DNA of 32,563 nt, from the NCBI GenBank assembly GCA_012689375.1, contig JAAZLO010000004.1, forward strand, positions 1 through 32,563, in the 5' to 3' direction. The notes below the pieces were generated by a model. The model did not search any database, was not told where the DNA came from, and worked only from the letters and a program-made list of their open reading frames with translations. The DNA is from Bacillota bacterium. GTDB taxonomy: Bacteria; Bacillota; SHA-98; UBA4971. This document shows, in pieces, positions 1-32,563 of this stretch. A program made the translations under genes and the position numbers. Each line of letters opens with the position of its first letter. Positions within the stretch are counted from its first letter, which is position 1.

Positions 1-493
1 TACACATTCTGTCTCTTGTGACCTTAGCTATTATGGATGCAGCGGAAATACTGTAAGATATGATATCCCCCTTGATAAGCCCGGTTTGTGGGGTAGGGAC
101 AGGTATTGTTTCGGCGTCCACTAAGATATGATCAACTTCGATATCAAGATCCTTCACGGCAAGTTTCATAGCGAGCCTCGTGGCCTGTTTAATATTAATC
201 TTATCTATTATTGTTTCATTTACAATTCCGATACCCCATGACAGGGCAGTTTTTATAATGGCTTCATATAGGGTTTCCCGCTTATTTGCAGATAAAGTCT
301 TTGAATCACGAATACCGTGGATATATGTTCCTTGTGGCAATATTACGGCAGCCGCTACCACAGAACCTAGCAGGGAACCCCGACCCGCCTCATCTACCCC
401 TGCTACATTAGTAAAGCCCTTTTTCCAGAGCCCTATTTCGTAATCCATTGTATGATTGGCAGGAATACCCTTGTTACAGACACAGTCATTCAT
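1..493 (-). CDS. rnhB: Ribonuclease HII, partial (3' end beyond the window)
   Basis: RNase HII cuts the RNA strand of RNA/DNA hybrids and removes single ribonucleotides misincorporated into DNA. Translating the minus strand from 493 gives an open frame to the window edge, 164 codons. It contains the family's first catalytic block GVDEAGRG (Asp34 and Glu35) and, close to the edge, the block ASIIAKVTRDR. The ATG overlaps the rbgA stop in a TAATG arrangement, as elsewhere in this operon, which fixes the start and suggests coupled translation. The first 20 residues carry Cys4 and Cys6, ahead of the conserved fold. The C-terminal third is missing only because the window ends. It is the last visible gene of the ffh-to-rnhB operon, in the position rnhB holds in Bacillus subtilis. 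Confidence 0.95.
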   Translation of the reverse strand, partial: MNDCVCNKGIPANHTMDYEIGLWKKGFTNVAGVDEAGRGSLLGSVVAAAVILPQGTYIHGIRDSKTLSANKRETLYEAIIKTALSWGIGIVNETIIDKINIKQATRLAMKLAVKDLDIEVDHILVDAETIPVPTPQTGLIKGDIISYSISAASIIAKVTRDRMC

Positions 494-1362
494 TAGAGTT
501 TTTCTTCCAATCCGTTATCTATTGCTGAATCCAGGGTTATTCTCCCAAGGAGTCCTTTCCTGAATTCCGATATTACTATTGCCGCCGCTCTAGAAATATC
601 GATTGTACCGCCTGATCCCAAACAGCCTCGGCTCTTACCTATTGACTGTAGAATCTTATAATTATCCGGATGTTCAATATCGTCCGGTTTAAAACGTGAG
701 ACAAGGGAATGATAGGCCTTATCTTTAAGAATGCCAAGAAGGGTCCGGGCTACCTCCACCCTATCAAAGCTCCCTTCATCAAGTGCACCGGTAACTGCAA
801 GCTTAAAGAGGCTTTCCGAATCACTCATCCCAGGGGATAAAACACCCGGCATATCCAGTAAGTCAATGGCTCTTCCCACTCTTATCCACTGCTTACCCCT
901 GGTTATCCCGGGTTTTGCCCCAGTCCTTGCCGATTTCCTTCCGGCAATTCGATTTATTAACGATGATTTACCTACATTCGGAATACCGACAACCATGATC
1001 CTAAAAGGCCTCGGCCTTCTTTTCCGCTTGCCAAGTTCTAACATAAAATCTTCTGATATACGGGAAGTGCCGGAAATTAGATCCTTCACACCTTCGCCTG
1101 TCTCAGCATTTACAGCATAACAACTGATAGCATCAGCCTTTAATATATCAATCCATGCCTTAGTTTCTTTAGGTTCAGCTAAATCGTATTTTGCCAACAC
1201 CACAATTTGCGGTTTGTTCTTAATTATTGTCTTAATTTTAGGGTTCCGGCTTGTTCTGGGGATTCTAGCATCAAGCATTTCAATTATTAAATCGACCCCT
1301 GCAATATATTTCTTTATTACCTGTCCGGCCCTTGCCATATGGCCTGGAAACCATGAATTCAT
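493..1362 (-). CDS. rbgA: Ribosome biogenesis GTPase RbgA (YlqF)
   Basis: RbgA is a circularly permuted GTPase needed late in 50S subunit assembly. The 289-residue product starts [12 protein letters not shown], the family's typical N-terminus. I chose this ATG because it overlaps the lepB stop as TGATG; a longer frame from 1422 would run 61 bases into lepB. G motifs appear in permuted order: a G4-like AKYD (57-60), then G1 GIPNVGKSS (126-134), a G2 threonine near residue 154, and G3 DMPG (170-173). A C-terminal RNA-binding domain follows. The G4 motif is normally NKxD; here the Asn is Ala, encoded by GCA. It sits between lepB and rnhB. Identification is secure from the N-terminus, motif order and context. 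Confidence 0.95.
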   Translation of the reverse strand: MNSWFPGHMARAGQVIKKYIAGVDLIIEMLDARIPRTSRNPKIKTIIKNKPQIVVLAKYDLAEPKETKAWIDILKADAISCYAVNAETGEGVKDLISGTSRISEDFMLELGKRKRRPRPFRIMVVGIPNVGKSSLINRIAGRKSARTGAKPGITRGKQWIRVGRAIDLLDMPGVLSPGMSDSESLFKLAVTGALDEGSFDRVEVARTLLGILKDKAYHSLVSRFKPDDIEHPDNYKILQSIGKSRGCLGSGGTIDISRAAAIVISEFRKGLLGRITLDSAIDNGLEEKL

Positions 1363-2087
1363 CACAGCTTCATCAGGCGTGCCTCTGGATTCTTCACAAG
1401 ACTTATTCTGTTCAACGGCCACCAGATGAAGCCTGCTTTCCCCACTATGTTACCCATAGGAACAAAACCAACATCAGGGTATCTGGAATCATCACTGTTA
1501 TTTCTGTTATCACCAAGCACAAAGTAATGACCATCCGGCACTGTCTTAGGTCCGAAATAACCATAAGTGAGATCCAGGGTGTAGTCTTCATCAAGGACTG
1601 CCCCGTTTAAAACAACAAACCCATCACGAATTTCCACTTCATCGCCGGGGATGCCGATAACTCTCTTAATGAATCTTCGTTTAGGGTTTGCAGGGTATCT
1701 AAAGACAACAATATCCCCGAATTCAGGTTTTTTAAACCTGTAAATAAGCTTATTTACGATAAGCCTCTCCCGATTATGAAGGTTTGGTTCCATACTGCTG
1801 CCTTCCACCACAAAAGTTTGTGCAACGAAAGTTATAATAAAAGCAGCCAATACGATAGCAATTCCAAAGGCTTGAATATATTCAACAATCTCAGCCTTTA
1901 CTTCAGGAGATAAGGCTCTCTTTATCCCTGCCTCTGCTAAAGTTTCCGGGGTACCGCCTTCAATACCAGATGCCAGGCATACATCACAGCCATTAACACT
2001 TTCTTCACCTTCACGGCATTCGGTATTATCATGGCCGGTTTTAGAATGATTCAAATTCATTTCCTCCGGATTCAATTCGGATTTCAT
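1362..2087 (-). CDS. lepB: Signal peptidase I
   Basis: Type I signal peptidase removes signal peptides from secreted proteins at the outer face of the membrane. The 241-residue product has one membrane segment at about 71-94. After it come the catalytic serine in GSSMEP (Ser98) and the general-base lysine in RRFIKRVIG (Lys141). Downstream is the conserved box [11 protein letters not shown]. The ATG overlaps the rplS stop by four bases (ATGA), so the start is well supported. The cytosolic N-terminal tail is long for a Gram-positive enzyme, about 68 residues, acidic, with Cys24, Cys34 and Cys37, the last two in CDVC. Lying between rplS and rbgA links a secretion enzyme to the ribosome and SRP operon. 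Confidence 0.95.
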
Positions 2088-2431
2088 CTTCTCCTCGCTT
2101 CTTTTACCCGGGCACGTCTGCCTACGCGATCCCGCAGGTAATAAAGTTTCGCTCTTTTTACTCTGCCGTACCGTGTCACTTCTATTTTGTCTATCCTCGG
2201 GGAATGAAGAGGGAAAGTTCGTTCTACTCCTATACCTGCAGATATCTTTCTGACAGTAAATGTCTCCCGGGTACCGCTGCCCCTGCGGGAAAGGACAATT
2301 CCCTCAAAGACCTGTATTCGTTCCCTCCCCCCCTCAACAACTTTTGCGTGCACTTTAACGGAATCCCCGGGGCTAAACTCAGGGATATCATCACGCAATT
2401 GCTCCTTTTCGATAATATCAATCATATTCAT
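2084..2431 (-). CDS. rplS: 50S ribosomal protein L19
   Basis: L19 is a small basic protein of the large subunit at the interface with the 30S subunit. The 115-residue product starts [13 protein letters not shown] and contains [16 protein letters not shown] and [18 protein letters not shown]. It ends in an Arg-rich tail, as in the family. The start lies 14 bases inside trmD and is preceded by GGAGG on the minus strand at a suitable distance. The end overlaps lepB by four bases. trmD followed by rplS is a classic bacterial pair. Length and motifs match the family with no oddities. Confidence 0.97.
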
Positions 2432-3194
2432 TTTCAGGATCCTCCCTCATTAAATCCGACAACTGCTCACTTTTAATATCCCTGAGTAATTTATAATCCT
2501 CAGGGTCTAAGGAAGCTTTTTCAAGCAAATCCGGACGCCTTGACAATGTCCGTGTAAGTGCCTGTTTTTTTCTCCAGAGCCTGATCTTTTCATGGTTTCC
2601 CGAAATTAAAACATCAGGCACAATCATCCCCCTGAAATCTCTCGGCCTTGTGTACTGGGGATAGTCTAAGACCCCTTTTTCAAAGGATTCATTGACAAGC
2701 GTATCCCTGCTTAAAACCCCGGGTACAAATCTTGTCACTGCATCCACCAGCACCATTGCAGGTAATTCCCCACCTGTTAATACATAATCCCCAATGGATA
2801 TTTCATCTGTGACCAATGCATCCCTTAGGCGCTCATCCACACCTTCATAACGTGCGCAGATTATTATTATATGGTGTTCTTCGGCAAGGGCCTTAACCAT
2901 TCCCTGGTTAAGGGTTTTCCCCTGTGGTGTCATTAAAATAACCCTGTCCGCCGGTTCCCCCATTTTCTTTTGTATATACTCCGTTGCAGCAAATATCGGC
3001 TCCGGCTTCATAATCATACCAGCCCCGCCGCCAAAAGGATAATCATCAGTCATCCTATGCTTATCTACAGTAAAGTCTCTTATGTTATAGATGTTTATTT
3101 CGATAAGCCCACTTTCACGGGCCTTTCCTATTATGCTCTCAGAAAGTGGTACCTTGAACATCTCAGGGAAGATGGTGAGTATATCAATTTTCAA
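2418..3194 (-). CDS. trmD: tRNA (guanine-37-N1) methyltransferase
   Basis: TrmD methylates G37 next to the anticodon using S-adenosylmethionine and so prevents +1 frameshifting. It is a SPOUT trefoil-knot enzyme. The product contains [11 protein letters not shown] at the N-terminus, [11 protein letters not shown], and the knot motif [19 protein letters not shown] chose TTG at 3194 (258 residues) because it gives the canonical [13 protein letters not shown] and has AGGTG six bases upstream. A GTG at 3203, directly after the rimM stop, would add three residues but leaves little room for a ribosome site. The end overlaps rplS by 14 bases. Confidence 0.96.
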
Positions 3195-3203
3195 ATCACA
3201 CAC

Positions 3204-3758
3204 CTACCTGAAACCTGGAATCAGATCCACAGTCATTGTGCCAAGTTCAGGGTTTATATCCTTCACTATTTCCTGCACTGCAGGTATTAGTATATTTTTT
3301 CTCGAACCCGGCTTATTCCGGCCGTGGGCAACCTCATAAATGTCATTTGCAACCCCGTTTATTACCTGAATTATCCTGCCTAAATATATACCTTCTACAG
3401 TCAGGACCTTCAAGCCTTCAATTTCAAACACATAGTAACAATTTTCAGGCAATGGAACAAGATCTTCCTTAGGTACCTCCAGAACAGCACCTCTAAGAGC
3501 CTTTGCACCATCGATACATTGAATACCGACAAACTTCAGAATTATGACATTTTTATATTGCCTTATGTTTTCAATCTTTAAAGTCTCAACTTCAGCTTTA
3601 TCCTTGTATTTCACTCTGAGCTTAAGCCCGGGTGAAAACTGCTGGGGGAAATCAGTAAAAGGTAAAACCCTTACTTCACCACGATTACCCTGGGAAGCAA
3701 CAACTCTTCCCACCGCAATAAAATCCCCCGGCTTCATAGTCCTATGGAACTGTGACAT
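3204..3758 (-). CDS. rimM: Ribosome maturation factor RimM
   Basis: RimM binds S19 in the 30S head and assists maturation of 16S rRNA. The 184-residue product has the N-terminal RimM barrel (about 10-90, with VGRVVASQGNRGEVRV) and a C-terminal PRC-barrel (about 100-180, with YVFEIEGLKV and ending DLIPGFR). The ATG overlaps the khpA stop as TGATG and has GGAG eight bases upstream. An internal Met8 (MKPGDF) is also possible. It is flanked by khpA and trmD, the usual arrangement. Confidence 0.95.
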   Translation of the reverse strand: MSQFHRTMKPGDFIAVGRVVASQGNRGEVRVLPFTDFPQQFSPGLKLRVKYKDKAEVETLKIENIRQYKNVIILKFVGIQCIDGAKALRGAVLEVPKEDLVPLPENCYYVFEIEGLKVLTVEGIYLGRIIQVINGVANDIYEVAHGRNKPGSRKNILIPAVQEIVKDINPELGTMTVDLIPGFR

Positions 3759-3988
3759 CAGACAATCTCCACTGTGGCTCTTTTCCCATGCCGTGCAGAG
3801 CAGGCACGTACTAATGTCCTTATGGCCTTCGCGGTTCTTCCTGATTTTCCAATCAATTTACCTTTTTCATCAGGGTTACAGGATACTTCATATACAATAA
3901 CCCCTTCTTCATCTGTAACATCAACTACAGAGATTTCCTCAGGATTGTCTACAAGATTCTTTGCAATGTATTCCACCAGTTCTTTCAT
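3758..3988 (-). CDS. khpA: KH-domain RNA-binding protein KhpA (YlqC)
   Basis: This small single-KH protein binds RNA. In Firmicutes KhpA works with KhpB (Jag) and affects cell elongation and small-RNA biology. The 76-residue product carries the GxxG RNA-binding loop within KLIGKSGRTAKAIRTLV, and its length is typical. The ATG overlaps the rpsP stop by four bases, and its own stop overlaps the rimM start. The rpsP-khpA-rimM order is conserved in Firmicutes, which supports the call. Nothing unusual is visible. Confidence 0.93.
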   Translation of the reverse strand: MKELVEYIAKNLVDNPEEISVVDVTDEEGVIVYEVSCNPDEKGKLIGKSGRTAKAIRTLVRACSARHGKRATVEIV

Positions 3989-4266
3989 TTAACGTCAACT
4001 CCCCCGGAAGCTCTAGTTGTCCGATTAATTACACCTGCTCTTACAAGCACTGATTCTGCAGATTCTGTAGGAAGCGCACCTTTATTCAACCATTCCTGGG
4101 CTTTCTCGCTGTCAACCTCAATGGTCGCCGGTTGCGTCCTGGGGTTATAATGCCCAAGAATCTCAATAAACCGCCCGTTTCTGGGAGAGCGGGAATCAGC
4201 TACAACTATCCTATAGGAAGGTTGCCCTTTTGCACCGGTTCTTGCAAGCCTTATTCTAGGCGCCAC
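3985..4266 (-). CDS. rpsP: 30S ribosomal protein S16
   Basis: S16 is an early assembly protein of the 30S subunit. The product carries the family motif YRIVVADSRSPRNGRFIEILGHYNP, split here as YRIVVADSRSPR and GRFIEILGHYNP. I chose the GTG at 4266, giving MAPRIRLART and 93 residues. It has a G-rich ribosome site (GGGGGGTG) six bases upstream. The upstream GTG at 4275 lies inside that site. It is the second gene after the ffh promoter and overlaps khpA by four bases. Confidence 0.96.
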   Translation of the reverse strand: MAPRIRLARTGAKGQPSYRIVVADSRSPRNGRFIEILGHYNPRTQPATIEVDSEKAQEWLNKGALPTESAESVLVRAGVINRTTRASGGVDVK

Positions 4267-4319
4267 TATTGTCACCCCCCTGTTTTTTAAAAATAATTTC
4301 TTCCCTGATATTTAAAGCG

Positions 4320-5666
4320 TTACTGCATAAAAGGAATCATTCCTTTTCGCAGGGCGCGGCGTCCGGCTTTACCCGCCCCGCCTAGCTGTTTCAGGAACCC
4401 TTTAACTTGATTAAATTGGCGCAGCAACAAATTGACATCCTGGACTTTAACGCCGCTTCCCCTAGCAATTCTCCTTCGCCTACTACCATCAATGACCCCA
4501 GGATTTCTTCGTTCATCAGGCGTCATTGAATTAATAATTGCCTCTATTTGCCTAAAACGGCGCTCATCTACCTTCATATCGCGCAAGCCTTTAACCCGTC
4601 CCATACCGGGAATCATACGGATCACTTCGTCCAACGGACCAAGCTTTTGCATATGTTTTAATTGATCTTGGAAATCTTCCAGGGTAAAATCGGTGGTCTT
4701 CAGTTTCTCCCCAAGGCGGGCTGCCCTTTCCCGACTGTAGCCGGCCTCCGCCCTTTCAATAAGGCTGAGTATATCACCCATACCCAATATGCGTGAAGCC
4801 ATACGATCCGGGTAAAAAGGCTCCAGAGCGTCTATTTTCTCACCGGTTCCCACAAATTTTATGGGTTTACCTGTTACCGCCTTTGTAGATAAAGCCGCGC
4901 CGCCCCTGGCATCTCCGTCAAGTTTAGTAAGAATAACCCCGGAAATTTCTAAGCGTTCATCAAATCCGGATGCTACATTAACAGCATCCTGGCCTGTCAT
5001 AGCATCAACTACAAGGAGTATCTCATGTGGCAAAATTACCCTTTTCATCCCATCGAGTTCAGCCATAAGTTCATCATCTATATGAAGCCTACCCCGGGTA
5101 TCTACTACTACCAAATCACAACCTAGGAATTTTGCCCTGTCGATACCTAGGGATACCACCTGTATTGCATCATCGTCCTTTTCGGAGGTAAACACTTCAA
5201 CACCTGCAGTATCTCCCAATACCTGAAGCTGCTTAACAGCTGCAGGCCTCCAGGTATCAGCTGCGATCAATAACGGCTTTCTCCCCTGTTTTTTCATAAG
5301 GTACCCAAGTTTTGCGGCAGTTGTTGTTTTTCCTGAACCCTGTAATCCCACAATCATGATAATTGTAGGGGGCTTTGACGCATACGAAATTTTGCTCTCC
5401 CGTCCACCCATTAACTGCGTCAATTCAGAATTAACAATTTTTATTACTTGCTGCCCAGGGGTAAGGCTGGCTGCTACCTCACTGCCTACAGCACGATCCC
5501 TTACTTTTTCTATGAAATCCTTAACCACCTTAAAGTTTACATCAGCTTCGAGAAGGGCTATACGGATCTCACGTAAGGCCTCATCAACATCGGCTTCACT
5601 TAACTTGCCCTTCTTCCGAAGTTTGCTAAAGGCTTCCTGTAGTCTTGCCGTTAGATTTTCGAACAC
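4320..5666 (-). CDS. ffh: Signal recognition particle protein Ffh
   Basis: Ffh is the SRP54 GTPase that binds signal sequences and SRP RNA and delivers ribosomes to FtsY. The 448-residue product has an N domain (1-90), a G domain with Walker [11 protein letters not shown] (107-116), [12 protein letters not shown], and a C-terminal Met-rich M domain with the RNA-binding segment [11 protein letters not shown]. Its usual start [13 protein letters not shown] begins at GTG, with AAGGGGG eight bases upstream. The G3 motif, almost always DTAGR, reads DTRGR (189-193) and the next loop reads ADTWRPAA. A consensus sigma-A promoter lies just upstream. The small ylxM gene often found before ffh in bacilli is absent here. 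Confidence 0.96.
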
Positions 5667-5695
5667 TGGGACTTACCCCCTTTGCTCACTCAAGT

Positions 5696-5724
5696 AGTAT
5701 ACACTTAGCGACTTAGGGCGTCAA
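5696..5724 (-). promoter_or_regulatory. Sigma-A promoter of the ffh operon
   Basis: On the minus strand TTGACG (5719-5724) is followed after exactly 17 bases by TATACT (5696-5701). Both boxes differ from consensus by one base. Transcription would start near 5689, about 23 bases before the ffh start codon. The 82-base ftsY-ffh gap contains this promoter and the ffh ribosome site. Confidence 0.75.
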
Positions 5725-5748
5725 CTCAGTCTCGGCACAGGAATTTTG

Positions 5749-6729
5749 TTAATTCGAGCCCTGAAAGACCGCATTGGCAAATTCCTTTGGGTTAAAACCC
5801 CTGAGATCCTCGATTCCTTCTCCTATACCTATAAGCTTTACGGGAATTCCTATAGTATCCCTTATCGCCAAAACAATACCACCTTTTGCAGTGCCGTCTA
5901 ATTTTGTTAAGGCAATACCTGTGACTTCCACTGATTCCTTAAAAACCTTAGCCTGATTTAGCCCGTTCTGACCGGAAGTAGCATCCAAGGCAAGTAAGAC
6001 CTCATGGGGGGCACCTGGAATTTCTCTTCCAACGACACGTTTAATCTTTTCCAGTTCCTTCATTAGATTTACGCGGGTGTGAAGTCTTCCTGCAGTATCC
6101 AAGATCACATAATCAGCTCCTCTTGCCTTTGCAGCCTGGCAAGCATCATAAGCCACCGCAGCAGGATCCGCGCCTTCCTCATGGCGGATAACTCTCGCCC
6201 CGGCTCTTTTACCCCAAATTTCCAGCTGATCAATGGCAGCAGCCCGAAAAGTATCCGTTGCCCCCAAAATGACTTCAGAACCTTGAGTTCGAAACTTATG
6301 GCACAGCTTCCCTACAGTTGTAGTCTTACCTGTCCCGTTAACTCCTACAACCATGATTACAGTGGGCCCTTCCATAGCCTCAGTAAGAGGCTCTGGAGAG
6401 CCGAGAAGTAATGTTATTTCTTCCTTAAGGCTTTCCAAAACTTCATCTTCCTGTAAACTCCGCCCAGCTTGTTTCAAACGTTCAGAGAGTCCAGAAAGGA
6501 GCCTGGTTGTAGTCTCGATCCCTACATCTGCCTGTAACAATATAGCTTCTAGTTCATCCAGAAATTCCTTATCAAGAACAGGCCGCCTTTTCATCAAGGA
6601 TTGTATACGTCCTACTATGCTCCCACGAGTTTTTACCAACTTATCCCGAAAACTTGCTAAAAACCCCTTATTGTTCTTTTCAGAATCACTGCTTTCAGTT
6701 TGTTCCTTAAAGTTGCTGTCCATATCCAT
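5749..6729 (-). CDS. ftsY: Signal recognition particle receptor FtsY
   Basis: FtsY is the membrane-associated SRP receptor GTPase that pairs with Ffh. The 326-residue product has a short charged N-terminal region, a four-helix N domain (about 20-110) and a G domain. Motifs are GVNGTGKTTTVGKL, DTFRAAA, an intact DTAGRLHT and TKLDGTAKGG. The long acidic A domain of E. coli is absent, as in most Firmicutes. The ATG at 6729 is 23 bases after smc; the ribosome site is weak (AAAGGTG, rather far upstream), so Met3 is an alternative start. The smc-ftsY pair is conserved in Firmicutes. Confidence 0.96.
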   Translation of the reverse strand: MDMDSNFKEQTESSDSEKNNKGFLASFRDKLVKTRGSIVGRIQSLMKRRPVLDKEFLDELEAILLQADVGIETTTRLLSGLSERLKQAGRSLQEDEVLESLKEEITLLLGSPEPLTEAMEGPTVIMVVGVNGTGKTTTVGKLCHKFRTQGSEVILGATDTFRAAAIDQLEIWGKRAGARVIRHEEGADPAAVAYDACQAAKARGADYVILDTAGRLHTRVNLMKELEKIKRVVGREIPGAPHEVLLALDATSGQNGLNQAKVFKESVEVTGIALTKLDGTAKGGIVLAIRDTIGIPVKLIGIGEGIEDLRGFNPKEFANAVFQGSN

Positions 6730-6752
6730 TAAGATATCTCACACCTTTGCTG

Positions 6753-9700
6753 TCAAGCTGTCTCCTGATGATCGGCACTGTCCAAATCAAGTGACACAAG
6801 TTTTGATACACCGGATTCCTCCATGGTAACTCCGTAAAGAACATCAGCGCTTTCCATTGTACCCTTCCTATGAGTTATAACGATAAACTGGCCTTCACCT
6901 GCTGCATCCTTAAGAAGTTCTGCAAACCTTCCGACATTGGCTCCGTCTAATGCCGCATCGATTTCATCCAACATACAACATGGACTGGGGCATACCTTAA
7001 GAATCCCAAAGACCAGAGCGATTGCAGCTAAAGCCCGCTCACCGGTGGAAAGGAGCGTAAGATTTTGGAGCCTTTTCCCCGGCGGTTCCGCTACAATTTC
7101 AACCCCCGGAGGCTCGTCTGTTTCGGAATCAACCAGAACTAAATCGGCAGTTCCGCCACCAAACAATTTTGAAAAAAGCGTATTGAATTCCTGCCCTACC
7201 TTTTTAAGGGTCTCCCTGAACTGCTTTTCACTTCTTTTATCGTAGTACTCAATAAGATTTTCCAGGCAATCCATGGCATTCTTAATATCGTCGGATCCTT
7301 CCGTTAGAAATTCCTGCCTTAATTTCATAGCTTCATAAACTTCAATTGCACCGGGATCAATAGGTCCCATAGAAACCATTTCCTCCCGGAGCATTCTGAT
7401 TTCCTCTTTAATATTGTTCTTTTGACTAATTGCTTTATGTTGATCAGGATCTATTGCTTGTTCCGCCTCTTCAGGTGTCATCCCATAAATTTGCATTAGC
7501 CTGTCTTTCATATAGCGGATCCCTTCAGTTGTTTCCACCTCACGTAGGTGAAGCGCTGACATGTTTTTTCCCAGCTTTTCACTTTTAACCCTAAGGGCTT
7601 CCAGGGCCTTTTCTTTTTCACTGATACAATCGGTAACTTCGTGTCCGGATTTTTTCAGAAGTATGAGCCTTTCCTCTAATTTGAGCCTATCCTTCCGAAG
7701 GGCATCAAGGTAAGCTTTATCCTTATCTAGTAATTTATAAGTCTCCGGAATTGAATTTTTGATCTCCTTTATTTTTTGTTCCGTAAGATTAATTTCTGAG
7801 ATCATTGTTGAAAGAGATTTTTCCATGGAAGAAATACGGGTCTTCAAATTTTCGCCTTCTTGGGCACGTGATGCAATTTTTACTTTGGCTGCAGTAATTT
7901 TATGCATAGCTTCTTCACGGGCGAGGGAGAGGCTCCTAAGTCTCTGAGAAATCTCTTCCTGGGTCTCAGAAAGCCTGTCGCTGGCAAGGGTAAGTTCTGA
8001 ATACTTTTCTTTTAAGTACTGCTTAGTCTTATCACCCGATACTTCCTCGGCTTCCTTTGCATCAAATTCAGATTGAAGCATATCCGTAAGAAGCCTAATT
8101 TTACCCAGATCTTTTCGCCTTTCTGCTTGAAGCACCCCAAGCTTTGTTACTTCAAATTCAATTTCTCTAGATTCCATATTTAATTTAGAGCAAAGCTCTT
8201 CTAAGCCGTAAATCACATCTTTTATTTTTTTAATTTGTTTGGTTACCCTAAGTGCTTCCGCATTAAGATTCTTTTCCTCTATTTCCAAATTAGCAAGACG
8301 GCGCTTTACTTTAAGCAATTGCCCGCCCGGCTTTACTATATTACTCCCGCCTGTGATTGCACCCCCGGGAAAAATAATATCACCGTCAACTGTCACAATC
8401 TTTAAAGATTTACCTGATGCCAGGGCCACCTTAACAGCTACATCAAGATTATCAACAACCACAACCCGCCCCAATGAAAAGTCTACTGCCTTACAGACAG
8501 ATTCATCGCAGGATACAAGTTTGGATGCAATACCACAAACACCGGGTATGCTTAGGGTATGTTTATATCTTTTGGGAAATCCAAAAGCCCGAATAAGATC
8601 TAAAGGCAGGAATGTTGCTCTTCCTAACCTATATTCTTTAAGATAGGCAATCCCGTCCTTTGCATCTGTTTCCCTTTCTACCACAATATCATAAAGAGAT
8701 CGCCCTAACGCAACCTCAATAGCGTTTTCATAGTTATCGGGGACTTTGATTATATCGGCAATAATCCCGATAATTCCTCTAAGCTTACCATGATCCGCCG
8801 CAGTTATAACAGCCCGGGTTCCTTCAGGGTACCACCCGCTTCCGGTTGATCGCTGTCTATAAGCATCAAGTTCAAGAGATTTAGCATTAGCCTGTCTTTC
8901 TAACTCTCTCAAGGTCTCATATAAATTTTCTAATTCATTCCGGGAGGATTCCAAATTTTCCTCAGCTCGGGATAATTTCTGCGTGAGAACTTCCCGTCTT
9001 CTGTTAAACTCAGACAGCAATTCTTCATCGCGTTTTAACTGATTAGAAATATCCCCAAATTCTTGTTCCGCATCTTTCAATTGCTGTTTATTTCTTTCAA
9101 ATTGTCTCTTTTTAGCCTCATCAGCCATTTGTTTTCCGGTCAGTTTGTTTTTTACCTCAGCCAATTCTGAGAGAACCTCTATGATATCAACCTTTAGACA
9201 ATCCTCCCTGTCCTTCTCAGCCTTTAAATCTGTTGCCAGACGTTCTTCTTCGGATTCCCATATTTTCAGTTCCTCATTAGCATGTTTCAGATCATCGTTA
9301 ACGGCTATAAGACGGGAACACTCATGTTTAAGCTCGGATTTAATATCAGTCAGAATTACCATGTCCTTTTTGTAAGCTGCCTCCAGAGAGGCTAGTTGGC
9401 TTTCTAGGTTTGCAATCCGCTCAGATGTTACCCCTATATTCCCTTCTGTTTTTTCTATTTTATCGCCAAGTATGGCTATGTGGGAATAGATTTCATCACG
9501 TTCATCATCTAATTGGGTACGGCTTGCTTTTTCAATGAGGATTTGATCACCAAGCCTGTCCCTGTCCTTTTCTACTTTATTAATCCGGGCTTCAACCAGA
9601 TCGAGTTTATCCTGTAAATCTGTATTAATCCTATTTAATTTTTCAAGTTCAACGAGAATAAAATTTATCTCAAGAGTTGATAACCGATGGTTATATTCCT

Positions 9701-10346
9701 GGAACTTCCTGGCCTCATCAGCCCTTTTTGCCAGGGGCTCAAGTTGCATTTTGAGCTCCGTAATAAGATCTCTTATACGATCCCTGTCCCGTTTTGCAGC
9801 CTGCAGCCGCCTATCCGCCTCATTTCGGCGGGCCTTATACCTATTAATTCCTGCAGCCTCTTCAAAAAAGGCTCTTCGGCAACCTGAGCCCGCTGCAAGT
9901 ATTGCATCAATTTTACCTTGTTCAATAACGGAATATCCGGATTTGCCCAATCCTGTATCCATAAAAAGGGTATGTATATCTCTCAAAAGGCATGGCACAC
10001 CGGATATAAGGAACTCACTCCCACCTGATCTGTAGACTCGCCTGGTAATCTGAACTTCCAGGAAATCAATGGGAAGGTAGTGATCGCTATTATCGAACAC
10101 CAGTGTAACCTCAGCAAATCCCAACGGCTTTCTGGTGTCGGATCCAGAAAAAATAACATCTTCCATTTTTGAGCCTCGGAGAGTCTTAGCACTTTGCTCC
10201 CCCAAAGTCCACCTAATTGCATCAGCAATATTACTCTTTCCGGATCCGTTAGGACCTACAATTGAGGTAATGCCAGGGGAAAAAACAAGTTCGGTTTTAT
10301 TAGGGAAAGATTTAAAACCGTGGAGTTCCATTCGCTTGAGATACAA
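6753..10346 (-). CDS. smc: Chromosome segregation ATPase Smc
   Basis: Smc forms the condensin complex with ScpA and ScpB and compacts and segregates the chromosome. The 1197-residue product has an N-terminal ATPase half with Walker A GPNGSGKSN (31-39), a coiled-coil arm, a hinge at about 505-668 with GGAITGGS, a returning coiled coil, and a C-terminal half with Walker B CCMLDEIDAALD (about 1123-1135). The ABC signature is normally LSGGE; here it is LSTGE (about 1099-1103). The start is TTG, giving MYLKRMELHGFKSF, which matches the family N-terminus and has AAGGGTGA upstream. Length is typical. An extended -10 promoter candidate lies about 60 bases upstream. Confidence 0.97.
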   Translation of the reverse strand: MYLKRMELHGFKSFPNKTELVFSPGITSIVGPNGSGKSNIADAIRWTLGEQSAKTLRGSKMEDVIFSGSDTRKPLGFAEVTLVFDNSDHYLPIDFLEVQITRRVYRSGGSEFLISGVPCLLRDIHTLFMDTGLGKSGYSVIEQGKIDAILAAGSGCRRAFFEEAAGINRYKARRNEADRRLQAAKRDRDRIRDLITELKMQLEPLAKRADEARKFQEYNHRLSTLEINFILVELEKLNRINTDLQDKLDLVEARINKVEKDRDRLGDQILIEKASRTQLDDERDEIYSHIAILGDKIEKTEGNIGVTSERIANLESQLASLEAAYKKDMVILTDIKSELKHECSRLIAVNDDLKHANEELKIWESEEERLATDLKAEKDREDCLKVDIIEVLSELAEVKNKLTGKQMADEAKKRQFERNKQQLKDAEQEFGDISNQLKRDEELLSEFNRRREVLTQKLSRAEENLESSRNELENLYETLRELERQANAKSLELDAYRQRSTGSGWYPEGTRAVITAADHGKLRGIIGIIADIIKVPDNYENAIEVALGRSLYDIVVERETDAKDGIAYLKEYRLGRATFLPLDLIRAFGFPKRYKHTLSIPGVCGIASKLVSCDESVCKAVDFSLGRVVVVDNLDVAVKVALASGKSLKIVTVDGDIIFPGGAITGGSNIVKPGGQLLKVKRRLANLEIEEKNLNAEALRVTKQIKKIKDVIYGLEELCSKLNMESREIEFEVTKLGVLQAERRKDLGKIRLLTDMLQSEFDAKEAEEVSGDKTKQYLKEKYSELTLASDRLSETQEEISQRLRSLSLAREEAMHKITAAKVKIASRAQEGENLKTRISSMEKSLSTMISEINLTEQKIKEIKNSIPETYKLLDKDKAYLDALRKDRLKLEERLILLKKSGHEVTDCISEKEKALEALRVKSEKLGKNMSALHLREVETTEGIRYMKDRLMQIYGMTPEEAEQAIDPDQHKAISQKNNIKEEIRMLREEMVSMGPIDPGAIEVYEAMKLRQEFLTEGSDDIKNAMDCLENLIEYYDKRSEKQFRETLKKVGQEFNTLFSKLFGGGTADLVLVDSETDEPPGVEIVAEPPGKRLQNLTLLSTGERALAAIALVFGILKVCPSPCCMLDEIDAALDGANVGRFAELLKDAAGEGQFIVITHRKGTMESADVLYGVTMEESGVSKLVSLDLDSADHQETA

Positions 10347-10407
10347 GCTAAATCACCCTTTTGTGTACACCGTAATTTCGACATTTACTGCCTCTGGGCG
10401 CAATGGT

Positions 10408-10416
10408 ATTGTATCA
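10408..10416 (-). promoter_or_regulatory. Candidate extended -10 promoter for smc
   Basis: On the minus strand TGATACAAT gives a TACAAT -10 box with an upstream TG (extended -10). No convincing -35 box sits 16-18 bases further upstream. The 144-base gap between the sigma-factor gene and smc holds only this signal and the smc ribosome site; I see no clear terminator after the sigma gene. The 16 bases GCTATGATACAATACC here recur exactly at the rpmB promoter. Confidence 0.45.
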
Positions 10417-10490
10417 TAGCATAAACTAAAAGAGAATGTGACACTAAAGGGGCAATTGCAGACATATATCCATAATAGACAACGAAAATC

Positions 10491-11189
10491 TCATAACAAC
10501 AAGCCTACCCCAATTTTTAGATACAGGTCCTCACGTTTCCTTACTTTCCGGGGAATTTCCGGGTGAGTTAATGAACCATATTTGCTAAGAATTCTGGTCA
10601 ACTTTGCCTTAACGCGGGTACGCGCATTATCAATTGCCTTAAGGCTGAGCCCCATGGCACTGCTGATTTCACTTGTCGTATATCCCCTGCGTAAAAGTGC
10701 TGTTACCATATATTCCAACGCTGATAAATAATCCCTTAAAACTTCCTCTATCTTCATACCTATCCATTTATCTTCCACAACGGCTTCAGGATCCGGAGAG
10801 TCCCCGGCAATATAGTCTAAAATCGGACGACAATTTTCTCCGTCAAAAACAGCATTCAGTGATAAGGCCTGATTCAGTAGTTTGTGTTTCCTACTGCTTT
10901 GCCTGCGGAGGCTGTTGTAAACCTTACGAACTATACAAAGATAAGCAAAGGAACTAAATTTTATGCCTTTTCGCTTAATATCATATTGCCGGATAGCATC
11001 AATAAAACCAAACAAACCATCCTGAATGAGATCCTCAAATTCTAAGCCTGGAATTCCTCCTGCAGTGGTCCGGACAATATGCCTTACCATTGGCATATAT
11101 TTTCGTACAAGTCTCTCCTTGGCTATCCCCTTTCCTCTCCGCGCTTGCCATAACAATTCCAGATCTAAATCTTGGTTGACGGCAGACAT
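10491..11189 (-). CDS. Sigma-70 family sigma factor, SigH (Spo0H)-like
   Basis: This sigma factor directs RNA polymerase to alternative promoters. The 232-residue product has sigma region 2 at about 20-100 (FEDLIQDGLFGFIDAIRQYD, then KFSSFAYLCIVRKVYNSLRR) and region 4 at about 150-200 (YTTSEISSAMGLSLKAIDNARTR, read in two overlapping parts). The pattern LDYIAG, PEAVVED, then EIS...KAIDNAxxRVKxKL is that of the SigH/Spo0H family. About 32 residues (201-232) extend past the usual end. The ATG is preceded by GGGGGA. It follows spoVS, a SigH target in B. subtilis, and precedes smc. It could be the genome's only SigH or a paralogue; the usual sigH neighbours (rpmG, secE) are not here, so I give no symbol. 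Confidence 0.85.
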   Translation of the reverse strand: MSAVNQDLDLELLWQARRGKGIAKERLVRKYMPMVRHIVRTTAGGIPGLEFEDLIQDGLFGFIDAIRQYDIKRKGIKFSSFAYLCIVRKVYNSLRRQSSRKHKLLNQALSLNAVFDGENCRPILDYIAGDSPDPEAVVEDKWIGMKIEEVLRDYLSALEYMVTALLRRGYTTSEISSAMGLSLKAIDNARTRVKAKLTRILSKYGSLTHPEIPRKVRKREDLYLKIGVGLLL

Positions 11190-11249
11190 AAGGAATCCCC
11201 CTTAGCCGATTTATACTGATCCCGCTAAATGTATACTGTCGGCCAAGGA

Positions 11250-11278
11250 ATAATATTCTTACAAACAAAGTATCACAA
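11250..11278 (-). promoter_or_regulatory. Candidate sigma-A promoter of the sigma-factor gene
   Basis: On the minus strand TTGTGA (11273-11278) precedes TATTAT (11250-11255) by exactly 17 bases. The -10 box matches five of six consensus bases and the -35 box four of six. The untranslated leader would be about 55 bases. It lies downstream of a possible spoVS terminator, consistent with separate transcription. Confidence 0.45.
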
Positions 11279-11284
11279 AATACC

Positions 11285-11337
11285 AAAAACACAGCCCGCC
11301 CTCACAGAAGTCGTTTGCTCCCGGGAAAACAGGCTGT
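11285..11337 (-). terminator. Possible intrinsic terminator after spoVS
   Basis: On the minus strand ACAGCCTG (from 11330-11337) can pair with CGGGCTGT (from 11291-11298), with one G-U pair, followed by a run of five T residues. The loop is long (about 31 bases), so termination may be weak. The spoVS to sigma-gene gap is about 230 bases and otherwise holds only the sigma-gene promoter. Confidence 0.35.
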
Positions 11338-11422
11338 CGTGTCGGCCCAAAACCGGTCCAAATTATAAAAAGCTAGCAGCGACTCAATAATCAATTAATG
11401 CCCTTGACTTCTCCCTCCTAAG

Positions 11423-11683
11423 CTACCTGGGTTCAACAATGAATTTTATTGCAGTCCTCTCCTCCCCATCGATCAATATTTCGGCGAAAGCTGGAACAGC
11501 CACAAGGTCAATCCCGTTTGGCGCAACAAACCCTCGTGCAATTGCTATCGCCTTAACAGCCTGGTTTACAGCCCCGGCTCCGACAGCCTGGACTTCAGCA
11601 GACCCCTTTTCCCTAAGAACGGCAGCCAAGGCGCCCGCCACTGACTTTGGCTTCGACTGCGCCGATACCTTAAGTATTTCCAC
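11423..11683 (-). CDS. spoVS: Stage V sporulation protein S
   Basis: SpoVS is a small Alba-like protein that affects septation and dehydration of the spore core in B. subtilis. The 86-residue product is strongly conserved: it starts MEILKVSAQSKPKSVAGALA and contains GAGAVNQAVKAIAIARGFVAP and DGEERTAIKFIVEPR (the second split at the overlap NQAVKAIAIARGF). I chose GTG at 11683 over the longer frame from 11731 because it gives the exact family N-terminus and length, with GGGGGT seven to eight bases upstream. A SigH-type promoter lies between rnc and this gene. The next gene is a SigH-like sigma factor. Confidence 0.96.
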   Translation of the reverse strand: MEILKVSAQSKPKSVAGALAAVLREKGSAEVQAVGAGAVNQAVKAIAIARGFVAPNGIDLVAVPAFAEILIDGEERTAIKFIVEPR

Positions 11684-11737
11684 GCCTTCTACCCCCAGTT
11701 TGCAGGTTTTGGACCAAGAGCCGCATCTCATATATCA

Positions 11738-11766
11738 ATATTCAACACTATCCTGGAAGATCCTTT
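11738..11766 (-). promoter_or_regulatory. SigH-type promoter of spoVS
   Basis: On the minus strand AAAGGATCT (11758-11766) resembles the SigH -35 consensus RnAGGAwww. After 11 bases comes GTTGAATAT (11738-11746), a full match to RnnGAATww. The 11-base spacing equals that of the B. subtilis spoVG promoter as I recall it. The predicted leader is about 48 bases. spoVS is a known SigH-dependent gene in B. subtilis, which agrees. It sits in the 88-base gap after rnc. Confidence 0.7.
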
Positions 11767-11771
11767 GTTAC

Positions 11772-12509
11772 TCAAAATTTCCCGGCAATATCAAAGACCC
11801 AATCGCACCCTATAGATTTCAGTGCATTTTCAGCTGCGGCCTGTTCCGCCTCTTTTTTTGTCTTACCTGTACCACAGCCTATAGCAGTCTTTTCAGAATA
11901 AACGGAAACACTGAATATTTTATCGTGATCGGGTCCGTCTTCGCTTGTAGTTTTATATTCCGGTAGGTCTTTTCCTCTTTTTTGAAGGAACTCCTGTAGT
12001 TTTGCTTTATAGTTCTTAAGATTCGTTTCCCTTAAAAATTCTTCGATATCAATAGAATCAAGTTGAAGTTTTTCAATAGTAAAGTTTCTGACGACATCAA
12101 GCCCATGTTCGAGAAAGATTGCACCGGTAATTGCCTCAAATGCATCAGCAAGTACTGAAGGTAACCCTCTGCCCCCTGTCATTTCCAGACTTTGACTGAC
12201 TATAAGGAATTCATGCAAACCAATGCGGGTTGCTGCGGAAGCCAGGGATTTCTCACTGACAATCCGACCTATCATAACTGAGAGTTCCCCCTCAGACAGA
12301 ATAGGATGTTTTTCGTAAAAATACCAGGCGCACACCAATTTGAGAACAGCATCCCCGAGAAATTCCAAGCGTTCATTCCCAGCAGCAGGACCACCGCCCT
12401 CGAAAGAACTATGGGTTACAGCTTTTTTAAGCAGACGTTGATCTTGGAAACATACGCCAAGGATAGTTTGTAATCGGGATAAGGTGTTGCTACCGGGTTC
12501 TTCGTTCAT
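11772..12509 (-). CDS. rnc: Ribonuclease III
   Basis: RNase III cuts double-stranded RNA and processes rRNA precursors and the SRP RNA. The 245-residue product has the endonuclease domain with the signature [12 protein letters not shown] and the second acidic cluster [19 protein letters not shown]-terminal double-stranded RNA-binding domain follows (about 165-238, ending [17 protein letters not shown]). The ATG overlaps the fabF stop by four bases and has AGGAGA upstream. In Firmicutes rnc normally sits between the fab operon and smc; here spoVS and the sigma gene are inserted before smc. Confidence 0.97.
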
Positions 12510-13747
12510 TCCCTAAATCTCCTTACAATAATAACACCGTTGTGCCCGCCAAACCCAAAGGCATTGCCCATGGCTACTTCCACCTCTGCATCCCTTGGTA
12601 CATTTGGAACATAATCTAAGTCACAATCAGGATCCGGCTCTTTATAATTTATGGTCGCCGGAACAATCCCGGTATTTATCGCAAATATGCAAGCAGCAAT
12701 ACCGCAGGCGCCGGCAGCACCTAACAAGTGGCCTGTCATGGATTTTGTTGAACTGATCATTACTTTATGGGCATGGGCACCGAAAACTTTTTTTATCGCC
12801 TGTGTCTCACATCTGTCATTCATCGGAGTTGAAGTACCGTGGGCATGGATATAATCTACATCAACCGGGTTAAGTTTCGCGTCTGCCAACGCTTTACCCA
12901 TAGCCAAAGCTGCACCTTCGCCTTCAGTTTCAGGCTCCACAATATGATGGGCGTCATCTGATGCTCCATATCCTATAACTTCTGCATATGGGCGGGCACC
13001 TCTTTCCAGTGCATGATTCATAGTCTCCAGTACAAACACCAAAGATCCTTCGGCCATAACAAACCCGTCCCTCCCCTTGTCAAAGGGACGGCTCGCCGCC
13101 TCCGGTTGATCATTTCTCTGTGACGTAGCCCTGAGGGCACAGAATCCTGCAAACCCTGCCGGAGTAATACAGGCCTCCGTTCCTCCCACCAGCATTACCT
13201 TGGCATCTCCCCTTTGGATGATACTGAAACCTTCCCCTATAGCATGCATAGAAGCGGCGCACGCCGTTGTAACAGTAAGATTTGGCCCCCTTGCACCAAC
13301 GAAGATAGCAACCTGCCCGGAGGCCATATTAGGAATCATCATAGGGACAAAGAAAGGGCTGACCCTTCTGGGCCCGTACGAATGTAACCGTCTCACCTGT
13401 TCCTCGGTTACCTCAATCCCCCCGATGCCGCACCCCATAACAACACCTGTTTCATCCCGAAGCTTTCCGCCAATGGAAAGATCGGCATCTTCCAATGCCA
13501 GCTTTGCAGAGGCTACCGCGAACTGTGTAAACCTGGCCAAACGATAGGCCTCCCTGTCGGACATAAAATCCTCCGCTATAAAATCTTGAACTTCCCCCGC
13601 CATCTGGCTCCTATAACCATCCGGATCAAAAGCGGTTACCCGTGCTATTCCGTTTTTTGAAGACCGGAGACCTTCAAAAAAAGCCTCTTTCCCTATACCA
13701 ATGGGGGTAACCGCTCCAATACCGGTCACCACCACCCGTGGTCTCAT
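12506..13747 (-). CDS. fabF: 3-oxoacyl-[acyl-carrier-protein] synthase II (FabF)
   Basis: FabF condenses malonyl-ACP with a growing acyl-ACP in type II fatty-acid elongation. The 413-residue product starts [17 protein letters not shown]. It has the catalytic triad: Cys163 in [10 protein letters not shown], His in [11 protein letters not shown] and His in [15 protein letters not shown]. The ATG at 13747 was preferred over a GTG at 13762 because the family begins there and GGGGTGA lies just upstream; the length equals that of B. subtilis FabF. It lies between acpP and rnc, an order common in Clostridia, and overlaps rnc by four bases. Confidence 0.97.
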
Positions 13748-13806
13748 ATTCTCACCCCACACTGTATCGTGCGCCTTTTCTATAGTTTCATATTAATAAT
13801 CTGATA

Positions 13807-14067
13807 TTAAGCTTCATCCAACTGCTCCATGATGAAATTTACAATGTCCTGAACAGTGGTATCCTCATCAAGATCAACGTCGAGGACCCCTAACTCATAT
13901 TCCCTGTCCAATTCATCCCCTATACTCATTCTTGTGGCGGAATCAGCATAAAGATCATTCATGGTAGCATCAGGTGTTACTGAAGCTTCCTCCACTCTGG
14001 CTTCTCTTATTATTATTTCTTTTACTTTAGCAAAGACTTCTCCTTCTTTTCCCTTCAATTCTGCCAT
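13807..14067 (-). CDS. acpP: Acyl carrier protein, with altered DSL motif
   Basis: ACP carries acyl chains on a phosphopantetheine attached to a serine. The 86-residue acidic product lies between fabG and fabF, where acpP is expected, and has a textbook site AAAGGAGGTG before the ATG at 14067. The attachment motif, normally DSL, is DSA here (Ser43), followed by TRMSIGDELDREYELGV. The helix II sequence differs clearly from the usual DSLDTVELVMALEEEF. The serine itself is kept, so modification is possible, but the recognition surface is unusual. It may be the main ACP of a divergent lineage or a specialised one; the context favours the main one. Confidence 0.87.
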   Translation of the reverse strand: MAELKGKEGEVFAKVKEIIIREARVEEASVTPDATMNDLYADSATRMSIGDELDREYELGVLDVDLDEDTTVQDIVNFIMEQLDEA

Positions 14068-14121
14068 CCTTTTCACCTCCTTTAATTCAGTTTCAGTTTA
14101 TAATATTTTTACTTAGCAGGA

Positions 14122-14865
14122 TTACATAGACAATCCACCGTCTACAGACAGTACCTGACCTGTTATATAGGATGCCCCCTCAGAAGCCAAAAATAGGCAA
14201 GCTTCCGCTACATCCCCTGCGCAACCTGTCTTCCCCAAAGGTATACTTTCAGTTAATCTTTTTCTGATATCAGGGCTGAGTTTACCTGTCATGCCTGCTT
14301 CAATAAACCCGGGAGCAATGGCGTTCACTGTGATCTGTCGCATTGACAATTCCCTGGCTGCAGCCTTCGTAAGACCGATTATACCGGCTTTTGATGCAGA
14401 ATAATTACATTGTCCGGGATTACCGAGGACACCTGCAACTGATGAAATATTTATTATTTTCCCAGATCTTTGTCTGAACATCCTTTTACCCACCGACCTC
14501 ATAAAATAAAACACACCATTAAGATTAACATCTATTACATCTTTCCATTCTTGATCTGTCATCCTAATGAGAAAATTATCACGGTTAATACCTGCATTAT
14601 TAATAAGTACATCTATGCGCCCTAATTCATTATAAATTTCAGAGATTACCTCTTCAACTAGGGACGATGAAGTGACATCCACCCCCTTTACAGTTGCGTA
14701 ACCGCCGGATGAAATAATCTCCCCGGCCACTTCTTCCGCAGTCTTTAAGTTTTGCCCAGCAATCATTATAACCTTTGCGCCCTTTTTTCCAAATACCCCA
14801 CATATTTCCTGACCAAGCCCGCCTGATGCCCCGGTGACAATTACGACCTTATCCTTAAACCCCAT
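14122..14865 (-). CDS. fabG: 3-oxoacyl-[acyl-carrier-protein] reductase FabG
   Basis: FabG reduces 3-oxoacyl-ACP with NADPH in fatty-acid elongation. The 247-residue product is a classic short-chain dehydrogenase. It has the TGASGGLG nucleotide-binding motif near residue 11, NNAGINRD, the catalytic Ser in INISSVAG and the YxxxK motif in NYSASKAG. The end reads TGQVLSVDGGLSM, as in FabG. I chose ATG at 14865, with GGGGGG nine bases upstream; a longer frame from 14886 adds only seven residues. The start lies 11 bases inside fabD. Confidence 0.96.
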   Translation of the reverse strand: MGFKDKVVIVTGASGGLGQEICGVFGKKGAKVIMIAGQNLKTAEEVAGEIISSGGYATVKGVDVTSSSLVEEVISEIYNELGRIDVLINNAGINRDNFLIRMTDQEWKDVIDVNLNGVFYFMRSVGKRMFRQRSGKIINISSVAGVLGNPGQCNYSASKAGIIGLTKAAARELSMRQITVNAIAPGFIEAGMTGKLSPDIRKRLTESIPLGKTGCAGDVAEACLFLASEGASYITGQVLSVDGGLSM

Positions 14866-15814
14866 TTTGTAAAGCCCCCCTGACAAAGCTCAATAAATCG
14901 TCTATCGAATTATTACTGTCTAGTGCAAAGGTCTTGGCCCGGGGTTCAATTTCATTGATAAGATTTGTGAGAACTTTACCCGGACCTACCTGAACAAATA
15001 TACAAGCACCGTATTCCCACATCTTTCTTACACATTTCTCCCAAAGTATGGGTCTAGAAATTTGCCTCGCAAGAGTTTCCTTTATTACTTCCTGAGATTG
15101 GGGTATTTCAGCGTCCGCATTCATAACCTGCGGGATATAAGGTTTATTAAAACCTATTGTTTTAAGCTCATATTCTAATGCAAGCCCCGCGGGATCCATT
15201 AATTTTGAATGAAAAGGCCCGCTAACCTTTAACCGAATTACCCTTCGCGCACCTTTTATCCTACAAAGCTCTTCAGCTTTCTTAAGACCTGCAATATCTC
15301 CTGATATTACAACCTGGTTGGGAGAATTATAGTTGGCCGGTTCCACCCACCCAGCTGATTGGGCTTCTTTACATGAGGCAACAACCTCGTTTTTACCCAA
15401 CCCTAAAATTGCAGACATACCACCTGCCCCCGGGGGATAGGCCTTTTCCATTAACCGACCGCGAATACTTACAAGACGTACAGCTTCACCAAGAGACAAG
15501 ACACCTGATGCAACCAAGGCGGAATACTCGCCTACGCTGTGTCCGCTGACAATATCAGGCGTAATCCCCAGGGACTTTATAACAGAAAAAAAGGCAATGG
15601 ATGTTGTAACAATACCTGGCTGGGCATTTCTTGTTAGGGTCAGCTCCTTATCCGGCCCATAAAAGCATGCTTTGGATAAGGGAAACCCAAGGGCTTCATC
15701 TGCTTCTTCAAATACACGACCGGCCTCTTCATATTTATCTATGAGGTTTTTTCCCATACCGACTTTTTGGCACCCTTGTCCGGGGAAAACAAAAGCCACT
15801 TTTTTATTATTCAT
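14855..15814 (-). CDS. fabD: Malonyl-CoA:ACP transacylase FabD
   Basis: FabD moves malonyl groups from CoA to ACP. The 319-residue product begins MNNKKVAFVFPGQGCQKVGM. It has the nucleophile serine in GHSVGEYSAL and the histidine in GPFHSKLM. ATG at 15814 is chosen because it gives the typical N-terminus; a TTG two codons upstream is an equal rival, and the ribosome site is weak for both. It follows fabH after 32 bases and overlaps fabG by 11 bases. Confidence 0.95.
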   Translation of the reverse strand: MNNKKVAFVFPGQGCQKVGMGKNLIDKYEEAGRVFEEADEALGFPLSKACFYGPDKELTLTRNAQPGIVTTSIAFFSVIKSLGITPDIVSGHSVGEYSALVASGVLSLGEAVRLVSIRGRLMEKAYPPGAGGMSAILGLGKNEVVASCKEAQSAGWVEPANYNSPNQVVISGDIAGLKKAEELCRIKGARRVIRLKVSGPFHSKLMDPAGLALEYELKTIGFNKPYIPQVMNADAEIPQSQEVIKETLARQISRPILWEKCVRKMWEYGACIFVQVGPGKVLTNLINEIEPRAKTFALDSNNSIDDLLSFVRGALQNGV

Positions 15815-15846
15815 ATCCAAAGCCTGGCACCACCCTAATCATCTGA

Positions 15847-16854
15847 TTATTTATCACACCATTTAAGCAGTGCAGCCCCCCATGTGAAACCCGCACCAAA
15901 ACCAACAAGTAAAACAATATCACCGTCTTTTAACTTCCCAAGCCTGGACGCTTCGTCAAGGGCTATAGGAATTGATGCTGCAGACGTATTACCGTACCTG
16001 TCAATATTTGAATAGACTTTATCATGTGCCCCAAACCTTTCAGCCGCAAGATCAATAAGTCTCTGATTAGCTTGGTGGGGAATAATGTAATCTATATCCT
16101 CTTTTTTCAATCCGGCCTTTTCCAAAACTTCTTCGGCACCTTCCACCATCACCCTGACGGCATGCCTATATACTAAATTCCCCTTCATGTGAATATAGTG
16201 AAGCTTAGATTTAACCGTTTCAAAGGAAGCCGGGATTTTAGAACCGCCGGCGGGAAGGAGAAGCACATCACTAAGTGAACCGTCGGATTTTAAAACACAT
16301 TCAATTATACCTTCGCCAGGTGCGGAAGGGTTCATAACAACAGCCCCCGCCCCGTCCCCAAACAGTACACAAGTATTTCTATCATGCCAATCCACAATTC
16401 TTGAGAGTATTTCCGCACCAATCACAAGGACATTATTATATCTCCCGGTAGATATAAGATCCCCTGCAAGGGATAAAGCATATACAAACCCTGTACACCC
16501 TGCACTGATATCAAAAGCAGCAGCATTCTTTGCTTTGATTTCTCTTTGGACCGCACATGCGCATGACGGAAATATTGTATCAGGCGTTACTGTAGCAACT
16601 ATAATAAGATCAAGCTCACCTACGGTCATATCTGCATCTTCTAAAGCCTTCAAAGCTGCTTCTCCCGCTAAGTCAGAGGTAGTGATACCTTCATCGGCAA
16701 TATGCCTTTCTCTTATACCTGTCCGTTCTACAATCCATTCATTGCTGGTGTCGACCATTTTTTCCAAATCAAAGTTAGTTAAGATCCGCTCAGGCACTGC
16801 GCTCCCTGTTCCTATTATATTAGCCCCCCTAAGGCTAGGCATTCGAATTTTCAA
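15847..16854 (-). CDS. fabH: 3-oxoacyl-[acyl-carrier-protein] synthase III (FabH)
   Basis: FabH starts fatty-acid synthesis by condensing acyl-CoA with malonyl-ACP. The product has the Cys-His-Asn triad: Cys120 in DISAGCTGFVYA, His in IIPHQANQRLID and Asn in RYGNTSAAS. I chose TTG at 16854 (335 residues, starting MKIRMPSL), because GGAGGGAGGGG lies five to eight bases upstream. An ATG at 16842 and a GTG at 16878 are alternatives. The start overlaps the plsX end by 20 bases. The N-terminus is a little longer than in B. subtilis FabH. Confidence 0.95.
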   Translation of the reverse strand: MKIRMPSLRGANIIGTGSAVPERILTNFDLEKMVDTSNEWIVERTGIRERHIADEGITTSDLAGEAALKALEDADMTVGELDLIIVATVTPDTIFPSCACAVQREIKAKNAAAFDISAGCTGFVYALSLAGDLISTGRYNNVLVIGAEILSRIVDWHDRNTCVLFGDGAGAVVMNPSAPGEGIIECVLKSDGSLSDVLLLPAGGSKIPASFETVKSKLHYIHMKGNLVYRHAVRVMVEGAEEVLEKAGLKKEDIDYIIPHQANQRLIDLAAERFGAHDKVYSNIDRYGNTSAASIPIALDEASRLGKLKDGDIVLLVGFGAGFTWGAALLKWCDK

Positions 16855-17866
16855 GACTGCCCCTCCCTCCGGAACCACCCTGCATAATGCTTGTGGTTAT
16901 AGCATTAATAACATTGCCCTGAAGGGCATCCTTGGCGGTCCCTATGGCATTTTTAATTGCTTTAGCTTTGGATCTTCCATGGGCAATAACGGCAACTCCC
17001 CTTACACCGAGAAGCAACGCACCCCCGTATTCTGAATAGTCCATTTTCTTGGCGAGGGCCCTGAGGGCCGGTCTCATTAAGCCTGCCCCTATTTTTGAGA
17101 TCAGGCTTTTTTCTACTGATGCCTTCAGAATTTTTACCATAGATTCGCCTACGCCTTCAGCCAGTTTGAGCACAATGTTCCCTGTAAAGCCATCTGTAAT
17201 GGCCACATCTACCTGACCCAGCGGTATATCTTTTGCCTCGATATTTCCTTGGAAATTACAGTTAGCATTTTTGATGAGCTCATATGAATCCACTGTTAAT
17301 TCATTACCTTTTGTGGGTTCTTCCCCTATATTAAGGAGCCCGAGTTTAGGGTTTTCCTTGCCCATGATTTGTTTGGCATAGGCGTACCCCATAAGAGCAA
17401 AGCTTAACATATGGTGAGGTCTGCATTCTGAATTTGCACCACCGTCTATCAGCAGACAATAGCTTTCCGTCGTAGGGAATACTGTGGCAATGGCAGGCCG
17501 ATCAATTCCCTGTAACCTTTTTAATCTCAAAATTGCACTTACCATGGTACTACCTGTATTACCCGCTGATACCACAGCATCTGCTTCTCCTTTCGCTACC
17601 AAATCACACGCAATCAATATAGAGGATTCACGCATTTTTCTTATTGCCGCTACAGGATGGGGCTCATTCATGGGAATAACTTGCGCTGCATGGACAACGG
17701 AGAGCGGGAGATCCTTTGCATCAACTTTGTTCAATTCCGTTTCAATCCTTTTTTTATCCCCTACTAACACCACTTCAACACCTAATTGTTTAGCAGCGAG
17801 GCATGCCCCTTGCACGGTCTCCCGGGGTGCAAGATCTCCACCCATTGCATCAAGGGCAATCTTCAA
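16835..17866 (-). CDS. plsX: Phosphate acyltransferase PlsX
   Basis: PlsX converts acyl-ACP and phosphate to acyl-phosphate, the donor for PlsY in phospholipid synthesis. The 343-residue product starts MKIALDAMGGDLAPRETVQG and has SAGNTGSTM, LIDGGANSECRP and ITDGFTGNIVLKL, all typical. The start codon is TTG, fixed by the conserved N-terminus and by GGAGG eight bases upstream. It follows fapR after 13 bases, the normal arrangement, so it is expected to share FapR control. Confidence 0.97.
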   Translation of the reverse strand: MKIALDAMGGDLAPRETVQGACLAAKQLGVEVVLVGDKKRIETELNKVDAKDLPLSVVHAAQVIPMNEPHPVAAIRKMRESSILIACDLVAKGEADAVVSAGNTGSTMVSAILRLKRLQGIDRPAIATVFPTTESYCLLIDGGANSECRPHHMLSFALMGYAYAKQIMGKENPKLGLLNIGEEPTKGNELTVDSYELIKNANCNFQGNIEAKDIPLGQVDVAITDGFTGNIVLKLAEGVGESMVKILKASVEKSLISKIGAGLMRPALRALAKKMDYSEYGGALLLGVRGVAVIAHGRSKAKAIKNAIGTAKDALQGNVINAITTSIMQGGSGGRGSLENSNA

Positions 17867-17879
17867 TTAAACCGCCTCC

Positions 17880-18461
17880 TTACGCATCCAGAGAATCGCC
17901 TGGTCTTTCCACGGCAAACACAATGAATTCTCCGATAAAAACATCTTCACGATTGATTTTTGTTATAACCTCTACAACATATTTTCTATTATTTCTGCCG
18001 GTGATTTTTGCCCTTGCCACCAGTCTTTCCCCAGCCTTGACAGGCCTGAGATATTTTACAGTTGCTGTTCCGGTAAGTGCTATTTCAGCATCTACAAGTG
18101 CAACTGCCAATGAATTGGCCTGCGCAAAAATATGATGCCCGCGAACAATAGAAGTACGTCGGAACGCCATATCCTTATCTGTCTCCATTACTGATATGCC
18201 TTCCTGCCCCAGCTCTACATGGATAAGCTCCCCTATAACCTCACCTGTCCCCACAGATTTCACCTTATCTGTAGCCTCTTGAGCCAAACGCCTGGTACGC
18301 TCACGGGATTCAGGGATCCCCAATTCAAGCCTGTCTAAGCGAACTGTTTGAATGCTGACCCTTAATATGGAGGCTAATTCCCTGTCCGTTATAAACGGGT
18401 CCTCCTTTATGACTTTGCTTAACTTTTTAAGCCTTTCCGATTTTCTGAGCTTTGCTTTCAC
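17880..18461 (-). CDS. fapR: Fatty-acid biosynthesis repressor FapR
   Basis: FapR represses fatty-acid and phospholipid genes and is released by malonyl-CoA. The 193-residue product has an N-terminal helix-turn-helix (about 10-55, DRELASILRVSIQTVRLDR) and a C-terminal hot-dog domain (about 95-185, MAFRRTSIVRGHHIFAQANSL split as MAFRRTSIVRGHHIF and AQANSLAVALVDAE). Length and motifs match the B. subtilis protein. The start is GTG with GGTGAG upstream. It heads the plsX-fab operon, and a FapR-like inverted repeat overlaps its promoter, so autoregulation is likely. Confidence 0.96.
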   Translation of the reverse strand: MKAKLRKSERLKKLSKVIKEDPFITDRELASILRVSIQTVRLDRLELGIPESRERTRRLAQEATDKVKSVGTGEVIGELIHVELGQEGISVMETDKDMAFRRTSIVRGHHIFAQANSLAVALVDAEIALTGTATVKYLRPVKAGERLVARAKITGRNNRKYVVEVITKINREDVFIGEFIVFAVERPGDSLDA

Positions 18462-18519
18462 ATCTCACCAACTCACATTATTCGACATTGCAATAATAGG
18501 GCAGATACTATGACCAAGT

Positions 18520-18546
18520 ATTAGGAGTAGATACTAATCTTAGTAT
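18520..18546 (-). promoter_or_regulatory. Probable FapR operator
   Basis: TTAG and CTAA arms spaced to a total of 17 bp (18521-18537) match the size of the FapR box, and the right arm reads GATACTAA as in known boxes. It is directly followed by a perfect inverted repeat ATACTAA-TC-TTAGTAT (18531-18546). The -10 box of the fapR promoter (18542-18547) lies within this repeat, so binding would block transcription. Further GATACT half-sites occur at 18504 and 18561. Confidence 0.65.
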
Positions 18547-18571
18547 ATATCTATTAAGCCGATACTTGCAA
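18542..18571 (-). promoter_or_regulatory. Sigma-A promoter of the fapR-fab operon
   Basis: On the minus strand TTGCAA (18566-18571) precedes TATACT (18542-18547) by 18 bases. The start site would be near 18535, inside the FapR-like repeat, giving a leader of about 75 bases to the fapR GTG. Confidence 0.65.
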
Positions 18572-18591
18572 GAGAAAATCGAGGAATGTTT

Positions 18592-18622
18592 AAAAACAAA
18601 AGGCCGGGCAAAACTGCCGGCT
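18592..18622 (-). terminator. Intrinsic terminator after rpmF
   Basis: On the minus strand a GC-rich hairpin GCCGGC...GCCCGGC (one bulged C, arms within 18603-18621) is followed by TTTTGTTTTT (18592-18601). It separates yceD-rpmF from the fapR promoter. The plus-strand copy is followed by TCTTTT, so it could work weakly in both directions. Confidence 0.7.
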
Positions 18623-18664
18623 CTTTTCGGAGTTAAGTTTAATTATATCGAAAAATAATGAAGA

Positions 18665-18856
18665 CTATGCCTTCTTCTTTTCTTTAACAGACACAACCTG
18701 ACGCCCGTCATAATAACCACACTGTAAACATACCCTGTGCGGTCTCCTTAATGCATGACATTTTTCACATTCAATCAGTTCGGGCCCTTTTATCTTCCAA
18801 TTAGCCCGGCGTTTCCGTGTTCTTGATTTACCGAATTTTGATGTAGGATTTGCCAC
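18665..18856 (-). CDS. rpmF: 50S ribosomal protein L32
   Basis: L32 is a small large-subunit protein. The 63-residue product starts MANPTSKFGKSRTRKRRANW. It carries a zinc ribbon of two CxxC pairs (CEKC and CLQC, about residues 30-46), the zinc-binding form of L32. It lies 16 bases after yceD and before fapR, the standard Firmicutes order, and a strong terminator follows. Confidence 0.97.
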   Translation of the reverse strand: MANPTSKFGKSRTRKRRANWKIKGPELIECEKCHALRRPHRVCLQCGYYDGRQVVSVKEKKKA

Positions 18857-18872
18857 TTATATTTCACTCCAG

Positions 18873-19418
18873 TCATTTAGATCCGTCTTTTTTTTGCCGG
18901 GCCCGATAAAGTTCAGCCAGGGGTTGGAGACGGATATCACCTGTAATATTGTTACATGTACATTCGCCGTCGTTAAGATCCTGTCCACAAACTTGACATA
19001 ACCCTTTACATGCAGCGGAACAAAGAAGTTGCATAGGGAGGGATAGTACCAATTGCGAATTTACTTCCTTTGAAATATCGATGGTATCACCGCTATAGGT
19101 TAAAGCATCTTCCTCATTTTGATTAAGCTTAAGGAATGATCCGTTAGATTCTCTGTAATATTGATCTTTGAATTCCCCGGTAATATCAAGGGTAAACCTC
19201 TTAAGGCACCTATGACATTCAGCCTCAATCTTAGCTCTGGCCTCCCCTTCAATAAAAACCGCCCCTTGCCCCGTATATGTTGCCTTTGCATAAACATACA
19301 CTGGGCCCACCGGTTCGAGGGTTGTTCCTTCTATGACTGCCTGATCCAGAGGCTTTTCCAGCTCTACCTCAACGCTTTTACCTTTTATACCTTGAATCGT
19401 GGATATATCTATTTTCAT
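18873..19418 (-). CDS. yceD: YceD/DUF177 family protein
   Basis: YceD (DUF177) proteins are conserved beside rpmF; they are linked to 23S rRNA metabolism and 50S assembly, though the reaction is unclear. The product contains AECHRCLKRF in the middle and a Cys cluster near the C-terminus (LCSAACKGLCQVCGQDL, then GECTCN), which may bind metal. I chose ATG at 19418 (181 residues, MKIDISTIQG) because AGGAGA lies eight bases upstream; a longer frame from 19475 would include the promoter. A near-perfect sigma-A promoter precedes it. Confidence 0.9.
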   Translation of the reverse strand: MKIDISTIQGIKGKSVEVELEKPLDQAVIEGTTLEPVGPVYVYAKATYTGQGAVFIEGEARAKIEAECHRCLKRFTLDITGEFKDQYYRESNGSFLKLNQNEEDALTYSGDTIDISKEVNSQLVLSLPMQLLCSAACKGLCQVCGQDLNDGECTCNNITGDIRLQPLAELYRARQKKDGSK

Positions 19419-19446
19419 GAATAAAATCTCCTGAAAGACATACTGA

Positions 19447-19475
19447 ATTATAGAATGAAGACCGGCATAAGTCAA
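19447..19475 (-). promoter_or_regulatory. Strong sigma-A promoter of yceD-rpmF
   Basis: On the minus strand TTGACT (19470-19475) precedes a perfect TATAAT (19447-19452) by exactly 17 bases. The start site would be near 19440, giving a short leader of about 22 bases with an AGGAGA ribosome site. This is among the strongest promoter matches in the window. Confidence 0.85.
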
Positions 19476-19497
19476 GAAAAGGGTGCTTTTAACACGA

Positions 19498-20385
19498 TTA
19501 GCTGCCGGCAGCCTCCCTCACACATTTTTGATGTTCCGGGCACGGTTTACCACTACAATGGAGTCTACTGCCGGTAAAATGCAGACAAAAGTGGCCGTTA
19601 AAATTATTGTTACCGATACTTTGACCCCCGTGAGGCATCCCATTCATAGAGGCAGCTATCCGACGACCCCCTATGTTTACCCTGATAGCCCTTCTATTCC
19701 AATTCCAGCTCCCTCCCAGGATCCTCCTCATGATTGCCGTATCTTCCTTTGTATATGGTTCCACATCAGCGTGGAGGCTACCCCCCCGCCTCCTTACACG
19801 GAACGACAGGCCTGTCCTAACATCCGTTATAGTGGCTATATTTCCTACCTTAAAAATACTGTTTACCGTATTCCAAGGCAATGCCTCACAGACCCCTGTC
19901 CTCCCCCTTGATACCATTGTACCGGGGGCTGGAATTAATAATTCCTGTCCCACCTTGATAAGAGCAGGATCGGAAATATTGTTGACGGATGCAAGATCAT
20001 TTACACCCACATCAAACCGTCTACCAAGATCATAAAGAGTATCCCCTTTGCAAACGGTATAAGCCTTCATTTTTGTGCGGGCGATTTCAGCATCAAGCAA
20101 ATCCCATGTATCTGCACCGACTACTCCGTCAACATGAAGACTGTAAGTCCTTTGAAATGCCTTTACAGCATTTAATGTTTTATTCCCAAACAATCCGTCA
20201 CTTGATCCCTCTAAAAAACCTAAACTAATAAGGGCGTCCTGAAGGCCTTCGACATCCTTGCCTTTCATTCCTTTTTTTAACGTAGCCCGGTAACCCATAA
20301 CCACAGGGGAGAATACACAGATTATAATTAAGGAAAAAACAACGATCATCTTGCATGAGCCGGCTCTCCAAATACGAAGCGTCAA
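19498..20385 (-). CDS. Exported peptidoglycan-binding/LysM protein with His/Cys-rich C-terminal domain
   Basis: This is a predicted exported cell-wall protein. Using TTG at 20385 (295 residues; AGGAGG nine bases upstream) there is a membrane or signal segment (about 12-30), a PG_binding_1-type domain (about 35-98, with DGLFGNKTLNAVKAFQ and GVVGADTWDLL), and a LysM domain (about 108-153, with YTVCKGDTLYDLGRRF). A C-terminal domain of about 120 residues (170-291) is rich in His and Cys: HAD at 205, MPHGG at 250, GHFCLHF at 264, then HCSGKPCPEHQKC. I do not recognise this domain. The first two domains bind peptidoglycan; the third could be catalytic or metal-binding. An ATG at 20424 is an alternative start but has no good ribosome site. 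It follows ylbL after 50 bases, probably in one operon. Confidence 0.8.
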   Translation of the reverse strand: MTLRIWRAGSCKMIVVFSLIIICVFSPVVMGYRATLKKGMKGKDVEGLQDALISLGFLEGSSDGLFGNKTLNAVKAFQRTYSLHVDGVVGADTWDLLDAEIARTKMKAYTVCKGDTLYDLGRRFDVGVNDLASVNNISDPALIKVGQELLIPAPGTMVSRGRTGVCEALPWNTVNSIFKVGNIATITDVRTGLSFRVRRRGGSLHADVEPYTKEDTAIMRRILGGSWNWNRRAIRVNIGGRRIAASMNGMPHGGQSIGNNNFNGHFCLHFTGSRLHCSGKPCPEHQKCVREAAGS

Positions 20386-20435
20386 TGCAAATCGCCTCCT
20401 GAAACCCGGTCTTTCGGCATCCATTTCTTGTCTGT

Positions 20436-21464
20436 CTAGTATTCTCCAGAATTTCCATTATTCCTCCTAGAAATATCATCCAATATAGCTAGGGCATGGT
20501 TTATGTCATGAACCCCAATAATCCTTATGCCTGTATTCCTCTTTAAGGCTTTTTGTACCGATGCCAAATTTTCTACAGGGACTAAAAAATATTCGGCACC
20601 TCCGCGTTGAGCAGCCGCCAATTTCTGCTTAATACCGGAAATCGGTCCAACAGTACCATCCAATGAAATTGTTCCTGTCCCTGCAATAACCTGCCCCCCA
20701 GTTAAATCCGTCGGATCCAATTGATTTAAAATTTCAAGGGTAAACATAAGGCCGGCAGATGACCCCTTCACATTACGGGAATCAATTTGGATATTTAAAG
20801 GGAGATCGTAGGTAAAGCTTGAACTGACAAGAATTCCAACTGCGGCACGGGTGGAATCTTCAGGATGGGGACCTGTCCCGACATAAACTCTTTGTATTTG
20901 TCCCTGTCTCCCTACTGTAAGCAATGCCTCAGTTCCGGGATCTCTTTGACCGATGATTTTAACGGCTTCATCTGCAGTACTTACTCGTTTACCATCAACA
21001 GCAAGAATAATATCCCCGTGTTTGAGCATTCCTTTAGCGGGGCTGTCGGCAAGTATAGCCTCTACTTTGACAATGGTTTCGACTACAGTTGGAAAACCAA
21101 ACTTTTTTAAAGCCACAGCCCCTGCAACCACTTGGCTTTCCATCATAAGGCTTTCCATTATTTCGATATATCTGTCAATATCCATACCTTTTGGGATCTC
21201 TTGAGCCCGCCTTGTAATATCTATATTAGGCGAAATAAATGCCGCGATTATCGAGAGAATACCCGCCGGGGCACTTGTCACAGCTGTCAATAAAAATGAT
21301 CCTTCTGCATCCTTCTTTCCTGTCTCTACTGTAACCATTTCTTCAAGCTTTTGGACAGGACCAGGTCCAATAACGAAATAGTTACGCATAAGGTAAGTCT
21401 GACAACTGGCAATTATTATCACTACGGCCCCGATTTTCAGCCATATATTTCTCTTTTTTTTCAA
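20436..21464 (-). CDS. ylbL: YlbL-type membrane-anchored PDZ-Lon protease
   Basis: YlbL proteins are membrane-bound proteases with a Lon-type Ser-Lys dyad; in B. subtilis YlbL helps remove the cell-division inhibitor YneA. From TTG at 21464 (342 residues, MKKKRNIWLK) there is one membrane segment near the N-terminus (about 9-27), a PDZ domain (about 118-200, LKHGDIILAVDGKRV) and a Lon proteolytic domain with the nucleophile in KGSSAGLMF (about residue 236) and the lysine in SGIKQKLAAA. TTG is preferred to the ATG at 21482 because GGGGGG lies seven bases upstream and the length matches B. subtilis YlbL. It diverges from ylbJ. Confidence 0.93.
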   Translation of the reverse strand: MKKKRNIWLKIGAVVIIIASCQTYLMRNYFVIGPGPVQKLEEMVTVETGKKDAEGSFLLTAVTSAPAGILSIIAAFISPNIDITRRAQEIPKGMDIDRYIEIMESLMMESQVVAGAVALKKFGFPTVVETIVKVEAILADSPAKGMLKHGDIILAVDGKRVSTADEAVKIIGQRDPGTEALLTVGRQGQIQRVYVGTGPHPEDSTRAAVGILVSSSFTYDLPLNIQIDSRNVKGSSAGLMFTLEILNQLDPTDLTGGQVIAGTGTISLDGTVGPISGIKQKLAAAQRGGAEYFLVPVENLASVQKALKRNTGIRIIGVHDINHALAILDDISRRNNGNSGEY

Positions 21465-21558
21465 GCTGTTTCCCCCCGGCATTGTCTTACGTATTCATTG
21501 ATTCTTTTATCTATTTTACTTTTTCATAAGTTACGATATTCCCCCTGTATGTGAAAAA

Positions 21559-21587
21559 GCATATCATCGGATTCACTCAAATATATT
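21559..21587 (+). promoter_or_regulatory. Candidate SigE-type promoter of ylbJ
   Basis: GCATATC (21559-21565) and AATATATT (21580-21587), 14 bases apart, partly match the mother-cell SigE pattern (ATA-type -35, CATACAAT-type -10). The -10 box matches five of eight positions. ylbJ is a SigE gene in B. subtilis, which agrees. A 14-bp perfect palindrome, TCAAATATATTTGA (21577-21590), overlaps the -10 region. Confidence 0.35.
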
Positions 21588-21635
21588 TGAATGGATATGT
21601 AGACAGTGAAAGAAGATATAAGGGGGCAGGCCGCC

Positions 21636-22865
21636 ATGATCGGTAGAATACCGCATAGCAAAGGAAACACCTATTTTATGGCTGCATGTGCCGTTTTTAT
21701 CACGGTAATAATTGTGATATACCCAAGTATAGCATTTAATGCGTCTATAAAAGGCCTGCACTTATGGTGGGAAATGGTCTTCCCGGCTTTGCTTCCATTT
21801 TTTATAGCTGTGGAAGTTCTAATGGCACTGGGTGTAGTACACTTTATCGGTGTCCTTTTGGAGCCGTTAATGAAACCTGTCTTTGATGTCCCGGGGGTTG
21901 GTGCCTTTGCTTTAGCCATGGGTCTTACAGGCGGATATCCTATCGGAGCCAAAATTGCTGCAAACCTAAGAAAAAGGGGCCTTTGCAGTCAAGCAGAAGC
22001 GGAACGGTTAGCATACTTTACCAATACAGCGGATCCGTTGTTTATGTCGGGTTCCGTAGCAATAGGAATGTTTCATCTGCCTGGTTTGGCAGGGTTAATT
22101 TGCGGGGCACACTATATTTCAGCCGTAATCCTGGGGATATTACTCAGATTTCATGGGAAATCAAAAACGCATTCAATCCCGGGGATCAGCTATACAAAAG
22201 GGAACCTCCTCCTGAGGGCTTTCAATGAACTTTATAACGCACGAAAAGCAGATGGCAGGCCTATAGGGCAGGTATTGGGGGACTCTGTCCGGGATTCAAT
22301 CAGCGCCGTGATATTGATAGGCGGTTTTATTATGATGTTTTCGGTAATTATAAATATTCTGTTCGCTTCAGGAATTACAGGCCTGGCAGAACAATTACTT
22401 ACCCCGGTTATGCGTCTGGTTGGGATAGACCCTGAACTGATTTCACCGATTACCGGTGGGTTATTTGAAATAACCCTCGGAATCGAATTGGCAAGTAAAG
22501 CGCAAGCACCTCTATTGGGGAAGCTTATGGTTTCAAATGCTATAATAGCATGGGGTGGGTTGTCGGTATTCGCCCAAGTATCTGCAATGACCGCAGGGAC
22601 TGATATAAGAATGAGACCTTACCTTATTACCCGGTTAATCCACGCATTAATTGCCGCATTTATTACCATAATAGCTGTAAGCCCCTATGGTCAAGGCTTA
22701 GCAGGGCTGGTAGCTCCTGTGTTCACCTTCAAACCAATAGGAACACAATTACCTTTGTACATCAAGACTGTTACATTATTCACGCGGGCTTTTAAGACAT
22801 TAGCCATAATGGTAGGGCTCTCTGTCAGCATATGGTTTTTCCGAAAATACGATTTACCTTCATAG
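21636..22865 (+). CDS. ylbJ: Sporulation integral membrane protein YlbJ
   Basis: YlbJ is a polytopic membrane protein made in the mother cell and needed for spore cortex formation. The 409-residue product has many hydrophobic segments. Family motifs include WWEMVFPALLPFFIAVE, MGLTGGYPIGAKIAANLR, LAYFTNTADPLFMSGSVA and SPITGGLFEITLGIELAS. I chose ATG at 21636 because GGGGG lies nine bases upstream and the length matches B. subtilis YlbJ; a GTG at 21606 is in frame. It is one of two plus-strand genes here. It ends only 12 bases from the stop of the convergent DivIVA-like gene, with no good terminator between them. Confidence 0.94.
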   Translation: MIGRIPHSKGNTYFMAACAVFITVIIVIYPSIAFNASIKGLHLWWEMVFPALLPFFIAVEVLMALGVVHFIGVLLEPLMKPVFDVPGVGAFALAMGLTGGYPIGAKIAANLRKRGLCSQAEAERLAYFTNTADPLFMSGSVAIGMFHLPGLAGLICGAHYISAVILGILLRFHGKSKTHSIPGISYTKGNLLLRAFNELYNARKADGRPIGQVLGDSVRDSISAVILIGGFIMMFSVIINILFASGITGLAEQLLTPVMRLVGIDPELISPITGGLFEITLGIELASKAQAPLLGKLMVSNAIIAWGGLSVFAQVSAMTAGTDIRMRPYLITRLIHALIAAFITIIAVSPYGQGLAGLVAPVFTFKPIGTQLPLYIKTVTLFTRAFKTLAIMVGLSVSIWFFRKYDLPS

Positions 22866-22877
22866 GCGTTAAAAACG

Positions 22878-23336
22878 TCAAGCAGAATCCTTCCGAATTT
22901 CCTCGACTCCGCGTCTGACCACCTGTAAAGCTCTATCAAGGTTCTCATCAAGCCTTGAAAGTACTTCAGCTGCATATTGAGAGGCACCTTTCCGAATATC
23001 TTCAGCTTCCTTCATAGCCTCCTCAATAATTTTATTGGACTCTGCCACCGCCGCTTTGACTACCTCTTCTTCAGAAACTATAGATTTTAAGTATTCACTT
23101 GCTGAACCCTTTAATCCCTCAGCCTCTTGAGTGGCCTCGGCAATAATTGAATCACTCTTCTTAAGTAATTCCTCGGCCTTTTTAATTTCATCCGGAAGAG
23201 TAATCCTAATTTTATCAAGAAGTTCTAAAATATCATAAGAATCTACCAATATCCTATTTGTCAAAGGCATCTTTCTGCTGGTTTCAACTATTACTTCCAG
23301 TCTGTCCAGGAGTTCAATTAACTCTATCTTCGCCAT
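22878..23336 (-). CDS. DivIVA-like coiled-coil protein
   Basis: This 152-residue protein starts MAKIELIELLDRLE. It has a short N-terminal segment (KMPLTNRILVDSYDILELLDKIR, seen as PLTNRILVDSYDI and LLDKIR), then a long charged coiled coil (about 55-145) rich in Glu, Lys and Ala. Such proteins occur beside coaD in many Clostridia; databases call them ATPase, ATP synthase subunit B-like or DivIVA/SepIVA-like. No nucleotide-binding motif is visible, so the ATPase name is probably wrong. The likely role is structural, perhaps at the septum or membrane; this is inference. A longer frame from 23369 lacks a better ribosome site. Confidence 0.82.
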   Translation of the reverse strand: MAKIELIELLDRLEVIVETSRKMPLTNRILVDSYDILELLDKIRITLPDEIKKAEELLKKSDSIIAEATQEAEGLKGSASEYLKSIVSEEEVVKAAVAESNKIIEEAMKEAEDIRKGASQYAAEVLSRLDENLDRALQVVRRGVEEIRKDSA

Positions 23337-23372
23337 GCCGGCCCTTCCCCCCTCATTTCCGAAATTCATTTT

Positions 23373-23849
23373 TTATTGTTTACACTTTTCCATAAGCATC
23401 CTTACGACATTTTGAGGAACGAAGCCCTTCACACAACCTCCAAAACTGGCAACCTCTTTCACGGCACTTGAACTTAAGTAAGCATATTCGTTACCTGTCA
23501 TCATAAAGACAGTCTCTATGTTACCAATTTTCCTATTAACCGATGCCATCTGAAATTCATATTCAAAATCTGAAAGAGCCCTCAACCCCCTTAAAATAGC
23601 AGCGGCTTGCCGTTCACAGGCAAAGTCTACAATGAGCCCGTTAAAACATGAAATCTCTACATTTGAGAGCCGTTTGGCAGATTCCTTCAGCATTAAAATA
23701 CGTTCTTCAAGAGTGAAAAGGGGTTTTTTACGGGGGTTTCTTGCTACTGCTACAACAAGCTTGTCAAATAATCCGGCACCACGCCCTATGATATCCAGGT
23801 GACCGTTAGTCACAGGATCAAAGCTACCTGGGTATACTGCTATCTTCAT
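23373..23849 (-). CDS. coaD: Phosphopantetheine adenylyltransferase
   Basis: CoaD transfers AMP from ATP to 4'-phosphopantetheine, the penultimate step of coenzyme A synthesis. The 158-residue product starts MKIAVYPGSFDPVTNGHLD, with the nucleotidyltransferase motif TNGH (14-17). The second conserved motif is YLSSSAVKEVASFGG, near the usual ISSSxVK form. ATG at 23849 has GGAGGA seven bases upstream and gives the family N-terminus; a frame from 23864 adds five residues containing that site. The rsmD-coaD pair is conserved across Firmicutes. Confidence 0.96.
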   Translation of the reverse strand: MKIAVYPGSFDPVTNGHLDIIGRGAGLFDKLVVAVARNPRKKPLFTLEERILMLKESAKRLSNVEISCFNGLIVDFACERQAAAILRGLRALSDFEYEFQMASVNRKIGNIETVFMMTGNEYAYLSSSAVKEVASFGGCVKGFVPQNVVRMLMEKCKQ

Positions 23850-23877
23850 TGTTGTATCCTCCATATATAACTATGAT

Positions 23878-23902
23878 AAGGCCTGAAGAGGCCTTATTTT
23901 TT
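23878..23902 (+). terminator. Intrinsic terminator, plus-strand direction, at the rsmD 3' end
   Basis: AAGGCCT (23878-23884), loop GAAG and AGGCCTT (23889-23895) form a perfect 7-bp hairpin followed by ATTTTTT on the plus strand. On the minus strand no T run follows. It would stop plus-strand transcripts running antisense through the DivIVA-like gene and coaD, for example read-through from ylbJ. The T run is the complement of the last rsmD codons (AAA AAA TAA). Confidence 0.6.
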
Positions 23903-24448
23903 AAGCATATAAAAAGATATTCTGTTATCACCATATTTTTCCTGCCTGGTCAGCTCCAGAGCTCCGGAAGCCTTAGGCATTTTCTCCCCGGTTTCATGAC
24001 GTGATACAATAATACCGTCGGAATCTAAAACCATATTGGCAGAAATAATATCTAGAGTCTCAGGTGCAAGACCGTGTCCATAGGGGGGATCCATAAAGAT
24101 TATTTGGAATGATTCCCCGTACCGATGTAAAGACGCTATAACCCTTCTTACATCCCCTCGGATAACTTTAGCCAGACCATCAAAGCCTGTAGTATCAAGA
24201 TTACCGGAAATTACCCGAATCATACGGGGTGAACACTCTACGAAAGTCACCCATTGGGCTCCCCTGCTTAAAGCCTCAATTCCTATTGCCCCTGTCCCAG
24301 CAAATAAATCAAGGCATCTGGAACCTGGAATATATGGGGTCAGTATATCAAATAACGATTTCTTTATATTGCCGGGGATCGGGCGTGCCTTTCCACCGCC
24401 CGGTCCGCGCAGGCGGAATCCTTTGGCAGTACCTCCGATAATCTGCAA
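23894..24448 (-). CDS. rsmD: 16S rRNA (guanine-966-N2) methyltransferase RsmD
   Basis: RsmD methylates G966 of 16S rRNA using S-adenosylmethionine. The 184-residue product starts MQIIGGTAKGFRL. It has the SAM-binding segment LDLFAGTGAIGIEALSRGA and the catalytic motif DPPYG in IIFMDPPYGHG. TTG at 24448 is chosen because GAGGTGG lies eight bases upstream and the N-terminus then matches the family; a GTG at 24460 is in frame. The ribosome site lies in a small predicted hairpin (24452-24480). In B. subtilis the orthologue (ylbH) also precedes coaD. Confidence 0.94.
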   Translation of the reverse strand: MQIIGGTAKGFRLRGPGGGKARPIPGNIKKSLFDILTPYIPGSRCLDLFAGTGAIGIEALSRGAQWVTFVECSPRMIRVISGNLDTTGFDGLAKVIRGDVRRVIASLHRYGESFQIIFMDPPYGHGLAPETLDIISANMVLDSDGIIVSRHETGEKMPKASGALELTRQEKYGDNRISFYMLKK

Positions 24449-24460
24449 CTGGGTAACCAC

Positions 24461-24718
24461 CTCTGCTGGAATGAATTACCATGTGCGCCCTTGTATAGAA
24501 CATCCGACCTCGCACAAACTACAATCGAAAGAAGAGCCGAGGACAACGGAGCCTGGGCGGTGCCGGGGTTCCAGAACCCTCCCCCATAAGCTCTTCCTCC
24601 GGTTTCTCCTCTCCCACGGGATGACGGTCGCAAGACCGTCGTCTTATTTTTTCTTTAGTTAAAACCGATTACCGTCGGCCTCAAAATCTAGACTTAAACC
24701 TAACATCAGGATCATCCT
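24461..24718. ncRNA. GC-rich structured intergenic element (candidate RNA, strand uncertain)
   Basis: This gap between fakA and rsmD holds no credible gene and is visibly more GC-rich than the rest. Pairable segments, in plus coordinates, are GAAGAGC (24531-24537) with GCTCTTC (24590-24596); TGGG (24554-24557) with CCCA (24583-24586); and GGGTT with AACCC (24566-24579, loop CCAG). These nest into one long hairpin. A second hairpin (24623-24640) is followed by a T run on the plus strand. It may be a plus-strand small RNA of up to about 190 bases, or a leader of rsmD on the minus strand. A weak minus-strand hairpin with TTTT (24661-24678) could end fakA transcription. I matched it to no family I know. 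Confidence 0.4.
24623..24658 (+). terminator. Intrinsic terminator, plus-strand direction
   Basis: GACGGTC (24623-24629), loop GCAA and GACCGTC (24634-24640) make a perfect 7-bp stem with a GNRA loop. It is followed on the plus strand by GTCTTATTTTTTCTTT. On the minus strand no T run follows. There is no plus-strand protein gene upstream of it, which points to a non-coding or antisense transcript. Confidence 0.6.
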
Positions 24719-26437
24719 CTATTCAGTGGAAATTATATAGTAATAAACAGGCTGTCCACCGTAATGAACTTCAACTTCTAAGTACGGATAAATATCAGCG
24801 AGCCGTTCTGCTAATATATCAGCTTCTTCAGAATGCACATCTTTCCCGTAATATATTGTTATAAGGGAAGTATCCTTATCTACCATTTGACTGACGAGAT
24901 TCATCCCTACCTCATCCCGATCTTTCCCCGCTGAACACAGTTCACCGTCTTTTATCCCGATAAAGTCTTTTTCGTCAATTGTAAACCCGTTGACGTTTGA
25001 ATCGCGCACTGCATATGTAACTTCCCCTGTACTTACCTGGGATATAACATCCTTCATGGACTTTTTGTTTGTTTCGGCATCTGCCACAGGGTTAAAAGTA
25101 ACAAGGGCAGAGACCCCCTGGGGAATTGTCTCTGTAGGAATCACCGCTATATCCGTATCAGGCACAAGTTCTTTAACTTTATCAGCCGTGAGAACTACAT
25201 TACTGTTATTCGGCAAGATAATAACACTTTTTGCATAGACCTCATAGACAGCATCCCTGAGCTCCTCTATGCTGGGATTCATTGTTTGCCCGCCTTCAAC
25301 GATAATATCGGCACCTAAGCTTTTCAAAATAGTAGAAATACCCTCTCCGGTAGCTACTGCAACAACCCCGACAGGCTTCTTTACCTTTTGCCCTTTAGAG
25401 TTAATTGACTTTCCTAAACCGGCCCCGGCATTCCCCTCCTTTTCATAACATGCGAATGCAGGTTCATTCTGTGTTAATCTTGCTTCTTCAAATTCATCAT
25501 GTTGGTAGGCCATATTATCAATTTGAATTTCATGGAGTTCACCCATACGAATACAATGTTCCAATACCTGACCCGGATGATTAGTATGGACATGGACTTT
25601 TGCCACTTCATCAGTACCTACAACTAACACACAATCCCCGAACCGGGTTACGTTTTGTCTAAGCATGTTAAGGGGCAAATTTCTGCCTTTTACAAGGAAT
25701 TCCGTACAATATCGGAATTTAAGCTCCTCCTTCGGAGCTTCTTTAGTTTTTCTTAAAGCTTGCCCGACATCTGCTTTCCCGGGGATAACAACTAAAGGTT
25801 CATGTTTTCCGAATATAGGTTCCCCCCGAACTGACTTTACACATCCTTCCCAGAAAAACACAAGGCCCTGGCCTCCTGCATCCACAACCCCGGCTTCTTT
25901 AAGTGCGGGGAGCATTTCAGGAGTAGAATCCAGAGTGTTCTGGGCATCCCTTAATATTCTTTCTATTGCCGGCACTATTTCAAGCTTCATTTTCATACAT
26001 TCCACTGCGGAACGGGCAGCATTGCGGGCAATTGTCAGCATAGTTCCTTCAACAGGCTTCATAACTGCCTTGTATGCCATGGACGCGGCCACCTGCAAGC
26101 CCCGGGCGAGCCCCGGTGTATCTAAGGTTACCTTACCTTCAATTCCCTTTGCAAACCCCCTTAGGAGTTGCGATAGTATAACACCTGAATTCCCTCTTGC
26201 CCCCATAAGCGAACCTAACGCCGCAGCCTCAGCTATTTCAGACAATGTTTTGCCTTCAGTTTTGCCGGCCTCCCGGACAGCAGCAAGAAGTGTTAAGTGC
26301 ATATTTGTCCCTGTATCACCATCCGGAACCGGAAATACATTTAGCGCATTTACGAGCTCTTTATTCGCACCGAGCCACTCAGTCCCGGCAGAGATTGCAC
26401 GCGCAAAATCCTCTGCATCAAGCAAGCTCAGCCCCAA
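24719..26437 (-). CDS. fakA: DAK phosphatase-domain protein, FakA/YloV family
   Basis: FakA is the kinase subunit that phosphorylates fatty acids bound to FakB (DegV) proteins. The 572-residue product has an N-terminal DhaL-like ATP-binding domain (about 1-200) with NVFPVPDGDTGTNM (33-46), MGARGNSGVILSQLLRG, KPVEGTML and DAGGQGLVFF. A middle region and a C-terminal domain (about 300-572) typical of the YloV family follow. I chose TTG at 26437 because AGGGGG lies eight bases upstream and the family starts about there; a frame from 26485 would overlap asp23. The asp23-fakA pair is standard in Firmicutes. recG, which often follows, is absent. The symbol is by family; no fakB is in the window. 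Confidence 0.9.
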   Translation of the reverse strand: MGLSLLDAEDFARAISAGTEWLGANKELVNALNVFPVPDGDTGTNMHLTLLAAVREAGKTEGKTLSEIAEAAALGSLMGARGNSGVILSQLLRGFAKGIEGKVTLDTPGLARGLQVAASMAYKAVMKPVEGTMLTIARNAARSAVECMKMKLEIVPAIERILRDAQNTLDSTPEMLPALKEAGVVDAGGQGLVFFWEGCVKSVRGEPIFGKHEPLVVIPGKADVGQALRKTKEAPKEELKFRYCTEFLVKGRNLPLNMLRQNVTRFGDCVLVVGTDEVAKVHVHTNHPGQVLEHCIRMGELHEIQIDNMAYQHDEFEEARLTQNEPAFACYEKEGNAGAGLGKSINSKGQKVKKPVGVVAVATGEGISTILKSLGADIIVEGGQTMNPSIEELRDAVYEVYAKSVIILPNNSNVVLTADKVKELVPDTDIAVIPTETIPQGVSALVTFNPVADAETNKKSMKDVISQVSTGEVTYAVRDSNVNGFTIDEKDFIGIKDGELCSAGKDRDEVGMNLVSQMVDKDTSLITIYYGKDVHSEEADILAERLADIYPYLEVEVHYGGQPVYYYIISTE

Positions 26438-26459
26438 CGGGTTAACCCCCTGTCGCCGT

Positions 26460-26837
26460 TCACTCAGATTCATCCTCTCGGACATGTGTCACCCTCACAC
26501 CCTGTACTGTGATATTTACTTTCGAAACCTTAAGACCGGTCATACTTTCTACAACATATCTGACCTTATTCATAATGTTATGTGCAACCTCAGTAATCCT
26601 CGTCCCGTATTCAACTATAATATAAAGGTCCACTACAACCTCATCACCAGCAAGCCTAACTTCAACACCCCGGCTCATGTTATCCATGCCAAGGAGCTCA
26701 GCTATTCCATCCTGTATGTTTCTTGACGCCATTCCAACAAGGCCGTAACATTCAGTTGCAGCCATCCCACTGATAAGAGCTATTACCTCATCGGAGATGG
26801 TGATTTGGCCCAGTTCGGTACTGACATCTCTTCCCAT
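26460..26837 (-). CDS. Asp23/Gls24 family envelope stress protein
   Basis: Asp23 family proteins are small acidic proteins linked to envelope homeostasis, usually next to fakA. The 125-residue product has the family pattern ITISDEVIALISGMAATE, then VDLYIIVEYGTRITEVAHNIMNKVRY and VSKVNITVQGVRV (the second given here as IIVEYGTRI and EVAHNIMNKV elsewhere in the protein). The ATG directly abuts the stop of a 30-codon frame upstream (TAA then ATG). The ribosome site GGGGG is rather far (11 bases), so coupling with that frame is possible. A sigma-A promoter about 150 bases upstream faces rpmB. Confidence 0.92.
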   Translation of the reverse strand: MGRDVSTELGQITISDEVIALISGMAATECYGLVGMASRNIQDGIAELLGMDNMSRGVEVRLAGDEVVVDLYIIVEYGTRITEVAHNIMNKVRYVVESMTGLKVSKVNITVQGVRVTHVREDESE

Positions 26838-26930
26838 TTAACTGGCTACCCCCTGCCTTAGCGATTTGGCGGTAAGATGTTCCTTTATTTCTTCGCTTCT
26901 CATTGGATTCCTTCCCATAATAGTATTCAT
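26838..26930 (-). CDS. Possible 30-residue leader peptide before asp23
   Basis: A short frame of 30 codons starts at ATG 26930 (MNTIMGRNPMRSEEIKEH...) and ends in TAA directly before the asp23 ATG. AAAGG and GGGG lie upstream within reach of a ribosome site. It lies in the roughly 150-base leader predicted from the asp23 promoter. The peptide is charged, with no signal sequence or known motif. The abutting stop and start suggest translational coupling, but a frame this short can arise by chance. A longer frame from 27023 crosses the promoter and is unlikely. Confidence 0.28.
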   Translation of the reverse strand: MNTIMGRNPMRSEEIKEHLTAKSLRQGVAS

Positions 26931-26975
26931 ATACCCCGTACCTTTAGAAATACGTCCCTCCGTATATGACACCAC

Positions 26976-27004
26976 TTGTCCTGCCCGCGCTGCTATGATA
27001 CAAT
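26976..27004 (+). promoter_or_regulatory. Sigma-A promoter of rpmB
   Basis: TTGTCC (26976-26981) precedes TACAAT (26999-27004) by exactly 17 bases, with TG just before the -10 box (extended -10). The predicted leader is about 34 bases, with AGGAGG before the rpmB ATG. Its -10 box overlaps that of the opposing asp23 promoter. Confidence 0.65.
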
Positions 27005-27023
27005 ACCCGGGAGGTCTTTTCAA
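26995..27023 (-). promoter_or_regulatory. Sigma-A promoter of asp23-fakA
   Basis: On the minus strand TTGAAA (27018-27023) precedes TATCAT (26995-27000) by exactly 17 bases; each box has one mismatch. Transcription would start near 26988, about 150 bases before the asp23 ATG. The -10 box shares bases 26999-27000 with the rpmB -10 box, so polymerase cannot occupy both. Confidence 0.6.
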
Positions 27024-27044
27024 GATAGGAGGGTGCTAACAAGT

Positions 27045-27236
27045 ATGGCACGTCGGTGTGATATATGCGGGAAAGAACCGCAAGTCGGCAAGCAAATAAG
27101 CCATTCCCACAGAATATCCTCTCGGAGATGGCTCCCAAATATACGCGTCGTCAGAGCGTATATAAACGGTAAAACAAAGCGAATTAAAGTATGCACAAGA
27201 TGCCTTCGCTCAGGAAAAGTTGAGCGCGCGCGATAA
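27045..27236 (+). CDS. rpmB: 50S ribosomal protein L28
   Basis: L28 is a small large-subunit protein. The 63-residue product starts MARRCDICGKEPQVGKQISHSHR and ends KVCTRCLRSGKVERAR (first given here as MARRCDICGKEPQVGKQISH). It carries two CxxC pairs (CDIC, CTRC), the zinc-binding form. ATG at 27045 has AGGAGGGTG upstream; the longer frame from 26976 includes the promoter. It is transcribed alone, divergently from asp23-fakA, with a terminator after it. Confidence 0.97.
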   Translation: MARRCDICGKEPQVGKQISHSHRISSRRWLPNIRVVRAYINGKTKRIKVCTRCLRSGKVERAR

Positions 27237-27279
27237 AAGCAATCTAAAAACACAAGAATTAATTGATTTCTCCCTTTTA

Positions 27280-27330
27280 TTCGATAGGTCAGGTCCGTTT
27301 TTTTATAAAGGCCTATCGAATTTTATATTA
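27280..27330 (+). terminator. Intrinsic terminator of rpmB
   Basis: TTCGATAGG (27280-27288) pairs perfectly with CCTATCGAA (27312-27320), with a T-rich loop, followed by TTTTATATTA. It lies about 45 bases after the rpmB stop. The 150 bases between rpmB and the convergent Ig-like gene hold two terminators, one per strand. Confidence 0.7.
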
Positions 27331-27344
27331 TGTCTGTGACTGTA

Positions 27345-27380
27345 CCAAAAGCGGGGTCCCTGATTAATTAAGAGACCCCG
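27345..27380 (-). terminator. Intrinsic terminator of the Ig-like gene
   Basis: On the minus strand CGGGGTCTC (27372-27380) pairs with GGGACCCCG (27352-27360), 9 bp with one G-U pair and an AT-rich loop, followed by CTTTT. It lies just after the stop of the Ig-like gene. Confidence 0.7.
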
Positions 27381-27386
27381 GCCAGA

Positions 27387-28373
27387 TTACCATACAAACT
27401 TTATATTATCCAATGCACAAAACCACGCCCAGCCGCAGGATTCAAACTCTATCGATTTAATAAACGAAGGCCTTGGGGTTTGTGCGCTTAAATTATATGA
27501 TTTATGAGCCCATTTCCCCGCCTCAACAAATTCCGCGAAACTGTCAATTCCCCCCTCAACAGGCATATGGTAATAGTATGATCTGGTAAAGGAATGTTCT
27601 TTCCCGTCTCTATCCAAATAAACGACAATAACCTTTAGAGGATATGTACCCCCGGGGGAATATTGTTTGAGCGTATAGTCACCTATCAACACATCAAAGG
27701 ATAGAAATACCAGGCCTGACAACGGGACCTCACGATCGATAATCTGCTTTAAACTGGAAGATCCCATTTCAAAAGTGGGAGGACGCGATATTGTAAGAAC
27801 ATATTCACCGTCGGTATCCGATACTACGTTCCACTGGGCAGCCCTAGAACCCCTTTCTTCGCTATGGGTCCATTCCCATTCACTTATATCTCCTGTTGAA
27901 AATCCACCGTTCTTAGGTACTTCTCCGGGAGACGGCGGGCTTTGTTCCGTAGTGAAAACCCATTCATAGTCTTGTAAGGATTCCTTACCTTCCTTATTTT
28001 TGGCACCTCTTTGTACAGTTACCTTATATGTAGTGGAATATTTCAAAGGGCGACTGGGTGTAATTATTAAAATTGATTCACCACGAAGCAATTGCCAACT
28101 TGCGGGGTATGCTAAATCCGGGCTGGGCGATATCACAACAGATTGAATTGTTGAAGATTCGTCCATAGGTCCGTTAAAAATAATATGTATAGAAGTACCA
28201 ACTGGAACATATTCCATGCCATGAGACGGGTAGACTTGTACAACCCTTGGCGGCTCTACTTCAAGTTCTATATCTGCTGCAACAGCTGTGGCAGGGTAAA
28301 CCGCCCCGAAAAGGATTGATAATGACACAAGTAATAAAAAAATCGGTGCCTCCCGGCAAATCCATCGGCACAT
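27387..28373 (-). CDS. Secreted protein with Ig-like (Big_5/SbsA-type) domain
   Basis: The 328-residue product has an N-terminal signal peptide (about 1-33: hydrophobic run IFLLLVSLSILFGAVYPATA, cleavage near AVAAD). An Ig-like domain follows (about 40-143), with the Big_5 pattern VVQVYPSHGMEYVPVGTSI, FNGPMDESS and YSTTYKVTVQRGAKNKEG. After a proline-rich linker a C-terminal beta-rich domain (about 152-328) starts NGGFSTGDISEWEW and ends CALDNIKFVW, a layout seen in carbohydrate-binding jelly-roll modules. No catalytic motif or anchor is visible. It is likely a secreted or surface protein binding polymer or sugar (inference). GGAGG lies seven bases before the ATG, and a SigH-like promoter lies upstream. 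Confidence 0.8.
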   Translation of the reverse strand: MCRWICREAPIFLLLVSLSILFGAVYPATAVAADIELEVEPPRVVQVYPSHGMEYVPVGTSIHIIFNGPMDESSTIQSVVISPSPDLAYPASWQLLRGESILIITPSRPLKYSTTYKVTVQRGAKNKEGKESLQDYEWVFTTEQSPPSPGEVPKNGGFSTGDISEWEWTHSEERGSRAAQWNVVSDTDGEYVLTISRPPTFEMGSSSLKQIIDREVPLSGLVFLSFDVLIGDYTLKQYSPGGTYPLKVIVVYLDRDGKEHSFTRSYYYHMPVEGGIDSFAEFVEAGKWAHKSYNLSAQTPRPSFIKSIEFESCGWAWFCALDNIKFVW

Positions 28374-28418
28374 TATATTGCCTCCCTCTACATTACATGC
28401 TTTTCTCCATACTAGCTA

Positions 28419-28447
28419 AAGTTCGTCGTAAACTTATAATATCCTGC
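28419..28447 (-). promoter_or_regulatory. Candidate SigH-type promoter of the Ig-like gene
   Basis: On the minus strand GCAGGATAT (28439-28447) fits RnAGGAwww fully. After 11 bases comes GACGAACTT (28419-28427), matching RnnGAATww at all but one position. Spacing equals that of the spoVS promoter. The predicted leader is about 40 bases. It lies in the 100-base gap after the Nudix gene. Confidence 0.45.
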
Positions 28448-28473
28448 AAAAACACTTTATCACTGTAAAGACA

Positions 28474-28935
28474 TTAGTTTGAAATCCCATGGGTACCTCT
28501 TTGCGTATTATCTAGGTTTAAAATACGCTTTCTTGCTAATTTCACGAGGGTGCTGCTGTCCTCATAAGTCAACACAGACATGGCAGATTGCCATGAAACA
28601 AATCTGACAGACGTAATACCCTCCTCTTTTTGATATTTTGTATTCAGGGAGGGGTTATCATACCCTTCTACCGGCACCCCAGCGTACCAATGAACAGTTT
28701 TATCAACAAGTTTACCTGTTATATCCGAGGTGTACGTATAATTGGTTTCCCCCAAGAAACATAAAATTTTAGCCCTAACACTTGTTTCTTCCAATACCTC
28801 TCTCAATGCGGCTTCATAGGGTGTCTCCCCGGGGTTTATTTTTCCTTTGGGTAGGACCCATTCATTAAATCTATTCCTAATAATAAGGACATTTTCGCCG
28901 GCAAACACTATTATACCTGCGCTAATTTCATACAT
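28474..28935 (-). CDS. Nudix hydrolase
   Basis: Nudix enzymes hydrolyse nucleoside diphosphates linked to another group. The product (153 residues from ATG at 28935) contains the Nudix box GKINPGETPYEAALREVLEETSV (G at its start, E after GKINPG, then REVLEE). The late glycine of the box is Ser here. The N-terminal ISAGIIVFAGENVLIIRN and WVLPKGKI resemble MutT or Ap4A-hydrolase-like members. The substrate cannot be told. The start at 28935 has GGAG nine bases upstream; ATG at 28950 is an alternative. It follows ileS closely and may be co-transcribed. Confidence 0.88.
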   Translation of the reverse strand: MYEISAGIIVFAGENVLIIRNRFNEWVLPKGKINPGETPYEAALREVLEETSVRAKILCFLGETNYTYTSDITGKLVDKTVHWYAGVPVEGYDNPSLNTKYQKEEGITSVRFVSWQSAMSVLTYEDSSTLVKLARKRILNLDNTQRGTHGISN

Positions 28936-28958
28936 CCCGGCTTTCTCCATAAACTGAT

Positions 28959-31900
28959 TTATACCTTCCTGGCTACACTGATAACAGTCATATGTCCGTT
29001 AATATTCCATTTCCGGTTATTCCCCTGCTTGACATTGACTGCTTCAGGTTTCCCTGAATATATTAACTCACTGGAAAGGGTTTCTTCCATAATATAATCC
29101 TTGTGGAGTCTGCATGCCTCTTCAATTTCACTTCCCGACCAGAATAATGTAATAATTCTGTCCTCTACATTGAGATCGGCTTCCTTACGCATTGTTTGTA
29201 TTTTATTTACCATCTCCCTGGCAAGCCCCTCCATAACTAAGTCCGGGGAGAGCTCGGTAATTAAAACACAGGCTATATTACCGTCACTTTCAATGGCAAA
29301 CCCTTCCTTTTCTACAGTATCAACTACCAATTCCTCGGCAGAAATAAGGATTGTACCTTCCTTACAGGGGATCTCCACACTTCCCTCATTCTTGAGATCA
29401 TTTACGATTTCCCCCGGGTTAAGGCTGTCTATCCCGGCTGTAATATCCCTCATCATTTCTCCATATTTCGGCCCCAGCACATCAAATCTCGGCTTTACTT
29501 TATAGGCTACAAATTCATCTGTTTCATCTGCAATTCTAATTGTTTTAATATTTAATTCTTCCTTTATAATAGGCTCCAAGGTCTTTACGGCATGTTTATC
29601 ATCGGGATCCGGAAGAATAGCCACCATTTCACTTAGAGGTTGCCGAATTTTGATATTAATCTTGTTTCTAGCAGCCCTACCCAGGGTTACCAGCTTCCTT
29701 GCAACAGCCATATTGTGTTCTAGTTTAGGATCGATTAGATCTTTGTTACAAACAGGATAATCACAAAGGTGAACACTCTCAGGAACATTGCTGCACCTCT
29801 CAGCCTCAAGGTTCATATATATCTCTTCAGATATGAAGGGTGTGAAAGGGGCAATTAGCTTTGAAAGGCCAACAAGCATTTCATGGAGTGTAAGATAAGC
29901 CGAAATTTTATCCTGTGTCATGTGGGCACCCCAGTAACGCCTTCTGGATCTCCTTACATACCAATTACTTAAATCATCGGTAAACCTTTCTATGCCTCTG
30001 GCTGCAGGTGTAATGCTATATATATCCAGTTCAGTTCTGACACTCTTTACAAGGCTGTTAAATCGGGAAATGATCCATTTATCTAAAATCCCTCTTTCTT
30101 CCGGTGGTATTTGATATTCACTTGGATCAAACCCATCAACATTTGCATAAAGGACATAAAACGAATATATATTCCATAAAGTCGATAGGAATTTACGTTG
30201 GGATTCGCTTACTGCTTCAAGATAGAAACGTGTTGGATTCCACGGAGGGTTTACAGTATACAAATACCAGCGAAATGCATCAGCCCCGTACGTATCAAAT
30301 ACTTCCCAAGTATCTACTACATTCCCTCTCCTTTTGCTCATTTTCAGGCCTTCCGCATCAAGCACATGCCCCAGTACAAGGACATTCTTAAAAGAGGGTT
30401 CATCGAAAAGAAGAGTTGAGATAACAAGTAATGTATAGAACCATCCGCGGGTTTGATCTATTGCTTCACTGATAAAATCTGCAGGAAAACTACGTTTAAA
30501 TTCTTCTTTGTTTTCCATAGGATAGTGCCATTGGGCAAACGGCATTGAGCCTGAATCAAACCACGCATCAATAACTTCAGGGACTCTTCGCATAAGCCCG
30601 CTGCATTCAGGACATTTAAGGACAGCCTTATCAATGTAAGGCCTATGAAGCTCAAGCCTTTCGGGGAGTTCCACAGCCATTTCTTTGAGTTCCTTAATAC
30701 TTCCTATGCACCGGATATTGGAACAATCCTCACATGTCCAGATAGGGAGGGGTGTACCCCAATAACGTTCTCTGCTGACTGCCCAATCAATCACATTTTC
30801 CAGGAAGTTACCCATACGCCCCTTTTTTATGTGTTCGGGGTACCACGAGATATTATTATTATTACGCAATAAGGCCTCTTTGACTGCGGTGGTTTTGATA
30901 AACCATGAAGTCCGTGCGTAGTAAAGAAGCGGGGTATCACACCGCCAGCAAAAGGGATATGTGTGGGTATATTGTTCATCTCTGAAGAGTCTTCCGCGGG
31001 ATTTAAGATCTCCTATAATTAAGGGATCCGCTTCCTTAACAAACACGCCTTTCCATTTTTCAATTTCATCAGTAAATCTCCCCTCTTCATCTACCGGTTG
31101 AACTATCGGTAGATCATACTCTAGGGAAGCATTCATATCATCTTCACCAAATGCAGGGGCCAGGTGCACTATACCTGTACCGTCTTCAAGCGTAACAAAG
31201 TCCTGACTAACCACATACCAAGCCTTTTTCTCAGGCACGGTAAATTTAAAGGGAGGCTCATATTCTATCCCAACCAAAGATTCGCCTTGGAATTCATCTA
31301 GAATTTCGTAGTCTGTATCTTCGGGAATTGCAGAATCCAGGAGTTCTTTTGCCAGTATTAACTTGTAACCTGTATCTGTCTGCTTGATTTTCACATAAGT
31401 AGCATCTGCATGTACTGCCAACGCCACGTTGGACGGGAGGGTCCAAGGAGTCGTTGTCCATACTAAAAACGCTGTATCCTCTTCATCCTTCAGTGGAAAT
31501 TTTACGTAAATGGATGGATCATCAACTTCCTGGTAACCCTGGGCAACTTCGTGGCTTGATAAAGCCGTTCCACATCTGGGACAATATGGGACTACCTTAT
31601 GCCCTTTATAAAGAAGGCCTTTTTCCCAAATTTGACTGAGAGCCCACCAAACAGACTCAATATAGTAATTCTCATAGGTTACATAGGCATCCTCTAGATC
31701 GACCCAAAACCCTACACGTTCAGTCATACGTTCCCATTCCGTTTTATAGCGGAATACGCTTTCCTTACATTTTTCAATGAAGTTCTCAACACCGTATTCT
31801 TCTATTTGGGGCTTACCGCTGATTTCTAATTCCTTTTCTATTTCCAATTCAACTGGAAGCCCATGTGTATCCCATCCGCCTTTACGCGGAACATGGTACC

Positions 31901-32126
31901 CGCACATCGTACGGTATCTGGGAATAAGATCCTTAATCACCCGGGTCAGCACATGTCCGGGATGGGGCATGGCATTAGCGGTAGGTGGACCCTCGTAAAA
32001 CATGAATTTAGGTCCGTCTTCAGTCTTCTCAAGGGTTTTTCTGAAGATACCACGATCCTTCCAGAACTCCAGGATTTTTTCTTCCATTTCAGGTACGTTT
32101 ATAGCCGGATCGACTTTATTGAACAT
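28959..32126 (-). CDS. ileS: Isoleucyl-tRNA synthetase, type II (eukaryote-like)
   Basis: IleRS charges tRNA-Ile with isoleucine and edits valine. The 1055-residue product starts MFNKVDPAINVPEMEEKILEFW. It has the HIGH motif as HPGH (55-58), GWDTHGLPVE (84-93), the CP1 editing domain with WTTTPWTLPSN (about 223-233), Cys pairs CPRC, CWRC, CEDC and CPEC, and KMSKR at 595-599. Length, N-terminus and HPGH resemble the type II class (for example Thermus thermophilus and archaeal or eukaryotic enzymes) rather than the type I enzyme of about 920 residues in B. subtilis. Type II enzymes are generally insensitive to mupirocin. The ATG has GGAGGA six bases upstream. A T-box leader controls it. Confidence 0.97.
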   Translation of the reverse strand: MFNKVDPAINVPEMEEKILEFWKDRGIFRKTLEKTEDGPKFMFYEGPPTANAMPHPGHVLTRVIKDLIPRYRTMCGYHVPRKGGWDTHGLPVELEIEKELEISGKPQIEEYGVENFIEKCKESVFRYKTEWERMTERVGFWVDLEDAYVTYENYYIESVWWALSQIWEKGLLYKGHKVVPYCPRCGTALSSHEVAQGYQEVDDPSIYVKFPLKDEEDTAFLVWTTTPWTLPSNVALAVHADATYVKIKQTDTGYKLILAKELLDSAIPEDTDYEILDEFQGESLVGIEYEPPFKFTVPEKKAWYVVSQDFVTLEDGTGIVHLAPAFGEDDMNASLEYDLPIVQPVDEEGRFTDEIEKWKGVFVKEADPLIIGDLKSRGRLFRDEQYTHTYPFCWRCDTPLLYYARTSWFIKTTAVKEALLRNNNNISWYPEHIKKGRMGNFLENVIDWAVSRERYWGTPLPIWTCEDCSNIRCIGSIKELKEMAVELPERLELHRPYIDKAVLKCPECSGLMRRVPEVIDAWFDSGSMPFAQWHYPMENKEEFKRSFPADFISEAIDQTRGWFYTLLVISTLLFDEPSFKNVLVLGHVLDAEGLKMSKRRGNVVDTWEVFDTYGADAFRWYLYTVNPPWNPTRFYLEAVSESQRKFLSTLWNIYSFYVLYANVDGFDPSEYQIPPEERGILDKWIISRFNSLVKSVRTELDIYSITPAARGIERFTDDLSNWYVRRSRRRYWGAHMTQDKISAYLTLHEMLVGLSKLIAPFTPFISEEIYMNLEAERCSNVPESVHLCDYPVCNKDLIDPKLEHNMAVARKLVTLGRAARNKINIKIRQPLSEMVAILPDPDDKHAVKTLEPIIKEELNIKTIRIADETDEFVAYKVKPRFDVLGPKYGEMMRDITAGIDSLNPGEIVNDLKNEGSVEIPCKEGTILISAEELVVDTVEKEGFAIESDGNIACVLITELSPDLVMEGLAREMVNKIQTMRKEADLNVEDRIITLFWSGSEIEEACRLHKDYIMEETLSSELIYSGKPEAVNVKQGNNRKWNINGHMTVISVARKV

Positions 32127-32194
32127 GATACATCCTCCTTGAAATTTCCAAAGCAGGTTTGCTTAATAAAGATTTTATCAATTATATACACAAC

Positions 32195-32233
32195 AAAAAA
32201 TCTCCCGACCCCGAAATCGGGACGGGAGATTTA
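32195..32233 (-). terminator. T-box terminator hairpin
   Basis: On the minus strand AAATCTCCCG pairs with CGGGAGATTT (10 bp), with an inner CCCG/CGGG pairing, followed by a T run (32195-32200). It is the regulated terminator of the ileS leader, about 70 bases before the ileS start. Confidence 0.9.
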
Positions 32234-32494
32234 ACTCTCGCGGTACCACCCGAATTAGTCGCCGCCGCAACTCACTCGTAGCACGCCGGGCTTGGCTTAA
32301 ATTGTCCCGCACCGGGCGTACCTTTCCCCTGTATCGGGAGGACCCGGCCGCGTCTACTCTCCTCCCCCGACACAGAGGTCAGCTTTGGATTTTGCGTGGC
32401 CACTCCAGGGTGATTTTAGGCGCTCCTAAGCCCCGACTCACACCTTACTCGGTTCGCTTAAACTCCCAGATGCAGCCTATTTGTCCCTATCATC
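32195..32494 (-). promoter_or_regulatory. T-box leader (riboswitch) of ileS
   Basis: The leader senses uncharged tRNA-Ile. The T-box itself, CGGGTGGTACCGCG (32239-32252), is a perfect form. A probable specifier codon AUC (Ile; 32412-32414) sits in the context AAAAUCACC followed by UGGAGUG, typical of the 3' side of the stem I specifier loop. A terminator follows the T-box. The 5' end near 32494 is an estimate. Uncharged tRNA-Ile would pair at the specifier and T-box, favour the antiterminator and raise ileS expression. Confidence 0.93.
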
Positions 32495-32532
32495 GTTTTA
32501 ATAAGATATCCAATTTATCATAATTACATGTA

Positions 32533-32560
32533 TTTATATCGTATTCGCGAATTTAGTCTA
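32533..32560 (-). promoter_or_regulatory. Candidate sigma-A promoter of ileS
   Basis: On the minus strand TAGACT (32555-32560) precedes TATAAA (32533-32538) by 16 bases. It lies about 40 bases before the estimated start of T-box stem I, a fitting position. The match is moderate and lies close to the window edge. Confidence 0.4.
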
Positions 32561-32563
32561 GCA

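Follow-up and report, generated by a model that had tools for sequence, protein, structure and literature searches.

The GC-rich, hairpin-rich element in the fakA-rsmD gap of the window (the whole 32,563-nt stretch of Bacillota DNA analysed here) is, on sequence comparison, very probably CsfG, a plus-strand sRNA encoded at 24527-24653. What looked like an unnamed leader-like element would thus be a member of a known sRNA family located in an uncultured Bacillota lineage, which widens the known range of CsfG to include an uncultured Bacillota family. An earlier note on this DNA had left two options, a new small RNA on the plus strand or a leader of rsmD on the minus strand. The plus-strand option fits the promoter, the terminator and the wobble pairs presented below, and only its description as new has to be dropped, since CsfG has already been described, reportedly by Marchais et al. 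in 2011 (RNA Biol 8:358) in Bacillus subtilis and Bacillus licheniformis. The features of the locus are as follows:

23894-24460, minus strand: rsmD (16S rRNA G966 methyltransferase), the divergent neighbour, outside the sRNA (TIGR00095, 147.1 bits, over the cut-off)
24493-24521, plus strand: predicted sigG/sigF-type promoter, with -35 GTATA (24493-24497), a 17-nt spacer and -10 CAAACTA (24515-24521)
24527-24653, plus strand: predicted csfG sRNA gene, ~127 nt; the 5' end is approximate (from the promoter position), the 3' end is taken from the terminator
24531-24596, plus strand: closing stem P1, GAAGAGC (24531-24537) with GCTCTTC (24590-24596), without variation in family f1 and also present in five distant families
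24547-24565, plus strand: family-specific inner hairpin, CGGCACC/GGTGCCG in relatives, with one mismatch in the window copy
24566-24579, plus strand: inner hairpin P2, GGGTT (24566-24570) with AACCC (24575-24579), retained in distant families with a changed sequence such as GGTTATT/AATAACC
24592-24615, plus strand: CU-rich core TCTTCCTCCGGTTTCTCCTCTCCC, nearly invariant, the likely target-pairing region
24618-24652, plus strand: intrinsic terminator, with a hairpin at 24618-24645 and a T run at 24647-24652
24719-26485, minus strand: fakA/yloV-like gene, which flanks the sRNA on its other side and is not included in it (TIGR03599, 622.9 bits)

All the pairings named in the earlier note were found on the plus strand, namely the arms of P1, with 52 bases between them, TGGG (24554-24557) with CCCA (24583-24586), the arms of P2, and the hairpin GACGGTC-GCAA-GACCGTC (24623-24640), which is followed by the six T residues of the terminator. 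The GC content of the 127-nt stretch is 59%, compared with 44% in the window and 43% in the remainder of the gap, and fewer than 1% of equal-sized windows are as GC-rich. None of 200 dinucleotide shuffles folds as well as the plus-strand transcript of this stretch (z -3.2), while the signal of the reverse complement is far weaker (z -1.6). The gap had also been said to hold no credible protein, which agrees with its relatives: a consistently open frame across the element was not found on either strand, the best of the six frames being open in at most 29 of 61 loci, so the element is considered non-coding. The gap likewise showed no sign of the recG or mobile-element remnants that the earlier note had named as evidence against its own reading.

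Every genus or family relative that was searched had a match to the gap DNA, with 75-96% identity in the matched stretches, and a piece of ~35 nt shows 86-100% identity across much of the phylum. Within the core, TTTCTCCTCTCCC (24603-24615) does not vary among 23 diverse sequences, which represent about twenty families, and a terminator hairpin of varying sequence follows the core in every family. The DNA is conserved and several stem changes keep wobble pairing, but P1 gains no covariation support because it is invariant. The gene order in the window is csfG-rsmD-coaD-ylbJ, which we take to correspond to csfG-ylbH-ylbI-ylbJ of B. subtilis. The last of these genes (21606-22865, plus strand) encodes the sporulation integral membrane protein YlbJ (TIGR02871, 317.5 bits, over the cut-off) and is convergent with rsmD-coaD.

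The suggested Infernal/Rfam comparison gave a divided result. At the gathering thresholds, no match to Rfam was found in the window, but at a relaxed threshold RF00516 (ylbH leader) matched over all 122 model positions (1-122) at 24544-24652 on the minus strand, with a score of 30.9 bits against a cut-off of 50 and an E-value of 6.3e-5 for the stretch searched. The supposed relationship to the ylbH leader is thus upheld by an end-to-end match, though one below the cut-off. B. subtilis was among the controls matched by the model. Since only one of the 61 relatives reaches the cut-off, the model is too narrow, and most csfG genes are overlooked or mislabelled in automatic annotation. Northern blots in B. 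subtilis detected no ylbH leader; the strand opposite to it gave a strong signal, which was identified as the sporulation sRNA CsfG (PMC3574147). Rfam 15 nevertheless still labels RF00516 as a cis-regulatory leader, despite the assignment of the other strand by northern blot in 2013. CsfG of B. subtilis is under the control of sigF and sigG and confined to the forespore, and it contains C-rich regions (PMC8216469, PMC4409812, PMC9147052); it associates with Hfq in this species (PMC3574147, PMC9147052), and no target was known as of 2021-2022 (PMC8216469, PMC9147052).

The window element shares with CsfG of B. subtilis and B. licheniformis its position next to rsmD/ylbH on the opposite strand, the conserved CU-rich core followed by a terminator, a sigF/sigG-type promoter (by sequence) and a restriction to spore formers. 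It differs from Bacillus CsfG in that the 5' domain of the window family is GC-rich and bears an additional hairpin, that fakA instead of ylbG flanks the other side, and that the score stays below the Rfam cut-off. Among named records, the family-specific form has its nearest matches in metagenome assemblies of uncultured Bacillota/Clostridia. RF00516 covers the same DNA element, but the Rfam model treats the opposite DNA strand, that of rsmD, as a cis-regulatory leader, a definition from which the window element departs in both strand and score. Thus, the RF00516 model is on the wrong strand as well as too narrow, and the comparative evidence from several hundred genomes argues for rebuilding it as a sporulation-linked sRNA family on the plus strand.

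The promoter, the wobble pairs and the terminator all point to the plus strand. Upstream of the element, 23 of 32 homologues have a sigG/sigF-type promoter on the plus strand, where dinucleotide shuffles predict 0.29; the exact enrichment is optimistic, because the regular expression was picked after viewing the sequences and was based on a general sigG/sigF consensus. In the larger set, 34 of the 61 loci carry the same motif on the plus strand, with spacers of 17 or 18; on the minus strand, no such promoter was found on either side of the element among the 32 homologues, nor in any of the 61 loci. Among 60 loci, T-richness after the terminator hairpin (five or more T in 9 nt) was observed in 20 on the plus strand and two on the minus strand, and the terminator stems, under strand-neutral scoring, contain 66 G-U wobble pairs if the RNA is read from the plus strand and 23 if it is read from the minus strand. 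The family alignment agrees: changes from C-G to U-G, A-U to G-U and U-A to U-G at three pairs retain pairing only on the plus strand, and the first two types, which occur in the hairpin at 24547-24565, leave pairing intact on the plus strand and break it on the minus strand, where U-G and G-U would become A-C mismatches. One pair in one sequence (T-A to C-A) is a counter-case that favours the minus strand.

To relate the element to sporulation, we surveyed 399 genomes of the phylum with a 24-nt core pattern, allowing two mismatches. The core was present in 177 of them and the backward control pattern in two, while SpoIVA was present in 336. Among good genomes (completeness of 90% or more, contamination of 5% or less), 157 of 306 with SpoIVA and none of 50 without it carry the core, with genomes lacking SpoIVA told by elimination from the table of SpoIVA results; the Fisher p of 1.1e-14 is not to be taken literally, because the genomes are related and the test ignores shared ancestry. 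When genomes of all qualities are counted, csfG occurs in three SpoIVA-negative ones (G088, G135 and G291), whose assemblies are 61-80% complete. Family f24 offers a paired case, in which five members have both SpoIVA and csfG and G118, which lacks SpoIVA, also lacks csfG. At E <1e-4, a sequence model built on the core recovered csfG in four of 33 spore formers negative for the pattern and in none of 14 genomes lacking SpoIVA; the small number of additions indicates that many spore-former lineages have no recognisable csfG. In families f17, f22, f86, f96 and f100, SpoIVA is present and csfG is not recognisable. Among the good genomes of the survey, csfG, as recognised by sequence, is thus tied to sporulation and confined to endospore formers, but sporulation as such does not depend on it, given that about half of those with spoIVA lack a recognisable copy. 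The window's own genome encodes SpoIVA and SigG (NF006071, 437 bits, over the cut-off). It also contains a second sigma factor of the SigF/SigG family (L051, G000:C84:12529-13206), which scores 231-238 bits, well under both the SigF and SigG cut-offs, and may be a diverged SigF.

What could such an RNA do? We infer that csfG is transcribed in the window's organism, where RNA polymerase of the forespore, carrying sigG (or sigF), would start at ~24527, 5-8 nt downstream of the -10 element on the plus strand, and stop near 24652, producing an RNA of ~127 nt. Its 5' domain would fold into a stem closed by GAAGAGC/GCUCUUC, leaving the CU-rich stretch CUCCGGUUUCUCCUCUCCC before the terminator largely single-stranded and able to pair in trans with the Shine-Dalgarno regions of forespore mRNAs, whose translation would be lowered. 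The CU core is complementary to a generic purine-rich ribosome-binding site (AGGAG/GGAGG), being the complement of GGGAGAGGAGAAA and GGAGG, and in most lineages, though not all, CAU lies 8 nt 5' of CCUCC. Because of this complementarity, pairing in trans is the most likely activity, and we consider it somewhat probable that CsfG blocks ribosome-binding sites through its CU-rich, anti-Shine-Dalgarno stretch. Positions 24592-24596 of the core sit inside P1, so P1 would have to open for full core pairing. C-rich sRNAs of Bacilli, such as RoxS and FsrA, lower translation by pairing with Shine-Dalgarno regions. RoxS/RsaE and FsrA resemble CsfG in that their C-rich regions lie in predicted single-stranded stretches, but they differ from it in having other, non-sporulation promoters and known targets, and no sequence homology is claimed. 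Shared targets or a shared mechanism of CsfG with RoxS/RsaE and FsrA have been suggested by others (PMC8216469, PMC4409812).

A search of 14 genomes with the complement of the core, GGGAGAGGAGAAAC, allowing one mismatch, revealed no conserved ribosome-binding-site partner; the matches were scattered and no gene was widely shared. Matches in ribosome-binding sites included those of an AbrB-like gene (G017), a 2-hydroxyglutaryl-CoA dehydratase activator-like gene (G015) and a gene for a possible outer-membrane transport protein (G001 and G004), which we set aside because the backward control pattern gave a comparable number. In the AbrB-like case (L123:1501-1514), the ribosome-binding site GGGAGAGGTGAAACATG comes close to full complementarity with the CsfG core; this is a single case and possibly due to chance. 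A broader role, in which CsfG would dampen forespore translation of many mRNAs at once rather than act on one conserved target, appears doubtful, although the stretches CCCCCAU-N8-CCUCC and UUUCUCCUCUCCC of CsfG mirror an ideal ribosome-binding site and start codon, and such a role, if true, would explain an invariant core without a shared target gene. A concrete starting point for finding CsfG targets is given by the near-invariant core together with the lineages listed as lacking csfG.

The main alternatives place the function of the element at rsmD. As first proposed for the ylbH leader, a minus-strand cis-regulatory leader would sense something and control rsmD. The Rfam match is indeed written on the minus strand, the cis-regulatory leader label is repeated in papers, and rsmD lies adjacent and divergent, hence downstream on the minus strand, in 54 of the 61 csfG loci, or 54 of the 59 that are testable, the two others being contig ends. 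However, four loci (L043, L080, L081 and L092) have no rsmD within 1.5 kb of csfG, and in another (L070, G276) the orientation of csfG to rsmD is inverted, so csfG cannot be the leader of rsmD; nor, being transcribed opposite to the neighbouring genes, is it a switch in front of rsmD. With the B. subtilis northern blot finding no such RNA (PMC3574147), the promoter, terminator T run and wobble pairs suiting the plus strand only, and a link to sporulation genes being unexpected for an rsmD leader, the leader option of the earlier note is contradicted and very unlikely. A minus-strand leader peptide, by which translation of a 22-codon ORF would regulate rsmD, has next to no probability. It could begin with a good Shine-Dalgarno sequence and start codon (GGAGG-N8-ATG at 24587), and the 22-aa frame is mostly kept within the family, but it is frameshifted in one member (L005), differs in length and content in other families, often ending after 4-8 codons, and has no sigG-type promoter on its strand; this candidate was rejected, as the frame is not conserved across families.

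Two further alternatives accept the plus-strand RNA and assign it another partner. CsfG would lie opposite a fakA-rsmD read-through mRNA and, as a cis-antisense RNA, could pair along all of its length with the 5' region of rsmD mRNA in the forespore and lower the expression of rsmD (and coaD), or the mRNA could sponge CsfG. The gene layout provides full complementarity, and the divergent arrangement with rsmD in most testable loci extends across the phylum, yet the rsmD-coaD order is common anyway, and the core is retained where rsmD is missing or csfG is inverted. A perfect antisense RNA has no need of a near-invariant CU core, because both strands change together; such an effect on the read-through mRNA is possible but unlikely, and it leaves the invariant core unexplained. 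Pairing with 16S rRNA, which could mask spore ribosomes, is suggested by CUUCCUCCGGUUU (24593-24605), the exact 13-nt complement of AAACCGGAGGAAG. In a comparison using sequences from one genome, G037, the only one of 24 with a match to the 16S pattern (probably because rRNA is missing or withheld in the others), ten 16S-like sites read AAACCGGAGGAAGGTGGGGATGACG, complementary to the window core, but the CsfG of G037 itself reads TCTTCGTCCGG, which breaks the match, and other lineages read CCTCCAGTTT, CCTCCAATTT, CCTTCAATTT or CTTTTCTCC. Furthermore, the invariant part of the core falls almost wholly outside the 16S match. The complement to 16S is not conserved among CsfG cores, so 16S rRNA pairing was rejected as extremely unlikely. 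The reading that we prefer remains pairing in trans with ribosome-binding sites.

Where csfG lies apart from rsmD, its neighbour is a recG-like, ribonucleotide reductase-like or transposase-like gene. G007 seems to carry two csfG copies, but each lies at the end of a contig; as one retains the rsmD flank and the other the fakA flank, they probably represent one locus split by the assembly.
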